From the NCBI GenBank assembly GCA_017523995.1, contig JAFWUX010000235.1, forward strand, positions 24,769 through 88,768: a stretch of 64,000 nt of DNA, in the 5' to 3' direction. Positions 1-64,000 of this stretch are shown here, piece after piece. Every line of letters begins with the position of its first letter. Within the stretch, counting starts at the first letter, position 1. The notes beneath the pieces were generated by a model, which was not told where the DNA came from, did not search any database, and was given only the letters and a program-made list of their open reading frames with translations. This stretch comes from Oscillospiraceae bacterium (GTDB lineage Bacteria; Bacillota_A; Clostridia; Oscillospirales; Ruminococcaceae). The position numbers and the translations under genes were made by a program.

Positions 1-28
1 TGCGATATTGCAGAAAGGAACTGTCTGC

Positions 29-901
29 ATGAAAAAACACTCTGCGGCAGTGATGCTGCTTGCGGCTGTGCTGCTGACAGGCTGCGGCGATCATGTGCCG
101 CCGGTTCCGATTGACACAGCGACTCTGCCGCCTGAAACCGCTGTAACCGAGTCCACCGATACAACGGAAAATGCCACATACGATCTGCAAATGAGGTTCG
201 GGTTTTATATGTCCGGATACATTTCTGATCAGGATGCGGAGGCGATCATTTCGGAAACCCGTGCGCAGGAGGAAGTTCCGATGCCGGATGCTGACCAGCC
301 TGCGGAGATTTACTATAAGCAGATGGACCTGCTTTTGCAATTCTATGCGCAGAATATGTTTTTGCACCCGTTTCTGCCGGATACCGATCCCGGCAACATT
401 ATTCTGGATCTGTATGAGCAGTACGGGTGGCTTTACACAATCGGCGACAAGTATTACAAAGCGCCGGAGGACGTTATGCAGCGGATCTGCAAAAAGCAGT
501 TTGAACTGTCAAAGAATGATGCGGACCTTTCTGACGACGAACCGTTTTCGGATCACGGGCTTAAATTGGAAACCTGTGAGATACCCGAGGGCTCGTACTT
601 CTTCGATTTCCTGTTTCAATCTGCTGAGCATCTCAATCGTGCTCCCTCTCAACTGACGGACAGCAGCGGAAATGAAATTCCGATGATGATCGCGGAGGAA
701 ATGGCGGATTTTTATAACGATGACCCGATGCGCTCGTTTACGATTTTGACCGAAACGCCGCTCAGGCAGGGGACATATACACTGACGATAGCTGGTGTCA
801 GCGCGGATTTCTCCGTGATTCCGGCTCAGGATTTTATCGAGGCGGAAAAGGTGCGGCGAAAGGCGGCGCGGGAGCAGTTACAGGCAGAACTCGATTCCTG
901 A
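29..901 (+). CDS. secreted lipoprotein of unknown function
   Basis: 290 residues. The N-terminus is a lipoprotein signal: two lysines, a hydrophobic stretch, then the lipobox LLTGC, so the mature protein should be lipidated on that Cys and anchored outside the membrane. A Thr/Glu-rich linker follows. The remaining acidic, aromatic-rich body ends in a charged helix rich in Lys, Arg and Glu. I chose the ATG at 29 because AGAAAGGA at 12-19 lies 9 bases upstream; an upstream TTG at 8 would place the ribosome site inside the gene. I do not recognise a domain. It ends 50 bases before tyrS, which has its own ribosome site. Confidence 0.75.
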   Translation: MKKHSAAVMLLAAVLLTGCGDHVPPVPIDTATLPPETAVTESTDTTENATYDLQMRFGFYMSGYISDQDAEAIISETRAQEEVPMPDADQPAEIYYKQMDLLLQFYAQNMFLHPFLPDTDPGNIILDLYEQYGWLYTIGDKYYKAPEDVMQRICKKQFELSKNDADLSDDEPFSDHGLKLETCEIPEGSYFFDFLFQSAEHLNRAPSQLTDSSGNEIPMMIAEEMADFYNDDPMRSFTILTETPLRQGTYTLTIAGVSADFSVIPAQDFIEAEKVRRKAAREQLQAELDS

Positions 902-951
902 TCGGGAATGATTAATGTAAATTTATTTTCTTTATAAAAGGAGTTAATATT

Positions 952-2172
952 ATGACCTTATACGAGGAACTTCAGCGCAGAGGACTGATTGCGCAGACCA
1001 CTGACGAAAAAGAGATCGCAGATCTCATCAACAACGGCAAAGCGACATTCTACATCGGCTTTGACCCGACTGCCGATTCGCTGCATGTCGGTCACTTCAT
1101 GGCACTTTGCCTGATGAAGCGCATGCAGATGGCAGGCAACAAGCCGATCGCACTGGTCGGCGGCGGCACCGGCATGATCGGCGACCCCTCCGGCAAATCC
1201 GATATGCGCAAGATGCTGACACCGGAGACCATTCAGCACAACTGCGACTGCTTCAAAAAGCAGATGAGCCGCTTCATCGACTTCTCTGAGGGCAAGGCAC
1301 TGATGGTCAACAACGGCGACTGGCTCCTGAAGCTCAACTATGTCGATGTCCTGCGCGAAGTCGGCGCATGCTTCTCGGTCAACAAGATGCTTTCCTTCGA
1401 GTGTTACAAGCAGCGCTGGGAGCGCGGTCTGACCTTCCTGGAATTCAACTACATGATTATGCAGAGCTACGATTTCTACAAGCTCTATCAGGATTACGGC
1501 TGCAACATGCAGTTCGGCGGCGATGACCAGTGGGCGAACATGCTCGGCGGCACTGAGCTGATCCGCAAGAAGCTCGGCAAGGATGCCTACGCGATGACCA
1601 TCACGCTGCTGCTCAATTCCGAGGGCAAAAAGATGGGCAAGACTGAAAAGGGTGCTGTCTGGCTCGATGCAGAAAAGACCTCTCCCTACGATTTCTTCCA
1701 GTACTGGAGAAATGTCGGCGATGCGGACGTCATCAAGTGCCTGAAGATGCTGACCTTCCTGCCGATCGAGCAGATCGAGGAAATGGAACAGCATCTCGAT
1801 TCCGGCGCAGCATATAACAACGCAAAAGAGATTCTCGCATATGAGCTGACCGCGCTTGTACACGGCGAGGAGGAGGCTGCCAAGCAGCGCGAAGCCGCAA
1901 GAGCGATCTTTGCTGGCGGCGGCGTCTCCGCAGATATGCCGACCACTGCGCTCACCGCTGACGATTTCACCGACGGACAGATCGGTCTGCTGACGATTCT
2001 CGTCAAGACCAAGCTCTGCCCCTCGATCTCCGAGGCACGCAGACTGGTTCAGCAGGGCGGCGTCACGGTCAATGACGAAAAGGTCACCGATCCGAAAACG
2101 ATGTATACGCTTGATGAAGACCTTATCATCAAGAAGGGCAAAAAGGTGTTCCATAAGGTCACAAAGGCTTGA
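952..2172 (+). CDS. tyrS: tyrosyl-tRNA synthetase
   Basis: 406 residues, normal length for bacterial TyrRS. It attaches tyrosine to tRNA-Tyr in the cytoplasm. Class I signatures are visible: HVGH near residue 46 in the HIGH position, a KKMGKT loop near residue 225 in the KMSKS position, and GGDDQW in the tyrosine pocket. The C-terminus is an S4 RNA-binding domain (LVQQGGVTVNDEKV). AAAGGAG at 937-943 sets the start. No T-box leader fits in the 50-base gap upstream, unlike thrS in this window. It is followed after 69 bases by the AAA+ ATPase gene with no visible terminator, so the two may be co-transcribed. Confidence 0.97.
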   Translation: MTLYEELQRRGLIAQTTDEKEIADLINNGKATFYIGFDPTADSLHVGHFMALCLMKRMQMAGNKPIALVGGGTGMIGDPSGKSDMRKMLTPETIQHNCDCFKKQMSRFIDFSEGKALMVNNGDWLLKLNYVDVLREVGACFSVNKMLSFECYKQRWERGLTFLEFNYMIMQSYDFYKLYQDYGCNMQFGGDDQWANMLGGTELIRKKLGKDAYAMTITLLLNSEGKKMGKTEKGAVWLDAEKTSPYDFFQYWRNVGDADVIKCLKMLTFLPIEQIEEMEQHLDSGAAYNNAKEILAYELTALVHGEEEAAKQREAARAIFAGGGVSADMPTTALTADDFTDGQIGLLTILVKTKLCPSISEARRLVQQGGVTVNDEKVTDPKTMYTLDEDLIIKKGKKVFHKVTKA

Positions 2173-2241
2173 GCCTGAGCGATTTTCTGACAAGGATTCC
2201 GGTGCTGAACACCGTAAAAAATCACAGGGAGGATTCATGTC

Positions 2242-3804
2242 ATGCAGGACGGAGTTGCAAAGCAGCTTTCACAGGTTTATGACAACTGCGCGAAATGCGA
2301 AGAAAAAGGGTACCATGTCGGCGTACAGGGCAAATCCATGCAGGATTACCTGCGCTTTACACTGCTGAAATTCTATGTTTATCTGAGCAGCAGCAACGGC
2401 AATATTTCGATGGCGGAGATCGCGTATCTCAATGATGCGCTCGGCTATTCGATGTCTGCGGATCAGATCGACCGCTTCAATGTCAGCAGCAAGATCACGA
2501 AATACAGTCTCAAGGACAGCATGATCACGATGATGATGCCGTTCCTCAAAATGGATCTGGAGACTTCTCCGATCGGCCCGATGAGCCTTGCGTTCATTGA
2601 GTTCATCAATCAGGCGGGTCTCGATTTCATGACCGTGGATAACGGCAGAACCGATCCGTTTATCATGCGTGATCTCGGAGCACTGGTGCTTGCGCTGCGC
2701 AATTTCCGCATTGAGTACATCACAAACTGGGAGAACATGATCCGCGAGCAGAAGCGCCGCGAGGAAATGGCAAACCGTCCGCCCTATGTGCCGGGCAGCG
2801 GCAATTCTCCGTGGGGTGCGCCGCAGGTTCCACCGACGAATCTGACACCGATTGCGCCGAACGGTCAGCCGGTTGTGAACAACAACGCACCGCAGCAGAA
2901 CAACGGTGCGCCGGTCAACCCGTTCCAGCAGCAGAATCAGCAGAACCAGAATGCGCAGCAGCCCAAGAAGGAAGAAAAGGAACTGACGCTTGACGAGCAG
3001 CTCGCAAAGCTGGAAGACCTCACCGGTCTGCAGGCGGTCAAGGAGGATCTCAAGAGCCTGATCAACCTGATCCGCGTCCGCAAGATGCGTGAGGACAGAG
3101 GCATGCCGCAGTCTGCGATGACGCTGCATATGGCGTTCCTCGGCAATCCGGGTACCGGTAAGACAACGGTCGCCCGTATCCTTGCAGGTATCTATAAATC
3201 GCTCGGCGTGCTGTCGAAAGGTCAGCTTGTCGAAGTGGACCGCTCCGGTCTGGTCTCCGGCTATGTCGGTCAGACCGCGATCAAGACGAAAGAGGTCATT
3301 GATTCCGCGATGGGCGGCGTGCTGTTCATCGACGAGGCCTATGCGCTGACCGCGAACACCGGCAAGGGCGATTTCGGTCAGGAGGCTGTCAATACGCTGC
3401 TGAAAGCAATGGAGGACAACCGCGATGACCTGATCGTCATTGTCGCAGGCTATTCCGATCTGATGATGGAATTCCTCGACAGCAACCCCGGTCTGCGTTC
3501 GCGCTTCAACAAGATCATCACATTTGAGGACTACATGCCGGATGAACTGCTTGATATTTTCAAGAGCATCTGCACAAAATCCGGTATGACGATTACGAAG
3601 GAAGCCGAGGATGCAGTGCTGCAGTTCTTTATCGAGCGCTGCGGTCTGAACCTCAAAACATTCGCAAATGCGCGTGATATCCGCAACTTCTATGAGCGCG
3701 CGATCACGAATCAGGCGAACCGTCTGGCGGCGATTGAGTCCCCGACAAACGGTCAGCTCACCACGCTGACAATCGACGATGTCACCGGCATCGAGCTGAA
3801 CTGA
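2242..3804 (+). CDS. CbxX/SpoVK-type AAA+ ATPase with Pro/Gln/Asn-rich linker
   Basis: 520 residues. Residues 1-180 form a helical N-terminal domain I cannot assign. About residues 181-242 are a low-complexity Pro/Asn/Gln linker, and 250-520 form one AAA+ module. The Walker A GNPGTGKT, Walker [12 protein letters not shown] and the downstream GLRSRF arginine-finger region are intact. The module resembles CbxX/CfxQ (Rubisco activase-like), SpoVK and mycobacterial EccA (type VII secretion). No secretion genes or Rubisco are nearby, so the client is unknown. AGGGAGG at 2226-2232 is 9 bases before this ATG; an earlier ATG at 2237 is out of frame. Its neighbours tyrS and a cyclophilin suggest a proteostasis role only weakly. 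Confidence 0.85.
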
Positions 3805-3823
3805 TACAGAAAGGATTATGATT

Positions 3824-4300
3824 ATGGTAGTTATCACAATGGAAAACGGCAAGCAGATGAAGTTCAAGCTGCGCCCCGACTGCGCACCGATCTCCTGCGA
3901 AAACTTTGAGAAGCTCGTCAATCTGGGCTTTTATGACGGTCTGTGCTTTCACAGAGTCATTTCCGGCTTTATGATTCAGGGCGGCTGCCCCGACGGTACC
4001 GGCATGGGCGGTCCGGGCTGGAATATCAAGGGTGAGTTCCTTGCAAACGGCGTGAACAATCCGCTCAAGCATACCCGCGGTGTGCTTTCGATGGCGCGCG
4101 CAGGTCATCCGGACAGCGCCGGTTCGCAGTTCTTCATCATGCATGCAGACGCGCCGTATCTTGACGGCAATTATGCGGCATTCGGCGAGATTATCGAGGG
4201 ACTGGATGTTGTCGATGAGATCGCAGGTGTGCAGACGAATCCGATGGATCGCCCGCTCCAGCCGCAGATCATGAAAAAGGTCGAGATCATTCCCGACTGA
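3824..4300 (+). CDS. cyclophilin-type peptidyl-prolyl cis-trans isomerase
   Basis: 158 residues: a single compact cyclophilin domain without a signal peptide, so cytoplasmic. It catalyses cis/trans isomerisation of prolyl bonds during folding. Typical active-site blocks are visible: [30 protein letters not shown] and [19 protein letters not shown] at 3808-3815 is only 2 bases from an ATG at 3818 but 8 bases from the ATG at 3824, so the latter is the better start. It begins 19 bases after the AAA+ gene and is probably the last gene of that transcript, before a strong hairpin. Confidence 0.93.
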
Positions 4301-4301
4301 T

Positions 4302-4347
4302 AAAAAACACAGCGCACGACCGTTTTGATCGTGCGCTGATTTTTTAT
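4302..4347. terminator. bidirectional terminator between cyclophilin and anti-sigma genes
   Basis: Perfect 9-bp stem 4311-4319/4329-4337 with a 9-base loop. It is followed by a T run for + transcripts and preceded by an A run that serves the convergent - gene. Confidence 0.85.
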
Positions 4348-5843
4348 GGCTTCTCGGTAAACGTATCAATGACTGTCTTGCCGTCAGATGCATAGACATT
4401 GACAGTTCGCGGTTCATAGGTGCCGTTGTGCTGCGCCTCTGCGATTTTTTCTGCATCTTCCGGTGAATCCGGCAAATCGCCGATATAATCTTCTTTGTAG
4501 ATATATCCCTGTTTGCCGTTGTCACCGATCACGGAGATCAGATCCGGATAGTCTTCCAGATAGACACTGTCCGGTGTTGTCCCGTAGGTCTGACCGTTCT
4601 CGTTGATCTCATAATTGCCCGTGACATGTGGTGCTTTGACGGTGTGCTCCGGGTCGAGATATACGCCGTCCGGATCTATGCAGGTGTATCCATCCGGATT
4701 AAAGCGCTTGACGTCAATCTCAGCATCGACAGTCAGCGAGGTCAGCTCGAAATAGCCGTTGCGTGTGCCGTCCGGATCGAATGTCTCATAGCTGAGCAGA
4801 ATGCCGGTTTCCACATCGGTACTGAGCCTGAAACTGACCTCCTGAAAACTGCCCTCAAGGACAGCGCAGTTTCTGCCGAGCCGGATCTCCGTGCCTGTGA
4901 CCTGCCATTTTTCAAAATTACCGAGTACTGACATTGCATAAACCTGCGGAAACAGACAGCTGCTGCAAATGCCGGGAGACAATGAAACAGGTCTGGTTAT
5001 GCAGAAAGATTCGCCGTTTTTATCCACCCATGCGCGGTTATTGTCGCTGACGATCAGATCATTCTGGTGATTTGTGAGCATCGGGTTCTCTCGCGTCATA
5101 TAGGTTTTGGTTTCTGAATACACAATATATTCCGTGTCGCCGACTAGAAAAATCTCACAGGGATTCTGTCCGGGCGAATCCTGCCGTTCATAGGATATAC
5201 CGTTCACCAGATCAAGCTGAAACGTATCTTCGGTCTCGCCGACCGGGATCGCATAATTCATGGTGCCCTCTGCGGTGCGGTAATAGTCAATGCTGTTGAG
5301 CATCATGTGATAGAGATAGCTTTTCGCTTCGGGGTCGTTACAGTCCGCATCGGAATCCGCCGAAAAATATTTGTCAATATAGATTTGCTTGTCGATGACT
5401 GCGGGCTTGCTGCCGTTCTCAATGAAGCGCTGATTTCCGGCGATTCTGACGTTTTCCGCCTCCTCATGCGTACCGATGCGCGGCGGTTCGTGAAGCTCCA
5501 GCGGGACATATTCGGGCAGGGGAGCGGACGATTCTTCCTCCACTTCCGTGACCGCTGCCTGCTGCTCTCCGGATGTCAGAACCGGCTGATTCTTCCGGCT
5601 TTCGTGCAGGATCACGCCGCCGAAGCCTGCCGCAAACAGCAGACACGCCGCCGCAACAATGCCGGAGAACGCATAGGGACGCTCTGCGCGCTTTTTCTGC
5701 GGGATTGTCTGCTGCATCCGGAAAGCCGGAGCCGCCTCGCTGCGGGATGCATGCTGCCCGGCTTCCTGCGCAGATGCAAAGCATTCGTCGATCAGATCAT
5801 CGGGCACATCGCGCAGTGCCTGCATGATATCCAGTGCCTTCAT
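4344..5843 (-). CDS. membrane-anchored anti-sigma-factor-like protein
   Basis: 499 residues. The first ~55 residues form a charged cytoplasmic segment. One hydrophobic helix follows (YAFSGIVAAACLLFAAG, about residues 60-85), then a ~400-residue extracytoplasmic region rich in Asp, Tyr and Thr with no domain I recognise. The start ATG at 5843 overlaps the stop of the upstream sigma gene (ATGA, 5840-5843) and has AGGAGGAG just upstream, so translation is probably coupled. Overlap with an ECF sigma factor plus this topology is typical of a sensor that holds its sigma factor at the membrane. I see no zinc-finger anti-sigma motif, so the role is inferred from context. Confidence 0.7.
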   Translation of the reverse strand: MKALDIMQALRDVPDDLIDECFASAQEAGQHASRSEAAPAFRMQQTIPQKKRAERPYAFSGIVAAACLLFAAGFGGVILHESRKNQPVLTSGEQQAAVTEVEEESSAPLPEYVPLELHEPPRIGTHEEAENVRIAGNQRFIENGSKPAVIDKQIYIDKYFSADSDADCNDPEAKSYLYHMMLNSIDYYRTAEGTMNYAIPVGETEDTFQLDLVNGISYERQDSPGQNPCEIFLVGDTEYIVYSETKTYMTRENPMLTNHQNDLIVSDNNRAWVDKNGESFCITRPVSLSPGICSSCLFPQVYAMSVLGNFEKWQVTGTEIRLGRNCAVLEGSFQEVSFRLSTDVETGILLSYETFDPDGTRNGYFELTSLTVDAEIDVKRFNPDGYTCIDPDGVYLDPEHTVKAPHVTGNYEINENGQTYGTTPDSVYLEDYPDLISVIGDNGKQGYIYKEDYIGDLPDSPEDAEKIAEAQHNGTYEPRTVNVYASDGKTVIDTFTEKP

Positions 5844-6400
5844 AAGAGCTCCTCCTTTCTGAGGTATTCTTTCAGTTTTTTGCGTAGGCGCAGCAGCGTC
5901 ATTTTGACGGCGCTGACGCCCATTTGATTCTGCTCCGCGATCTGCTGCACCGGTTCTGAAAGATAATACCGCTGCATAAACATGCGCCTGTGTTCGGGCG
6001 GCAGTGTGCGGAGCCATGCGGTCAGGGCTTCGGTCAGCTCACGCTGTTCGATCTCCCGCTCCACATGGGTTTCCGAGGGGATGATCTCGCTGAGCTCATC
6101 GAGCGCTTCTGTGAGCTGCGTGCCGCCGCGCTTGAGACGGTGTGTGTGTTCATATTTTTTGATTGCGATTCTGCCTGCGAGCGCGGTCAGATAGGCGCGC
6201 AGATTGTCAGGCTGCTGCGGCGGAATCGAATTCCACACGCTGAGCAGAAGGTCATTGAGAACCTCCTCGGCGTCCTGACGGCTGCCCGTCATGCGGTATG
6301 CAATCTGATAGCACAGCGCACCGTATTGCGCCCTGATGTGTTCCAAAGCCTGTTCATCCCGCTTCTGCAGCAGCGAAATGATGATGCTGTCTTCCGGCAT
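5840..6400 (-). CDS. ECF-family RNA polymerase sigma factor
   Basis: 186 residues, the size of a minimal ECF (group 4) sigma factor. Region 2 is visible around residues 20-75 (RMTGSRQDAEEVLNDLLLSV contains the region 2.1-2.2 helix). Region 4 is at about 125-180 (LPPEHRRMFMQRYYL, then a helix-turn-helix ending LRLRKKLKEYL). The start at 6400 is set by GGGAGGTG at 6404-6411. It should direct RNA polymerase to a small set of promoters, normally including its own, in response to its membrane partner encoded immediately downstream. Confidence 0.9.
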   Translation of the reverse strand: MPEDSIIISLLQKRDEQALEHIRAQYGALCYQIAYRMTGSRQDAEEVLNDLLLSVWNSIPPQQPDNLRAYLTALAGRIAIKKYEHTHRLKRGGTQLTEALDELSEIIPSETHVEREIEQRELTEALTAWLRTLPPEHRRMFMQRYYLSEPVQQIAEQNQMGVSAVKMTLLRLRKKLKEYLRKEELL

Positions 6401-6428
6401 TTGCTCACCTCCCTCTGTATATGTAGTC

Positions 6429-6446
6429 CCGAACCGCGTGATTCGG
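6429..6446. promoter_or_regulatory. inverted repeat upstream of the ECF sigma gene
   Basis: CCGAA-N8-TTCGG lies about 30 bases upstream of the sigma start, between the SCIFF terminator and the gene. The only room for a sigma-gene promoter is this ~60-base gap. It could be an operator or part of an autoregulated promoter. Short repeats like this arise by chance. Confidence 0.25.
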
Positions 6447-6461
6447 TCACATAATATCCAT

Positions 6462-6497
6462 ATAAACGAAAAACGCCGCCCGAAAGCCGGACGGCGT
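6462..6497 (-). terminator. terminator of the SCIFF gene
   Basis: Read on the - strand: a 10-bp stem (6488-6497 with 6473-6482, one G-U pair), a 5-base loop, then TTTTTCGTTT. It separates the SCIFF transcript from the sigma operon. Confidence 0.85.
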
Positions 6498-6512
6498 ATA
6501 TCGTATCTGCAA

Positions 6513-6668
6513 TTACTGCTTCTTCTGCTGCTTGCTCTCGCACTGCTGATTTGCAATGCCGCAGCTCGTCTTGCACGCAGACTGGCAGGAAGTCTGGCAT
6601 TCGCCGCAGCCGCCGTTCTTTGCGCTCTCGCAGAGGCTGCGAGTCTCGATGGTCTGGATATGACGCAT
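6513..6668 (-). CDS. scfA: SCIFF family ranthipeptide precursor
   Basis: 51 residues, too short for routine ORF cut-offs. It starts MRHIQTIETR, like the SCIFF leader (MKHIKT...), and contains the conserved core CGECQTSCQSACKTSCG followed by a last Cys in NQQCES. SCIFF (six cysteines in forty-five) peptides are near-universal in Clostridia and are modified by a radical-SAM SPASM maturase that forms Cys-to-Thr/other thioether links. Seven Cys are present here (positions 13, 21, 24, 28, 32, 36, 43); Cys13 in the leader is extra. AAGGAGGG at 6677-6684 supports the start. No maturase gene is adjacent in this window, although it commonly neighbours the precursor. Confidence 0.9.
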   Translation of the reverse strand: MRHIQTIETRSLCESAKNGGCGECQTSCQSACKTSCGIANQQCESKQQKKQ

Positions 6669-6746
6669 GATAAAGTCCCTCCTTCATCGGAATGTCCGCG
6701 GAAAACCGCAGCGTGAGGGTGCCGAAAGGCACATTTACTCCTTTGT

Positions 6747-6775
6747 ATTATAGCATATTTTTGCAGATAAGTCAA
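6747..6775 (-). promoter_or_regulatory. promoter of the SCIFF gene
   Basis: Consensus -35 TTGACT (6775-6770), 17-bp spacer, perfect -10 TATAAT (6752-6747). It gives a ~70-base leader before the SCIFF ATG. Confidence 0.85.
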
Positions 6776-6835
6776 GCATGAAACGGAAAAGCGCAATCTT
6801 TCTTGTAAAAATCCAAATAATCAGGCGAAAATGCC

Positions 6836-6863
6836 TTGCTTTTCCGAAAAAATATGGTAAAAT
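6836..6863 (+). promoter_or_regulatory. candidate proS promoter
   Basis: TTGCTT, 16-bp spacer, TAAAAT. It lies about 57 bases upstream of proS and is divergent from the SCIFF promoter. Confidence 0.6.
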
Positions 6864-6920
6864 AAAAGAGTTTGGAGCACGCTGTCATGCGCGCAGAAAG
6901 TACAGAAAGGAAGAACTTAC

Positions 6921-8633
6921 ATGAAGGTTGCAAATATGCTCGGAGAGCGTTTCAAGAACGCGCCGAAGGACTGTGTGATCGAGAGCCATGCGCTGATGAT
7001 GCGCGGCGGCTATATGAAATATATGGCAAACGGCATTTTCTCGCTTTTTACACCGGCAAAGCGCATTATGCGCAAGATCGAGCAGATCATCCGTGAGGAG
7101 ATGGATGCGGTTGACGGTCAGGAGGTTATGTTCCCGGTTGTCATGCCCGCATCGCTCTGGGAGGAGTCCGGCAGATACACCAGCATCGGCAGCGAGATGG
7201 CACGCTGGAAGGATCGCTCCGGCAATCCGATGGTGCTCGGTATGACGCACGAGGAGGCGGCTGTCCACCTTGCAAGAGACACCGCGCAGTCCTATGCGGA
7301 TTTCCCGTTCATGATCTATCAGATTCAGACCAAGTTCCGTGATGAGCCGCGTGCAAGAGGCGGTCTGATCCGTGTCCGTGAGTTCACGATGAAGGACGCA
7401 TACTCCTTCCACACCTCGCAGGCTGACCTTGAGCGCTACTATGCGCGCGTCTATGATGCCTACAACCGCATCTTTGAGCGCTGCGGCTGCAAGAACTTCA
7501 TTTCCGTGCAGTCCGATTCCGGCATGATGGGCGGCAGCATCTCACATGAGTTCATGCTGCTGACCGAGGTCGGCGAGGATACGCTTGCAATCTGCGACTG
7601 CGGCTACCGTGCCAATATGGAGGCAGCGGTTGTCAGCGTGACCAATGAGCCGGGCGAGATCGCACCGCTCACCAAGGTTGCAACACCGAATATCAAGACG
7701 ATCGACGATCTCAAGAACTTCCTCAAGATGGATGAGAAGCAGCTTGCAAAGGCGGTTGTCTATCAGAAGAACGCGGATGACAGCTTTATCATCGCGTTCA
7801 TCCGCGGCGACCTCGAGGTCAACGAGACCAAGCTGCGCAACTTCCTCGGCTATGAGATTCATCCGGCTGTTGAGATTCCGGAGGAGAGCGGCATCGTGCC
7901 GGGCTTCATCGGTCCGGTCGGTCTGCCGAAGAATATCACGGTTGTTTACGATGCATCGCTCAAGGGCATTGAGGCACTTGTCTGCGGCGCAAACGAGCTT
8001 GATACACACTATACCGGTCTGAACGTGCAGCGCGATCTCGGCGATGTTCACTATGTTGACGTCGCAAAGAGCTTTGCCGGCGCGATCTGTCCGGAGTGCG
8101 GCAAGCCACATATCCACATTGAAAAGGGTATCGAGATCGGCAACATCTTCCAGCTCGGCAAGAAGTATACCGAATCCATGGGCATGACCTATCTCGACGA
8201 GAACGGCGAGCGTCAGGTTCCGATCATGGGCTGCTACGGCATTGGTGTCGGCAGACTGTGTGCTTCCGTCTGCCAGGAGAGCCACGATGATTACGGCCCG
8301 ATCTGGCCGATCAGCATCGCACCGTGGCAGGTTGAGGTCTGCAACCTGCGCGTGGATGATCCGGCAGTCAAGGAGGCGGCTGACCGTCTCTATGCAGAGC
8401 TGCTTTCGCTCGGCGTCGAGGTGCTCTATGATGACAGAGACATCCGTCCGGGTGCCATGTTCGCAGATGCCGATCTGTTCGGTATTCCGCTGCGTGCCGT
8501 GATCAGCCCGAAGTCGCTGGCAGCAGGCGGTATCGAGATCTCTGCGCGTGACAAGTCCTTCCGCGAGACCATTCCGGCAGCTGAGGCAGCAGTCTGGCTG
8601 CGCGACAAGGTTGTCGAAATGCTGAACGCCTGA
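6921..8633 (+). CDS. proS: prolyl-tRNA synthetase (bacterial type with editing domain)
   Basis: 570 residues, matching bacterial-type ProRS with the INS editing insertion between motifs 2 and 3. Class II motif 2 is visible as FRDEPRARGGLIRVREF near residue 140. The insertion domain spans about 225-405, and motif 3 is near residue 445 (GCYGIGVGRL). A C-terminal anticodon-binding domain covers about 475-570. It charges tRNA-Pro and hydrolyses mischarged Ala-tRNA-Pro. ACAGAAAGGAAG at 6902-6913 sets the start. It is monocistronic, between its own promoter and a strong hairpin. Confidence 0.97.
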   Translation: MKVANMLGERFKNAPKDCVIESHALMMRGGYMKYMANGIFSLFTPAKRIMRKIEQIIREEMDAVDGQEVMFPVVMPASLWEESGRYTSIGSEMARWKDRSGNPMVLGMTHEEAAVHLARDTAQSYADFPFMIYQIQTKFRDEPRARGGLIRVREFTMKDAYSFHTSQADLERYYARVYDAYNRIFERCGCKNFISVQSDSGMMGGSISHEFMLLTEVGEDTLAICDCGYRANMEAAVVSVTNEPGEIAPLTKVATPNIKTIDDLKNFLKMDEKQLAKAVVYQKNADDSFIIAFIRGDLEVNETKLRNFLGYEIHPAVEIPEESGIVPGFIGPVGLPKNITVVYDASLKGIEALVCGANELDTHYTGLNVQRDLGDVHYVDVAKSFAGAICPECGKPHIHIEKGIEIGNIFQLGKKYTESMGMTYLDENGERQVPIMGCYGIGVGRLCASVCQESHDDYGPIWPISIAPWQVEVCNLRVDDPAVKEAADRLYAELLSLGVEVLYDDRDIRPGAMFADADLFGIPLRAVISPKSLAAGGIEISARDKSFRETIPAAEAAVWLRDKVVEMLNA

Positions 8634-8648
8634 TTCAACAGAACAGAA

Positions 8649-8690
8649 AATCCGCGAAATCAGAGTGAACTGATTTCGCGGATTGTTTTT
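8649..8690. terminator. proS terminator
   Basis: Perfect 15-bp stem 8649-8663/8670-8684, 6-base loop, then GTTTTT. It lies at the 3' end of the convergent lipoprotein gene and may serve both. Confidence 0.9.
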
Positions 8691-9609
8691 ATGTGAAGTG
8701 CCAGCCGTCATCGAGCAGCACGCCGACATGGTAATCAAGCGGTGTGAGATTCTCAGCAAACTGCGGGGGATCGCTTCCTTCATAGGTGATCGGTCCGACC
8801 TCATTGACAACTGAGAGCAGCTCGCCGTTATATTGGTACCATGTTGCGCCGCCGCTGCCCATGTGTGCCCACTGCGTAACGATCATGCGCGTTTCCTCAT
8901 CGCGATAGTAGCCATAGACGTGTAACCCGCTGAAACTGCTGCCAATCAGCATGACGGTGTTGTTCTTGAAGGTATAGAAGCAGATGGAACGGTCTGCCTC
9001 GCAGGAGCCGGTGTTGACAATCAGTTCGTCTGTGCCGTCCCTGTCCATATCGAAATAGACGTAGTCGAGCAGGTTGGCAAAGTTTGTGACCGGATTGCCG
9101 TCCAGACCGCGGTACTCACGCCGCGCCTTCAGCTCCTCGATGTATGCCTCATACGCGGCGTGATAATCGAACACCGGTGCAGGATCGGGACTTGATTCCA
9201 CAGCGGGTTCACCGCTCAGGCTTTCGTTTGTGCCGATCAGCTCGAGCTTTTCCGTGACAGCGCATACATTGCCCTTCGTGACGCTGTATTCATCGGTGCT
9301 GAGACCGTAAAAATCGCTTTTCGTAATCGTGATGGTATATGTGCCCTCCGGTACCATGAGCTCAAAGTAGCCTTTCTGGTCGGTCGAGGTTTCGTATTTT
9401 GCGGCTGTGGTGACCTCCTCTGCGGTGATCCGGGCGCCGGAGACAAGTTCGCCGTTTTTACGCTTATGGACGCTGCCGGTGATCGTGCCGCATTCCGCCG
9501 GATCAAGCGGAGCAGCAGCTGCATCGCGGTCGCCGCAGGCTGTCAGTGTGCCCGCTGCGGAGGTGCAGAGTATGAGTGCAGCAGCGCAAAGCATGAATTG
9601 TTTTCTCAT
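8689..9609 (-). CDS. lipoprotein with carboxypeptidase-regulatory/Cna-B-like domain
   Basis: 306 residues. The lipoprotein signal ends at LTAC near residue 25. Residues ~40-115 form a transthyretin-like beta-sandwich (TGSVHKRKNG..., ITAEEV, GYFELMVPEGTYTITI), as in carboxypeptidase regulatory-like and Cna-B domains. Residues ~145-306 form a second domain containing DMDRDGTDELIV, a calcium-loop-like motif seen in lipoproteins that report on surface proteins. AAAGGAGATC precedes the start. It is probably anchored outside the cell; substrate and partner are unknown. Confidence 0.75.
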   Translation of the reverse strand: MRKQFMLCAAALILCTSAAGTLTACGDRDAAAAPLDPAECGTITGSVHKRKNGELVSGARITAEEVTTAAKYETSTDQKGYFELMVPEGTYTITITKSDFYGLSTDEYSVTKGNVCAVTEKLELIGTNESLSGEPAVESSPDPAPVFDYHAAYEAYIEELKARREYRGLDGNPVTNFANLLDYVYFDMDRDGTDELIVNTGSCEADRSICFYTFKNNTVMLIGSSFSGLHVYGYYRDEETRMIVTQWAHMGSGGATWYQYNGELLSVVNEVGPITYEGSDPPQFAENLTPLDYHVGVLLDDGWHFT

Positions 9610-9644
9610 AGTTGATCTCCTTTTGTACGAAAATCATTATTATT

Positions 9645-9673
9645 ATCATATCATATTGCGCTGAAAATGTCAA
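9645..9673 (-). promoter_or_regulatory. promoter of the lipoprotein gene
   Basis: TTGACA (9673-9668), 17-bp spacer, TATGAT (9650-9645), about 36 bases upstream of the ATG. Confidence 0.7.
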
Positions 9674-9694
9674 CCTTCAATTCCTGCGCTTGGT

Positions 9695-9728
9695 ACAGAA
9701 AAGCACCGTACTGTTTCGGTACGGTGCT
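9695..9728 (-). terminator. terminator of the MATE gene
   Basis: 10-bp perfect stem 9719-9728/9702-9711 with a 7-base loop, followed on the - strand by TTTTCTG, just after the MATE stop. Confidence 0.8.
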
Positions 9729-9733
9729 CTGTG

Positions 9734-11110
9734 TTAAGTCAGATTTTTGTTGCTGGTCGGGATTGTCCGCTCCTTCGGCTGATAGCGGTAGACATAAACG
9801 CCGTAGGGCTTTGCGATATAAAAGCTGATTACGCTGCTGACGCCAAGCGTCAGGAGTTCCGCGATCGGGATTGTCAGCCAGATGCCGTTGATCGAGCGTG
9901 TGAAGTAGAACACGAATGCGAGCGGCACTACAAGCAGTGCGCCGCGCAGCAGGGAGACAACCTGAGCAGCCGTCGGGAGCTCGCATGCGGTGAAGTACAC
10001 GGTGAAAATCGAGTTGATGCCCATGAACGGCATGAACAGGAAATAAAGCCGCAGACCGTGCTCAGCAACCGACTGAAGCTGTGTCTGTGCATCACTGTTG
10101 AACAGCGCAACCTGTGTGCCGGTCTTGAGATAAAGTGCAATGTATGCGCCTGCTGCAAGAATCACAGCGGTGATGACGGAAATGCGGCAGAGATAACGGA
10201 TGCCCTTTTCGTCATGCTCGCCGCGCAGGGAGCACATCAGCGGCTGCACACCGCCCGAGAGTCCGGTGAAGATCGCTGTAAAGACAATCGCAAGATTTGC
10301 GATAATGCCGTATGCAGCGATGCCGGTATTGCCGAGCAGTCTGTAGATGACGAAGTTGAACACGAGAATCACGATGCCGCCGGAGCACTCCGTCAGGAGC
10401 GAATAGAGACCGAGAGACACAATGTTTTTGGTAATCTCTTTGGAAGGGCGGATTCTGCGCAGCTGAAATGCATTCCAGCCCGTCAGGAAGTGAATGCTCA
10501 TGATTGCCATGCTGATGAACGGTGCGATGCATGTTGCAAGCGCCGCGCCGCGCATACCCATATTGTACTGGAAAATGAAAACATAATCCAGCACAACATT
10601 TGCCGCGCTGCTGCCGAGCACGCCTGCCATTGCAAGCTTGGGCGCGCAGTCATTGCGCATGAAGTTGACAAGCAGCTGATTCAGGATAAAGGCAGGGGAG
10701 AACAGCAGAACGGTGCGCAGATAGCTGTGCGCCATATCAAAGATGCTGCTGTCTGCGCCGAGAAGCATCGTGACCTGCCGCGAGAAGAAAATACCGGTCA
10801 GTTCAAATACAGCCGATATCATCAACGCTGCGTAGAAGGCGTTTGTAAAGATTTTATCCGTTTCGCGGCGTTCCACATGACAATAGAGCATGGAGAACTT
10901 GCTGCCGCCGCCGATGCCGAGCATCAGACCGAATCCATTTATGAAATTAAAAACAGGAAGGCACAGGTTCAGCGCGGCAAGACCGTCTGCTCCCATACCT
11001 TTCGCTATGAAATATGTATCAATCAGGATATAGACGGAAATGCCTAACGTGCTGATGATATTAAAGACAATGTACTTAAAAAACTGCGACCGAATATTAG
11101 ATCTGTTCAT
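9734..11110 (-). CDS. MATE family multidrug/Na+ efflux transporter
   Basis: 458 residues, typical MATE length with about 12 hydrophobic segments in two similar halves. Family features include a charged N-terminus followed by YIVFNIISTLGISVYILIDT and the MLGIGGGSKFS block typical of the first half. It exports organic cations or metabolites in exchange for Na+ or H+; the substrate cannot be read from sequence. An AGAGGT ribosome site precedes the ATG. It is a single gene with its own promoter and terminator. Confidence 0.9.
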   Translation of the reverse strand: MNRSNIRSQFFKYIVFNIISTLGISVYILIDTYFIAKGMGADGLAALNLCLPVFNFINGFGLMLGIGGGSKFSMLYCHVERRETDKIFTNAFYAALMISAVFELTGIFFSRQVTMLLGADSSIFDMAHSYLRTVLLFSPAFILNQLLVNFMRNDCAPKLAMAGVLGSSAANVVLDYVFIFQYNMGMRGAALATCIAPFISMAIMSIHFLTGWNAFQLRRIRPSKEITKNIVSLGLYSLLTECSGGIVILVFNFVIYRLLGNTGIAAYGIIANLAIVFTAIFTGLSGGVQPLMCSLRGEHDEKGIRYLCRISVITAVILAAGAYIALYLKTGTQVALFNSDAQTQLQSVAEHGLRLYFLFMPFMGINSIFTVYFTACELPTAAQVVSLLRGALLVVPLAFVFYFTRSINGIWLTIPIAELLTLGVSSVISFYIAKPYGVYVYRYQPKERTIPTSNKNLT

Positions 11111-11181
11111 ACAAATATACCTCTTTTTCTGTCAATTCTTTGTGTACTTAAATGTTATGGTGAGGCGCTAAATATGATGAT

Positions 11182-11210
11182 ATTATATCATAAACGGAGC
11201 AAAAAAGCAA
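11182..11210 (-). promoter_or_regulatory. promoter of the MATE gene
   Basis: TTGCTT (11210-11205), 17-bp spacer, TATAAT (11187-11182). The leader is about 65 bases. Confidence 0.75.
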
Positions 11211-11343
11211 GGATTATCATATAGATTCTCCAAAACGCACAATTTGGATACGCTTCAATTGTGCATTATTCTAATTTGCTAGTATGTTAGCATAATAAAG
11301 CAAACATCAATGTGAATATTCTTGATGTTTCTGTACAGACAAA

Positions 11344-11372
11344 TACAGCCGGAGACAATCACTCCGGCTGTA
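11344..11372 (-). terminator. terminator of the GlpABC-like operon
   Basis: 11-bp stem 11362-11372/11344-11354 with a 7-base loop, just downstream of the DUF1667 gene. The T tract after it is weak (ATTTGTCTG). Confidence 0.65.
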
Positions 11373-11395
11373 CAACTTTATGCATATTTGTGCAA

Positions 11396-11758
11396 TCAGA
11401 TGTGCTCCATCGAACGGGAAGCAACCAGATTGACACCTGTTCCGAGGAGGTCGGCAGCGATGACATCCCCGACTTTGACGGGCGCCTCAACTTTGATGCC
11501 GCGGACAGCGTCCATTGCGGCCATGATCATATCCAGCGGAATCTCACGCTCCGTGATGACCGGCAGCACGCGGTGAATCGCGCCGGTGATGCCGACGGTT
11601 GTTGTCAGGATGCGCGCCGGACGGATACATTCGCTCTTTGCGTATTCCTCGCCGCGCGGGCAGCTGTTGCCACTGACCGAGATCACCTGATCGTTTTCGA
11701 CTTCAACTGTCAGACGGCAGCCGACCGGACAGTTGACACAAATCAGCTCTTTTACCAT
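11396..11758 (-). CDS. DUF1667 iron-sulfur-like protein, third gene of the redox operon
   Basis: 120 residues. The N-terminus contains CVNCPVGC, and another Cys follows at NSCPRG; these fit a small DUF1667 cysteine cluster. DUF1667 proteins are encoded with, or fused to, GlpA/GlpB-like flavoproteins in Firmicutes and probably take part in electron transfer. It starts 3 bases after the upstream flavoprotein stop and is the last gene of the three-gene - operon. The exact cofactor is inferred. Confidence 0.85.
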   Translation of the reverse strand: MVKELICVNCPVGCRLTVEVENDQVISVSGNSCPRGEEYAKSECIRPARILTTTVGITGAIHRVLPVITEREIPLDMIMAAMDAVRGIKVEAPVKVGDVIAADLLGTGVNLVASRSMEHI

Positions 11759-11761
11759 ATC

Positions 11762-13015
11762 TCATTCCTCCGCAATCTCGATTGTAATCGGCTCGGTCAG
11801 TCCGTCCATGTCCTTTTTCAGCAGCAATGCCTCCTCCATCACAGAGGGGACCAGCTTGCGCTTTTTGACCGAGCGGATGATTTTCTCGCCGGAGCGTATA
11901 ACCAGTGTGCCCTTGTCCAGCGGTGTCCGGACGCGGAAGTAGACCGTCAGCTTTTCGGCGGGATCATGCGGATAAAACTGCGACGGCACACAATAGCTGA
12001 CCTGATTGCCGTTCTGAATGCGGAGCGGCTCGCCCTGCGGCTTGCCGTTCTGCAGATAATTGACAGCGCCCTCCGCAGCCTTTGCCGCCTGCAGCGTGAC
12101 GTAATCAACAAGATCATGCACATGCAGACCGTTGCCGCAAGCGAAAATGCCCTCGGCACTTGTCATATAGCGGTCATCGACAACCGGACCTTTCGTGCTC
12201 GGGTCCATCTGAATGCCTGCCTGATCTGCAAGATGATTCTCCGGAATCAGACCGACAGACAGCAGCAGCGTGTCCACATCTATATACTGCTCCGTGCCGG
12301 GAATCGGATTTCGGTTCTCATCGACCTCCATCATCTCGATTTTCTCGAGACGATCCCTGCCGAAGACCTCTGTGACTGTATGCGAGAGATACAGCGGGAT
12401 GTTGAAATCCTCGAGACATTGCTTCATATTGCGCGGCAGTCCGTTTGAATACGGCATGAGCTCTGCCACACCGACAACCTGTGCGCCCTCGAGCGTCATG
12501 CGGCGAGCCATGATCAGACCGATGTCGCCGGATCCGAGGATAAACACGCGCTTGCCGACCATGTAGCCGTCGATATTAAGGTAACGCTGCGCCTGACCTG
12601 CGGTGTAGATGCCTGCAGGGCGTGTTCCGGTGATGTTGATGCCGCCGCGCGGGCGCTCATAGCAGCCGACCGCAAGGATGACGGCATCTGCCTGCACCTG
12701 TACCGTGCCTTCCTCCGCGTTGACATACTCGACAATGCGGTCAGGCGTCAGTTTGGTGACCATCGTGTTCAGCAGAATTTTGACATTCTGCTCCTCAGCC
12801 ATGCGGATGAAGCGCTCTGCATAAGCCGGACCGGAAAGCTGTTCTTTGAAGGTGTGCAGACCGAAGCCGTTGTGGATACATTGCTCCAGAATGCCGCCCG
12901 GTTCCTCGTCCTTCTCGATGACGAGGACATCTTCAATGCCGTTTTTCTTGAGTGTCACAGCGGCGGAAAGGCCGGCACTGCCGCCGCCGATGATAATAGC
13001 CTGTACGTTCTTCAT
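11762..13015 (-). CDS. FAD/NAD(P)-dependent oxidoreductase, GlpB-like
   Basis: 417 residues. It opens with a classic dinucleotide fold (IIIGGGSAGLSAAVTL) and has a second nucleotide fold at about residues 140-180 (VFILGSGDIGLIMARRM). CIHNGFGLHTF is typical of the small flavoproteins paired with GlpA-like dehydrogenases. An FAD-C-terminal motif is also present (EGIFACGNGLHVHDLVDYV). Its ATG overlaps the stop of the upstream GlpA-like gene (13012-13015), so the two are translationally coupled. It probably accepts electrons from that dehydrogenase. The specific substrate is not shown. Confidence 0.88.
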   Translation of the reverse strand: MKNVQAIIIGGGSAGLSAAVTLKKNGIEDVLVIEKDEEPGGILEQCIHNGFGLHTFKEQLSGPAYAERFIRMAEEQNVKILLNTMVTKLTPDRIVEYVNAEEGTVQVQADAVILAVGCYERPRGGINITGTRPAGIYTAGQAQRYLNIDGYMVGKRVFILGSGDIGLIMARRMTLEGAQVVGVAELMPYSNGLPRNMKQCLEDFNIPLYLSHTVTEVFGRDRLEKIEMMEVDENRNPIPGTEQYIDVDTLLLSVGLIPENHLADQAGIQMDPSTKGPVVDDRYMTSAEGIFACGNGLHVHDLVDYVTLQAAKAAEGAVNYLQNGKPQGEPLRIQNGNQVSYCVPSQFYPHDPAEKLTVYFRVRTPLDKGTLVIRSGEKIIRSVKKRKLVPSVMEEALLLKKDMDGLTEPITIEIAEE

Positions 13016-14445
13016 ATACGATTCTCACTTTGCAGAATTTTAGAGTCGGGGGAGTCATAGACAACGTCGAGCGGCGAGATGCCGAGCTCGCGTGCAAGGA
13101 TGTGCACGACCTTCGGCTCGCAGAAGCCGCCCTGACATCTGCCCATGCCCGGACGCACGCGCTTTTTCACGCCCTTGACCGTCCGTGCGCCGCAGGGTCT
13201 GCGGATGCAGTCGATGATCTCGCCCTCGGAGATCTGTTCACAGCGGCAGATGATTTTGCCGTATGCCGGATTCTCACGAATCAGCTCGTTGCGCTCCTCA
13301 ACGGAAAGATCAGCCAGCACAACAGGCTTTTTGCGCGTCATAACCGCATCCGGATTCTGTTCGAGCGGCAGAGACTGCGCAAGGATTTCAATAATCCGGT
13401 CAGCAATCGCCGGAGAAGACGCCAGACCGGGAGACTCGATCGAAACCGCGTCGATGAAGTGCGGCGCGCCTGCAACTTCCTCGATGATGAAATCAGGGGA
13501 TGTGGTTGTCGGGCGGATGCCGGCAAATGTGCGGATCGAGCGGTTCAGCGGAATATTGTTCAGCGTTTTGCTGATATTCGCGCGGACATAGGCAAGACCT
13601 GCGTCCGAGGTGCCGTTATCGTCCGGATCGTCGAGGAAATCGCTGTTCGGACCGATCAGCGTATTGCCGTAAACCGTCGGGATTGCGAGAACGCCCTTGC
13701 CCTTTTCCTTTGAGGGAACAGGGAAGATGATGTGCCGGACCGGCTGCACATCCTGATCGAGGACATAATACTCGCCGCGGCGCGGTGTTGCGTGCCATTC
13801 CGCTTTGCCGACCATATTGTGAATCTCCTCCGCGTGAACACCGGCTGCATTGACCACATATCGCGTGACAAAATCACCGGCGGGCGTTGTGATGCGCCAG
13901 CAGTCGCCCTCTTTCGCAATTGCGGTGCACGGCGCATTGAGATGCAGCTCCGCGCCGTTCTGACATGCGACCTCCATGCATGCGTTCGCGATTTCCCACG
14001 GATATACAACTGCCGTAGTGTAAAAATCAAGCACGCGCGTGACTTTTTCCGAGAGATTCGGCTCATCCTTCAGCGCTTCATCACGGTTCAAATCGTGATA
14101 GGGGATGCCTCTCGCATCTGCGCGCGCTGCGAGAACATCGAGCGCTGCCTCCTCCTCCGGACCGCAGGCGGCAATATATGCGCCGGTCACTTTGCGCGCA
14201 CAGTGCAGCTCCTTGCAGATCTGCTCGTACTGCAGCGCGCCCTTGACATTGAGTTCCGCTTTGTTTGTGCCGTCCTCCGGATCGTATCCGACATGGATGA
14301 TCGCGGAATTCGCCATTGTTGCGCCCTCAGCAATATCGTTCGCTTTTTCGAGGACGGCTATTTTCAGGCGGTACTGTGACAGCTTCCTGCACAGCATGGT
14401 GCCGGTAATGCCGGCTCCGATGATAACTACATCATACATAGGCAT
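13012..14445 (-). CDS. GlpA-like FAD-dependent dehydrogenase with BFD-type [2Fe-2S] domain
   Basis: 477 residues. Residues ~1-365 form a DAO-type FAD domain (DVVIIGAGITGTMLCRKL; later IRTFAGIRP). Residues ~395-460 form a BFD-like iron-sulfur domain, with Cys in IICRCEQ and GRCQGGFC. This is the layout of anaerobic glycerol-3-phosphate dehydrogenase GlpA and of LhgO-like relatives. With the next two genes it forms a GlpABC-like set, but no glpK or glycerol-facilitator gene is adjacent, so glycerol-3-phosphate is only the best guess. Two in-frame starts exist: 14445, and 14439, which is better spaced (9 bases) from GAAAGAG. Confidence 0.85.
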   Translation of the reverse strand: MPMYDVVIIGAGITGTMLCRKLSQYRLKIAVLEKANDIAEGATMANSAIIHVGYDPEDGTNKAELNVKGALQYEQICKELHCARKVTGAYIAACGPEEEAALDVLAARADARGIPYHDLNRDEALKDEPNLSEKVTRVLDFYTTAVVYPWEIANACMEVACQNGAELHLNAPCTAIAKEGDCWRITTPAGDFVTRYVVNAAGVHAEEIHNMVGKAEWHATPRRGEYYVLDQDVQPVRHIIFPVPSKEKGKGVLAIPTVYGNTLIGPNSDFLDDPDDNGTSDAGLAYVRANISKTLNNIPLNRSIRTFAGIRPTTTSPDFIIEEVAGAPHFIDAVSIESPGLASSPAIADRIIEILAQSLPLEQNPDAVMTRKKPVVLADLSVEERNELIRENPAYGKIICRCEQISEGEIIDCIRRPCGARTVKGVKKRVRPGMGRCQGGFCEPKVVHILARELGISPLDVVYDSPDSKILQSENRI

Positions 14446-14504
14446 TTCTCTTTCATTCTGTCAGTGTATTTGCCGGGTCCCGGCATGACAATGGGTATAA
14501 TACT

Positions 14505-14532
14505 ATTATACATTTTTAATCAGATTTGTCAA
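14505..14532 (-). promoter_or_regulatory. promoter of the GlpABC-like operon
   Basis: TTGACA (14532-14527), 16-bp spacer, TATAAT (14510-14505), about 60 bases upstream of the first gene. Confidence 0.75.
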
Positions 14533-14655
14533 GTGGCGATTGTTGATTCAATACAGATTTCGAGCGCAATCGACTGAAATCAGGCGGAATTTACAGCGGG
14601 AATGTTTGCATCTCCGCTCATTTGCATAAAACCATCGTTCCGTATTTGTAAGTGT

Positions 14656-14705
14656 GAACAAAATATGAACAAAAGATTGACAAGATGTGAATTGCGTGCT
14701 ATAAT
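14656..14705 (+). promoter_or_regulatory. promoter with direct repeat upstream of the unknown gene
   Basis: TTGACA at 14677-14682, 17-bp spacer, TATAAT at 14700-14705. Immediately upstream lie two GAACAAAA copies (14656-14663, 14667-14674) spaced 11 bp, one helical turn, a possible activator site. The rest of the 325-base gap between the flanking genes (14446-14770) holds only the divergent promoter and AT-rich DNA. Confidence 0.7.
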
Positions 14706-14770
14706 AAGGTCAGAAACAAAAGCGATTCAAGCAGTTTATATCGAAACGGGAATAGAAAAGGGGGATCCAT

Positions 14771-15352
14771 ATGATGTATCGGGAAGAAGAAATCAGGGAG
14801 ATCATTGCGCATGCAGAATACTGTCTGCCGAAGCGGGATGATCTGCTGAGCCGTCTGCGGGAGCGAAAAATGATCCCGATGCAGGTTGCGCAGCAGCGGT
14901 TTGCCGATTTTGTGACAGGGAATCTCGATGAATATCTGCGGTTTCTGCGCGCCGGAAATGTCCGGCAGGTGATGTTCAGCTACGCATTTTACGCGGCGGA
15001 TGAGATCGAGGAGATGTTCCGGCTGGATGACCGCGACAAGGCGCTCTTTCGCAATTATTCCTATCCGGACCCGAAATCCCGTCCGCTGACGAGAGAACGC
15101 AATCACTGGAACACCGAGCAAACCGACTATGCACACTACATGCGCTATGCGAAATTTGTGCAGCAGTCGCTTGATCTCAGCCATCCGAAGGAGCTGCGCC
15201 TTTATGCGCTGGTGCAGGGTCGAGTGATTGCCTGTCAGCTCGCGGATGCGTGGGTGGTGCGGCTGGGCTTTGTCACGCGCAGCAGACTGCGGCAGGTTGC
15301 AATGGAGGAGAATCTCGGCGCCGGATGTCTGCCGTTCGGCTTTTATGCATAA
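14771..15352 (+). CDS. cytosolic protein of unknown function
   Basis: 193 residues, no signal peptide or membrane segment. It is rich in Arg, Glu and aromatic residues and probably alpha-helical. I do not recognise a domain; there is no P-loop or helix-turn-helix that I can defend. AAAAGGGGG at 14756-14764 fits either the ATG at 14771 or the adjacent one at 14774. It has a consensus promoter and its own terminator, so it is a real, independently expressed gene. Codon use matches its neighbours. Confidence 0.75.
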   Translation: MMYREEEIREIIAHAEYCLPKRDDLLSRLRERKMIPMQVAQQRFADFVTGNLDEYLRFLRAGNVRQVMFSYAFYAADEIEEMFRLDDRDKALFRNYSYPDPKSRPLTRERNHWNTEQTDYAHYMRYAKFVQQSLDLSHPKELRLYALVQGRVIACQLADAWVVRLGFVTRSRLRQVAMEENLGAGCLPFGFYA

Positions 15353-15360
15353 TCAAATCA

Positions 15361-15396
15361 GCCCCGAAGCGCTGCAGCGCCTCGGGGCATTCGTTT
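15361..15396 (+). terminator. terminator of the unknown gene
   Basis: GC-rich stem GCCCCGA/TCGGGGC with an inner GCGC/GCGC stem and TGCA loop (15361-15388), followed by ATTCGTTT. Confidence 0.65.
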
Positions 15397-15444
15397 CTCA
15401 TATATGACATGTCAATAGAATATCAATGAATATAGTGGATTCCG

Positions 15445-15492
15445 GATAAAGAAAATGGCTGTGTGAATTCACCGAAGCGAATTCACACAGCC
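15445..15492 (-). terminator. terminator of the xylanase gene
   Basis: Perfect 14-bp stem 15457-15470/15479-15492 with an 8-base loop, 20 bases after the stop on the - strand, followed by ATTTTC. Confidence 0.85.
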
Positions 15493-15512
15493 AGATTTTG
15501 GGGGGAGCGTAA

Positions 15513-18500
15513 TTACTTGAACGACCAGCTATCGAATTCGAGCTCACCGCTGAATACGAAGTAAATGTCGTTCACGCCCTCGATGCTGTTGCAAGCAACC
15601 GGAGCGATATCGGTCATGGTGCCGCCTGCCGGAACCTCGATGTATGCAAATGCATCACCGATGCCGCCGGAAGAGTTGGCCTTGCAGACCTTGATCACAG
15701 CGCCGTTCTTGGAAGAAGCGCGTGCGGAGAATGTCTTGCAGCCGTCCTTGAAGTCAACACCCTTGAGCATGGTCCAGTCGCCCTTCTGGATATCGGTAAC
15801 GACAGTATCGCCAACGCCCTTGATCTGGATGCCGCCCTGGTTTGCCATTGTCTCAGCCTGAACAGTGGTGAACGGGTTGAGCTTCTGGAGCTGCGTGCAG
15901 CCGGTATGTGTACCCTTTGCAGAGATCTTGCCGGTAGAAGGATTGTAGTCAGCCGGATCGATGCAGGTGGAGCGGTAGTTGAGACCCTTGCCGCCGTTGA
16001 CGCCCATACGCATCTCGGTCTGTCTGCAGTGGTATGCGAGGTAGTACTTACCCTTGAACTCAACGATCGAGTGGTGGTTGTTGCCGCCGTTGTCGATGCG
16101 CTGTGTGCCGGTGTTCTGGAAGACCATACCGGCGAGCTGGCTGGAAGTCCACGGACCCATCGGGTTGCTGTTGGTCATGTAGAGGATATCTGCGCTGCCG
16201 AAGGAAACACCGTTGATGTTGCATCCGCCCGGAACGTTCCAGTTTGCGCAGTAGGAGTAATACCAGAGGTTGCCGATCTTGATCAGGCTGGAGTCCTCGA
16301 ACAGATACGGGTTCTCCAGTGTCTTTGCCTGACCGGAAATAGAGATCATGTCATTGCCGAGCTTCATACAGCGGCCGGTCTTCGGGTTTGCCTTGTCTCT
16401 GCCGTCAACGCCGCCGCCCATGAACAGGTAAGCTTCGTCGGTCTTCTCATCGTAGTAGACGCCCGGGTCGAACATCCAGACAACGTCATTCATGTTCGCA
16501 ACCTTGGACTTGGAAACGAGCTCGCTGCCGATCGGATCTACGAATCCGCTTGTCGGGCTGTCAGAAGACAGCACGCCGACGCCGGAACCGTTGTTTGCGA
16601 AGTACAGGAAGAACTTTTCCTTGCCGTTGATCTTCTTATGCAGAGCATCCGGTGCCCATGCATTTGCTGCCCATTTTGCAACGCCGCCGGTGGTTCTGCC
16701 GTTTCTTGCAGCGACCGGAATTGCGCCGTGGTCAGTCCAGTTGACGAGGTCTTCAGAGGAGATGCAGTTGATGGTACCGGAGTTGTAGGAGTTCTCCTTC
16801 ATCTGGTTGCCGTTGTACTCAAATGCATCGTTGGTGGTGTAGAGATACAGTCTGTCTTCGTAGACCATCCAGCCCGGGTCTGCGCCGAAGCGCTGGGTGG
16901 TACACGGGTTGTTTTCGTTATACTTCTTGGTAGAAGTAGCGATGTTTGCACCGCTGAATGCCTTTTCCATCTGGGAGAAATCAAGCTGGGTGACTTCCGG
17001 CTCAGCGACCGGGAACTTGGTGATCTTGGTGAGCAGGTAATCGAGCAGAACTTTTGCGTCCTCATCGGTGACCTTCAGGCTCGAGTTGACATCTGCGTTC
17101 TTCTTGGAAGAAGAGGAGATGAATGTGCCGCTCTTGAGAGCAGTCTTGAGTGCGGAGAGGTCTGCGGAGGAGATTACGCCGTCGCAGTTGACATCGCCGA
17201 GGATCTTGGAGTTGGAAACCGTTGCACCCTTCGGGCCGTCGATTGCGGTGCCCTTCGGAGCGCCGATGACTTCGTCGATGTAGAAGTCGATCGTGGTGTC
17301 ATTGGTCTCAACATAGAGCTTGACATCGGATGCGCCTGCCGGAATCGTGAACGAGGTGTTTGCGAGCTGTGTCCAGGAATCCTTTGCAACTTCGTGACCT
17401 TCATCGACCTTCACATACTTGGTCTCGGTGCCGTCATTGTAAGAGATTGTGAAGTGGAACGGCTCGGAATCGCCGCCGCTGGTGTACTTGACAACTGCAC
17501 TGAAGCTGTATGCCTCGCCTGCCTTGAAGATGTTGGACGGGAGGGACATCTCAGCGCCGTTCCATGTATCGGTTCTGCCGGTGACTGCAAGGGACTTGCT
17601 GCCCTTGTAAGCTTCTGCACTGGAGGATTCCGCAGTAGCAGCACGGCCTGCGAAACCATCAACACCGTTCTCAAAGGTGTAGTGGAACCAGTAGCCGTCT
17701 GCATCGAGCTCCGGCTCCTTGATTTCAAATGAATCCGGGAACTTTGTGCCGTCGCCCCAGGGCTTCGGAACGAGAGAAGTCAGAGCAGTGTAAGCTGCCT
17801 TCGGCTGATTGTTGCTGGTGTAAAGCAGCGGAGCATTCGATCTGCCGCTATTCTTGTCTGTGCCGACCCAGGAGTGACCGTCATTCGGACCCCAGACCTG
17901 GAACAACGTGACTCTTGACTGATGGGAAGCATCAGAGTTCCAGTCGATACAAGCCTTCAGGATATTCTTGTATCTGTTTGCCTGCTGATCGAGAGAGTAC
18001 TTGCCGCCGTCGGTGCTGATATCGAGCTCAGTGATCTGAACTTCCAGACCTGCCTGCAGGTACATCTTCAGAGCGGTCAGGTAAGCATTCTCACCGGACC
18101 AGCCGTCATTTGCGTTCGCATTGATATGAGACTGCATGCCGACGCCGTCGAGGTTGCCGGCAGCCTTGATGCGCTTTGCGGTCGTCAGGATCGCGTCACG
18201 CTTGAAGCCTGCATACTCATTATAATCGTTGTAGAACAGGTGGCAGTTTTTCGGAGCATACATTCTTGCATACTTGAAAGCCTGATCAATAAAGTGGTTA
18301 TCGCCGTAAATGGAAACCCACGGAGAAGCGCCGTTGCCGTAGCCCTTGTTGCGCGGACCGCCGTTCGAGTCGTTCATACACTCGTTGCAGACGTCATATG
18401 CGTAAAGGTTCAGGGTCGGATACTTGGTCTTGTAGAGGTTAAACATGTTCTTGATGTAACTCTCAAGACGCTGGTTCATGGTGTTCTCATCGACATAGCT

Positions 18501-19385
18501 GCCGGAGTTGCCCTCCATATTCTGCTTGAAGAACCATTCCGGCGTCTGGGAATGCCAGACCATTGTATGGCCGCGGAAGCCCAGTCCGTTTGTTGCACAC
18601 CAGTCAGCGATCTTTGCAAAGCCGTCATCTCGAACCTTAATGTCGGTATTGGTGCAGCCCTTGCCGTTCCAGGCGAGCGTTGCATCCGGCTTGGTCTCAT
18701 TCTCGCACTCGATTGCGTTGCAGTCTTTCAGGAGAATGTTCTTGATGCCGGAATCGTTGATCGTAGAGCCGTTGAGAATGTTGCCCGAACGGATGCCGTA
18801 GTTCACGAGCATATCCTTCAGACCTTGATCCGCAGCGGATGCGACCAGCTCCTGCCTGCCGGTAACCTTGACATCATCAAAATAGAAGTCATCGGTGGTA
18901 TCGGACGTAATTGTCAGTTTGAAAGACTTGGAATTTTCCGGTGCCTTGTAGGATGCGCTGAGCGTTGCCCACTCGCCGCCCTTGACGTCTTTCTCATCGA
19001 GTACCTTGATCGTCTGTTCGCCGGTCTTGATGTCCTCAACGAGGAGCGAGAGTTTGAAGTGCTGATCGTTCTCAGCAAAAACGCGGACAGAATAGTCATA
19101 GCGTTTTCCGCCGGTGAGGTAGAGATCCTTTTCGGAGACTGCACCGTCTGCCGGAGAGGTTCTGCAGACGATCTTCAAAGCACGGGATCCGTCGAAGCCG
19201 TTGCCCTCTGCGGCAGTCAGTTCTGCAGAGTATTCCGCAGACTCAGCATACCAGCCGCCGAAGGTGACTTCGAAATCGTTTTGTACAAGCGCAGCTGCCT
19301 GTACGCCCTGCATCGGCATGACTGACATCATTGCAGCAGTACAAACCACTGCGGTCAGTGCCGCACATAAACGTTTGCGTTTCAT
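15513..19385 (-). CDS. cellulosomal bifunctional xylanase/arabinofuranosidase (CBM22-GH10-CBM22-dockerin-GH43-CBM6)
   Basis: 1290 residues, secreted (signal peptide ~1-31). Domains in order: CBM22 ~36-178; GH10 endo-xylanase ~182-543 with acid/base Glu335 (YDVCNE) and nucleophile Glu453 (QITELDIS); second CBM22 ~560-708; dockerin ~727-790 (GDVNCDGVISSADL, then a weaker second repeat DVNSSLKVTDED); GH43 ~805-1150 (FGADPGWMVYEDRLY, FEDSSLIKIGNLWYYSY); and a C-terminal CBM6-like domain ~1178-1290. GH10 would cut the xylan backbone and GH43 with CBM6 would remove arabinose side chains. The dockerin between the two catalytic halves docks the enzyme onto a scaffoldin. Start: ATG 19385 after AGGGGGAAA; the upstream ATG at 19403 overlaps that site. 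Divergent from a GH43 gene. Confidence 0.93.
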   Translation of the reverse strand: MKRKRLCAALTAVVCTAAMMSVMPMQGVQAAALVQNDFEVTFGGWYAESAEYSAELTAAEGNGFDGSRALKIVCRTSPADGAVSEKDLYLTGGKRYDYSVRVFAENDQHFKLSLLVEDIKTGEQTIKVLDEKDVKGGEWATLSASYKAPENSKSFKLTITSDTTDDFYFDDVKVTGRQELVASAADQGLKDMLVNYGIRSGNILNGSTINDSGIKNILLKDCNAIECENETKPDATLAWNGKGCTNTDIKVRDDGFAKIADWCATNGLGFRGHTMVWHSQTPEWFFKQNMEGNSGSYVDENTMNQRLESYIKNMFNLYKTKYPTLNLYAYDVCNECMNDSNGGPRNKGYGNGASPWVSIYGDNHFIDQAFKYARMYAPKNCHLFYNDYNEYAGFKRDAILTTAKRIKAAGNLDGVGMQSHINANANDGWSGENAYLTALKMYLQAGLEVQITELDISTDGGKYSLDQQANRYKNILKACIDWNSDASHQSRVTLFQVWGPNDGHSWVGTDKNSGRSNAPLLYTSNNQPKAAYTALTSLVPKPWGDGTKFPDSFEIKEPELDADGYWFHYTFENGVDGFAGRAATAESSSAEAYKGSKSLAVTGRTDTWNGAEMSLPSNIFKAGEAYSFSAVVKYTSGGDSEPFHFTISYNDGTETKYVKVDEGHEVAKDSWTQLANTSFTIPAGASDVKLYVETNDTTIDFYIDEVIGAPKGTAIDGPKGATVSNSKILGDVNCDGVISSADLSALKTALKSGTFISSSSKKNADVNSSLKVTDEDAKVLLDYLLTKITKFPVAEPEVTQLDFSQMEKAFSGANIATSTKKYNENNPCTTQRFGADPGWMVYEDRLYLYTTNDAFEYNGNQMKENSYNSGTINCISSEDLVNWTDHGAIPVAARNGRTTGGVAKWAANAWAPDALHKKINGKEKFFLYFANNGSGVGVLSSDSPTSGFVDPIGSELVSKSKVANMNDVVWMFDPGVYYDEKTDEAYLFMGGGVDGRDKANPKTGRCMKLGNDMISISGQAKTLENPYLFEDSSLIKIGNLWYYSYCANWNVPGGCNINGVSFGSADILYMTNSNPMGPWTSSQLAGMVFQNTGTQRIDNGGNNHHSIVEFKGKYYLAYHCRQTEMRMGVNGGKGLNYRSTCIDPADYNPSTGKISAKGTHTGCTQLQKLNPFTTVQAETMANQGGIQIKGVGDTVVTDIQKGDWTMLKGVDFKDGCKTFSARASSKNGAVIKVCKANSSGGIGDAFAYIEVPAGGTMTDIAPVACNSIEGVNDIYFVFSGELEFDSWSFK

Positions 19386-19857
19386 AAGTTTCCCCCTAAG
19401 CATGATTTTTTCAATTCAACTTGCCGAACACTGATGCCATATTCACGGTGAGTCTGTACGGTATCCGCACGAAGGGGAGTGCAAATTCCAATACAGCTCA
19501 CACCGCAGAAATATGGTATCCGTTGTCTTTATTGTACCGGATGTGCGGACAAAAAACAATACACATTTTGCAGATTATATGGATAAAACAAAGAAATAAA
19601 TGGCCATTTTCGCTATACTTGCACAATCAGATTCCGTTTAATCTGTCCTGTTTGTACTGACAACTTGTCTGCTTTTGACCTGTATCATGTACGGTTAGAG
19701 CCGGAAAGTTGTCAGAAAGCTGTATTTTGTCCATAGAATATGCAGATTTGATATTGCGATACTATATATTTTTTGATATGATAAATAAAAAAGAGCAGTG
19801 TATTCTGCCGAAAAACATCCACAATTGGGCTATTTTATTTTAAGGGGATTGATAATC
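19386..19857. other. divergent intergenic region between the two xylan enzymes
   Basis: 472 bases without a gene. It must hold promoters for both directions but shows no clear consensus pair, which suggests regulated promoters that need an activator. It contains the long inverted repeat at 19657-19715. AAGGGG at 19842-19847 is the ribosome site of the + gene. Confidence 0.6.
19657..19715. promoter_or_regulatory. inverted repeat, candidate operator for the xylan genes
   Basis: CTGACAACTT (19657-19666) and its perfect complement AAGTTGTCAG (19706-19715) are separated by 39 bases. The left arm also contains the 11-bp palindrome GACAACTTGTC (19659-19669). A near copy (GACAACTTGTT) lies at 50999-51009 upstream of the corA-like gene. 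It could be two half-sites looped by one regulator. Confidence 0.4.
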
Positions 19858-22230
19858 ATGAAAAAAAAGCGCTTGATTTCCGCACTGACGGCGTCAGCTT
19901 GTATGCTTTCCATGGCAACAGCTGTATCAAACCTGTTCCAGGCACTGCCTGCTGCGGCGGCAACAACCATCGCAAACCCGTTCATCTATTCGGATGTTCC
20001 GGATGATGACATTATCCGCGTTGACGATACATATTATATGGTCAGCACAACGATGTTCTTCTCGCCGGGTGCCCCGATTATGAAATCGAAGGATCTGTTC
20101 TCGTGGGAGCTCTGCGGTTATGTCTTTGACAAATACGCGGACGGCGATGTGCAGAACCTGCGCAACGGCAAGCATGACTACTCACACGGACAGTGGGCGA
20201 CGAGTCTGCGCTACCATGACGGCATGTTCTATGTGTTCTTCGGCAGCTACGGCTCTGGCAAATCCTACATCTATAAAACATCTGATATCGAAAGCGGCGA
20301 CTGGACCCGCAGCGAGATCAACGGCATGTATCACGATGCGTCGATGCTGTTTGACGATGACGGCAGAAACTATCTCGTCTACGGCGGCGGCGGTGAGATC
20401 AAGATCAAGGAACTGAATTCCGAGATGACGAATTTCAAGCAGGGCGGCGTGGACAAGACGCTGTTCAAGACCGGTCTGAGCGGCCTTGCAGGTGAGGGTT
20501 CGCACATCCAGAAGATCAACGGCTGGTACTATGTATTTGTCATCGCATGGCCGGGCGGCAAGCCGCGTATCGAGCTCTGCTACCGCTCCAAGAACCTGAC
20601 CGGCAGCTACGAGGGCAAGGAGATTCTCAACTCCGGTCTCGGCACTTACGGCGCAGGTGTTGCACAGGGCGGCATTGTCGATACGCCTGACGGCAAGTGG
20701 TACGGTCTGATGTTCCAGGATCACGGCGCTGTCGGACGTGTGCCGGTTCTCGTGCCGTGTACCTGGCAGAATGACTGGCCGATCCTCGGCGTCAACGGCA
20801 AGGCACCGACCACACTGGAAGGTCCGGATGAGTACATGGGCGCCGTCCTTGCAAAGGATGACGAATTTGAATATGATTCCAACGATCTGATGCTTGAGTG
20901 GCAATGGAACCACAATCCGGATAATAAATCTTGGTCTGTGACAGAGCGCCCGGGTTATCTGCGTCTGCACAATTCGACGATCGCGAGCAATATCCTGTGG
21001 GCGCGTAATTCTCTGACGATGCGTACAGAGGGACCTGCCTGCTCCAGCGTGATTAAGCTCGACACATCCGGCATGAAGGTCGGCGATTATGCAGGACTTT
21101 CTGCATTCCAGCTCAAGTACGGCAATGTCGGCGTGTATGTTGCAGATGACGGCAGCCGCAAGGTCTATATGGCACGCAACAGCGGCAGCGAAGTCGGCAA
21201 CAGCAAGGATCAGATCATTGCGCAGGAAAATCTCAACGGCAAAGAGGTTTACCTCAAGGTCGAGTTCACCTTTGCAACAGTCAGCAACTACAATGTTTCC
21301 AATAACATTGACAAGGCAAACTTCTTCTATTCGACGGACGGCAGCAACTGGAAGAAGATCGGTGATACGCTCAGCATGAGCTATGATCTCAAGCTGTTCA
21401 CCGGCTACCGCAGCGCAATCTACAGCTATCCGACCAAATCGACCGGCGGTTATGCGGATATCGACTACTTCGATTATGAGCGCGCGGACTACAACACGCC
21501 GAACGCTTCTTTCGTACCGGAAGAGCCGGATCCGAACGGCTACATCTTCCACTATACTTTTGAAAAGAATACGGAAGGCTTCTCCGGCAGAGGCGGCTGC
21601 TCTGTTTCGACCGCGACCGCCGAAAAGTATGAGGGCGAAAAATCGCTTTCCTGCTATGCCCGTGAAGCATCGTGGCATGGCGCCATGCATTCGCTGAGCG
21701 CCTCCAAGTTCAAGCCCGGCGAGACCTACAGCTTCAGCACGGATGTCCTCTATACCGAAGGCGAACCGACCGACAAATTCCACTTTACCCTGCAGTATAA
21801 CGATGCAGCCGGTGAAGTGCAGTATACCAAGATCGCAACGGAGACCGTCAAGAAGGGCGAGTGGACACAGCTCAAGAACGAGGCGTTCCAGATTCCGGAA
21901 GGCGCTTCCAACATGACCATTTACATCGAGACCGATGACAGCACCACGAGCTTCTTTGTGGACGAGATGATCGGTGCGCCGGAAGGCACAAAGATCGACG
22001 GTCCTGCAAAGGCGGAAGTGAAGTTCACGCTCGGCGATATCAACGATGACGGCATCATCAACGCAGTGGATCTTGTCCTTGCAAAGCGCGGTGTCCTGAC
22101 TGAGAAGTTTGACTCTGAGGCAGCAGAGCTTGCAGCCGATGTCAATCAGGACGGCAATGTGACCGTTGCCGACATTGTCTGGTACACGAAGTATCTGACC
22201 GGTCAGGTGACCGATTTTGAAAAGGCATAA
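19858..22230 (+). CDS. cellulosomal GH43 beta-xylosidase/arabinofuranosidase with CBM22 and dockerin
   Basis: 790 residues, secreted (signal ~1-37 ending PAAAATT). GH43 five-blade propeller ~34-338: DDIIRVDDTYYMVS near the general base, YHDASMLFDDDG, and LAGEGSHIQKINGWYY with the likely acid Glu. A GH43 C-terminal beta-sandwich follows at ~345-548, CBM22 at ~560-711, and a C-terminal dockerin at ~722-786 (GDINDDGIINAVDL and DVNQDGNVTVADI). It probably removes xylose or arabinose from xylan oligomers. Start: ATG at 19858 after AAGGGG; the upstream in-frame TTG/GTG codons lack a site. The CBM22-linker-dockerin tail closely resembles that of the divergent xylanase. Confidence 0.92.
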   Translation: MKKKRLISALTASACMLSMATAVSNLFQALPAAAATTIANPFIYSDVPDDDIIRVDDTYYMVSTTMFFSPGAPIMKSKDLFSWELCGYVFDKYADGDVQNLRNGKHDYSHGQWATSLRYHDGMFYVFFGSYGSGKSYIYKTSDIESGDWTRSEINGMYHDASMLFDDDGRNYLVYGGGGEIKIKELNSEMTNFKQGGVDKTLFKTGLSGLAGEGSHIQKINGWYYVFVIAWPGGKPRIELCYRSKNLTGSYEGKEILNSGLGTYGAGVAQGGIVDTPDGKWYGLMFQDHGAVGRVPVLVPCTWQNDWPILGVNGKAPTTLEGPDEYMGAVLAKDDEFEYDSNDLMLEWQWNHNPDNKSWSVTERPGYLRLHNSTIASNILWARNSLTMRTEGPACSSVIKLDTSGMKVGDYAGLSAFQLKYGNVGVYVADDGSRKVYMARNSGSEVGNSKDQIIAQENLNGKEVYLKVEFTFATVSNYNVSNNIDKANFFYSTDGSNWKKIGDTLSMSYDLKLFTGYRSAIYSYPTKSTGGYADIDYFDYERADYNTPNASFVPEEPDPNGYIFHYTFEKNTEGFSGRGGCSVSTATAEKYEGEKSLSCYAREASWHGAMHSLSASKFKPGETYSFSTDVLYTEGEPTDKFHFTLQYNDAAGEVQYTKIATETVKKGEWTQLKNEAFQIPEGASNMTIYIETDDSTTSFFVDEMIGAPEGTKIDGPAKAEVKFTLGDINDDGIINAVDLVLAKRGVLTEKFDSEAAELAADVNQDGNVTVADIVWYTKYLTGQVTDFEKA

Positions 22231-22306
22231 GTTTTTGGCTTGATGCCTTGATGTACTCGAATTGAAACCCTCTCTGAATGATTTTTTAAGTTGATTTGAC
22301 GATCAT

Positions 22307-22340
22307 CCGCGTGCAGCTGCATGCTGTACGCGGTTTTTTT
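22307..22340 (+). terminator. terminator of the GH43 gene
   Basis: 11-bp stem 22307-22317/22323-22333 (one G-U) with a 5-base loop and seven Ts. Confidence 0.9.
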
Positions 22341-22392
22341 GCGGCACAATGTAAAAAATGAATATTTTATTGACGAAATGATGATTTTTCAC

Positions 22393-22426
22393 TTGACAAA
22401 TGCAAAAAACTATTCTATAATAGAAT
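22393..22426 (+). promoter_or_regulatory. promoter with palindromic operator over the -10 box
   Basis: TTGACA (22393-22398), 17-bp spacer, TATAAT (22416-22421). The perfect palindrome ATTCTA-TAA-TAGAAT (22412-22426) covers the -10 box of the regulator's own gene, which suggests autorepression or local control. Confidence 0.8.
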
Positions 22427-22449
22427 CAGAAAATAAGGGGGGAGTTCCC

Positions 22450-24639
22450 ATGAGCATGACTGAGAAACGGTTTATCGGCGTCATCGCTGCTGAAGTCAAC
22501 AGCATCGAACAGCGCCAGATCATGAAAGGCGTCATTGCTGAGGGACAGGAGCTCAGACAGAGAATTGTTGTTTTTTCCAATATTTATAATTCCTATGAAT
22601 ACGATCAGTCACTCGATTTAGAAAACAATATATATGAGCTGATGTTTTCTCAGGAGCTTTGCGGTCTGATCATGATCGCGGAGTCCTTCACCAATGAGAA
22701 GCTGCGGGACAGAGTACGGGATCTGCTTGAAAAACGGCAGGATATTCCGGTGGTGATCATCGGGATCTATATTCCGTCACTGTCATTTCCGAACGTCCGG
22801 TTTATCAACGCCAACGATTCGCTGGATATGGAGTGCATCACCTCGCATCTGATTGAGGATCACGGATTTCAGAAAATTGATATCCTCACGGGATTCGAGG
22901 GCAATGAAGCTGCCATTCAGCGCGTGACCGGATACCGCAAATCGCTGGAACAGCACGGCATTACATTCGAGGCGTCGCGCGTTTACTGGGGCGATTTCTG
23001 GATGCCTTCCGGAGTTGCGCTCGCAAAACGCTATATCAGCGGCGAGCTGGAGCTGCCGGATGCGATCATCTGCGCGAATGACTATATGGCATACGGTCTG
23101 CTGGATACATTTCTTGAAAATGGCATCAGCATTCCAGATGATGTCTCTGTCATCGGCTATGAGTTCATTCACGAGCGCATTTTCCATTCGCCGATCCTGA
23201 CAACCTATCAGCGCGGGCGCAGAGAACTCGGCGTGGATGCGGTGCGGATCATCTATGCGATTGCGCACGGTGAGGAGCCGCCTGCATTTTATCCGCCGAA
23301 GGGCACGCTGATCTGCGGCGAGACATGTCCGTGCGGCATCATGCACGAACAGATGCACGGCGAACTGCAAAGTCTGCGTGAAAAGCAGCAATTTGAAAAA
23401 TGGAATGTGCTCGGCACAATGGAACAGCAGCTCACGCTCTGCAGCACGCTGGATGAACTGATCCGTGTGATGAGCGAGCGGCATTACTGGGTGCGCTCGG
23501 TGCAGAATATGTATCTTTGCCTTTGCGATAACTGGTATGATACCGGTGCCGAAACGCCGAGTGATCTGATGAGCTGCCGCAGTGTGATGCCGTGGCATAT
23601 GCACGAGCCTGCGATTATGTGCTCGCGTTTTGATTTCCATTCGCTCTATCAGAATGCGCCGGATACGGCTGTGCATTATTATCTGCCGTTGTTTTTTGAG
23701 CGGCATTTCTTCGGATATTTTGTGCTCGAGTATCATCAAGCGGATACATATGACGACATTTTCCGCAACTGGATGAAGTCCATCACAATCGGACTGACCT
23801 TCCTCTGCATGAAGAACGATATCCGCTATCTGCTGCAGTGTCAGAATCTCTCGGAACAGCATGATTCGCTGACCGGTCTTTATAATCTGCGCGGTCTGGA
23901 ATCTGTCCTCGGTGCAAGGATCGAGACCGAAACCAAGCCGGTCTATGCGATTGCGGTGCGTGTCGGTGCGCTGCGCAGTGATATCAGTCCGGAGGCACAG
24001 GCGGAGCAGAGTGCGCTGATTCAGAAAACAGCCGAGGCACTTCGTCTGCTGAACTTCGAGAATGCTTTGATTGCACGAACCAGCGTCCAGACATTTGTCT
24101 GCGCGGGCTTTACATGTGAATCCAAGGAGCAGTGTGCACGCATGGAGGATAAGCTGACTGCGGTTCTCCTGCACCATACCGGCGTCTGTGAGTCGGTCGG
24201 CATGGAGAGTGTGCTGGTCGAGAGCATCCGGTTTGCGCAGGAGCTCTCCGCAGCGGAAAATATCAGTCAGCTGCACGCGAATCTGGAAACGGCGACAGCG
24301 AAGCTTGCCGATCAGAAAATGCAGCCGCACGCAGATACGCTGTTCTCTGTCCGGAATCACATCTATAATATGGTGATCAGCTCTGCGGACAGCATTTGCC
24401 GGAAGTATTCGTTCAGCACCGGCTATTTCCGCCAGATCTACAAGGAAATGTTCGGCATCAGTTTCCATCAGGATGTGATCCGCGCCCGCATTCTCTGCGC
24501 GATCTATCTGCTGACAACAACTGTGCAGAGCATTGCCAGCATCTCCGAGCAGTGCGGCTATGAGGACTGCAACTACTTCCTACGGCAGTTCCAGAAAATC
24601 ACCGGATTGACGCCGGGGCAGTACCGCAGACTATTATAA
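22450..24639 (+). CDS. transcriptional regulator: LacI-type sugar-binding domain + degenerate GGDEF + AraC DNA-binding domain
   Basis: 729 residues. Residues ~8-275 resemble the periplasmic-binding-protein fold of LacI/GalR sensors (IGVIAAEVNSIEQRQIMKGV; DAIICANDYMAYGLLDTFL; DDVSVIGYE), but without the usual N-terminal LacI helix-turn-helix. The middle (~470-600) starts like a GGDEF domain (HDSLTGLYNLRGLE) but lacks the GG[D/E]EF signature, so it is probably not a cyclase. The last ~100 residues are an AraC-type double helix-turn-helix (SFSTGYFRQIYKEMFG; TGLTPGQYRRLL). There is no signal peptide, so it is cytosolic. It lies directly downstream of the xylan genes and probably controls them in response to a sugar; this is inference from position. 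Confidence 0.85.
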   Translation: MSMTEKRFIGVIAAEVNSIEQRQIMKGVIAEGQELRQRIVVFSNIYNSYEYDQSLDLENNIYELMFSQELCGLIMIAESFTNEKLRDRVRDLLEKRQDIPVVIIGIYIPSLSFPNVRFINANDSLDMECITSHLIEDHGFQKIDILTGFEGNEAAIQRVTGYRKSLEQHGITFEASRVYWGDFWMPSGVALAKRYISGELELPDAIICANDYMAYGLLDTFLENGISIPDDVSVIGYEFIHERIFHSPILTTYQRGRRELGVDAVRIIYAIAHGEEPPAFYPPKGTLICGETCPCGIMHEQMHGELQSLREKQQFEKWNVLGTMEQQLTLCSTLDELIRVMSERHYWVRSVQNMYLCLCDNWYDTGAETPSDLMSCRSVMPWHMHEPAIMCSRFDFHSLYQNAPDTAVHYYLPLFFERHFFGYFVLEYHQADTYDDIFRNWMKSITIGLTFLCMKNDIRYLLQCQNLSEQHDSLTGLYNLRGLESVLGARIETETKPVYAIAVRVGALRSDISPEAQAEQSALIQKTAEALRLLNFENALIARTSVQTFVCAGFTCESKEQCARMEDKLTAVLLHHTGVCESVGMESVLVESIRFAQELSAAENISQLHANLETATAKLADQKMQPHADTLFSVRNHIYNMVISSADSICRKYSFSTGYFRQIYKEMFGISFHQDVIRARILCAIYLLTTTVQSIASISEQCGYEDCNYFLRQFQKITGLTPGQYRRLL

Positions 24640-24646
24640 TAGAAGA

Positions 24647-24687
24647 AAACCGGAGGCAGCCATGCAGACTGTCTCCGGTTTGGTTTT
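24647..24687. terminator. terminator between the regulator and cysteine synthase genes
   Basis: 13-bp stem 24647-24659/24669-24681 (one G-U) followed by GGTTTTT. Convergent genes share it. Confidence 0.85.
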
Positions 24688-25625
24688 TATTCGGTGCCGT
24701 GATTGAACAGCGGGGTCGAGAAATAGCGCTCTGCGGTATCAGGCAGGATTGTGACAACGGTCTTGCCTTCGCCGAGTTTTTCCGCGAGTTTGAGTGCCGC
24801 GGCGACATTTGTGCCGCTGGAAATGCCGCACATGATGCCTTCCATCGAAGCGAGCTGCTGTGCGGTTTTGATCGCGTCCTCATCGGTGACGATGTGAATG
24901 TGATCGTAGATCTGGCGGTTGAGAATGGTCGGGATGATGCCGTCGCCGATTCCCATCTGCAGATGTGTGCCGACTGTACCGCCTGCGAGAATGGCAGCGT
25001 GTTCCGGTTCAACTGCCCAGATTTCCATATCCGGATTCTGCGATTTCAGCGTCTCGCCGATGCCGGTGATCGTGCCGCCGGTACCGATGCCGGAGCAGAA
25101 ACCGTCGATCGGGCAGGCGGTCTGTTCGAGAATTTCAAGCGCCGTATAGTATTTGTGTGCGGCGGTGTTGTTCGGGTTCTCGAACTGCTGCGGAACAAAG
25201 ACGCGCGGATCATTTGCCTGCATTTCGAGCGCGGTATCGAGGCAGGTCTGGATGCATTTTCCGATATCACCGTCATCGTGAATCAGAATGACGCGCGCAC
25301 CGTAATGCTTGACGAGCTTGCGGCGTTCTTCACTGACCGAATCCGGCATGATGATGATCGTCTGATAGCCGCGGACTGCACCGACAAGTGCAAGCCCGAT
25401 GCCCTGATTGCCGCTGGTCGGCTCGACGATGATGGTATCCGGCTTGATTCTGCCTTCCTTTTCTGCTTTGAGGATCATATTGTAAGCAGTTCGCGTTTTA
25501 ATCGAGCCGCCGACATTCAGTCCCTCGAATTTGACAAGGATCTGTGCATTGCCGGGTTTGTTCATCCGGTTGAGTCGGATCATGGGGGTGTGTCCCATTG
25601 CTTCAAGTATATTTTGATAGATCAT
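24687..25625 (-). CDS. cysK: cysteine synthase family PLP enzyme
   Basis: 312 residues, the full length of O-acetylserine sulfhydrylase. It makes cysteine from O-acetylserine and sulfide. The PLP lysine lies in GGSIKTRTA near residue 43, where the family usually has SxKDR. EPTSGNQGIGLA near residue 69 has Gln where most have Thr (SGNTG). The PLP-phosphate loop is GIGTGGTITGIG. These two substitutions are conservative but make relatives such as cystathionine beta-synthase-like or other O-acetylserine-dependent enzymes possible. It has its own promoter, and no cysE is next to it. Confidence 0.88.
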   Translation of the reverse strand: MIYQNILEAMGHTPMIRLNRMNKPGNAQILVKFEGLNVGGSIKTRTAYNMILKAEKEGRIKPDTIIVEPTSGNQGIGLALVGAVRGYQTIIIMPDSVSEERRKLVKHYGARVILIHDDGDIGKCIQTCLDTALEMQANDPRVFVPQQFENPNNTAAHKYYTALEILEQTACPIDGFCSGIGTGGTITGIGETLKSQNPDMEIWAVEPEHAAILAGGTVGTHLQMGIGDGIIPTILNRQIYDHIHIVTDEDAIKTAQQLASMEGIMCGISSGTNVAAALKLAEKLGEGKTVVTILPDTAERYFSTPLFNHGTE

Positions 25626-25660
25626 GATAAGCTCCGTTTCTATATGACAGTAACGGCTAT

Positions 25661-25689
25661 ATTATAACATGAAACCGGAGAAAAAGCAA
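25661..25689 (-). promoter_or_regulatory. promoter of cysK
   Basis: TTGCTT (25689-25684), 17-bp spacer, TATAAT (25666-25661). Confidence 0.75.
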
Positions 25690-25690
25690 G

Positions 25691-25728
25691 TATTTTCCAA
25701 AAAAGAGCCCGTAATTGCATACGGGCTC
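25691..25728 (-). terminator. terminator after the Cys-rich miniprotein
   Basis: 9-bp stem 25720-25728/25705-25713 with a 6-base loop, followed on the - strand by TTTTTTGGAAAA. Confidence 0.85.
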
Positions 25729-25732
25729 AGGA

Positions 25733-25903
25733 TTATTGTTTGCGGGCGATCTGATATTCGTCGCCGTCGCGGTAATAGGGGCAGTGTGCATGCGAATCCT
25801 GCATGAATCTCGCGTATTCATCTTCATCGAGATTCATCTCGCAGACATAGCACTCCCAGTCCTCATCGTAGGTGTTGTAGGCACATGTGTCACATTCGTT
25901 CAT
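25733..25903 (-). CDS. Cys-rich acidic miniprotein (DUF6472-like)
   Basis: 56 residues, below routine ORF cut-offs. It starts MNECDTCAYN and has two CxxC pairs (Cys4/Cys7, Cys18/Cys21) plus HAHC (Cys41) and many Asp/Glu residues, so a small zinc or iron-sulfur fold is likely. The pattern recalls the DUF6472 family common in Clostridia, for which I know no function. AAAGGGG at 25911-25917 supports the start. It lies between the asparagine-synthetase-like gene (23 bases upstream on the same strand) and a strong terminator, so it is probably the second gene of that operon. Confidence 0.85.
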   Translation of the reverse strand: MNECDTCAYNTYDEDWECYVCEMNLDEDEYARFMQDSHAHCPYYRDGDEYQIARKQ

Positions 25904-25926
25904 TTGCGTTACCCCTTTGATATTGC

Positions 25927-27465
25927 TCAGCGCTTGACAAAATACTCCTCGTACCAGACAAGGAAGGTGTAGATCGTCCAGATCTTGCGCCAGAGATCAG
26001 AGTTCCCGCCGACATATTCATCATAGATCGCCTTGATCTCATCCGGCTTAAAGAATTTCGCGCAGAGATCGCTTTCGAGCAGTCTGCGGACATCGCCGTT
26101 GTACTGTTCATCGGCAAGCCACAGGCGGATCGGCACGATGAAGCCGAGCTTCTTGCGGAATGCGATTTCCTCCGGAAGAACCTTTGCAGCCGCGGTGCGG
26201 AATGCAACCTTATTCTGTTCCTCGTTGACCTTGTACTTTGAAGGCATCCGCGATGCGATGTCAAAGATGCGGCGGTCGGTCAGCGGCATGCGGATTTCAA
26301 GCCCTGCGGCGGTGCTCATCTTATCGACATTGAGATAGATATCGCCCTCGAGCCAGATCTGGATATCGACGTCGGACATTTTGGTCAGCGGATCGAGCCC
26401 CTCGGTCTCCTCATAGATATGCTGCACCAGTTTGATCGGCAGCACCTCGGGATCATAATGCTGCAGGATGCGTTCTTTTTCGTCCTCCTTCATGATGTTG
26501 GTGTTGCCGACATAGAAGGTCTTGAGATTCTCGCCGTAGCGCTCAGCATTGTGGTACATGTTGTAGCCGCCGAAGAATTCGTCAGCGCCCTCGCCGGAGT
26601 AGCAGAGTTTTGTATGCTCTGCGGTTGCGAGGCAGCCGAGTGTAAAGACGATTGCAGAGGCATCGCCGAGCGGCTGCTCCATGTTGTACATGACGTAGGG
26701 GACGATATCAAAATACTGCTTGGGCGTGATCTTTGCGACGGAATGTTCAACGCCGAGCAGTTCAGCGGTTTTCGCAGCAATGCGCGATTCATCGAAGCGC
26801 TCCTCATCATAGCCGCAGGAATCCGCGCGCTTTGCGTCGGACATCGCGAGCACATAGGAGGAATCTACGCCGCCGGAGAGGAACGATTCCGCTGTCTCAT
26901 CCGCCGTCTTGACCTCTTTCATCATCTGCTGGAGTGTTGCATGAATCTCATCCGCATATTCATTGAGCGACTTGCTGTCATCCGGATGAAATTCGGGTTT
27001 CCAGTAGCGCGTCACATTGATCTTTCCGTTGCTGAACTCGAGCAGGCAGCCCGGCATCAGTTTTTTGAGCCCCTTGAAGAAGGTGTCTTCGCCTGCGACA
27101 TAGGTCAGCGTCAGATAAATCTGGAGCATGCTTTCGTTGAGCTCCTTGACAAAGCCATCTTGCGAGATGATATCGCGGATCATCGTGCCGTAGAGCAGTC
27201 TGCCGTCCGCTGTCTGATAGTAATAGAACGGTTTGGTTCCGAACTGGTCGCGGACGCAGATCAGCTTTTCCGCTTCGGTATCATAGAGTGCGAAGGCGAA
27301 CATGCCGTAGAGATGGTCCGGCAGTGCATTGCCCCATTTCTCATAGCCTTTGATGAGGATTGCCTGCTCGCGGTCTGCGCGGGACAGGGATTTTTCGAGG
27401 GAGAGCTCCGTGCAGAGTGCCTCCCAGTTGCGGATGTGCCCGCGGTAGGTTTTCAGTTGAATCAT
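25927..27465 (-). CDS. asparagine-synthetase-like protein lacking the N-terminal glutaminase Cys
   Basis: 512 residues. The C-terminal AsnB synthetase domain is intact: PP-loop SGGVDSSYVL near residue 210, YSGEGADEFFGGY, and a long helical tail. The N-terminal class II amidotransferase domain is truncated. The protein begins MIQLKTYRGH, close to where normal AsnB reads NGEIYN, so the catalytic Cys1 and about 70 residues are absent, although the later part (FAFALYDTEAEKLICVRDQF) remains. Glutamine hydrolysis should be impossible, so it would need free ammonia or have another acyl-transfer role. GGAG at 27474-27477 supports this start, and the sequence upstream does not encode the missing part. 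Confidence 0.8.
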   Translation of the reverse strand: MIQLKTYRGHIRNWEALCTELSLEKSLSRADREQAILIKGYEKWGNALPDHLYGMFAFALYDTEAEKLICVRDQFGTKPFYYYQTADGRLLYGTMIRDIISQDGFVKELNESMLQIYLTLTYVAGEDTFFKGLKKLMPGCLLEFSNGKINVTRYWKPEFHPDDSKSLNEYADEIHATLQQMMKEVKTADETAESFLSGGVDSSYVLAMSDAKRADSCGYDEERFDESRIAAKTAELLGVEHSVAKITPKQYFDIVPYVMYNMEQPLGDASAIVFTLGCLATAEHTKLCYSGEGADEFFGGYNMYHNAERYGENLKTFYVGNTNIMKEDEKERILQHYDPEVLPIKLVQHIYEETEGLDPLTKMSDVDIQIWLEGDIYLNVDKMSTAAGLEIRMPLTDRRIFDIASRMPSKYKVNEEQNKVAFRTAAAKVLPEEIAFRKKLGFIVPIRLWLADEQYNGDVRRLLESDLCAKFFKPDEIKAIYDEYVGGNSDLWRKIWTIYTFLVWYEEYFVKR

Positions 27466-27531
27466 TGCGATACTCCGTTCTGTGCGGATGTTTGCTCTGC
27501 CGCACTGATAATCTATATGCTTTACCGTATT

Positions 27532-27560
27532 ATTATAGCACAATATGAATCAAAATGCAA
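27532..27560 (-). promoter_or_regulatory. promoter of the asparagine-synthetase-like gene
   Basis: TTGCAT (27560-27555), 17-bp spacer, TATAAT (27537-27532). Confidence 0.75.
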
Positions 27561-27568
27561 GATGAGAG
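27539..27568. repeat. direct repeat, copy 1
   Basis: 30 bases starting CACAATATGAAT, matching 27642-27671 at 29 of 30 positions. This copy covers the -35 region of the asn-like promoter. Confidence 0.85.
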
Positions 27569-27641
27569 TGTTCTGATCTATTTAGAAAATGACCTGCCGG
27601 AGAACTTTAGATCAATGCAGGCGGGCGCTGCCCGCTTATAA

Positions 27642-27671
27642 CACAATATGAAACAAAATGCAAGATGAGAG
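27642..27671. repeat. direct repeat, copy 2
   Basis: 30 bases starting CACAATATGAAA, 103 bp from copy 1. Here no -10 box accompanies it, so it looks like a duplicated promoter fragment or a second regulator site. Confidence 0.85.
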
Positions 27672-27732
27672 AAACGTGATTGATGCGGCATTCGGACTGC
27701 TAAGAAAATATGTGAATTATTTACGTACCGTG

Positions 27733-27761
27733 TTGACATTCTTATGATTTTGTAGTATCCT
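27733..27761 (+). promoter_or_regulatory. candidate promoter of the dockerin protein gene
   Basis: TTGACA (27733-27738), 17-bp spacer, TATCCT (27756-27761). The -10 box is weak. Confidence 0.5.
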
Positions 27762-27957
27762 ATATATAGATAATGCTGTTTTTCTGCATTTTTTAGAAAC
27801 AGGCGTAACCTTCTTTGATCAATCCGGTCATAAATAGTGAAGGCTGTTGTTTCGGCAGCTGCCCGAGCACAGAAATATTGACACTTACAATCAAGCAAAG
27901 CTGTTCACACTGAAACGCAACTGAACCCGTAATTCAAAAACACAAAGGAGGATTTCA

Positions 27958-29496
27958 ATGAAAAAGAAAATGCTGACATGGAGTATCGCTGCAATGATGC
28001 TTGCAGGCACAGTCCTGAGCGGACTGCCGGCAGGTGCCGAGGCGATTCCGCCTGATGCGCCGGTGCCGGACTGGGTACCGACGGATTTCTACAGTGCGCT
28101 GGAATTCTGCAACAAATACGGCGCAACGCATATCGAGGATGACAGGCTGTGCGTTCTGGAAAAGCAGGAGAATGACGAGAAATACGTCTATTCCGAGGAT
28201 GTTTCTGCGACCGGTGAGGTCGAGAATCCTTACGGTGTCTACCGCGATGTTGTCTTCGATTCGATCCCGAAGCCGGAGAAACCGGAGGAGGGTTCAAAGG
28301 AGTATTCTGAATACGAGCGTCAGATACGCGAACTGGAATACCTGCAGTTTGATGAAGAAAAAAATGCCTACATCACGCCGTTCAAATTTCATATGACCGT
28401 CTATGAAATGCAGCGCGATACAACACTGACAATCGACAAGCATGTGAAATACGGTGAAAAGAATTTCGGTACAACAACCTATACATTCGCCTGCGACAAG
28501 GACAACAACATGACCGAAACCGATATCAGCGGGTGGCTGCCGGACTGCATTGACGAGTATGACACGTTCAAAAAGGAGCATAACGGCATCACGCTGCTGG
28601 ATAATCTGATTGTGTACTGCGGAAATATCGGCAACGGCACCGGTGAGGAATTTGAGATTTCCCAGTGCGGAACTGCGCGTCTGGAGCTGATTGCTTCGAG
28701 AAATCTGTATCCGGAAACGCTGCTTCTCATGGCAGGCGGGTCCACGCGTATGATTCGGGTGTATCGCGCACTGAACAACGGTCTTGTCAAACTCACCGCG
28801 GCAACCTATCTGGGCTACACGGATGATCCCGAGAAGCAGCATAGAGAGGAAACAACGGAGTATTTCGGTGTGGCGTCCCCGACAGAGATCATCACAATTG
28901 ATCCGGGACAGTTTCAGGAGCCGGTTCCCTATGACTGCAATGCAGATAACGAATTCACAATCGCGGATGTTGTCATGCTGCAGAAGTATCTGCTCGGCAG
29001 CGGCGAGATCTATCTCTGGGCAAACGCGGATATCGACGAAAACAATATTCTCAACGCCGTTGATCTCAGCCTGATGAAGCAGGCGCTCTTGAAAGTGTAT
29101 GCACAGAAACAGGAATCCGAACCGGCTGTCACGCTCAAAGCCGAACAGGATGCAAGCTGGTATTACTGCCCAAAGAATGAAAGTATTGAAGTGCCGTATC
29201 AATTCTACCTTACGATTCCGGATGGCATTGTGCCGAAGAATGCTGTATTTGCACCGACGCTTTATAATGCTGATACCGGTGAGGAAGTCAAGATTGACAA
29301 ATTTGAAAGCGCAGGCGCAGCCGGTAAATTTAAGTTGACAGTCACGATGAAGCTTTCTGAATCCGAAATCCGGCACTATTACGTCACGGTTCCTGGTGTG
29401 GATGCAAGAGACGGAACGAATAAAACCTACAAATCCAATGTGGTGGAGTGGCAGGTGAATCTGAGCAGTCAGATTCCGGTTCCGCCCGCAGGATAA
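27958..29496 (+). CDS. secreted dockerin-containing protein of unknown function
   Basis: 512 residues. Signal peptide ~1-28 (ending AGAEA). Residues ~30-310 form a region I cannot assign to any glycoside hydrolase, lyase, esterase or binding module. A dockerin lies at ~322-380 with two calcium-loop repeats (DCNADNEFTIADVV; DIDENNILNAVDLSL). About 385-512 is a further Ig-like beta-rich domain. The dockerin means it is built into a cellulosome through a cohesin. The internal position, followed by an extra domain, is unusual. AAAGGAGG at 27943-27950 sets the start, and a strong terminator follows. Confidence 0.85.
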   Translation: MKKKMLTWSIAAMMLAGTVLSGLPAGAEAIPPDAPVPDWVPTDFYSALEFCNKYGATHIEDDRLCVLEKQENDEKYVYSEDVSATGEVENPYGVYRDVVFDSIPKPEKPEEGSKEYSEYERQIRELEYLQFDEEKNAYITPFKFHMTVYEMQRDTTLTIDKHVKYGEKNFGTTTYTFACDKDNNMTETDISGWLPDCIDEYDTFKKEHNGITLLDNLIVYCGNIGNGTGEEFEISQCGTARLELIASRNLYPETLLLMAGGSTRMIRVYRALNNGLVKLTAATYLGYTDDPEKQHREETTEYFGVASPTEIITIDPGQFQEPVPYDCNADNEFTIADVVMLQKYLLGSGEIYLWANADIDENNILNAVDLSLMKQALLKVYAQKQESEPAVTLKAEQDASWYYCPKNESIEVPYQFYLTIPDGIVPKNAVFAPTLYNADTGEEVKIDKFESAGAAGKFKLTVTMKLSESEIRHYYVTVPGVDARDGTNKTYKSNVVEWQVNLSSQIPVPPAG

Positions 29497-29553
29497 ATCT
29501 GACATTTCCAAATCCATTTTGCGACAGATAGAAAGAGAATCGGAACAGAAAAG

Positions 29554-29582
29554 CACCGGATCAATCGCGATCCGGTGTTTTT
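29554..29582 (+). terminator. terminator of the dockerin protein gene
   Basis: 9-bp stem 29554-29562/29569-29577 with a 6-base loop and TTTTT. Confidence 0.85.
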
Positions 29583-29761
29583 CACATGTACGGAAATGGT
29601 TGTACAAGTGAAAACAGAAATACGGACAAAATCTTTGTTTTATCCAGTATACTGTGAAATATTCACTTTCTTTTTTTGTATCAAGTATGATATAATAGAT
29701 AAAAAGTATATGGAAAAGTGCGCTCGTAGATACTTTTTGATTATTGGAAAGGGTGGAAACT

Positions 29762-32650
29762 ATGAAAATCAAGAAAAGTTGTACGGTCATGACAGCGATT
29801 GTCATGGCAGCCGCGATGCTGCCGCCAGCTGCAAGTCAGACCGCATCGGCTGCATACGGTTCCGGACAGAATGTCGCGGAATCGCTTGACCGCGGCATTT
29901 CTGCGGTCAACACCGGCTCCGGTATGCTCGTGAGCTGGCGCTTTCTTGCAGATGACAGCGACAGAGCGGAATTTCAGCTCTATCGCGATGACACGCTGAT
30001 CTATACAAGTGAGGCGGGCATGGCAACGAGCTATCTTGACAAAGGCGGCAATGCCTCCTCAAAATACCGCGTGGATACCGTGGTCAGCGGCAAGGTGGTC
30101 GGCTCCGATTCATGCACGATGATCTCGAATCAGTCCTATTTCGATATCGCGCTGGATATCCCGCGCGGCGGCACAACGCCGGACGGCGTGGCGTACACCT
30201 ACGAGGCAAATGACTGCTCGGTCGGTGACGTTGACGGCGACGGTGTCTACGAGATTTTTCTGAAATGGAATCCGACGAACGCGAAGGATAACTCGCAGTC
30301 CGGATACACAGGCAATGTCTATATCGACTGCTACCGGCTGACCGGCGAAAAGCTCTGGCGCATTGACCTCGGGCGCAATATCCGCGCAGGCGCACACTAT
30401 ACGCAGTTCCTTGTTGCGGATTTTGACAATGACGGCAAGTGCGAGATGACCTGCAAAACCGCAGACGGCACCGTTGATGCAAAGGGCAAAATCGTCGGTG
30501 ATGCATCAAAGGATTACCGCAACTCCGGCGGTTATATCCTCTCCGGTCCGGAATACTATTCGCTCTTTGACGGCGCGACCGGTACACTGCTCGATACCGT
30601 CAGCTACGAGTATCCGCGCGGCAACAGTCTCAAATCAACATGGGGCGACGATTACGGCAACCGCTGCGACCGTTTCCTCGGCTGCGTGGCTTATCTGGAC
30701 GGCGTTCATCCGAGCGCAGTCTCGTTCCGCGGATACTACACCCGCATGACGGCGGTCGCATACGATGTTGTCAACAAGAAACTGGTCAAGCGCTGGGCAT
30801 ATGACTCCGGTGTTGCACAGACCAACTACACCGGCTGGGGCAACGGCAACCACAACTGCATGCCCGCCGATGTTGACGGCGACGGCAAGGATGAAATCCT
30901 CGTCGGTGCAGTTGCATTCGATGACAACGGCAAGGTGCTGTGGTCCACAAACCTCGGCCACGGCGACGCGATGCATCTGAGTGATTTCCTGCCGGATCAT
31001 CCCGGTCAGGAATTCTGGGTCTGTCACGAGCATGAGCCGTGGGGCGTCTCGCTGATCGACGCTGCAACCGGTAAGATTCTGATTCACGAGAATCGCCGCA
31101 AGGATACCGGAAGATGCTGCGCAGGCAATGTCTGGGCAGGCAATCCGGGCGGTGAGTTCTGGGGTTCATATTCCGAGGCGGTCTTTAACGGTGCCGGTCA
31201 GTCAGTCGCGATGGATTGCCCGTCGATGAACTTCCTGATCTGGTGGGACGGCGATCTCGAGCGCGAGCTTCTGGATAATGTCGGCATCACAAAGATCAAT
31301 CAGGCAGGCAAGATCGTTTCGCTGTTTGAAGCAGCGGGATGCGCATCCTGCAACGGTACAAAGGCGACACCGAACCTTTCTGCGGATATCTTCGGCGACT
31401 GGCGTGAGGAGCTGATTCTGCACACCACGGACAGCAAGTATCTGCGCATTTTCTGCACACCGTATGAAACCGAGTACCGCATCACCACGCTGATGCATGA
31501 CATGCAGTACAGAATGCAGGTTGCAACCGAGCAGAACTGCTACAACCAGCCGCCGCATCCGAGCTTCTATCTCGGTTCCGATCAGCCGCTGCCGGATCGT
31601 CCTGCACTGACGATCAACGGTCAGCTGACCGGCTCCAATGATCCGGCGGTCATGGACACCACCAAGGCATATCATCTGCGCAATGCAAACAGCCAGCAGT
31701 GCCTCAGCACCTCTGACGGCAATGCGGTTCAGGCGCCCGAGAGCATGGACGCGAACACGATCTGGCATTTTGTAAAGACCAGTGATACCGGCTATCAGCT
31801 TGTCAATGCGGCAGGCGAAATCCTTGCAGTCAGTGCGGACGGCAGCAATGTGACGGTTGATCCTTCGAGCAGCAAAGAGGCACAGGAAATGGTGATCTGG
31901 CGCACCAACGGCGGATTCCTGATCCGTCCGGCAGCGCTTGAGAATGAGGCGTTTGTCGAGGTCGGCGGTGCTTCCACCGATGCAGGTGCAAATGTCCAGA
32001 CATGGGAGCGCAACGGGCACAAGTGCCAGACATGGGTGCTCGAGGCAGTCGCATATTATCCGGCAGCACCGGACTTCATCCCCGGCGATCTGGACGGAAA
32101 CCGCGTTGTGAATGCCGCTGATTTCTCGCTGCTCAAACAGGAGATTCTCAAGCCCGCACGCAGCCGCGTTGAAAAGCGTCCGGCAGACCTCAACGGTGAT
32201 GCCGCCGTGACAATCGCGGATGCAGTCGCAATGCAGAAGTATCTGCTGACCGGTGAGATTTACGCAGGCGGCTTCTACTATGCGATTGACGCCGGTTTTT
32301 CGCAGGGCATCGAGGAATCGACCAACGCAGGCTTTAAGGATGCAGCGTATGTGAATCTGGACAATGTCTCCGGCAGCTTTATCGAATTCCGCGTATATGC
32401 GCCGAAATCCGGCAGCTACTCCTGCGTTCTGCGCACGGCAAACGGCAGCACGGCGAACCGCATCATGAAGGTTTCGGTCAACGGCGGCGCCGGTCAGGCA
32501 GTGGACTTCAACGGTACCGGTGCATGGACAACATGGGAGGATACCAAGCTGACACTGACCCTGAAACCCGGCATGAACACCGTCCGCCTGACCTCTGATA
32601 CCGATCAGGGCGGTCCGAATATTGATTATCTTGCAGTGACACCTGCATAA
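29762..32650 (+). CDS. cellulosomal rhamnogalacturonan lyase (PL11) with ricin-type, dockerin and CBM35/6-like modules
   Basis: 962 residues, secreted (signal ~1-32). PL11 eight-blade propeller ~36-626: AESLDRGISAVNTGSGMLVS at the start, repeated calcium loops such as DVDGDGVYEIFLKW, DFDNDGKCEMTC and DVDGDGKDEILV, and the conserved GDWREELI. A ricin B-like domain lies at ~628-763, a dockerin at ~773-836 (GDLDGNRVVNAADFSLL; DLNGDAAVTIADAVAM) and a CBM35/CBM6-like sandwich at ~838-962. It cleaves the rhamnogalacturonan I backbone of pectin by beta-elimination. GGAAAGGGTGG precedes ATG 29762; the TTG at 29744 would put that site inside the gene. A TATAAT at 29691-29696 lies upstream with a poor -35. 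Confidence 0.93.
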   Translation: MKIKKSCTVMTAIVMAAAMLPPAASQTASAAYGSGQNVAESLDRGISAVNTGSGMLVSWRFLADDSDRAEFQLYRDDTLIYTSEAGMATSYLDKGGNASSKYRVDTVVSGKVVGSDSCTMISNQSYFDIALDIPRGGTTPDGVAYTYEANDCSVGDVDGDGVYEIFLKWNPTNAKDNSQSGYTGNVYIDCYRLTGEKLWRIDLGRNIRAGAHYTQFLVADFDNDGKCEMTCKTADGTVDAKGKIVGDASKDYRNSGGYILSGPEYYSLFDGATGTLLDTVSYEYPRGNSLKSTWGDDYGNRCDRFLGCVAYLDGVHPSAVSFRGYYTRMTAVAYDVVNKKLVKRWAYDSGVAQTNYTGWGNGNHNCMPADVDGDGKDEILVGAVAFDDNGKVLWSTNLGHGDAMHLSDFLPDHPGQEFWVCHEHEPWGVSLIDAATGKILIHENRRKDTGRCCAGNVWAGNPGGEFWGSYSEAVFNGAGQSVAMDCPSMNFLIWWDGDLERELLDNVGITKINQAGKIVSLFEAAGCASCNGTKATPNLSADIFGDWREELILHTTDSKYLRIFCTPYETEYRITTLMHDMQYRMQVATEQNCYNQPPHPSFYLGSDQPLPDRPALTINGQLTGSNDPAVMDTTKAYHLRNANSQQCLSTSDGNAVQAPESMDANTIWHFVKTSDTGYQLVNAAGEILAVSADGSNVTVDPSSSKEAQEMVIWRTNGGFLIRPAALENEAFVEVGGASTDAGANVQTWERNGHKCQTWVLEAVAYYPAAPDFIPGDLDGNRVVNAADFSLLKQEILKPARSRVEKRPADLNGDAAVTIADAVAMQKYLLTGEIYAGGFYYAIDAGFSQGIEESTNAGFKDAAYVNLDNVSGSFIEFRVYAPKSGSYSCVLRTANGSTANRIMKVSVNGGAGQAVDFNGTGAWTTWEDTKLTLTLKPGMNTVRLTSDTDQGGPNIDYLAVTPA

Positions 32651-32654
32651 CAAA

Positions 32655-32690
32655 AAAAGCCTGTGCATCCCGCGGTGCACAGGCTTTTGC
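32655..32690 (+). terminator. terminator of the PL11 gene
   Basis: Perfect 13-bp stem 32655-32667/32676-32688 with an 8-base loop. The right arm supplies TTTT. Confidence 0.85.
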
Positions 32691-32719
32691 TTGACAAATT
32701 TTCCGGAAAAATGTATAAT
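32691..32719 (+). promoter_or_regulatory. promoter of the 114-residue gene
   Basis: Perfect TTGACA (32691-32696), 17-bp spacer, TATAAT (32714-32719). Abuts the preceding terminator. Confidence 0.9.
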
Positions 32720-32736
32720 ATGAGTGGAGGGATTCT

Positions 32737-33081
32737 ATGAAAACTGAGATTGTTCGGATCGGGACTTCCTGCTCCTATGATAAAAAGTACATGGACGGCA
32801 GAGTGGATATGCACGTTCTGGTTCTGGAAGAAGGCACTCCGGAGGAGATTGCGGCTGCAAAGGCGCTGCGTTATGAAAAACTCAATGCCTGCGCGGTCGA
32901 ACTGCAGGAGTTTTTTACGGAATGCTTTTCCATGCGCCAGCTCGATGAGCGTTTTGAAGCGGCAAAGGTGGATAACCTGAAAGAGCTGATCCGGAAAGCC
33001 GTGACGGACCGGAATATCTATCTGCTGTCTCTGATATCTGCGCCCAAGATTCTGGATGCAGAGCGGCGGCATTTGATCTGA
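32737..33081 (+). CDS. small cytosolic protein of unknown function
   Basis: 114 residues, no signal or membrane segment. It has an N-terminal beta-rich part containing GTSCSYDKKYMDG, then a long charged helical region. The leader is extremely short: the -10 box ends 17 bases before the ATG, and GGAGG sits between them. I do not recognise the family. It has a perfect promoter and its own terminator, so it is probably well expressed. It is convergent with pflA, and no functional link can be drawn from that. Confidence 0.75.
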   Translation: MKTEIVRIGTSCSYDKKYMDGRVDMHVLVLEEGTPEEIAAAKALRYEKLNACAVELQEFFTECFSMRQLDERFEAAKVDNLKELIRKAVTDRNIYLLSLISAPKILDAERRHLI

Positions 33082-33084
33082 AAG

Positions 33085-33118
33085 CAGCGAGTCATCTTCT
33101 GATTGGCTCGCTGTTTTA
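33085..33118 (+). terminator. terminator of the 114-residue gene
   Basis: 9-bp stem 33085-33093/33105-33113 (one G-U) followed by TTTTA. Overlaps the pflA stop on the other strand. Confidence 0.7.
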
Positions 33119-33856
33119 CTGACTGTGCAGGCGGTGTTTGATCCCGCGCAGAATCTGCTTTCTCGCTTCGGCGGCGGTTTCGACGGAGACAGGTTTTGTG
33201 TCAGCAAGCGGATATGCAATGCCGAGCGATGCATATTTCTGCTTGCCGAAATCGTGATAGGGGAGGACATCGAGCCCTTTCAGCGTGCGCAGTCCGCCGA
33301 TGAATTCGCCGAGCCGGAACTGCTCGTCCGGATCATCCGTCCATTCGGGAACAATCACATGCCGCACCCAGAGCGGTACGCCATTTTTGCTCAGATATTC
33401 CGCAAATGCGAGGATTCTTTGATTGGAGTGTCCGGTGAGCCGCCTGTGTGCAGCATCATCTATGTGCTTGATATCGAGCATGACAAGGTCTGTGACTTTA
33501 AGCAGCGCATCACATTTTTCCGGATGCTGCGGATCAAAGCAGATGCCCGATGTATCCAGACAGGTGTGGATACCGGCAGCTTTTGCCTTTGTGAACAGCT
33601 CCGTCAGGAAATCAAGCTGCAGCATCGGTTCGCCGCCGGTTGCCGTGATGCCGCCGTTGTGGTAGAACTCGGAATTGCGCTGATACTGCGCAATTAGTTC
33701 TTCCGCTGTGACCTGCTGATTCGGCGCTGTGTCCCATGTATCCGGATTGTGACAGTAGAGACATCGCATCGGGCAGCCCTGAAAGAACACCACAAACCGG
33801 ATGCCGGGACCGTCCACCGTGCCGAAGCTCTCGGTTGAATGAATATTGCCTTGCAT
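33116..33856 (-). CDS. pflA: pyruvate formate-lyase activating enzyme
   Basis: 246 residues, normal length. A radical SAM enzyme that uses a [4Fe-4S] cluster and S-adenosylmethionine to place the radical on the catalytic Gly of pyruvate formate-lyase. Cluster cysteines 28, 32 and 35 are in FFQGCPMRCLYCHNPD. GGEP-type binding is visible in TATGGEPMLQ. It is the last gene of the pfl locus, 51 bases after the gene for the separate glycyl-radical domain, with a hairpin between. ATGAGGTGAAAT precedes the ATG. Its substrate here should be the free 79-residue protein, alone or bound to the large subunit. Confidence 0.95.
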   Translation of the reverse strand: MQGNIHSTESFGTVDGPGIRFVVFFQGCPMRCLYCHNPDTWDTAPNQQVTAEELIAQYQRNSEFYHNGGITATGGEPMLQLDFLTELFTKAKAAGIHTCLDTSGICFDPQHPEKCDALLKVTDLVMLDIKHIDDAAHRRLTGHSNQRILAFAEYLSKNGVPLWVRHVIVPEWTDDPDEQFRLGEFIGGLRTLKGLDVLPYHDFGKQKYASLGIAYPLADTKPVSVETAAEARKQILRGIKHRLHSQ

Positions 33857-33873
33857 ATTTCACCTCATGCAGC

Positions 33874-33902
33874 AAAGCCCACGCCGTATCGGAGTGGGCT
33901 TT
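33874..33902 (-). terminator. hairpin between the glycyl-radical gene and pflA
   Basis: 9-bp stem 33894-33902/33874-33882 with an 11-base loop. Only a short T run follows on the - strand, so it may be a partial terminator or RNA-stabilising hairpin that lowers pflA expression relative to the upstream genes. Confidence 0.55.
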
Positions 33903-33907
33903 TTGTT

Positions 33908-34147
33908 TCAGATTTTTTCGTGGAATGTACGCGAAATGACATCGTCCTGCTGCTCTTTGGTCAGCTTGATGAAGTTGACCGCATAGCCGGAGACGCGAAC
34001 CGTCAGCTGCGGATATTTCTCCGGATGCGCCTGTGCATCCAGCAGCGTTTCGCGCGTAAACACGTTGACATTGAGGTGGTGGCCGCCCTTTTCGACATAG
34101 CCGTCAATCAGCTCTACGAGGTTATCAATCTGCTGTTCATTTGCCAT
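33908..34147 (-). CDS. separate C-terminal glycyl-radical domain of pyruvate formate-lyase
   Basis: 79 residues. After a short lead ([20 protein letters not shown]) the sequence is the C-terminal radical domain of [35 protein letters not shown] and DVISRTFHE. The radical-bearing Gly is residue 54 in RVSGYAV. E. coli GrcA (YfiD) is a similar stand-alone domain, but it only repairs an otherwise complete PFL. Here the large subunit upstream has no such domain, so this protein must supply it in trans. AAAGGAG at 34155-34161, 7 bases from the ATG, shows independent translation. It should be activated by PflA encoded next. Confidence 0.92.
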
Positions 34148-34167
34148 AGGAATACTCCTTTCACATT

Positions 34168-34395
34168 TCACAGTTCGGCTTCATCCGTCCGCGTTGCCGC
34201 CTCGGGATCTTCATCATTCAGGTCAAAATTCGGGACTGCGCATGCGCCCTTCGGACCGCATTCCGTGCTGTTGACTGTCTGCACGCGGGTTTTGTCTCCG
34301 ACAGTCAGGTTGATGTGCTGTGTGCCGTTTTCGATCAGCGCATCGAGCATCGCAACGAGTTCATCGGCATCGGGCTGCGGCTCATTCGGTCTCAT
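34168..34395 (-). CDS. 75-residue protein between the two PFL pieces, partly like the glycyl-radical domain
   Basis: 75 residues. Residues ~10-32 ([20 protein letters not shown]) align with the start of the neighbouring radical protein ([20 protein letters not shown]). After that the similarity stops: there is no RVSGYA motif, but a Cys pair (ECGPKGAC) and a very acidic tail. It starts inside the last codons of the large subunit (14-base overlap), with AAGGAG at 34403-34408 seven bases before the ATG, and ends 20 bases before the radical-domain gene. It may be a degenerate duplicate, or an adaptor that seats or protects the radical domain. Both are inference. Confidence 0.8.
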
Positions 34396-36460
34396 CGTCA
34401 GACTCCTTCCGTAGTGCATCCAGATCGAGGTCGCCGGAGAAGATTTTGGTATCCTTGCCGAGCGCATCCGGAATGATCGAGAAGGTGTTGGAGATGCCGT
34501 CCTGCGCGTGCTTGAACGGCAGCTTCGAGACGGATGTCAGCGATGCGACCGCGCCGTGGGTATCTCTGCCGTGCATCGGGTTTGCGCCCGGCGCAAGCGG
34601 AACACCGTGCTTTCTGCCGTCCGGCGTGTTGCCGGTCTTTTTGCCGTAGACAACATTCGAGGTGATGGTCAGGATGCTCATGGTCGGGATGCTGTCGCGG
34701 TAGGTGTGGTGCTTGCGGATCTTATCCATGAAGGTCTTGACGATGCTGACGGCGATCTGATCGACTCTGTCATCATCGTTGCCGTACTTCGGAAAGTCAC
34801 CCTCGACCTCGTAATCCACAACGATTCCGTTTTCATCGCGGATGCACTTGACCTTTGCATATTTGATCGCGCTGAGCGAATCCGCGACAACAGAGAGTCC
34901 GGCGATACCGGTTGCAAAGTAGCGCTTGACATCTCTGTCATGCAGCGCCATCTGCACCTTTTCGTAGCAGTATTTATCGTGCATATAGTGGATGATGTTC
35001 AGGGTGTTGACATAAAGACCTGCGAGCCATTCCATCATCTGATCATACTTGTCCATGACGTCATCGTAGTCGAGATAATCGCCGGTGACAGGGCGGTATT
35101 TCGGACCGACCTGCACCTTCATGACCTCATCGACACCGCCGTTGATTGCGTAAAGCAGGCACTTTGCGAGGTTTGCTCTTGCGCCGAAGAACTGCATCTC
35201 CTTGCCGACAACCATCGAGGAAACGCAGCAGGCGATCGCATAATCATCGCCGTGCGTGACGCGCATCAGATCGTCATTCTCATACTGAATCGACGAGGAC
35301 TTGATCGACATTTCCGCGCAGAAGCGCTTGAAATTGATCGGCAGCTTCTTTGACCAGAGCACAGTCATATTCGGTTCCGGTGCAGTGCCGAGATTGTTCA
35401 GTGTATTGAGATAGCGGAACGAGTTTTTCGTGACCATGTGCTGACCGTCCACGGAAACGCCGCCGATGGACTCTGTGACCCATGTCGGGTCGCCGGAGAA
35501 CAGTGCATTGTATTCCGGTGTACGTGCAAACTTGACCATGCGCAGCTTCATGATAAAGTGGTCGATCAGCTCCTGTGCTTCCTTTTCCGTGATGATGCCG
35601 CGGTCGAGATCGCGCTGAATGAAGATATCGAGGAAGGTCGAGGTTCTGCCGAGGCTCATTGCCGCGCCGTTCTGCTCCTTGACCGCTGCCAGATAGCCGA
35701 AATACAGCCACTGAACAGCCTCCTGCGCATTTTTCGCCGGACGGGAGATATCGAATCCGTAGATGTGTCCGAGTTCTTTCAGGTCACCGAGTGCGCGGAT
35801 CTGTTCCGAGAGTTCCTCACGCAGCCGGATGTTTTTGGATGTCATGCGGACAAAGTGCGTTGCCTTCTGGTGCTCCTTGTCGGCGATCAGCATATCAATG
35901 CCGTAGAGCGCGACTCTGCGGTAGTCGCCGATGATTCTGCCTCTGCCGTAAGCATCGGGGAGACCGGTGAGAATTGCGGATTTTCTTGCAAGGCGCATCT
36001 CGGGTGTATAGGCATCGAACACGCCCTGATTATGTGTCTTTCTGTACTTGGTAAAGATTTCGACCACTTCCGGATCAACCTCGTAGCCATATTCTCTGCA
36101 GGCATTCTGTGCCATGCGGATCCCGCCGAACGGCTGCAGTGCGCGCTTGAACGGCTTGTCCGTCTGTAAACCGACGATCTTTTCAAGATCCTTGTTCAGA
36201 TAGCCGGGGCCGTGCGAGGTGATTGTCGAAATGATTTTGGTGTCCATATCGAGGACGCCGCCTGCTTCGCGTTCCTGTCTGGAGAGATCCATGACCTGTG
36301 CCCAGAGCGTTTTTGTTGCTTCTGTCGGACCCTCGAGGAACGATGCATCGCCGTCATAGGGGGTAATGTTCTTCTGGATGAAATCTCTGACATTGACGGA
36401 GCTGTTGCTCCATTTTCCGGGCTGAAAACCTTCCCATTCCGGTGCAAATTCATTGATCAC
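34382..36460 (-). CDS. pflB: pyruvate formate-lyase large subunit lacking the glycyl-radical domain
   Basis: 692 residues; single-chain PFL has about 740-760. It converts pyruvate and CoA to formate and acetyl-CoA. The barrel and catalytic pair Cys411-Cys412 (AIACCVSSM) are intact, and it is clearly homologous through [15 protein letters not shown]. It then ends in a short acidic tail ([16 protein letters not shown]) exactly where normal PFL continues into the Gly-radical domain. That domain is encoded two genes downstream. The start is GTG at 36460, 10 bases after AGAAAGG; no in-frame ATG precedes it. Two downstream genes with their own ribosome sites make simple truncation or sequencing error unlikely. 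Confidence 0.93.
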
Positions 36461-36528
36461 GTAAAATCATCCTTTCTCAAGTGCGTATGCATCACATGCG
36501 CGGTAAACAAACAATCTTTCATCTAGAT

Positions 36529-36557
36529 ATTATACCATATTCAGGCGGAAAATGCAA
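36529..36557 (-). promoter_or_regulatory. promoter of the pfl locus
   Basis: TTGCAT (36557-36552), 17-bp spacer, TATAAT (36534-36529). The leader is about 62 bases before the GTG start. Confidence 0.75.
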
Positions 36558-36685
36558 CCGGATTTCCCGAAATATGATTTTTGTATATCAATCTCTGACC
36601 ATGTGTCAGTAATCTCCGGCAGATTTGACGAATATGCAGTGCGTTACAATCTGCTTACAGTCCGGCTACAATCTTCCGGCAGGGA

Positions 36686-36714
36686 TTGCATCTGTCAAAT
36701 AGATGTGATATGAT
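36686..36714 (+). promoter_or_regulatory. promoter of the CmpB-like gene
   Basis: TTGCAT (36686-36691), 17-bp spacer, TATGAT (36709-36714). Confidence 0.65.
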
Positions 36715-36743
36715 ACAGGTATATGGAAACGAGGTGACAATCT

Positions 36744-37259
36744 ATGCAGGATTTATGCAAGCGTCAGAAGTTCGCGCTGCTGATCTGCGGATTTACAGCG
36801 GCGGCGTTCGGCGGCTGGAGCTATGAGGAAATCTGTGTCTGGCTGCTTTATCATCACATCTATAACCGCGGCATGCTGCACCTGACAATCTGCCCGATCT
36901 ACGGGTTCGGCGCGTGGGGGATGTATCTGCTGCTGCGCAGGGTGAAAAACAGCGGACTGTATTTTCTGTTCAGCGTGATCATTGCGAGCGCATTTGAATA
37001 TGGCTGTTCGTATCTGCTGGAGTTCCTGTTTCACCGCAGCTTCTGGACATATGAGGGCTGGCCGCTCTCTGTGCAGAACCGCATCTCGCTCATCAGCAGC
37101 CTGATATTCGGTCTGCTTTCCGTGATATTTGCAAAGCTGCTTCTGCCTTGCCTGAAAAAGCTGATCGGCAGGGGAAAGGTCGGTTTGTGGTTTGGAATCA
37201 GCCTGTCATTGCTTGCAATTATACTGGGGGATTTCGTCCTTGTTTTATGCGGAAAATGA
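36744..37259 (+). CDS. CmpB-type (putative ABC transporter type IV) membrane protein
   Basis: 171 residues with four to five hydrophobic segments. Motifs of the ABC_trans_CmpB family are visible: GGWSYEE near the first helix, NRGMLHLTICPIYGFG, ASAFEYGCSYLLEFLFHR and WTYEGWPLSVQNRISL. Despite the family name, these proteins lack an ATPase, and a transport role is not established. GAGGTG precedes the ATG. Monogenic, between its own promoter and a bidirectional hairpin. Confidence 0.8.
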   Translation: MQDLCKRQKFALLICGFTAAAFGGWSYEEICVWLLYHHIYNRGMLHLTICPIYGFGAWGMYLLLRRVKNSGLYFLFSVIIASAFEYGCSYLLEFLFHRSFWTYEGWPLSVQNRISLISSLIFGLLSVIFAKLLLPCLKKLIGRGKVGLWFGISLSLLAIILGDFVLVLCGK

Positions 37260-37306
37260 CAGCAGTCAGAACGCCGCATATAAAGTGTCTCCGACGGATT
37301 TATAAT

Positions 37307-37352
37307 GAGGGCTCCGCCCTCAAACTCCTGCTTAAGGGCTGCTAGCCCTTAA
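37307..37352. repeat. tandem short hairpins (possible dispersed palindromic element)
   Basis: Two compact palindromes in a row: GAGGGC-TCC-GCCCTC (37307-37321) and TTAAGGGCT-GCT-AGCCCTTAA (37332-37352). The loops are only 3 bases, and the composition differs from surrounding DNA. Such paired palindromes are typical of REP/RUP-like repeats, but no second copy is seen in this window. Confidence 0.5.
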
Positions 37353-37383
37353 GAATCCCACTTTTTATGTAAAGACAAAAAGC

Positions 37384-37420
37384 AGCCGCTCTAATCAATG
37401 CTGACTAGAGCGGCTTTCTT
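37384..37420. terminator. bidirectional terminator
   Basis: 10-bp stem 37384-37393/37406-37415, extendable with one mismatch, followed by TTCTTT on + and by a run of Ts on -. It lies between convergent genes. Confidence 0.75.
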
Positions 37421-37510
37421 TGATAAATACATAAACATGGGGTCTGGGGATGATATCTCAAGCGGGGCAACGTCCCAAATATAGATTATTGTGCAGCGAT
37501 TCCTTGTCAA

Positions 37511-38311
37511 TTAAGCGAATACCTGCTGAAATGCGCGATAGTTTTTGCTGTCCTCAGAGCCGTAAACCGCAAAGCATACGGTATTGAAATACAGCGCGAG
37601 ATCATCCTGCGCGAGCGCCTGCCTGAAACATTGTGCGACCATATCCGGGTCATTGCCGAATGCGCCGCAGCCCCACGCGCCGAGCACGAGATTCCGGTAG
37701 CCGTACTGCACCGCCGTCCGCAGAATGATGGAAATACGGCGAAGGAACGTCTCCTCAATTGTTTTCTTCGAGGCGAAGACCGCAGCACCGCGGCGGTTCG
37801 GCGCCGGAGCGGTAATGACAGCAGTCGGAAACGGATCCTGCAGCAGATTGCATTTGTGATCACGGAACACGCAGACTTCCTGCGAAAGCAGCATATAATC
37901 GGATTCGGTTGCGCTCAGATGCGAATTGTTATAGCGGTACATTTCCGCAGCTGCATCAGAGTTGATCGAAGCATAGAGCGTGCTGCAGCGGCAGAGCGCC
38001 TCCTCCTGTGCGTTTGCACCGAGCATAAATCCGCCGCCGACATGATGTGCATTGGCATAATTCAGCACCAGCGCATTCCCGAGCCGTTTGGCGGCGGTGA
38101 AGGAATCCTCTGTTGTGACCTCAACCTTGCAGGGGGCAGCACCGCGATCGCCTGCAAGCGGCTGCGTGAGCAGATCCTTCGCTTCATCCGGCGTGATGAC
38201 AACCACCGAATTGTAATCCGCTTTCGGGAGATGGATGGTTTCCGCACCGATGCTGTATTCGAGCAGACCGGTGATTTTGATCGTTTCATGTGCGATTGCG
38301 ATATTATTCAT
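37511..38311 (-). CDS. bacterial PARG-like (TIGR02452) ADP-ribose glycohydrolase
   Basis: 266 residues. The macro-fold catalytic signature is visible: NYANAHHVGGGFMLGANAQEEALCR region, that is GGG followed by the tandem-Glu QEE that characterises poly(ADP-ribose) glycohydrolases. LGAWGCGAFGNDP is the second macro-domain loop. Family members remove ADP-ribose from proteins or nucleic acids in the cytosol. AAGGAGGG precedes ATG 38311. No ADP-ribosyltransferase or toxin partner is adjacent. Confidence 0.85.
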   Translation of the reverse strand: MNNIAIAHETIKITGLLEYSIGAETIHLPKADYNSVVVITPDEAKDLLTQPLAGDRGAAPCKVEVTTEDSFTAAKRLGNALVLNYANAHHVGGGFMLGANAQEEALCRCSTLYASINSDAAAEMYRYNNSHLSATESDYMLLSQEVCVFRDHKCNLLQDPFPTAVITAPAPNRRGAAVFASKKTIEETFLRRISIILRTAVQYGYRNLVLGAWGCGAFGNDPDMVAQCFRQALAQDDLALYFNTVCFAVYGSEDSKNYRAFQQVFA

Positions 38312-38330
38312 AATGCCCTCCTTTTTTGGA

Positions 38331-38362
38331 AAAATCACCGATGCAAAGACACCGGTGATTTT
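38331..38362 (-). terminator. terminator of the O-acetylation operon
   Basis: 10-bp stem 38353-38362/38331-38340. On the - strand it is followed by TTCCAAAAAAGG, with Ts contributed by the stem end. Confidence 0.65.
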
Positions 38363-38366
38363 GCTT

Positions 38367-38612
38367 TTATTTCTTCTTCAGCTTCGCATCAAGCTTGAGC
38401 GCAGCCGGACGGATCACGAGATAGGTGACGAGCGCGGTGACAATGTAATCCGCAATCAGAATCAGGATGCGCAGAATTGTTGCGTGCACAACCTTGCGCA
38501 GCAGCAGATAGATTCCGATGAAGATCACGAGAAAGCAGACAAGCTGAATCAGCGCGACAACCTTGCTCATATTCTGCGCTTCTTCCGGCAGCTTCGGCAT
38601 ATTGACTTTCAT
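38367..38612 (-). CDS. small two-helix membrane protein
   Basis: 81 residues with two hydrophobic segments (VVALIQLVCFLVIFIGIYLL at ~18-37, LILIADYIVTALVTYLVI at ~50-68) and a basic C-terminus. GAGGAGG precedes the ATG. It is 10 bases after the SGNH gene and is the last gene of the MBOAT operon, so it may be an accessory membrane subunit of surface O-acetylation. The family is not recognised. Confidence 0.75.
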   Translation of the reverse strand: MKVNMPKLPEEAQNMSKVVALIQLVCFLVIFIGIYLLLRKVVHATILRILILIADYIVTALVTYLVIRPAALKLDAKLKKK

Positions 38613-38622
38613 AGGCGCCTCC

Positions 38623-39600
38623 TCAGAAAATCTGTGTTTTCAGCCATTCAGACCATGTGACATAATATTTCGCATAGGGGTGCGTGTTGTCGCTGGTGTA
38701 CTCACTGCCGAGGCAGCCCTCAGCGTCATCGAACTGCGGATTGACGTCGAGATAGAAGATCGTTTTGTTATCCGCTTTTGCAGCGAGCAGCGCATTAAAG
38801 CTGTTGATCTTTGTGTTATTGACAACCGCGTCGCTGTAATGCCGTGCCGCTGAGACATGCAGGTTCGCCATCAGGATGATCTTTGCGCCGGGCTGAGCGG
38901 TGCGAATCTGCGCGATGATGTTATCCATGTTCTGCATGGTGGTGTTGAAATCCATACCGATTTCATTGATGCCGAGCATGATATAGACCTTGCCGTATTT
39001 TTTTCCGTTGAGAACCTGATTAAAGGTCTGGTTCTTGGTGCTTTCAACCTCGCTGAGCGCGCTGTCGATTTTATAGGTGCTCAGTCCGACGGTTGCAAAG
39101 TAGGTTGCGCCGTCAATCGGACCGTAGGATGCGATGCCGACCATGCGCGAATCACCGATAAAAAGTGCATCGTTGAAGTAACCCGCAGGGGCAGCCGCCG
39201 CATCGGATTGCGCGGTTTCCGTCACGGGTGCTTCAGTTACCGCCGTGGTGATCTCCGTCACGGTTGTGGTGACGGTTTCCGTGCTGACCGTGCTTTCAGT
39301 CGGTGCAGCGGTATCCGGATTATACGGCACAACATAATCCGGCGGAATCAGCGAGAAGCCATTTGCGTAGGTTGTTGTGGTGGTTGTGGATGTTGTTGTC
39401 TCCGTGGTGGTGGTCACGGTTGCGGCGATTGGCATATAGTCCGTTGTCTGCGCGACCTCTGCGACAATTTCTGCCGGATCGTTTTGCTGGACAGCCGGCG
39501 CTTTGTCTCCGGATTTCCAGATGAAAATCTTTCCGGTGATCAGGAACGCCGCTGTAAACACCAGCGCGAGGACAGATTTATTCGATTGCGTCATAGCCAT
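38623..39600 (-). CDS. extracellular SGNH/GDSL-type hydrolase or O-acetyltransferase
   Basis: 325 residues. An N-terminal membrane anchor (~10-28) is followed by a long Thr-rich linker (~60-145, with runs such as TTTTETTTSTTTTT) and an SGNH domain ~150-325: block I FIGDSRMVG with the nucleophile Ser, block III-like YIMLGINEIG, and a terminal DNTHP with the catalytic Asp-His. Such proteins paired with an MBOAT transfer acetyl groups onto surface polysaccharide, as with AlgI/AlgX or PatA/PatB. GAAAGGAGGAC precedes the start, and the MBOAT gene ends 18 bases upstream. Confidence 0.87.
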   Translation of the reverse strand: MAMTQSNKSVLALVFTAAFLITGKIFIWKSGDKAPAVQQNDPAEIVAEVAQTTDYMPIAATVTTTTETTTSTTTTTTYANGFSLIPPDYVVPYNPDTAAPTESTVSTETVTTTVTEITTAVTEAPVTETAQSDAAAAPAGYFNDALFIGDSRMVGIASYGPIDGATYFATVGLSTYKIDSALSEVESTKNQTFNQVLNGKKYGKVYIMLGINEIGMDFNTTMQNMDNIIAQIRTAQPGAKIILMANLHVSAARHYSDAVVNNTKINSFNALLAAKADNKTIFYLDVNPQFDDAEGCLGSEYTSDNTHPYAKYYVTWSEWLKTQIF

Positions 39601-39618
39601 ATCAGATGTCCTCCTTTC

Positions 39619-41172
39619 TCAGAACCGGAAGTACAGGAACGGATCGTTCATGCCCATATAGATGCAGTAGCAGGATGCGCCGAGAATCACTGCAAGCTCA
39701 GGAATCCAGAAGAACTGATTGAAAACCGGACGGTTCTTCTTCGGGATTCTGGTGTAGAGCATTTCGCGCGCGAAAATCGGGAGAATAAACAGCAGCCAGA
39801 GCCACTTGCGGAAGATCACGGATACAAGAATGATCAGGGCGGTTTCGATCAGCCAGAAGAACTGACCGAAGTTGCTCTTGTGACGGTTTTTCATCATCTT
39901 GTAGAGGTTCTCCGGCAGCGCCGTGCAGAAGATCAGACCGATGATGAGCCATTTGCCGTAGGTGCCGAAGTATTTGACGTAATCGTTCGCCATGAGTGCA
40001 GGACCGCCGAATCCGAAGAGCTTTGCCAGAAACATGCCGAGCTGCTTCATATCGGAGATTGCAAACAGCGCCCACGATACCGGAATCCAGAACAGCATGT
40101 AGATGTGACCGAGCCATTTATGCGTGTTGAGCACCTTGCCGATTTTCGCCTTTTCCAGTGACATCAGTCCGAACAGGAGCAGTCCCCAGAGGATGAAGTT
40201 CCAGTCCGCGCCGTGCCAGAAGCCGGTCAGTGCCCAGACAGCGAGCATATTGAGATACATTCTGCGCTGTCCCTTGCGGTTGCCGCCAAGCGGGATATAA
40301 ACATATTCGCGGAACCATGTGCCGAGCGTCATGTGCCAGCGCCGCCAGAATTCGGTCATGGTTGTGGAGATATACGGGTGATTGAAGTTCTGCGGGAAAT
40401 GGAATCCGAACATCAGACCCATGCCGATTGCCATCTGCGAATAACCGGAAAAATCAAAGTAAAGCTGCATGCTGTAGGCGATGATGCCGAGAATTGCAGC
40501 GCGCGTGGAGATCGAATCATAACCGACAGTCTGCAGATCCGTCCAGAGACCGCCGAGCGTGTTGGCGAGCAGCACCTTGCGCCCGAGACCGATGATGAAC
40601 AGCTGAACTCCGTCATTGAACTCATTGCGGCGGACGATGCGGTCATGCAGCTCCTTCTGCACATCGGAGAAACGGACAATCGGTCCGGCAATGAGCTGCG
40701 GGAACATCAGGATATAGGTTCCGAGGTCGATCAGATTGTATTCGATCTTGACATCGCCGCGGTAGACGTCAATCAGATAGGATGCGATCTGGAACGTGAA
40801 AAAGCTGATGCCGAGCGGCAGAATCAGATGCGTCAGCGGCAGATTCACACCGGGCAGTACATTGATATTTTTGATAAAGAAATCCGCGTACTTGAATATG
40901 AACAGATTGCCGAAATCCCAGATCAGACCGAGCGTCAGATAGAGTTTTTTGTGTCCGTCCTTCCTGCCGATCAGCATGCCGCAGATCCAGTTGATCACAA
41001 CCGAAAGCAGAATCAGCCAGAGATACAGCGGTGTTTCCTTTGCACCGTAGGCGTAGAACACGATGCTGAAAAACAGCAGCACCAGATTCTTCGCCTTTTT
41101 TCTCGCCAGCATATAGACGATCAGGCAGAAGGGCAGAAACCAAAGTAAAAATTCAAAGCTGCTGAAAACCAT
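39619..41172 (-). CDS. MBOAT family membrane O-acyltransferase (AlgI/DltB-like)
   Basis: 517 residues, about 11-12 membrane segments. Conserved blocks are FWRRWHMTLGTWFREYVY and WALTGFWHGADWNFILWG, whose second His is the active-site residue of the family. It moves acyl (usually acetyl) groups across the membrane for modification of an extracellular polymer. The SGNH protein encoded downstream is the likely acceptor transferase. First gene of a three-gene - operon. No dltACD are adjacent, so teichoic-acid D-alanylation is less likely. Confidence 0.92.
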   Translation of the reverse strand: MVFSSFEFLLWFLPFCLIVYMLARKKAKNLVLLFFSIVFYAYGAKETPLYLWLILLSVVINWICGMLIGRKDGHKKLYLTLGLIWDFGNLFIFKYADFFIKNINVLPGVNLPLTHLILPLGISFFTFQIASYLIDVYRGDVKIEYNLIDLGTYILMFPQLIAGPIVRFSDVQKELHDRIVRRNEFNDGVQLFIIGLGRKVLLANTLGGLWTDLQTVGYDSISTRAAILGIIAYSMQLYFDFSGYSQMAIGMGLMFGFHFPQNFNHPYISTTMTEFWRRWHMTLGTWFREYVYIPLGGNRKGQRRMYLNMLAVWALTGFWHGADWNFILWGLLLFGLMSLEKAKIGKVLNTHKWLGHIYMLFWIPVSWALFAISDMKQLGMFLAKLFGFGGPALMANDYVKYFGTYGKWLIIGLIFCTALPENLYKMMKNRHKSNFGQFFWLIETALIILVSVIFRKWLWLLFILPIFAREMLYTRIPKKNRPVFNQFFWIPELAVILGASCYCIYMGMNDPFLYFRF

Positions 41173-41196
41173 GTGCAGCCTCCTAATCTTTAGATT

Positions 41197-42312
41197 TTAT
41201 TCGCTGAAGTCGTGGTCAATGTTGATAAAGAACTGATAATCCGGAAAGCGCTCTGTCAGCTCGGCACTGATTGCGCCGGTGAGTTCAGAGGCGTTTTCGA
41301 TCTCGTAGTCGAGCATGATATCAAAGGATACTGCGCGCGCAGCCTCCTCTACATAAAAGCCGTGCATCTGCAGAATCTCAGGATACTGCGCGACAACATG
41401 CCGAACCGTCTCGCGGATCTGCACGGCTGTTTCACTGTGCGTGTTGGTCGCATAGATGCCGATAGTCAGCAGCACGCCGAATTCCTGATAAATCTGCGGG
41501 ACAATGGTTCGCGAAAGCGCGTCGATCTCGCGGGCGGTCATGCTGTCATCGACCTCAATATGCACAGAGCCGAAATATTTTTCCGGTCCGTAGTTGTGCA
41601 GGATCAGATCATATGCACCGTGAACATCGGGATTTGCACAGATGCAGGATTTGATCTGTGCGGTGAAATCGTCCTCGGCGCGGATGCCGATGATGTGATT
41701 GAGCGTCTCCTTAATGATCTCATAGCCTGCTTTCAGGATAAAGACCGAAATGACAATGCCGAGCAGTCCCTCAAGATTCCAGCCGACCGTCATGCTGATC
41801 ACAGCGGCGATCAAAGTGGCAAAGGATAGAACAGCGTCAAAGAGCGCATCTGTTCCGGATGCGGAGAGCGAATCGGAATTGAGCTCTGCGCCTTTTTTCT
41901 GATAGTATTTGCCGAGCAGAATCTTCGCTGCAACAGCCGCAACGAGAATGATAATCGAAAAGATCGTGTGTTTTGTCTCCGCCGGATGAATGAGCTTTGC
42001 GAATGACTCCTTCATGGACGTCAGTCCGGCGAGCAGAACAAGCAGCGCGATGATCGAAGCACTGATGTATTCGATTCTGCCGTGACCGTAAGGATGCTTG
42101 CGGTCTGCGGCTTTTCCGGCAAGCTTTGCACCGACGATTGTGATAATAGATGACAGCGCATCGCTCAAATTGTTGACCGCATCGAGCACAACGGCAATGG
42201 AATGCGCCGTGAGTCCGACGATTGCCTTGAATACCACGAGCAGCAGATTGACCGCAATGCCGCGGTAGCTGACACGGATGATCTCGCCGGTACGGTTGTT
42301 TTGCTGATTCAT
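41197..42312 (-). CDS. cation diffusion facilitator metal transporter
   Basis: 371 residues. Six membrane segments (residues ~20-205) carry metal-site motifs: LDAVNNLSDALSS in helix 2 and SGTDALFDAVLSF in helix 5, as in the Mn2+/Zn2+ CDF branch with an extended C-terminal cytosolic domain (~210-371) that contains DPH-like His/Glu clusters. It exports divalent metal in exchange for protons. ATCGGAGGT precedes ATG 42312; the longer upstream reading has no ribosome site. It ends 24 bases from the MBOAT start on the same strand, so read-through is possible. Confidence 0.92.
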   Translation of the reverse strand: MNQQNNRTGEIIRVSYRGIAVNLLLVVFKAIVGLTAHSIAVVLDAVNNLSDALSSIITIVGAKLAGKAADRKHPYGHGRIEYISASIIALLVLLAGLTSMKESFAKLIHPAETKHTIFSIIILVAAVAAKILLGKYYQKKGAELNSDSLSASGTDALFDAVLSFATLIAAVISMTVGWNLEGLLGIVISVFILKAGYEIIKETLNHIIGIRAEDDFTAQIKSCICANPDVHGAYDLILHNYGPEKYFGSVHIEVDDSMTAREIDALSRTIVPQIYQEFGVLLTIGIYATNTHSETAVQIRETVRHVVAQYPEILQMHGFYVEEAARAVSFDIMLDYEIENASELTGAISAELTERFPDYQFFINIDHDFSE

Positions 42313-42481
42313 AGATACCTCCGATTGAACAGCGGACGAACAGAAAAACGTCTGTTCACAAAAAACCACTCTATATTATAGCACATGACCGGAAAAATGT
42401 CAAGAAACGCCGTGTTTCGACATTTTCGGTACATGTGCATCTGCTGAAATCCTATGTATCAGGACTGCGGAACATGCAAAA

Positions 42482-42518
42482 AACAGGCATCTCCGGAAGG
42501 GGATCGGAGATGCCTGTT
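42482..42518 (-). terminator. terminator of the dockerin/beta-helix gene
   Basis: 14-bp perfect stem 42505-42518/42482-42495 with a 9-base loop, followed on the - strand by TTTTTGC. Confidence 0.9.
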
Positions 42519-42546
42519 CTGATTCAGTATATGTGTATCGGATGGG

Positions 42547-44604
42547 TTACCAGCCTCTGCCCGGACCGCCAAACCCGCCGCCCGAAGATGCCGAGCCGGT
42601 GATCTGTGTGCCGCCGGAGACTGTGCCGCCGAGCGTGACGCCGTAAGGACAATCCGCGAGGATTTCCGTACCGCCGGTCACGGATGTGCCGGAATATGCG
42701 GTCGAGTTATCCTTCGAGGAGATACCTGCATTGCCGCCTGCGCTCTTGAATGTAGCGACTGCCTTGCCGGAGCTGTCCTTGATGGTGTAGGTAGTGCCGA
42801 GGTTCGTGTTGCCTGCGGTCATGGTGATATAGGTGCCGCCGGTCTGGGTGATGGTGTAGCCGTCGCCGCCGTCAAGCGGTTCCTGACCGTTACAGAGATA
42901 ATATCCGCCCGTGATATTGATCGGACCGTTCGAGTCGAGACCGTCATGGTCGCCGTTTGCAGAGTTTACAACAACCAGACCGCCGCGCAGCCAGAGCTCA
43001 CCGTAGGAGCTGCTCATGCCGCCGCGACCCCACGGCATATTGTTGCCGCCGCCGGAGCCGTCAGCGCCGCCCGCAGCATTGTAGCCGTCATCGGTGGAGA
43101 CGATGTAGACCGTGCCGCTGTTCTGATAGATATTGACGCCTTCGATGCCCTCATATGCCTTGGAAACATAAATCTGTACATCGTCATAGGTGCCGGCGTT
43201 CTCCGTGCCGATTGTGACATTGTGATCTGCATGGAAACCGTCATCTGCAGTCGCGATGTTGAACACACCGCTGGTCAGCGCCATGCTGCCGCCGCAGTGG
43301 AGCGCGTCATCCGAGGAATCGACCGTGATATGACCGCCTGTGATAGTGATATCACCGGCGCTCTGCCAAGTGGTGCCTGCTTCGTCATAGATGCCGACAG
43401 CCTTGATACCTTTTGCGGAGACATCGGTTTTGCTGGCGTTGCCGTCCATACCCATGCCGCCCCAGCCGCCCTGACCGCCGCCGGTTGTGGTGCCGCCGAA
43501 CGAGGAGCCTTCATAGGTCTTGATCGTGATATCGCCGCCGTTGATCTCAACGCTCTGTTCGCCCTGAATGCCGTCGAGATAGGATGTGATATTGACCGTG
43601 CCGCCGTTGATGCGGACAAATCCCTGATTGACAGCCGTGCCGTCAGATTTTGCGGTGGTTGTGCTGGTGGACTTGATGCCGTCGCCTTTTTCCGCCTTGA
43701 CGGTCAGCTTGAGTGCTTCATAGTTATCTGTTGCATCCGGATCGCCGATGCGGACAGAATCCTTGCCGCGGATGCCGTCGTCAGCAGCCGTGACCTGAAT
43801 ATCGCCGTTCCAGATCTTGATATCATCTTTCGAGACGATGCCGTCTGCGCACTTGCCGTTGACGATCAGTGTACCCTTGCCCTTGAATTTCAGGTCATCG
43901 CAGGAGTAGATCGCGCCGGAGTCGCCGTCTGCATTTGTGTACTCGCTTCCGTCCGTGATCGTGTTGACGGTATCCTTCTTGACTGTGATCACACATTCTT
44001 CGGCGATGGATGCGACATAGATCGGGGAGTCACCGGGATTTGTCAGCGTCAGTCCGCGGAGATTCAGCGTGACCTGTCCTTCCGGATATGCGGTCTTGTC
44101 AACATTCACACAGAGCTGACCGTTTGCGCAGGTGCCGTCCACATCAATTTCACAGGGCTGTGTGATCGTGACAACGGTATTGTTCGTCACGGTGACATTT
44201 TCAGCCTTATCTGCGGCGACTTCGCTGCCGGCAGCGTTTGCCAGCGTGACAGAGCCGTCCGCGAAGGTGACCGCCGCGACTACATTATCAGAAACCGGAT
44301 CCTCAGGCTGCACAGGCGTTTGCGGCTGGTCGGACTGTGAGCCTGTCAGCAGCGCGCGCTTGAGCAGGGTCAGGTCAACCGCGTTGATCACGCCGTCGGT
44401 GTTGTAATCACCGGCTGCGGGATCGGTGAGTTCGCCCTGCGTTGTAAGATACTTCGTGAGCATGACAGCGTCCGCGATTTCCAGTGAATTGCTGCCGTTG
44501 ACATCACCGCTGACCGCAGCAAATACCGGAACCGCCAGTACAGCCGCCATTGCTGAGGCTGCAATCACCGATGCATGTTTTTTCATGCTGTTTTTCTTTT
44601 TCAT
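42547..44604 (-). CDS. secreted Cthe_2159-like beta-helix carbohydrate-binding protein with N-terminal dockerin
   Basis: 685 residues. Signal peptide ~1-30 (ending PVFAA). A dockerin follows at once, ~32-92 (GDVNGSNSLEIADAVMLTKY; DYNTDGVINAVDLTLLKR). Residues ~110-685 are a right-handed beta-helix with repeated short turns such as GDGIKS, DGIQGE, DDALHC, DDGFHA and GDHDGLDSNG, characteristic of the Cthe_2159 family (DUF4353), polysaccharide-lyase-like proteins that bind cellulose and pectin. A Gly-rich tail ends FGGPGRGW. An N-terminal dockerin is rare. GAAAGGATG lies 9 bases before ATG 44604; the ATG at 44613 overlaps that site. Confidence 0.9.
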   Translation of the reverse strand: MKKKNSMKKHASVIAASAMAAVLAVPVFAAVSGDVNGSNSLEIADAVMLTKYLTTQGELTDPAAGDYNTDGVINAVDLTLLKRALLTGSQSDQPQTPVQPEDPVSDNVVAAVTFADGSVTLANAAGSEVAADKAENVTVTNNTVVTITQPCEIDVDGTCANGQLCVNVDKTAYPEGQVTLNLRGLTLTNPGDSPIYVASIAEECVITVKKDTVNTITDGSEYTNADGDSGAIYSCDDLKFKGKGTLIVNGKCADGIVSKDDIKIWNGDIQVTAADDGIRGKDSVRIGDPDATDNYEALKLTVKAEKGDGIKSTSTTTAKSDGTAVNQGFVRINGGTVNITSYLDGIQGEQSVEINGGDITIKTYEGSSFGGTTTGGGQGGWGGMGMDGNASKTDVSAKGIKAVGIYDEAGTTWQSAGDITITGGHITVDSSDDALHCGGSMALTSGVFNIATADDGFHADHNVTIGTENAGTYDDVQIYVSKAYEGIEGVNIYQNSGTVYIVSTDDGYNAAGGADGSGGGNNMPWGRGGMSSSYGELWLRGGLVVVNSANGDHDGLDSNGPINITGGYYLCNGQEPLDGGDGYTITQTGGTYITMTAGNTNLGTTYTIKDSSGKAVATFKSAGGNAGISSKDNSTAYSGTSVTGGTEILADCPYGVTLGGTVSGGTQITGSASSGGGFGGPGRGW

Positions 44605-44989
44605 GGTTTTCATCCTTTCATATGGTAATTATTTCCCGTCCACGGGTCAATCTCCCTTTGATGTTTTTATCATACCACTGTTTACTGAAACGATGCTGAA
44701 AATGTGTGAAATTATTGCAATTTCGTTTGAAATTGCAATATCATACCAATTTCAGAAATATTCGGCGAAACTGCGATATTTCTGCAGTGCACGATTCGTA
44801 CATTTTTAAGATTCGAGACCGAAAATCAGACAGAATTGCGATTTCAGCCTGAAAAAGATCGCTTACTTTTTATCTCTTTTTTATGATTGATTCCGGAATC
44901 GGCTGATAGATTGCGTATCAAACCGGTCTTCGGAAATCAGTTGAAATCTTGTGCAAAATCACGAAAATATCGGAATTTGCAGAAACATC
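44605..44989. other. AT-rich intergenic region
   Basis: About 385 bases upstream of the thrS promoter and of the - dockerin gene. Rich in GAAAT/ATTTC repeats. I see no gene, convincing hairpin or consensus promoter for the - gene here. Confidence 0.5.
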
Positions 44990-45018
44990 TTGACTTTTTG
45001 GTTCGATTTGCGTATAAT
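44990..45018 (+). promoter_or_regulatory. promoter of the T-box/thrS transcript
   Basis: TTGACT (44990-44995), 17-bp spacer, TATAAT (45013-45018). Confidence 0.85.
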
Positions 45019-45024
45019 GAAACT

Positions 45025-45263
45025 AATCAAAGGCTTTCGCGTACGAAAGCAGAGGATATGTCGCAAAGGAGCGCTCATCTGACAGAGAGGATGCTGACCC
45101 GCTGAAAGGCATCTGATGATCTCTTTTCCGGTACCACCGCTGCTGCGAGAGTGTATGGGAATGAGAAAACGCTCGGGTGGAACCGTGCGCGTTTGTACTC
45201 TAAGATAAGAGAAACAAACCGTACCCCGAACAGCTTTAGGACTGTTCGGAGTACGGTCTTTTT
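45025..45263 (+). promoter_or_regulatory. T-box riboswitch controlling thrS
   Basis: The conserved T-box sequence GGGTGGAACCGTG is at 45175-45187. Stem I can close through TCGCA (45061-45065)/TGCGA (45144-45148) and AGCG (45070-45073)/CGCT (45138-45141), placing the Thr codon ACC (45133-45135 or 45136-45138) in the specifier loop. A terminator follows: 15-bp stem 45219-45233/45242-45256 with one mismatch, then TCTTTTT. Uncharged tRNA-Thr should stabilise the antiterminator and allow thrS transcription. Confidence 0.93.
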
Positions 45264-45304
45264 ATTGCCGTGATCCGAACCAACATCAAAACGGAGGGAT
45301 TTAT

Positions 45305-47239
45305 ATGAAAATCACGTTTGCAGACGGCAGCTTTGAGAGCGCCGCACCCGTCACGGTCTATGATGCCGCAAAAGAGGCAGGCGTCATCGCACGCGAGCAC
45401 ATTGCTGCACTTGTCAACGGTCAGCCCGCTGACCTGACGCAGGAACTGACCGCTGATGCGGATGTCAAGCTGCTGACCTTTGAGGACAAAGAGGGCAGAC
45501 ACATCTTCAATCACACGGCAGCACACATTCTGGCACAGGCTGTCAAGCGCCTGTATCCGGAGGTTAAGCTGACGATCGGTCCGGCAATCGACCGCGGCTT
45601 CTATTACGATTTCGATACGGAAAAGCCGTTCAACGCAGATACGCTGACGGCACTCGAAGCAGAGATGAAGAAGATCGTCAAGGAGAATCTTCGCATTGAG
45701 CGCTTCACGCTGCCGAAGGATGAGGCAATCAAGCTGATGCAGGAGCGCGGCGAATCCTATAAGGTACAGCTCATCGAAGAGCTGCCGGAGGGCGAGACGA
45801 TCAGCTTCTACAAGCAGGGCGAATATACCGATCTCTGCGTCGGTCCGCACCTCTTTGCAACGGGTCTTGTCAAGGCATTCAAGCTGACCTCATGTACGGG
45901 TGCATACTGGAAGGGCGACCAGAACAACAAGCAGCTCACGCGTGTTTACGGTGTTGCATTCCCGAAGAAGGAGCAGCTCAAGGAGCATCTCGATATGCTC
46001 GAGGAGGCAAAGAACCGCGATCACAACAAGATCGGCAGAGAGCTCGGCTACTTCACAACGGTTGATTACATCGGTCAGGGTCTTCCGATCATGCTGCCGA
46101 AGGGCGCAAGAGTGATTCAGCTTCTACAGCGCTGGGTTGAGGACTATGAGCAGTCCAAGGGCTGCCAGCTGACCAAGACGCCGCTCTTTGCAAAGCGCGA
46201 TCTCTATAAGATTTCCGGTCACTGGGATCATTATCTTGACGGCATGTTCGTCATGGGCGATCCGCACGATGAGGAGAAGGAATGCTTTGCACTCCGCCCG
46301 ATGACCTGCCCGTTCCAGTATCAGGTCTTCCTGAACAAGCAGCGTTCCTATAAGGAACTGCCGATGCGTCTGACGGAGACCTCGACGCTGTTCCGCAATG
46401 AGGATTCCGGCGAGATGCACGGTCTGATCCGTGTCCGTCAGTTCACGATCTCCGAAGGTCACTTCATCATCCGTCCGGATCAGCTCGAGGAGGAGTTCAA
46501 GTTCTGCCTCGAAATGGCAAAGTATATGCTTGATACGGTCGGTCTTCTTGAGGACTGCACGTTCCGTTTCTCCCAGTGGGATCCGGCAAACCCGAAGAAC
46601 AAGTACGAGGGTACTGCCGAGCAGTGGAACATCGCGCAGGATACGATGGGCAAGATTCTCGATCACCTCGGACTCGATTACGAGATTGGTATCGACGAGG
46701 CTGCGTTCTACGGTCCGAAGCTGGATATCCAGTATAAGAATGTCTTTGGCAAAGAGGATACGCTCGTCACGATCCAGATTGACATGCTGCTTGCAGAGCG
46801 CTTCGGCATGTACTATATTGATAAGGACGGTCAGAAGAAGCTGCCGTATATCATCCACAGAACGTCGCTCGGCTGCTATGAGCGTACACTTGCTTACATG
46901 CTCGAGAAGTATTCCGGCGTGCTGCCGCTCTGGCTTGCTCCGGAGCAGGTTCGTCTGCTGCCGATCGGTGAGGAGCATGTCGCATATGCACAGGAATTTG
47001 CAGATAAGCTCACGGCTGCGGGCATGCGTGTCACGGTCGATACCGAGGACAGAAACATCGGCACGAAGATCAAGAATGCACGTTTCGACCGCATTCCGTA
47101 TATGCTCATCATCGGCGACAACGAGGTCAAGGAGAACGGCGTGACGGTTCGCTCCCGCAAGGAGGGCGAGCTCGGCTGCCTCAAACTCGACGATGTGTTC
47201 AGCAAGCTCATTACAGAGGTTGCAACGAAGGCAAAATAA
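45305..47239 (+). CDS. thrS: threonyl-tRNA synthetase
   Basis: 644 residues, normal length. Order: TGS domain ~1-60, editing/SAD domain ~65-225 (HTAAHILAQAVKRL), catalytic class II core ~245-535, C-terminal anticodon-binding domain ~545-640. Visible motifs: MLPKGARVI near motif 1; FRNEDSGEMHGLIRVRQFT, motif 2; and HRTSLGCYERTLAYMLE, motif 3. It attaches threonine to tRNA-Thr and removes mischarged serine. CGGAGGG precedes the ATG. Monocistronic, controlled by the T-box just upstream. Confidence 0.98.
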   Translation: MKITFADGSFESAAPVTVYDAAKEAGVIAREHIAALVNGQPADLTQELTADADVKLLTFEDKEGRHIFNHTAAHILAQAVKRLYPEVKLTIGPAIDRGFYYDFDTEKPFNADTLTALEAEMKKIVKENLRIERFTLPKDEAIKLMQERGESYKVQLIEELPEGETISFYKQGEYTDLCVGPHLFATGLVKAFKLTSCTGAYWKGDQNNKQLTRVYGVAFPKKEQLKEHLDMLEEAKNRDHNKIGRELGYFTTVDYIGQGLPIMLPKGARVIQLLQRWVEDYEQSKGCQLTKTPLFAKRDLYKISGHWDHYLDGMFVMGDPHDEEKECFALRPMTCPFQYQVFLNKQRSYKELPMRLTETSTLFRNEDSGEMHGLIRVRQFTISEGHFIIRPDQLEEEFKFCLEMAKYMLDTVGLLEDCTFRFSQWDPANPKNKYEGTAEQWNIAQDTMGKILDHLGLDYEIGIDEAAFYGPKLDIQYKNVFGKEDTLVTIQIDMLLAERFGMYYIDKDGQKKLPYIIHRTSLGCYERTLAYMLEKYSGVLPLWLAPEQVRLLPIGEEHVAYAQEFADKLTAAGMRVTVDTEDRNIGTKIKNARFDRIPYMLIIGDNEVKENGVTVRSRKEGELGCLKLDDVFSKLITEVATKAK

Positions 47240-47253
47240 TTCCAGATATCACG

Positions 47254-47292
47254 AAATCCGCGGAGCAGTTCAGCGCTGTTCGGCGGATTTTT
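47254..47292 (+). terminator. thrS terminator
   Basis: AAATCCGC (47254-47261) pairs with GCGGATTT (47283-47290), with further partial pairing inside. Ends in TTTT. Confidence 0.8.
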
Positions 47293-47317
47293 CATCGGTT
47301 CCGGAATGTTGAAACGG

Positions 47318-47346
47318 TTGACTTTTTCGCTTTCATGTGATATAAT
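47318..47346 (+). promoter_or_regulatory. promoter of mgtE
   Basis: TTGACT (47318-47323), 17-bp spacer, TATAAT (47341-47346). The mRNA leader would be about 250 bases. Confidence 0.85.
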
Positions 47347-47352
47347 GTTACT

Positions 47353-47533
47353 GTTGCAAAACTGATGTATAAGTGAGGTGAGGATCGTGGCAAACGGTGA
47401 CAGTTGTGGTACAAACGGGCGATTACCGCAGATACGGCGGAGCGTTTCGGGCATGGCTGCATCAGGAGCTGCGCCGATCCTCTGACCGTATTTCCGGCTG
47501 CCTTGTTTGTATCCGTACAGACAAGGATTTTTT
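47353..47533 (+). promoter_or_regulatory. structured mgtE leader with internal terminator (riboswitch candidate)
   Basis: GAGGATCG (47380-47387) is complementary to CGATCCTC (47475-47482), closing an ~87-base domain. A terminator hairpin follows at 47501-47526 (CCTTGT/ACAAGG plus TGTA/TACA) with ATTTTTTA. A promoter, an aptamer-sized domain and a terminator in front of a Mg2+ transporter suggest Mg2+-sensing attenuation. Known mgtE leaders are usually M-box; I could not find its conserved core here apart from a GGTGAGG string, so the class is open. Confidence 0.55.
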
Positions 47534-47601
47534 ATGCCCATTTGTCCGTTGCTGTCATGAGATCGCAGCAGATTTCATGAATCTATACGGAGGAGAAAGC
47601 A

Positions 47602-49041
47602 ATGGCAATGGAAGAAAAGCTGACAGATGTGCTCGAGGCGGAGGAGGCTGCTGCACTGAAGCCTGATTATGAGCACGAGATCATTGAAATCATCCGGGGG
47701 AATGCGTCCCCGAAGGCGATTCAGGCAAAACTCGATGATTATCACGCGAATGATATCGCGGAGGTCATGGGTGATCTGAATGCGACGGAGCGGAAAAAGC
47801 TCTACCGCGTCTGCGGCACGCCGATGCTCGCTGAGGTCTTCGAGTATCTGGAGGAGGAGGCTGCAGGGCGCTATCTGAACGAAATGGATCTGCAGAAGGC
47901 AGCAGCCGTCATTGCGGCGCTCGATACCGACACGGCAGCCGGTGTTCTGCATGAGATTGACAAGGAACGCCGCTCGCTGCTGATCGAAATGCTGCCCGCG
48001 GATATCCGCCGCGAGATTCGCATGATCGCGTCTTTTGACGAGGACGAGATCGGCAGCAAGATGACAACCAACTGCATCATCATCCGCGAGAATCTGTCGA
48101 TCAAGCAGGCAATGAATGAGCTTGTGCGGCAGGCGGAGACAAATGACAATATCTCGACGCTGTTTGTTGTCGATGAGAACGGCGCGTATTACGGCGCAAT
48201 CGACCTGAAAGAGCTGATCACGGCGCGCAACAGTGTGCCGCTTGAAAATCTGATTTCCACATCCTTCCCGTATGTCTACGCGCATGAGGCGATTGACGAT
48301 TGTATCGAAAAGCTGAAGGATTATTCCGAGGATTCGATTCCGGTGCTGGATAACAGCAACCAGATGCTTGGCGTTATCACGGCGGCAAGCCTGATTGAAG
48401 TTGTCGATGACGAAATGGGCGAGGACTACGCAAAGTTTGCAGGTCTGACCGCGGAGGAGGATCTGCAGGAGCCGCTCGGCAGAAGCATGAAAAAACGTCT
48501 GCCGTGGCTGCTGATTCTGCTCTGTCTGGGCATGCTCGTCTCGAGTGTGGTCGGCATTTTTGAGCAGGTGATCTCGCAGCTCACGCTGATCATGGCATTC
48601 CAGTCGCTGATTCTGGATATGGCGGGCAATGTCGGCACACAGTCGCTTGCCGTGACAATCCGCGTCCTGATGGATGAAACGCTGACCTTCGGGCAGAAGA
48701 TGAAGCTTGTCGGCAAGGAGATGCGCGTCGGACTTTGCAACGGTCTGCTGCTCGGCATCCTTTCGTTTCTCATGGTCGGCGGATATATCGTACTGTTCAA
48801 GCACAAGACGCTCGGCTTTGGATTTGCAGTTTCGGGCTGCATCGGACTTTCGCTCGTGATTGCGATGCTGATTTCGAGCGCAGTCGGCACATTGATTCCG
48901 CTGTTTTTCAAGAAGATCAAGGTTGATCCGGCAGTCGCATCCGGTCCGCTGATTACAACGGTCAATGACCTTGTTGCGGTTGTGACCTATTACGGCATGA
49001 GCTGGATTCTGCTGCTCAATGTCCTGCATCTGCATGAATAA
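47602..49041 (+). CDS. mgtE: MgtE-type magnesium channel/transporter
   Basis: 479 residues, full length. N-terminal helical MgtE_N domain ~35-150, a CBS pair ~150-275 (the Mg2+ sensor that gates the pore), a linker helix, then five membrane helices ~300-479. The pore helix QSLILDMAGNVGTQSLAV near residue 345 carries the family's Mg2+ selectivity sequence. It imports Mg2+ down its gradient and closes when cytosolic Mg2+ is high. GGAGGAGAAAG precedes the start. The long leader suggests additional RNA-level control. Confidence 0.95.
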   Translation: MAMEEKLTDVLEAEEAAALKPDYEHEIIEIIRGNASPKAIQAKLDDYHANDIAEVMGDLNATERKKLYRVCGTPMLAEVFEYLEEEAAGRYLNEMDLQKAAAVIAALDTDTAAGVLHEIDKERRSLLIEMLPADIRREIRMIASFDEDEIGSKMTTNCIIIRENLSIKQAMNELVRQAETNDNISTLFVVDENGAYYGAIDLKELITARNSVPLENLISTSFPYVYAHEAIDDCIEKLKDYSEDSIPVLDNSNQMLGVITAASLIEVVDDEMGEDYAKFAGLTAEEDLQEPLGRSMKKRLPWLLILLCLGMLVSSVVGIFEQVISQLTLIMAFQSLILDMAGNVGTQSLAVTIRVLMDETLTFGQKMKLVGKEMRVGLCNGLLLGILSFLMVGGYIVLFKHKTLGFGFAVSGCIGLSLVIAMLISSAVGTLIPLFFKKIKVDPAVASGPLITTVNDLVAVVTYYGMSWILLLNVLHLHE

Positions 49042-49046
49042 AAATA

Positions 49047-49080
49047 TCCCCGGGGCGTTTTGAATCGCCTCGGGGACTTT
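49047..49080. terminator. bidirectional terminator between mgtE and the YwqG gene
   Basis: 11-base arms 49047-49057/49066-49076 with one mismatch and an 8-base loop. Flanked by CTTTGT on + and by A-rich sequence that gives Ts on -. Confidence 0.8.
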
Positions 49081-49084
49081 GTAT

Positions 49085-49999
49085 TTAGTCCAGATCAAAA
49101 TCAATGGTGCAGCGGAAATCGCCGCGGCGGATTGCTTCCGCATCCGCGAGAATATACAGCGCACAGATTATGCCGACATCGACTCTGAATTGAAGAATAC
49201 AGATTTGATTATCCGTGAGCTCCGGCGCATTGGCACCGCTCGGAAATCCCAGCATCCGCGTATCATAAATCCGGTTCTCGACAGCCTCATAATAGGCGTC
49301 CGATTTGGAAGAATCGCCGTCTGCCGGTTCGTATTCTTCGGCAATGTATTCAGCTTCGCGGTCATATTCATAGTTTGCAGAAAATGACAGTCCCTTTTCT
49401 GCAAAGAGTTTCTGATAATCAGGATCAACTGCACAGGGCGGCGGAGTCGGACGCAGTGCGGACAGATCGCCGTCGTAATAATAAATCGCATACTGCTCCG
49501 TCAGCCCGTCGCCGTCCGGCGTGTTGGTGATATAGCGATTGGATTCCGCCGCAGTCGAAAGGTCGCCGCTCCAGAAGATCCACAGCATGCCGCTTTCAGG
49601 AAGCCGATGTTCACGGTCAAACGGTGCAGTTTCCGCGAGATTGATCTGCGCACAGAGCTGCATGGCTTTGCGCGGAATATGCTCTGAATCACCGGTCTGA
49701 TGCCGGATTTCGACTTTGCCGTCCGGATGAATCACTTTGAACGGGCGGTTTTTGGTATGCGTATAGCCGCTCAAGACAGGATAGGGGATTTCGGGCGGCA
49801 GATCGGGGATACCGCCGCGTTTGCTGCATCCGACCGTACACGGCATATCGCTTTCAAGGATCCGGATTGCATTGCGGCGATGCGGTCTGAGCTGTTCCAG
49901 CAGATCAGCGGCGCCGTCTGCGATCAGACGGTCAAAAAGCGAATCTGCGGCGGCGTCTTCCTTCGCACGCCTCTGATTATATGCATTCAGAATATCCAT
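49085..49999 (-). CDS. YwqG family (DUF1963) protein
   Basis: 304 residues, cytosolic. Recognised from KAMQLCAQINLAE and LPESGMLWIFW, the conserved core of YwqG/DUF1963, and from the GCSKRGGIPDLPPEIPYP substrate-like loop. The biochemical role of the family is unknown. It begins 3 bases after the CorA-like stop, with AGAGGAAA inside that gene's end, so the two are co-translated. Confidence 0.85.
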   Translation of the reverse strand: MDILNAYNQRRAKEDAAADSLFDRLIADGAADLLEQLRPHRRNAIRILESDMPCTVGCSKRGGIPDLPPEIPYPVLSGYTHTKNRPFKVIHPDGKVEIRHQTGDSEHIPRKAMQLCAQINLAETAPFDREHRLPESGMLWIFWSGDLSTAAESNRYITNTPDGDGLTEQYAIYYYDGDLSALRPTPPPCAVDPDYQKLFAEKGLSFSANYEYDREAEYIAEEYEPADGDSSKSDAYYEAVENRIYDTRMLGFPSGANAPELTDNQICILQFRVDVGIICALYILADAEAIRRGDFRCTIDFDLD

Positions 50000-50002
50000 A
50001 GA

Positions 50003-50935
50003 TCAGAATTTCCTCTTGCGCAGCAGAATATATGCGGTAATTGTGGTCAGGATTGCGGTAATCAGCACAGCGTATACCCACGAGCTTTTGAACGGAAGCG
50101 TATCAGTATTGATGCCGTAAAATGCGAAGATGATATTCGGGATTTCGATGATTACGGTGATGATGGTCAAGCGCCACATGACGGAGTTCTGGTTATTCGC
50201 AATGACATATGAAAAAGCATCCATCATAGCGGAGATAACGCCGCTGTAGATTGTCGCCATCTCGACCGCCTGCCGGAACTCAATGCCGACATCGTCCATG
50301 AGGTCTTCGTCTTCCGGATAGAGCTTTAACGCCCTGCCGCGCTGAATTTTCTCGATTGTAACAAGATTTGCTTTGAGCGATGTGGTGAAGTAAACGAGAG
50401 ATTTTTCGAGCCCCATGAGCTGCACAATCTCCTGATTTTTCATCGCGCCGCTGAGCTCCTGCTCCATCGAATAGGAAATCTTGTCGATCTGTTTGAGGTA
50501 AAAGACAAAGCCTGCGGAAATCTGCATCAGAATCTGCAGGATAAAGCGCGTCCGGAACTGCGTCTGGATATTGGAGATTTTGCCGTCCGCCATTGCGCCG
50601 AGCACCTGATTGCGCCGCAGTGAAATGGTGAACACAAAATCACCCTTATTGATGATGCCGAGCGGAACGGTGTAGAACTGGAAGGTATCGCTCTTTTCGA
50701 TTTTCTCGGCGACAGCGGTGTCAACGATGATCAGCGTCTGACCGTCCTCGCGTTCGATACGGGAAGACTCCTCCTCGTCCAGGCAGGAGCGGACGAAACC
50801 GGTATCGAGCCCGAATTCATCGGTGAGCGTCTGGATTTCATCCTGTGTCGGTTCATAGCAGGAAATCCAGCAGCCTGCTTCGGCTTTCTCAAGCTGACAG
50901 AGCTTTCCGTCGATCGTTTTATAGATGTGGATCAT
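50003..50935 (-). CDS. CorA-like divalent metal channel with GIN in place of GMN
   Basis: 310 residues: a cytosolic alpha/beta funnel ~1-240 and two C-terminal membrane helices. The signature loop after the first helix reads AFYGINTDTLPF, so the nearly invariant Gly-Met-Asn of CorA is Gly-Ile-Asn. Relatives with altered GMN exist, but ion selectivity and conductance may differ. GGGAGGTC precedes the ATG. It shares an operon with the YwqG gene and lies near mgtE, which suggests a cluster for Mg2+ or another divalent ion. Confidence 0.88.
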   Translation of the reverse strand: MIHIYKTIDGKLCQLEKAEAGCWISCYEPTQDEIQTLTDEFGLDTGFVRSCLDEEESSRIEREDGQTLIIVDTAVAEKIEKSDTFQFYTVPLGIINKGDFVFTISLRRNQVLGAMADGKISNIQTQFRTRFILQILMQISAGFVFYLKQIDKISYSMEQELSGAMKNQEIVQLMGLEKSLVYFTTSLKANLVTIEKIQRGRALKLYPEDEDLMDDVGIEFRQAVEMATIYSGVISAMMDAFSYVIANNQNSVMWRLTIITVIIEIPNIIFAFYGINTDTLPFKSSWVYAVLITAILTTITAYILLRKRKF

Positions 50936-51050
50936 GGCTGTTTGACCTCCCGTTTATCATAGATTTGTTACAACTTACGGGAAAAGTTGCAAATAGGTGA
51001 CAACTTGTTCTCAATATAGGGAGAATTTGTTGACAGATTAAGGAAAACTA

Positions 51051-51079
51051 TTGATTTTCGCCGCTGTATCCGGTATACT
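51051..51079 (+). promoter_or_regulatory. promoter of the candidate small RNA
   Basis: TTGATT (51051-51056), 17-bp spacer, TATACT (51074-51079). The next + strand gene is more than 1.5 kb away, beyond a terminator. Confidence 0.7.
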
Positions 51080-51085
51080 ATGGTC

Positions 51086-51240
51086 AAGAGGAGCGAAACC
51101 GGCGCAGCGAGTCAGGCGCGGCAAAGGAATTGCCGATCTTATGTGGAAATGTGTTTCAATCGAACGTGCATTTACAGGTCCATTGTTACAACCTTCAAGA
51201 AATCGGCTCTGCTGCGCCAACAGCGGAGCCACTTTTTTTG
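51086..51240 (+). ncRNA. candidate stand-alone small RNA (~150 nt)
   Basis: Between a good promoter and a terminator (stem 51205-51214/51221-51230, 6-base loop, then ACTTTTTTT) lie about 150 transcribed bases with no convincing ORF. GGCGCAGC (51101-51108) is the exact complement of GCTGCGCC (51211-51218), so the ends can pair, in competition with the terminator. A local hairpin CGGCAA/TTGCCG is at 51119-51135. I compared by memory with 6S, SRP, T-box and common riboswitches and saw no match. The adjacent gap (50936-51050) holds only CAACTT/AAGTTG repeats upstream of corA. Confidence 0.55.
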
Positions 51241-51277
51241 CACGCTGTTCAATCGGGATGCAATCACAAAAGCAGAA

Positions 51278-52453
51278 TCAGTCTGCGAGATATGCGCGGA
51301 TATCCTCTGCTTTCGCGGTGACAGTACCCTGAATCATCTCCTCAGAGCCGCCGCCTCTGCCGTTGAGCGCAGAATTGAACTCCTTTGCCCATGCGCGCAG
51401 CTTGATATTTTTGCTGCCGATGATATAGCGGTAGCCGTCGGTATCATTGCCCTGAAATGCCGCGCAGACGCCGCCGCAGAGCGCAACACCTGCATTGACC
51501 AGATTGCGCAGATTATTGTTATCCAGCAGATCATCAAATATCACGAGATTGCCGTCCGTTTCAGTCAGGGCGGCAATTTTGCTGTCCAGCAGGGCGCGGC
51601 GGAGTTTTGCAGTCTCCTCGCGTTCAGCCTGCGACTGCTTCATCAGGCGCTCAACAGCATCCGCGGCTTCGAGCTGTTTGCAGGAGAGCAGATTCGAGAT
51701 GCGAACCGTCTGCGAAAGGCGCTTCTGATAATCATCTCGCGCATCCAGACCGCACAGCATCCGGATGCGGACACCGCCCTTCCAGTTTTCGCAGGAGAGA
51801 ATCTTGATGCCGCCGACTGCGCCGGTGTGTGTGACATGCGGTGCACAGCATGCGCAGACATCCCAGCCCTCGATGGTGACAATGCGGACATTTTCGGTCA
51901 GGTCGAGCTTGGAGCGATACTCCATTGCCGCGCATTCCTCGGGCGTCGGGTAGCTGACTGTGACCGGAACATTGAGCCCGACCACACGGTTTGCGATATA
52001 CTCGACAAATTCGAGTTCAGAGGCTGTCAGCACCCCGCTGAAATCGACGGTGACGCCGTCTGTGCCGAGATGAAAGCCGACGTTATCATAGCCGAACTGA
52101 CTGTGCACGATGCCGGAGATCAGGTGTTCACCGGTGTGATTCTGCATTTTGCGGAAGCGAACCTCCCAGTCGAGTTCTGCGGAAAGCTCCTCGCCGACTG
52201 GCAGGGGAACGTCAACATAATGGACAATCTCGCCGTTGACCTCCTGCACATCGCAGACGACTGCGTTGCCGAGGTTGCCGGTATCAGCGGTCTGTCCGCC
52301 GCCTTCCGGAAAGAACGCAGTGCGGTCAAGGATGACAGCATAGGCGGCGTCATCAGATCGTTTTTTTGCATCAGCAAGCGGCTCGCAGGAGAGCACGGTC
52401 GCTGTAAAATTACGCATATACGCATCTTTATCATAGAGCTTTTCTGTCTGCAT
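51278..52453 (-). CDS. AlaX-like alanyl-tRNA editing hydrolase with DHHA1 domain
   Basis: 391 residues. It resembles the editing plus C-terminal parts of alanyl-tRNA synthetase without the catalytic core. Zinc-site motifs are visible: NHTGEHLISG (HxxxH) near residue 106 and CACCAPHVTHTG near residue 195. The C-terminal ~120 residues are a DHHA1 domain ending in NGRGGGSEEMIQGT. These proteins hydrolyse Ser- or Gly-mischarged tRNA-Ala in trans. The early FFPEGGGQTAD loop is conserved. GAAAGGGG precedes the start. Confidence 0.93.
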   Translation of the reverse strand: MQTEKLYDKDAYMRNFTATVLSCEPLADAKKRSDDAAYAVILDRTAFFPEGGGQTADTGNLGNAVVCDVQEVNGEIVHYVDVPLPVGEELSAELDWEVRFRKMQNHTGEHLISGIVHSQFGYDNVGFHLGTDGVTVDFSGVLTASELEFVEYIANRVVGLNVPVTVSYPTPEECAAMEYRSKLDLTENVRIVTIEGWDVCACCAPHVTHTGAVGGIKILSCENWKGGVRIRMLCGLDARDDYQKRLSQTVRISNLLSCKQLEAADAVERLMKQSQAEREETAKLRRALLDSKIAALTETDGNLVIFDDLLDNNNLRNLVNAGVALCGGVCAAFQGNDTDGYRYIIGSKNIKLRAWAKEFNSALNGRGGGSEEMIQGTVTAKAEDIRAYLAD

Positions 52454-52579
52454 AAGGATACCCCTTTCATGTCCTGATTACGGGACTGTATGTAGTTTTT
52501 TGTACTTATATAGTATATCACAAAATCATGCTGACGTCAATCCTAATGTGAAAACTGCGTGAAATATTATATAATCGTC

Positions 52580-52607
52580 TTGACAAATTCTATAAAGCGA
52601 GTATAAT
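52580..52607 (+). promoter_or_regulatory. promoter of the ribbon-helix-helix gene
   Basis: TTGACA (52580-52585), 16-bp spacer, TATAAT (52602-52607). Confidence 0.8.
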
Positions 52608-52642
52608 GTTATTAAAGGCGAGAGAAAAGAGGTGTACAGCCC

Positions 52643-53263
52643 ATGAAAAAGGCGGTTTACAGTCTTGTGCTTTCCGAGGATGTTGTGGAGGCAGTTGACC
52701 GCATGGCATATGCGCGCGGGACGAGCCGCTCGAATCTGATCAATCAGCTGCTTGCAGAAGCGGTCGGATATGTGACGCCGGAGCGCCGCATGGCGGAGAT
52801 TCTGCACACGCTCTCTGAGCAGATGACAGGTTTGTTTCAGCTGCAGGAGCAGGCGACGGACGGCATGCTGACGATCCGCAGCCCGCTGCGTTACCGCTAC
52901 AAGCCGACGATCCGGTATCGGGTGGAACTTTACCGGCAGCCGGAGCACGCAATCGGCGTGATGCATGCATCCTTCCGGACACAGAATCAGGCGTTGATTA
53001 ACGAAGCGGAATCATTCTTTGAGCTCTGGTCGCAGCTTGAATGTGCTCACGGGCTCTGCGGAAAAGAGGAATACAAGGTTGCGGACGGCTGCTGGGACAG
53101 AAGATTCGGGATTAAGGCAGGGCAGGAGGCGTCCTCGCAGGAGATCGGTGCTGCCATCGGGCAGTACATCAAGCGCGTGGATGCCGCATTGAAGGCGTAT
53201 TTTGCCGCGCTGCCCGATCACAATACAGCAAAAGCCGCAGTCGAACAATTCTTTGTAACATAG
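52643..53263 (+). CDS. ribbon-helix-helix (CopG-like) protein
   Basis: 206 residues. The first ~45 look like a ribbon-helix-helix DNA-binding unit: a short strand (AVYSLVLSEDVV), then a helix and a second helix starting GTSRSNLINQLLAEAV. The remaining 160 residues are a conserved but unassigned domain (SPLRYRYKPTIRYRVELY; FFELWSQLE). It may be a regulator or a plasmid-partition-like dimer; no toxin partner is adjacent. AGAGGTG precedes the ATG. It lies about 100 bases before clpB, with no clear terminator between, so it could influence clpB expression; this is inference. Confidence 0.7.
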   Translation: MKKAVYSLVLSEDVVEAVDRMAYARGTSRSNLINQLLAEAVGYVTPERRMAEILHTLSEQMTGLFQLQEQATDGMLTIRSPLRYRYKPTIRYRVELYRQPEHAIGVMHASFRTQNQALINEAESFFELWSQLECAHGLCGKEEYKVADGCWDRRFGIKAGQEASSQEIGAAIGQYIKRVDAALKAYFAALPDHNTAKAAVEQFFVT

Positions 53264-53364
53264 GATGGAATTGCAGAGCATGTTTGAACAGGATTATCTG
53301 ATGCAAAATTTTGCAGACCTGTTCCTGCCGGAATTGAACTGAGTAACAAAAAGGAGGTATCCTT

Positions 53365-55956
<2,592 letters not shown>

Positions 55957-56011
55957 GCATAATCCTCCTCCCGTGCCGGGGATATTCCTCCCGTTTATGC
56001 CTTGATAGAAG

Positions 56012-56054
56012 AAAACCGCTGAAATGAACGTCTTGTCCGTTTCAGCGGTTTTTG
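56012..56054. terminator. bidirectional terminator between clpB and aquaporin
   Basis: 13-bp perfect stem 56012-56024/56040-56052 followed by TTTTT; the A run on the left serves the - gene. Confidence 0.85.
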
Positions 56055-56065
56055 ATTATCTGCGA

Positions 56066-56761
56066 TTATTTATCGGCGGATTCGAGATACTTGTAGCAGA
56101 CAGCTGCAAGTGCTGCACCGGCGAGCGGTCCGACGATGAAAACCCAGAGGCTTGCGATCGGAGCGGAGTTGCCTGCGAACAGTGCAACCAGAGCCGGACC
56201 GAAGCTGCGGGCCGGATTGACCGAAGTGCCGGTCAGACCGATGCCGAGAATGTGAACCAGCACCAGCGTGAAGCCGATCACGATGCCGCCGAAGGAGCCG
56301 TGATTTGCCTTTTTCGAGGTTACGCCGAGGATGGTCAGTACGAAAATGAAGGTCAGCAGGCACTCAACCAACAGACCTGCGATTGCATTGCCGCCGACGC
56401 CTGCAAGACCGTTCGAGCCGAAGCCGCCGGTTTTGTCTTCAACGCCGCCGAGCGACCAGATCAGTGCAAGCACGCCGGAGCCTGCAAATGCGCCTAGGCA
56501 CTGGGAGACAATGTAGCCGATGAAATCCTTGGATGTCATGCCGCCGGACATCAGAACGCCGAGTGAAACCGCCGGATTGATGTGGCAGCCGGAAATGTTG
56601 CCGACACAATATGCCATGCCGACAATCGTCAGACCGAATGCAAGTGCCGTCAGGATATAGCCGCAGCCGTTTGCTGCGTCACATCCGACGAGCATTGCAG
56701 TGCCGCATCCGATCAGGACAAGGGTGAATGTGCCGATGAATTCTGCGATGTACTTTTTCAT
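56066..56761 (-). CDS. aquaporin (AqpZ-like)
   Basis: 231 residues, six membrane helices in two repeats. NPA boxes are HINPAVS and SVNPARSFG, the latter with the selectivity Arg. The His in LVLVHILGIGLTG matches the AqpZ selectivity-filter His, and AFGLT matches its Phe position, which favours a water-selective channel over a glycerol facilitator. AAGAAAGGATG lies 9 bases before ATG 56761. Monocistronic with its own promoter. Confidence 0.92.
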   Translation of the reverse strand: MKKYIAEFIGTFTLVLIGCGTAMLVGCDAANGCGYILTALAFGLTIVGMAYCVGNISGCHINPAVSLGVLMSGGMTSKDFIGYIVSQCLGAFAGSGVLALIWSLGGVEDKTGGFGSNGLAGVGGNAIAGLLVECLLTFIFVLTILGVTSKKANHGSFGGIVIGFTLVLVHILGIGLTGTSVNPARSFGPALVALFAGNSAPIASLWVFIVGPLAGAALAAVCYKYLESADK

Positions 56762-56859
56762 GAGGTTCATCCTTTCTTGAAAATGGCAGTGGTATGCATT
56801 GCTGAGACTCTGCCGCAGCCGCAGCACGCTGCAGGACGGTTCCTGCAAATGATAATTCT

Positions 56860-56889
56860 ATTATAACATAACAAATCGGGCGGCGTCAA
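56860..56889 (-). promoter_or_regulatory. promoter of the aquaporin gene
   Basis: TTGACG (56889-56884), 18-bp spacer, TATAAT (56865-56860), about 98 bases upstream of the ATG. Confidence 0.7.
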
Positions 56890-57033
56890 GTGCATTTTTT
56901 ATGTATCTGCAATAAAAACCGGTTACCTAAAGCAAACTTTTGCGATTGAACAGCGCACGCAGTCGGTATCGACTATTTCCTTCCGGCTGACATATTGCTG
57001 ATATAGTGCAAAAAGAATCCCGTCGGAATACAA

Positions 57034-57065
57034 AGCACCGCGGAAATGTGAAAATCCGCGGTGCT
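57034..57065 (-). terminator. terminator of the arginine operon
   Basis: 11-bp perfect stem 57055-57065/57034-57044 with a 10-base loop. The following - strand sequence TTTGTATTCC is only a weak T tract. Confidence 0.7.
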
Positions 57066-57075
57066 GCAATGAATA

Positions 57076-57984
57076 TCAGTGATTGCCGAGCGTCTTGACG
57101 AGGACAGCCTTCTGTGCGTGCAGACGGTTTTCCGCTTCGTCGAAGATTTCGTTTGCATGTGCCTCAAAGACCTCTGCGGTGATCTCCTCGCCGCGGTGTG
57201 CCGGCAGGCAGTGCTGCACCATGCACTCTGCATGTGCTGCGCCGAGCAGTTCGTCATTGACCTGATAGCCGGTGAATGCGATCTTGCGCTGCTCTGCTTC
57301 GCCTTCCTGTCCCATGGATGCCCAGACATCCGTGAAGATGACGTCAGCATCGACAGCAGCCTCGATCGGCTTGTTTGTCATGGTGAAACGGCCGGTCGGG
57401 TTCGCGAAATCGAGCACCTGCTTGTCAGGCTGATAGGCATCGGGGCAGGCAACTGCGACCTTCATGCCGACCTTGAGTCCGCCGACGATCAGGGAGTTTG
57501 CCATATTATTGCCGTCGCCGATGTAGCACATCTTGAGCCCCTCAAAGCTGCCCTTGTACTCGCGGATGGTCATCAGGTCTGCGAGTACCTGGCAGGGGTG
57601 GCAGAAATCGGTCAGACCGTTGATGATCGGGATGCTGCCGTATTTTGCAAGATCCTCGACCTCCTGCTGTGCAAAGGTGCGGATCATGATGCCGTCAAGA
57701 TAGCGCGAGAGCACACGCGCAGTATCCTGAACCGGCTCGCCGCGTCCGATCTGCATATCGTTTGCAGAGAGGAACAGCGGATAGCCGCCGAGCTGCGTCA
57801 TACCGGTTTCAAAGGAGACGCGGGTACGGGTGGATGCCTTCTGAAAGATCATGCCGAGCGTCTTTCCGGCAAGATGCGGATGCGGAATGTTGTGCTTCCG
57901 CTCATATTTCAGCTGATCTGCGAGGTTGAGCAGATCGAGGATCTCCTCCTGCGAGAGATCGAGCAGCTTGAGAAGATGCTTCAT
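57076..57984 (-). CDS. argF: ornithine carbamoyltransferase
   Basis: 302 residues, full length. It makes citrulline from ornithine and carbamoyl phosphate. The carbamoyl-phosphate site is ASTRTRVSFE near residue 52; the ornithine site includes DVWASMGQE and HCLPAHRGEEI near residue 260. Last gene of the arg operon, 24 bases after argD, with AAAGGATTT before the ATG. Confidence 0.97.
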   Translation of the reverse strand: MKHLLKLLDLSQEEILDLLNLADQLKYERKHNIPHPHLAGKTLGMIFQKASTRTRVSFETGMTQLGGYPLFLSANDMQIGRGEPVQDTARVLSRYLDGIMIRTFAQQEVEDLAKYGSIPIINGLTDFCHPCQVLADLMTIREYKGSFEGLKMCYIGDGNNMANSLIVGGLKVGMKVAVACPDAYQPDKQVLDFANPTGRFTMTNKPIEAAVDADVIFTDVWASMGQEGEAEQRKIAFTGYQVNDELLGAAHAECMVQHCLPAHRGEEITAEVFEAHANEIFDEAENRLHAQKAVLVKTLGNH

Positions 57985-58008
57985 AGAATCAAATCCTTTC
58001 TGTATATC

Positions 58009-59172
58009 TTATGCGAGGACCTGCCGCAGAATTGCGAGACCAGCGTCCATTTCTTCTTTGGTGATCGTGAGCGGCGGCAGCAGGCGGACCTTTTCCTTTG
58101 CGGTCAGGATCAGGAGTCCTGCGTCATTTGCCGCGAGCATGACTTCGTGTGCATCCTTGGATTTCAGCGTGATGCCGATCATCATGCCGATGCCGGAGAG
58201 AGATTCGATCTCCGGAATTTTTGCAAGCTCGCCGCGGAGATAATCAGCCTTTTCCTTGACGGAATCGAGGAATCCCGGAGCGGTGACCTGATCGAGGACT
58301 GCGACAGCACCCGCGCAGACAACCGGATTGCCGCCGAAGGTCGAGCCGTGCGTGCCGGGCGTGATCACGTTTTCGCATTTCTCATTGACAAGGCAGATAC
58401 CGATCGGGAGACCGCCGCCGATTGCCTTTGCCATTGTGGTGACATCTGCCTTGATGCCGAACTGCTCCTGTGCGAGGAATGTGCCGGTACGTCCGCAGCC
58501 GGTCTGAACCTCATCAATGATGAGGATAATATCCTGCTCATCGCAGATTTTGCGGATTGCCTGCACATAATCCTTGTCAAGTGCGCAGACACCGCCTTCG
58601 CCCTGAATGACCTCGATCATAATGCCGCAGACAGTGCCGTCGAGCTTGGATTTGAGATCGTCAAGATCATTTGCCTTTGCAAAGACATGACCTGACGGGA
58701 ACGGATAGAAATACTGGTGGAATACATCCTGACCGGTTGCGGCGAGCGTTTCCATGGTTCTGCCGTGGAAGCTGTTGACCAGAGAAATGATCGTGCCGCG
58801 CTCCTTGCCGTATTTGTCAGAGCTGTATTTTCTTGCGACCTTGATCGCGCATTCATTCGCCTCAGCACCGGTGTTGCCGAGGAACATCCGCGAGAAGCCT
58901 GTGACCTTTGCGAGCTTCTCAACAAGTTCAGCCTGCGGCTGAGTGTAATAATAATTGCAGGCGTGCTGGAGCTTTTTGACCTGATTGCAGACAGCTTCTG
59001 TCCACGCATCACTGCACCAGCCGAGGACATTGCAGCCGATGCCGCTGCCCATATCAATATAGGTTTTGCCGTTTTCATCGGTGCAGGTACAGTTGTGTCC
59101 CTGCGCCTCGACCAGCGGAATCCGGCCAAACGCCTTCATCGTATACTGGTCAGTTGCCTGTATGGTATTCAT
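58009..59172 (-). CDS. argD: acetylornithine aminotransferase
   Basis: 387 residues, class III PLP aminotransferase. It converts N-acetylglutamate semialdehyde to N-acetylornithine with glutamate as amino donor. The PLP Lys lies in DVTTMAKAIGGGLPIG near residue 245; LIIDEVQTGCGRTG gives the conserved Asp-Glu block; NSFHGRTMETLAATG is also typical. In the operon between argB and argF. Confidence 0.96.
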   Translation of the reverse strand: MNTIQATDQYTMKAFGRIPLVEAQGHNCTCTDENGKTYIDMGSGIGCNVLGWCSDAWTEAVCNQVKKLQHACNYYYTQPQAELVEKLAKVTGFSRMFLGNTGAEANECAIKVARKYSSDKYGKERGTIISLVNSFHGRTMETLAATGQDVFHQYFYPFPSGHVFAKANDLDDLKSKLDGTVCGIMIEVIQGEGGVCALDKDYVQAIRKICDEQDIILIIDEVQTGCGRTGTFLAQEQFGIKADVTTMAKAIGGGLPIGICLVNEKCENVITPGTHGSTFGGNPVVCAGAVAVLDQVTAPGFLDSVKEKADYLRGELAKIPEIESLSGIGMMIGITLKSKDAHEVMLAANDAGLLILTAKEKVRLLPPLTITKEEMDAGLAILRQVLA

Positions 59173-59224
59173 AGTTTTTTATCTCCTTATCCATTCGCAG
59201 CATCATGGTCTGCGAAACAAAAAA

Positions 59225-60115
59225 TCAGTAAACGCTCAGGAATTGTGTGCCGACGCCCTCATTGGAGCAGATTTCGACGAGAATCGAATGCGGCACTCTG
59301 CCGTCGATGATGACAGCCTTCTTGACGCCGCGCCGGATTGCCTCGACGCAGCAGTCGATCTTCGGGATCATGCCGCCGGAGATGATGCCCTGACGCTTGA
59401 GGTTCTGCACTTCGCTGATATTGACCGACGGGATCAGTGTGGAGGGATCCTCTTTGTCGCGGAGCAGACCTGCGATATCGGTCATGAGGATGAGGTTCTC
59501 AGCACCGAGTGCAGCCGCAATGGATGCAGCAGCAGTATCTGCGTTGACATTGTAAACCTGACCGTCCGGACCGCATGCAACGGTTGCAATGACCGGAACA
59601 TAGCCGTGATCAAGTGCCATCAGGATCGGCTTCGTGTTGACAGCGGTGATTTCGCCGACAAGTCCGAGATCCGGTTTGGAATCCTTTTTGCGTGCCTGCA
59701 GCAGTGCGCCGTCAATGCCGGAGAGACCGATTGCCTGACCGGAATGTCTGGTCAGATGTGCAACCAGCTCCTTGTTGACCTTACCGGCAAGCACCATGCG
59801 GACAACATCAGCTGTTTCGGCGTCTGTGTATCGCAGACCGCCGATGAACTTGCTCTCGATGTTCAGGCGCTTGAGCATGTCGCTGATCTCCGGACCGCCG
59901 CCGTGAACGAGTACCACGCGGATGCCGACCAGAGAAAGCAGCACGATGTCACTCATGACAGCTTCTTTCAGTGCCTCATTGGTCATGGCATTGCCGCCGT
60001 ACTTGACAACGATAATCTTCTGATTGTAGCGCTGGATATAGGGGAGCGCGTCGATCAGAACCTGCGAGCGGATCTGTGTGGAAATACTTTCAGGGATCTC
60101 CATTTTCTGAATCAT
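59225..60115 (-). CDS. argB: acetylglutamate kinase
   Basis: 296 residues, amino-acid kinase fold. It phosphorylates N-acetylglutamate. IIVVKYGGNAM near residue 30 is the phosphate-binding start, VLVHGGGPEIS follows, and GTGG-type C-terminal loops (ISGGMIPKIDCCVEA) complete the site. Start 60115 is set by AAAGGAG about 11 bases upstream; an internal ATG at 60103 is possible. 40 bases after the argJ stop. Confidence 0.95.
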   Translation of the reverse strand: MIQKMEIPESISTQIRSQVLIDALPYIQRYNQKIIVVKYGGNAMTNEALKEAVMSDIVLLSLVGIRVVLVHGGGPEISDMLKRLNIESKFIGGLRYTDAETADVVRMVLAGKVNKELVAHLTRHSGQAIGLSGIDGALLQARKKDSKPDLGLVGEITAVNTKPILMALDHGYVPVIATVACGPDGQVYNVNADTAAASIAAALGAENLILMTDIAGLLRDKEDPSTLIPSVNISEVQNLKRQGIISGGMIPKIDCCVEAIRRGVKKAVIIDGRVPHSILVEICSNEGVGTQFLSVY

Positions 60116-60155
60116 ATTGCTTGAAACTCCTTTCCGCAGAGCGGATTTCTTCGTA

Positions 60156-61465
60156 TTAGCTGCGATAATCGCCGTTGATCTGAACGTAGTCATAAGTGAG
60201 GTCACAGCCCCATGCGACTGCTGCCGATTCGCCGTCATTCAGGGAGATCAGAACCTGAACCTCGTCCTCAAGCAGGATTTTCTTTGCCTGCTCCTCGGAG
60301 AACGGAACGCCGCAGCCGTTTTCTGCCACGGTGATGCGTCCCTTTTCGGATGCAAGATCGACATGCACCTTGTCAACATCATATTCGCAGTTGGAATAGC
60401 CCATAGCGCAGGCGATTCTGCCCCAGTTTGCATCTGCGCCGAACATCGCAGCCTTAAAGAGGCTCGATTCGATGACGCTCTTAGCAATGGTTTCAGCAAT
60501 CTGCTCGCTCGGTGCATTGCTGACAACGCATTCGATCAGCTTGGTTGCACCCTCGCCGTCAGCCGCGCACATTCTCGCAAGATTGAGCATGACAGCATAA
60601 AGTGCGCCGCGGAATGCAGCATAATCTGCATTTTCATCTTTGATTTCGCTGTTGCCTGCCATGCCGTTCGACATGACGCAGACCATATCGTTCGTGGACT
60701 GGTCACCGTCAACGAGACGCGGTTCAGCGTGACGCGGACTACATCGGAGAGCGCCTGCTGAAGCATCGCCGCAGAGATCGCGCAGTCCGTTGTCAGGAAG
60801 GTGAGGGTTGTCGCCATATTCGGATGAATCATGCCGCTGCCCTTGAGCATACCGCCGAGCGTGCAGGCCTTTTTGCCAAGACGGAATTTCACGGCAATCT
60901 GCTTTTCGCGGGTATCGGTTGTCATGATCGCATGGACAGCTTCTTCATTGCCCTCATAGGAGAGACCCTCGACAAGCTGCGGGATCGCTGCCTTAATCGG
61001 CTCGATCGGGAGAATCTGTCCGATGACCCCGGTCGATGCAACAACAATGTCCTCAGCATCCAGACCGAGTGCCTCAGCGGCAAGCTCGCACATTCTGGTT
61101 GCCTTTTGCACGCCGTCAGCATTGCAGGTGTTCGCGTTGACAGAGTTGACGATCACAGCCTGTGCCCGACCGTTTTTCAGGTGCTCCTTCGTCACAAGGA
61201 TCGGAGCGCCCTTGACTTTATTGGATGTGTAGACAGCCGCCGTATTGCAGGTGCAGTCAGCCAGAATCATCGCAAGATCGTTTTTCTTCGGCTTGTTTTC
61301 ATCTTCCGGCAGCGCATTGTTCGCCGCAAGATTCTGTTCGGTCGCCGTATCTTCCGGCAGTGCATTGTGTTTCAAGCCGCAGCAGACGCCGTTTGCCTTG
61401 AAGCCCTGTGCTGCGCAGACGCCGCCGTCCGTGAATGTATATCCGGGAAATGTTTGCAGTTTCAT
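60156..61465 (-). pseudogene. argJ: glutamate N-acetyltransferase argJ, frameshifted
   Basis: Bifunctional ornithine acetyltransferase/N-acetylglutamate synthase. The first part (61465 to about 60714) reads normally, including the self-cleavage block GMIHPNMATTLTF. Then the frame breaks: after NRVS it continues LTVTSPRT instead of the expected VDGDQSTND, which is in the -1 frame and runs on to a normal C-terminus at 60156. Adding one base next to 60713 (CGAG to CCGAG) restores the whole ~436-residue protein. Everything else is intact, so either a very recent mutation or an assembly error. There is also an in-frame ~27-residue insertion near residues 33-58 containing NALPED twice. Confidence 0.88.
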
Positions 61466-61479
61466 ATCAATTGACTCCT

Positions 61480-62430
61480 TTATTCCAGTCCGGTTTCTTC
61501 CGGTGCGCCGGTCATGATGTTAAAGCACTGGAGTGCTGCGCCCGAAGCGCCCTTGCCGAGATTGTCAAGTCTTGCGGCGAGCAGAATCTGCTCATCATTG
61601 CCGCAGACGAACACTTCCAGCAGATTGGTGCCTGCAAGGGTGTTTGCAGGCAGGAATCCGTTTTCGAGCACATCCTCGCCCTGCAGAGCGCGAACCTTGA
61701 CAAATCTCTGTCCTGCATAGTGCTTTTCAAACATCGCGTGGACTTCTTCCAGTGTCGGGTTTCCGTTCAGCAGGCGTCTGTGCAGCGGGACGGAAACGAC
61801 CATGCCTGCAAAGTAGTCGCAGACAAGCGGGTTGAACATCGGCGGATAGGTCAGCCCGGAGACCTTCTGCATTTCCGGCAGATGCTTGTGCTTCTGACCG
61901 AGTGCATACTGACGCGGGCTGTAGAAATCGGCGGGCTTTTCTGCGGATTCGTACACAGCGATTGCATTTTTGCCGGCGCCGCTGTATCCGGAAACTGCGT
62001 GGCAGGTGACCGGATAATCTGCCGGCATGATGCCGCTCTGAATCATCGGATAAACAAGCGAAGCAAAGCCGGAGGCATAGCAGCCGGGGACTGCGACACG
62101 CTTTGAGGTTCTGATCTTCTCGCGGTGCGCAGCGGAAAGCTCCGGAAAGCCGTATGCCCAGTCCGGATTGGTACGGTGAGCGGTCGAGGCATCAATGATG
62201 CGCGTTTCCGGATTCTCAACGAAGGAGACCGCCTCAATGGATGCCGCATCCGGCAGGCAGAGGAAGGTGATATCCGATTCGTTGATGAGACGCGCACGCT
62301 CTGCGTTGTCGCGATGCAGCGCCGGATCAATTGTCAGCAGCTCGATATCGCTGCGGTTTTTGATGCGCTCAAAGAGTTTGAGTCCGGTGGTGCCCGCCTG
62401 ACCGTCAATATATACCTTTGTATTCTTCAT
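61480..62430 (-). CDS. argC: N-acetyl-gamma-glutamyl-phosphate reductase (short type)
   Basis: 316 residues, the shorter class of ArgC. It reduces N-acetylglutamyl phosphate to the semialdehyde with NADPH. DGQAGTTGLKLFERI is the nucleotide loop, the catalytic Cys is in VAVPGCYASGF near residue 115, and AVSGYSGAGKNA follows. GAGGA precedes ATG 62430. Its start overlaps the end of the small upstream membrane gene by 26 bases, so translation is probably coupled. Confidence 0.95.
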   Translation of the reverse strand: MKNTKVYIDGQAGTTGLKLFERIKNRSDIELLTIDPALHRDNAERARLINESDITFLCLPDAASIEAVSFVENPETRIIDASTAHRTNPDWAYGFPELSAAHREKIRTSKRVAVPGCYASGFASLVYPMIQSGIMPADYPVTCHAVSGYSGAGKNAIAVYESAEKPADFYSPRQYALGQKHKHLPEMQKVSGLTYPPMFNPLVCDYFAGMVVSVPLHRRLLNGNPTLEEVHAMFEKHYAGQRFVKVRALQGEDVLENGFLPANTLAGTNLLEVFVCGNDEQILLAARLDNLGKGASGAALQCFNIMTGAPEETGLE

Positions 62431-62638
62431 TATCTTTATCCTCACGTTTTTTTTTTGCGGCACGGTAAAAATGTACCAGATCCCATATGACTGCGCTGAC
62501 CAGAACAACGATCACCCAGATTCTTGCAGCCAGCAGGCCGGAATCCGGAAATTTCAGCATCAGGATCAGTTCGCCGATCACCCAGATCACAAATGCGATC
62601 AGCGTCACGATGAAAATATAGCGGATCCGCGCTTTCAT
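62405..62638 (-). CDS. 77-residue two-helix membrane protein within the arg operon
   Basis: 77 residues: a short basic start, two hydrophobic segments (YIFIVTLIAFVIWVIGELIL at ~6-25; ARIWVIVVLVSAVIWDLV at ~36-53) and a highly charged cytosolic tail. It begins 1 base after the argH stop, using GGAG inside the end of argH (62648-62651), and overlaps argC. The family is not recognised. Its coupling suggests co-expression with Arg synthesis rather than a chance insertion. Confidence 0.75.
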   Translation of the reverse strand: MKARIRYIFIVTLIAFVIWVIGELILMLKFPDSGLLAARIWVIVVLVSAVIWDLVHFYRAAKKKREDKDNEEYKGIY

Positions 62639-62639
62639 A

Positions 62640-64000
62640 TTACAGTGCTCCGATCGCAGCCTTTGCAGCGGCAAGCTGATCCTTGACGGCAGCGGCGGAA
62701 GGACCGCCCTCAGAGATTCTGCCGTTCAGACAGGTTTCCAGCGCGATTGCCTCGTAGACATCCTGATCAAACGAATCGCAAGCCTCTTTGTAAGCATCAA
62801 GCGGCAGCGTTTCGAGTGTCAGTCCCTCGCGGATGCATCTTGCAACGAGCGTACCCGTGATCTTGTATGCATCGCGGAAGGGGAGTCCCTTTTTGACGAG
62901 ATAGTCTGCGCAGTCTGTTGCATTGATGAAGCCCTTTGCAGCAGCGGCGCGCATATTCACCTTGTTGACGCGCATGGTCGCGAGCATCGGATCGAAGGTC
63001 TTGAGGCAGAGCTTTGCCTGATCAATGGCATCAAAGATCGCCTCTTTGTCCTCCTGCATATCCTTATTATATGCAAGCGGCAGACCTTTCAGCATCGAGA
63101 GCAGCGTGGTCAGATCACCGATCACTCTGCCGGTCTTGCCGCGGATGAGCTCGGTTACATCCGGATTCTTCTTCTGCGGCATGATCGAGGAGCCGGTTGC
63201 ATAGGCATCGTCCAGCTCGATGAACTTGAACTCCCACGAGCACCAGAGGATGATTTCCTCAGAGAACCGCGAGAGATGCACCATCAGCAGCGAGAGTGCG
63301 TTTGCAAGCTCGACGCAGAAATCTCTGTCCGAGACAGCGTCCAGCGAGTTCGGCACGGGAGCCGTGAATGCGAGCAGCTCAGCGGTCTGCTTGCGGTTGA
63401 TCGGGTAGGTTGTGCCGGCGAGTGCGCCTGCACCGAGCGGGCAGTAGTTCATGCGCTTTGCAGTATCGCAGAGTCTGCCGTCATCGCGCAGGAGCATCCA
63501 GACGTATGCAAGGATGTGATGTGCGAGCGTGACCGGCTGTGCGCGCTGCAGATGCGTATAACCCGGCATGATCGTTTCGGTGTGCTGCTCAGCGATTTTC
63601 ACCAGTGTGTTGAGCAGCGCATGCAGAAGCTTGCGGATTTCTGCGATCTCATCGCGGAGAATCAGGCGGACATCGAGCGCAACCTGATCATTTCTCGAGC
63701 GTGCCGTATGCAGACGCTTGCCTGCATCGCCGATGCGCTTTGTCAGTTCCGCCTCGACAAACATATGAATGTCCTCAGCAGTCGGATCCATCAGCAGATC
63801 ACCGGAATCGAGATCGGCGAGAATGCCTTTCAGTCCCGCAATGATTTTCTGTGCATCGTCCTGCGGGATGATGCCGCAGTCGCCGAGCATTGTCGCGTGT
63901 GCAATGCTGCCGCGGATATCCTGCGCATACATTCTGCCGTCAAAGGAGATCGAGGAATTGAATGCATTGACAGTTTCATCGACCTCTTTTGAAAATCTGC
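62640..64000 (-). CDS. argH: argininosuccinate lyase (5' end beyond the window)
   Basis: Open to the right edge; about 453 residues are visible, starting within RFSKEVDETVNAFN, so only some six N-terminal residues (normally M..WGG) are missing. It splits argininosuccinate into arginine and fumarate. Family signature GSSIMPQKKNPDVTELI contains the catalytic Ser loop, and TARSRNDQVALD is the substrate loop. First visible gene of the arg operon; the promoter lies outside the window. Confidence 0.96.
   Translation of the reverse strand, partial: RFSKEVDETVNAFNSSISFDGRMYAQDIRGSIAHATMLGDCGIIPQDDAQKIIAGLKGILADLDSGDLLMDPTAEDIHMFVEAELTKRIGDAGKRLHTARSRNDQVALDVRLILRDEIAEIRKLLHALLNTLVKIAEQHTETIMPGYTHLQRAQPVTLAHHILAYVWMLLRDDGRLCDTAKRMNYCPLGAGALAGTTYPINRKQTAELLAFTAPVPNSLDAVSDRDFCVELANALSLLMVHLSRFSEEIILWCSWEFKFIELDDAYATGSSIMPQKKNPDVTELIRGKTGRVIGDLTTLLSMLKGLPLAYNKDMQEDKEAIFDAIDQAKLCLKTFDPMLATMRVNKVNMRAAAAKGFINATDCADYLVKKGLPFRDAYKITGTLVARCIREGLTLETLPLDAYKEACDSFDQDVYEAIALETCLNGRISEGGPSAAAVKDQLAAAKAAIGAL

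Follow-up and report, generated by a model that had tools for sequence, protein, structure and literature searches.

In the window (the whole 64,000-nucleotide stretch of DNA that was analysed) lies a pyruvate formate-lyase (PFL) whose large chain stops short of the domain that bears the glycyl radical, with that domain encoded by a small gene of its own. The locus therefore raises the question of whether it specifies a working enzyme built from separate polypeptides or a damaged PFL accompanied by a spare radical domain, and of what a further small protein, encoded between the two pieces, contributes to it.

The large chain and the radical subunit

On the minus strand the genes run in the order large chain, MID, RAD, pflA (Table 1), RAD being the radical subunit and MID the small protein encoded between it and the large chain. 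Against the PFL equivalog profile TIGR01255 the large chain scores 1150.6 bits, over the cut-off of 994.2, with a match that spans positions 1-664 of the 744 in the profile; the remainder of the profile is found on RAD, and the glycyl-radical domain expected on the same chain of a PFL is missing from the large chain. The Pfam Gly_radical model is likewise divided between the two proteins, positions 2-50 falling at the end of the large chain and 50-106 on RAD. Alignment of the large chain to E. coli PFL stops at about residue 681, and the C-terminus of the window's protein is an acidic tail without cysteine.

The initial annotation had described a large chain that keeps the catalytic Cys411-Cys412 and ends at residue 692, before the radical domain. 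Both the TIGR01255 profile and alignment with the PFL chains 38la and 38lb bear this out, the alignment also confirming the numbering of the two cysteines, which are adjacent in the motif IACCVSS. Its account of the radical domain as a separate 79-residue protein, with Gly54 in RVSGYAV and its own AAAGGAG site, and with pflA behind it, was equally sound: AAAGGAG does precede the RAD gene, RAD scores over the threshold of NF038360 (autonomous glycyl radical cofactor GrcA3; 170.8 bits, cut-off 158) and under that of TIGR04365 (GrcA/YfiD; 96.8 bits, cut-off 170), and the next gene matches the profile of the activating enzyme. The claim of a split into two polypeptides stands insofar as the radical glycine is on a separate chain, and needs amending in that a third conserved product, MID, had been overlooked. 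Values of dN/dS for the large chain lie between 0.02 and 0.09 in 10 pairs, indicating strong purifying selection. Judged from its sequence, the locus encodes a naturally split PFL in which the radical glycine is carried by a separate polypeptide.

Table 1. Features of the split-PFL locus, in window coordinates
Feature	Position	Strand	Description
PFL large (catalytic) chain	34382..36460	-	692 aa, GTG start, Cys411-Cys412, without radical domain
MID	34168..34395	-	75 aa, ATG start; radical-domain-like N-terminal part, then C46-x5-C52-x2-P55, no glycine loop
RAD radical subunit	33908..34147	-	79 aa, GrcA3 family, Gly54 in RVSGYAV
13-bp inverted repeat between RAD and pflA	33874..33902	.	attenuator-like
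pflA, radical SAM activating enzyme	33116..33856	-	246 aa, TIGR02493 289.4 bits (cut-off 231.75)

The MID gene overlaps the last 14 bases of the large-chain gene, and GGAAGGAG, seven bases 5' of the MID ATG, serves as its ribosome-binding site; with this overlap behind such a site, the large chain and MID are probably translationally coupled. The inverted repeat between RAD and pflA is not among the sites returned by a terminator scan, and Rfam and tRNA scans of the window gave no matches.

The surroundings of the locus offer some indication of its host. A plus-strand gene at 29744-32650 encodes a rhamnogalacturonan lyase (family 11) with ricin-type lectin, dockerin type I and CBM6 domains, and this combination of domains suggests a cellulosome-forming relative of Ruminococcus. 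Close to the PFL genes, a minus-strand gene at 37511-38338 encodes a protein with a microbial-type PARG catalytic domain, and at 38623-41172, also on the minus strand, a GDSL-type lipase/acylhydrolase adjoins an MBOAT acyltransferase, perhaps as a surface O-acetylation pair.

Distribution of the split enzyme

GTDB representative contigs were scanned with the large chain and the 80 best loci kept. Loci of the kind that the initial annotation proposed to look for in related genomes, short PFL proteins with an adjacent radical protein, were indeed found. The radical loop is absent from the large chain in 79 of these 80 nearest loci, a share that is not a census because the 80 were picked for their likeness to the window. 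RAD lies in the same locus in 77 of the 79 (one RAD being cut by the end of a contig); the two exceptions are a locus whose contig ends past the large chain (L051) and one whose RAD is on another contig (L039). The only single-chain PFL among the 80 is that of L076. With the large chain lacking the radical loop in 79 of the 80 loci, a sequencing error or frameshift as the cause of the split is very unlikely.

Two of the split loci have features of their own. In L039, from Gastranaerophilales, the large chain and RAD sit on different contigs, so that the radical subunit need not be co-encoded with its partner. In L118 (genome G186) the large chain is broken by a stop codon (one TAA; frame of 420); we nevertheless counted this locus as split, and its genome is one of the 35 considered below.

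To place the split in a broader sample we turned to the class that contains R. bicirculans. Of 196 genomes drawn evenly from it, 103 held PFL1 over the cut-off, and 9 of these are split (the match ends by profile position 674), the other listed PFL1 matches over the cut-off ending at 742-744. Within the family of R. bicirculans, 55 of 100 genomes had PFL1 over the cut-off and 14 were split (ending by 677). Thus, from both draws, split PFL is a minority type in the class that supplies most of the nearest relatives of the window.

A tree of 137 large chains sets 110 of them (109 split chains and that of L076) apart from 27 single chains, with 99% support by a quick method; the tree omits L116 (a repeat of L017), two of 33 extra loci whose large-chain frames are too short, and three single-chain loci. 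The single chain of L076 nests within a supported set of split chains, and a one-clade test gave p 0.033 against a group of all split rows apart from L076, a group that was named after the tree had been seen. Because of this nested position, the tree suggests that L076 regained its single chain, a probable re-fusion.

Another way to view the split is to ask whether organisms that carry it have any other PFL1. Among 35 related genomes with split PFL, of which 8 were added by the class draw, 13 by the family draw and the others by two further checks of 10 and 4 genomes, 34 lack a single-chain PFL1 over the TIGR01255 cut-off; many of the 35 are drafts, so some of these absences may be gaps. The sole exception, Claveliimonas bilis (L013), has a split PFL with a cysteine tail and a single-chain PFL in one genome. 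In R. bicirculans 80/3, which is recorded as a complete sequence, only split PFL1 was found. For these related genomes, the count supports the initial annotation's contrast with E. coli GrcA, a spare for full-length PFL, and split PFL is apparently the normal and, in 34 of the 35 related genomes, the only PFL1.

MID and its alternation with a cysteine tail

MID matches no Pfam family and has no significant sequence match in the PDB, which holds no MID-like chain. A sequence search with the window's MID returned 81 relatives, and a profile built from 22 MIDs found 1353 proteins at E 0.001 or better, a total that may include radical proteins because the MID and RAD profiles overlap; the best 120 of the 1353 have no Pfam domains and are at most named hypothetical. 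Residues 5-34 of MID match the start of RAD (hhalign probability 95.4%, E 1.8e-8), so that the N-terminal third of MID corresponds to the helix and first strand of the radical domain. Against NF038360 itself MID gives a weak match of 18.1 bits, over residues 9-36 only and below the cut-off.

Beyond this third the resemblance gives way to cysteines. A glycine loop of the RVSGY type is absent in all 201 MID relatives examined, and every one of the 201 has at least two cysteines (80 with two, 111 with three and 10 with four), arranged in 195 of them as C-x(n)-C-x(1,2)-P with n mostly 5 or 6. In an alignment of 22 MIDs the start Met, D18, C52 and P55 are invariant and H27, C46 and A51 nearly so, four of these seven residues falling in the cysteine motif. 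Mean column identity is 37% for MID versus 82% for RAD. Of 10 computed pairs, 8 give a finite dN/dS for MID, in the range 0.04-0.25, with dS saturated in some; an eleventh pair was left out of the computation. MID is present in 50 of the 80 split rows (the 79 split loci and the window) and, at over 40 bits, in none of 30 single-chain PFL loci. We found no fusion of MID to another protein in the 10 genomes with a full-length MID match (out of 391 searched), where the matching open frames measure 66-97 aa. An AlphaFold2 model of MID has a mean pLDDT of 57.4, with no confident fold. By these comparative measures MID is a genuine protein, kept under selection and linked to split PFL.

A chance open reading frame or a decaying copy is ruled out as an account of MID by the 81 relatives, the dN/dS values and the cysteines retained across the 201 relatives.

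The arrangement of the genes is open to variation. In L117 the order is large chain, RAD, MID, and in L058 a gap of about 980 bases between MID and RAD contains a number of short reading frames that resemble one another (MKRRKSIGRQPVNEQA...) and probably form a repeat array.

Where MID is absent, the large chain usually ends in a tail with cysteines of its own, in motifs such as DCSNGACASPTLFEGLD, CGNMACNIPN and GCCED. The 80 split rows comprise 50 with MID and no tail cysteine, 28 with tail cysteine and no MID, and none with both, the remainder being one with neither (L036) and one not typeable (L051, where the contig ends); L079, which pattern-based typing had missed, is counted as MID type by separate inspection. 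A further 33 split loci, one of which repeats an earlier locus (L116 = L017), gave 18 with MID, 12 with a tail, three with neither and none with both. The split between types was 13 MID, seven tail and one neither for the 21 of these picked by the PFL model only, and five, five and two for the 12 picked via MID-profile matches. Altogether, the 112 typed rows (one a repeat) include none with both elements and four with neither (L036, L123, L141 and L142). The single chain of L076 also has neither MID nor tail cysteines.

How closely the tails are related to MID depends on their length. The C-terminal part of the MID profile matches large-chain tails in 3 of 391 genomes (E 9.5e-5 to 7.0e-4), so the longer tails at least match the MID motif by sequence. 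For short tails such as GCCED, the tie to MID is the presence of cysteines only. Spacing within the tail motifs is variable, from adjacent CC upward, and some tails may therefore be another element than that of MID. In an AlphaFold2 model of a tail-type large chain the mean pLDDT is 63.6 and the tail falls under 50, so that neither this model nor that of MID positions the cysteines reliably.

The two types are intermixed on the tree, where at least five switches of the MID label are needed to account for the supported branches. Five independent contrasts can be drawn on supported branches, of which about three go in opposite directions, about two show no difference and none goes the same way (median p 0.25); with only five contrasts the statistical weight of the exclusion is modest. 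L123 (genome G176) occupies a basal position in the split group, on a long branch; it has neither MID nor tail cysteines, and its large chain comes to a natural end at ...SLGKDD directly before RAD. With four typed rows in neither class, this basal locus among them, the thiol element is not strictly required, and it may be a later addition than the split. Most lineages without MID nonetheless have a tail cysteine motif, and for this reason we take the usual constant part to be a thiol pair near the radical slot.

Proposed working of the enzyme

We consider it likely that the locus encodes a PFL whose radical subunit is both obligatory and exchangeable. In enzymes of this kind a cysteine element would usually lie near the radical-domain slot, either in a docked MID or attached directly to the large chain. 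RAD would be activated by PflA, would dock where the C-terminal domain sits in single-chain PFL, and would hand its radical to Cys411-Cys412 of the large chain; after cleavage by oxygen, RAD could be replaced and the large chain kept. A working two-piece PFL is biochemically plausible by analogy, because the end of the large-chain alignment (about residue 681) lies near an artificial cut in the E. coli enzyme. In the study of that cut, E. coli PFL ending at residue 695 has wild-type activity with YfiD once activated, residues 696-733 are a recognition element for YfiD binding and activation, and a YfiD strand must replace the matching PFL strand (PMC8683613).

The docking end of MID (helix and first strand) would go to the same slot or to its edge, which would bring the cysteine pair beside the active-site opening of a large chain without RAD. 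This thiol pair would most likely give the open active site redox protection or act as its gate, or else quench a radical left stranded. Since other lineages retain the cysteine motif alone, attached to the large chain, it is apparently the thiols and not the docking end that have been preserved. As a tentative and more specific possibility, MID may be a glycine-less decoy of the radical domain that uses the docking end it shares with that domain to enter the slot left vacant as the radical subunit comes and goes, its thiol pair guarding or resetting the open site, and that has been swapped with a covalent cysteine tail, or back, several times, with neither element in one sampled locus with apparent re-fusion.

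The locus can also be read without an obligatory radical subunit, with RAD as a mere spare of the GrcA/YfiD type, the large chain as a decayed or damaged PFL, and a single-chain PFL elsewhere doing the work. NCBIfam does name RAD GrcA3, and split and single-chain PFL do occur together in Claveliimonas bilis; however, the other 34 of the 35 split-PFL genomes have no single-chain PFL1, the large chain is held under purifying selection (dN/dS 0.02-0.09 in the 10 pairs) with its catalytic cysteines kept, and RAD, at 79 aa, has no counterpart of the long stretch that precedes the radical domain in YfiD, where this domain begins at residue 67 of 127, all of which contradicts this reading for most genomes and leaves it very improbable. 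No more credence can be given to the idea that the split is the only functional feature of the locus and MID a functionless, decaying duplicate of the radical domain. The much faster change of MID than of RAD would suit it, as would the few split loci without MID and without tail cysteine, but it does not sit with a dN/dS well below 1, with at least two cysteines throughout the 201 relatives, with a ribosome-binding site, or with the exclusion between MID and the tail motif.

Among functions for MID other than that of a decoy, a small metal-binding (zinc or iron-sulphur) regulatory subunit, like those of benzylsuccinate synthase and 4-hydroxyphenylacetate decarboxylase, would account for its size, its conserved cysteines and its partnership with a glycyl radical enzyme, and tail-type large chains would then carry the same site. 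We think this unlikely, since two to four cysteines per MID and some tails with adjacent CC could make up a four-ligand site only if it were shared between two chains, and MID has no Pfam or PDB match; the small number of cysteines and their uneven spacing also count against a classic metal site. Somewhat less doubtful is a role for MID as a recognition or assembly factor, a separate-chain stand-in for residues 696-733 of E. coli PFL that aids RAD binding and activation, with its cysteines secondary. The match of its N-terminal third to the start of the radical domain speaks for such a role, as does, in the E. coli study, a 32-fold cut in YfiD activation on removal of 696-733 (PMC8683613). Against it, the tail-type large chains (28 of the 80 split rows) have only the cysteine motif and no such segment, and four of the seven invariant or nearly invariant MID residues belong to that motif.

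The favoured reading, a PFL with an exchangeable radical subunit and a nearby cysteine element, can be set beside the systems that it most resembles. With single-chain PFL (TIGR01255; E. coli PflB) it shares the barrel, the Cys-Cys pair, the radical-domain sequence and a PflA-type activase, and it differs in having the radical domain on a separate protein, an acidic tail past about residue 681 and, in addition, MID or a cysteine tail. Like GrcA/YfiD (TIGR04365) and GrcA3 (NF038360), RAD is a radical domain that stands alone, but whereas YfiD rescues oxygen-cleaved full-length PFL, 34 of 35 related genomes have no PFL radical domain other than RAD, and RAD is without the N-terminal half of YfiD. 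The PDB chains 38la_A and 38lb_A (Formate acetyltransferase) match the large chain nearly throughout and are absent among the PDB matches of RAD. Chain 38lb runs on into a tail with GECDMC; 38la ends in SLGKED, like the naturally short large chain of L123, and is either naturally short or a truncated construct. Both differ from the window's locus in that the PDB has no chain like MID to accompany them. 4-Hydroxyphenylacetate decarboxylase is a glycyl radical enzyme accompanied by a small cysteine-containing protein. In benzylsuccinate synthase, the BSS-beta and BSS-gamma subunits bind [4Fe-4S] clusters (PMC12590467). MID resembles these small subunits as a cysteine-containing partner of a glycyl radical enzyme, and is unlike them in having few cysteines and in resembling the radical domain.

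The initial annotation had not counted the arrangement among described systems, which is right in part. The split itself is partly known, through the GrcA3 family and through the PDB chains 38la and 38lb without a radical domain; no paper on a natural split PFL was among the matches listed in the open-licence PMC literature, a body of text outside which most subscription papers fall. As far as searches of that literature show, MID, its kinship with the radical domain and its alternation with a cysteine tail are undescribed, and the existence of MID and this alternation were unexpected.

PFL holds a central place in the fermentation of gut and rumen bacteria, and among glycyl radical enzymes it is the best studied. 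With a radical subunit that can detach, three questions become testable: how the radical domain gets from the active site to the activase, how oxygen-cleaved enzyme is repaired, and how the site is protected when the domain is away. For the last of these, the cysteine element, whether MID or tail, which belongs to no named family, provides a handle.
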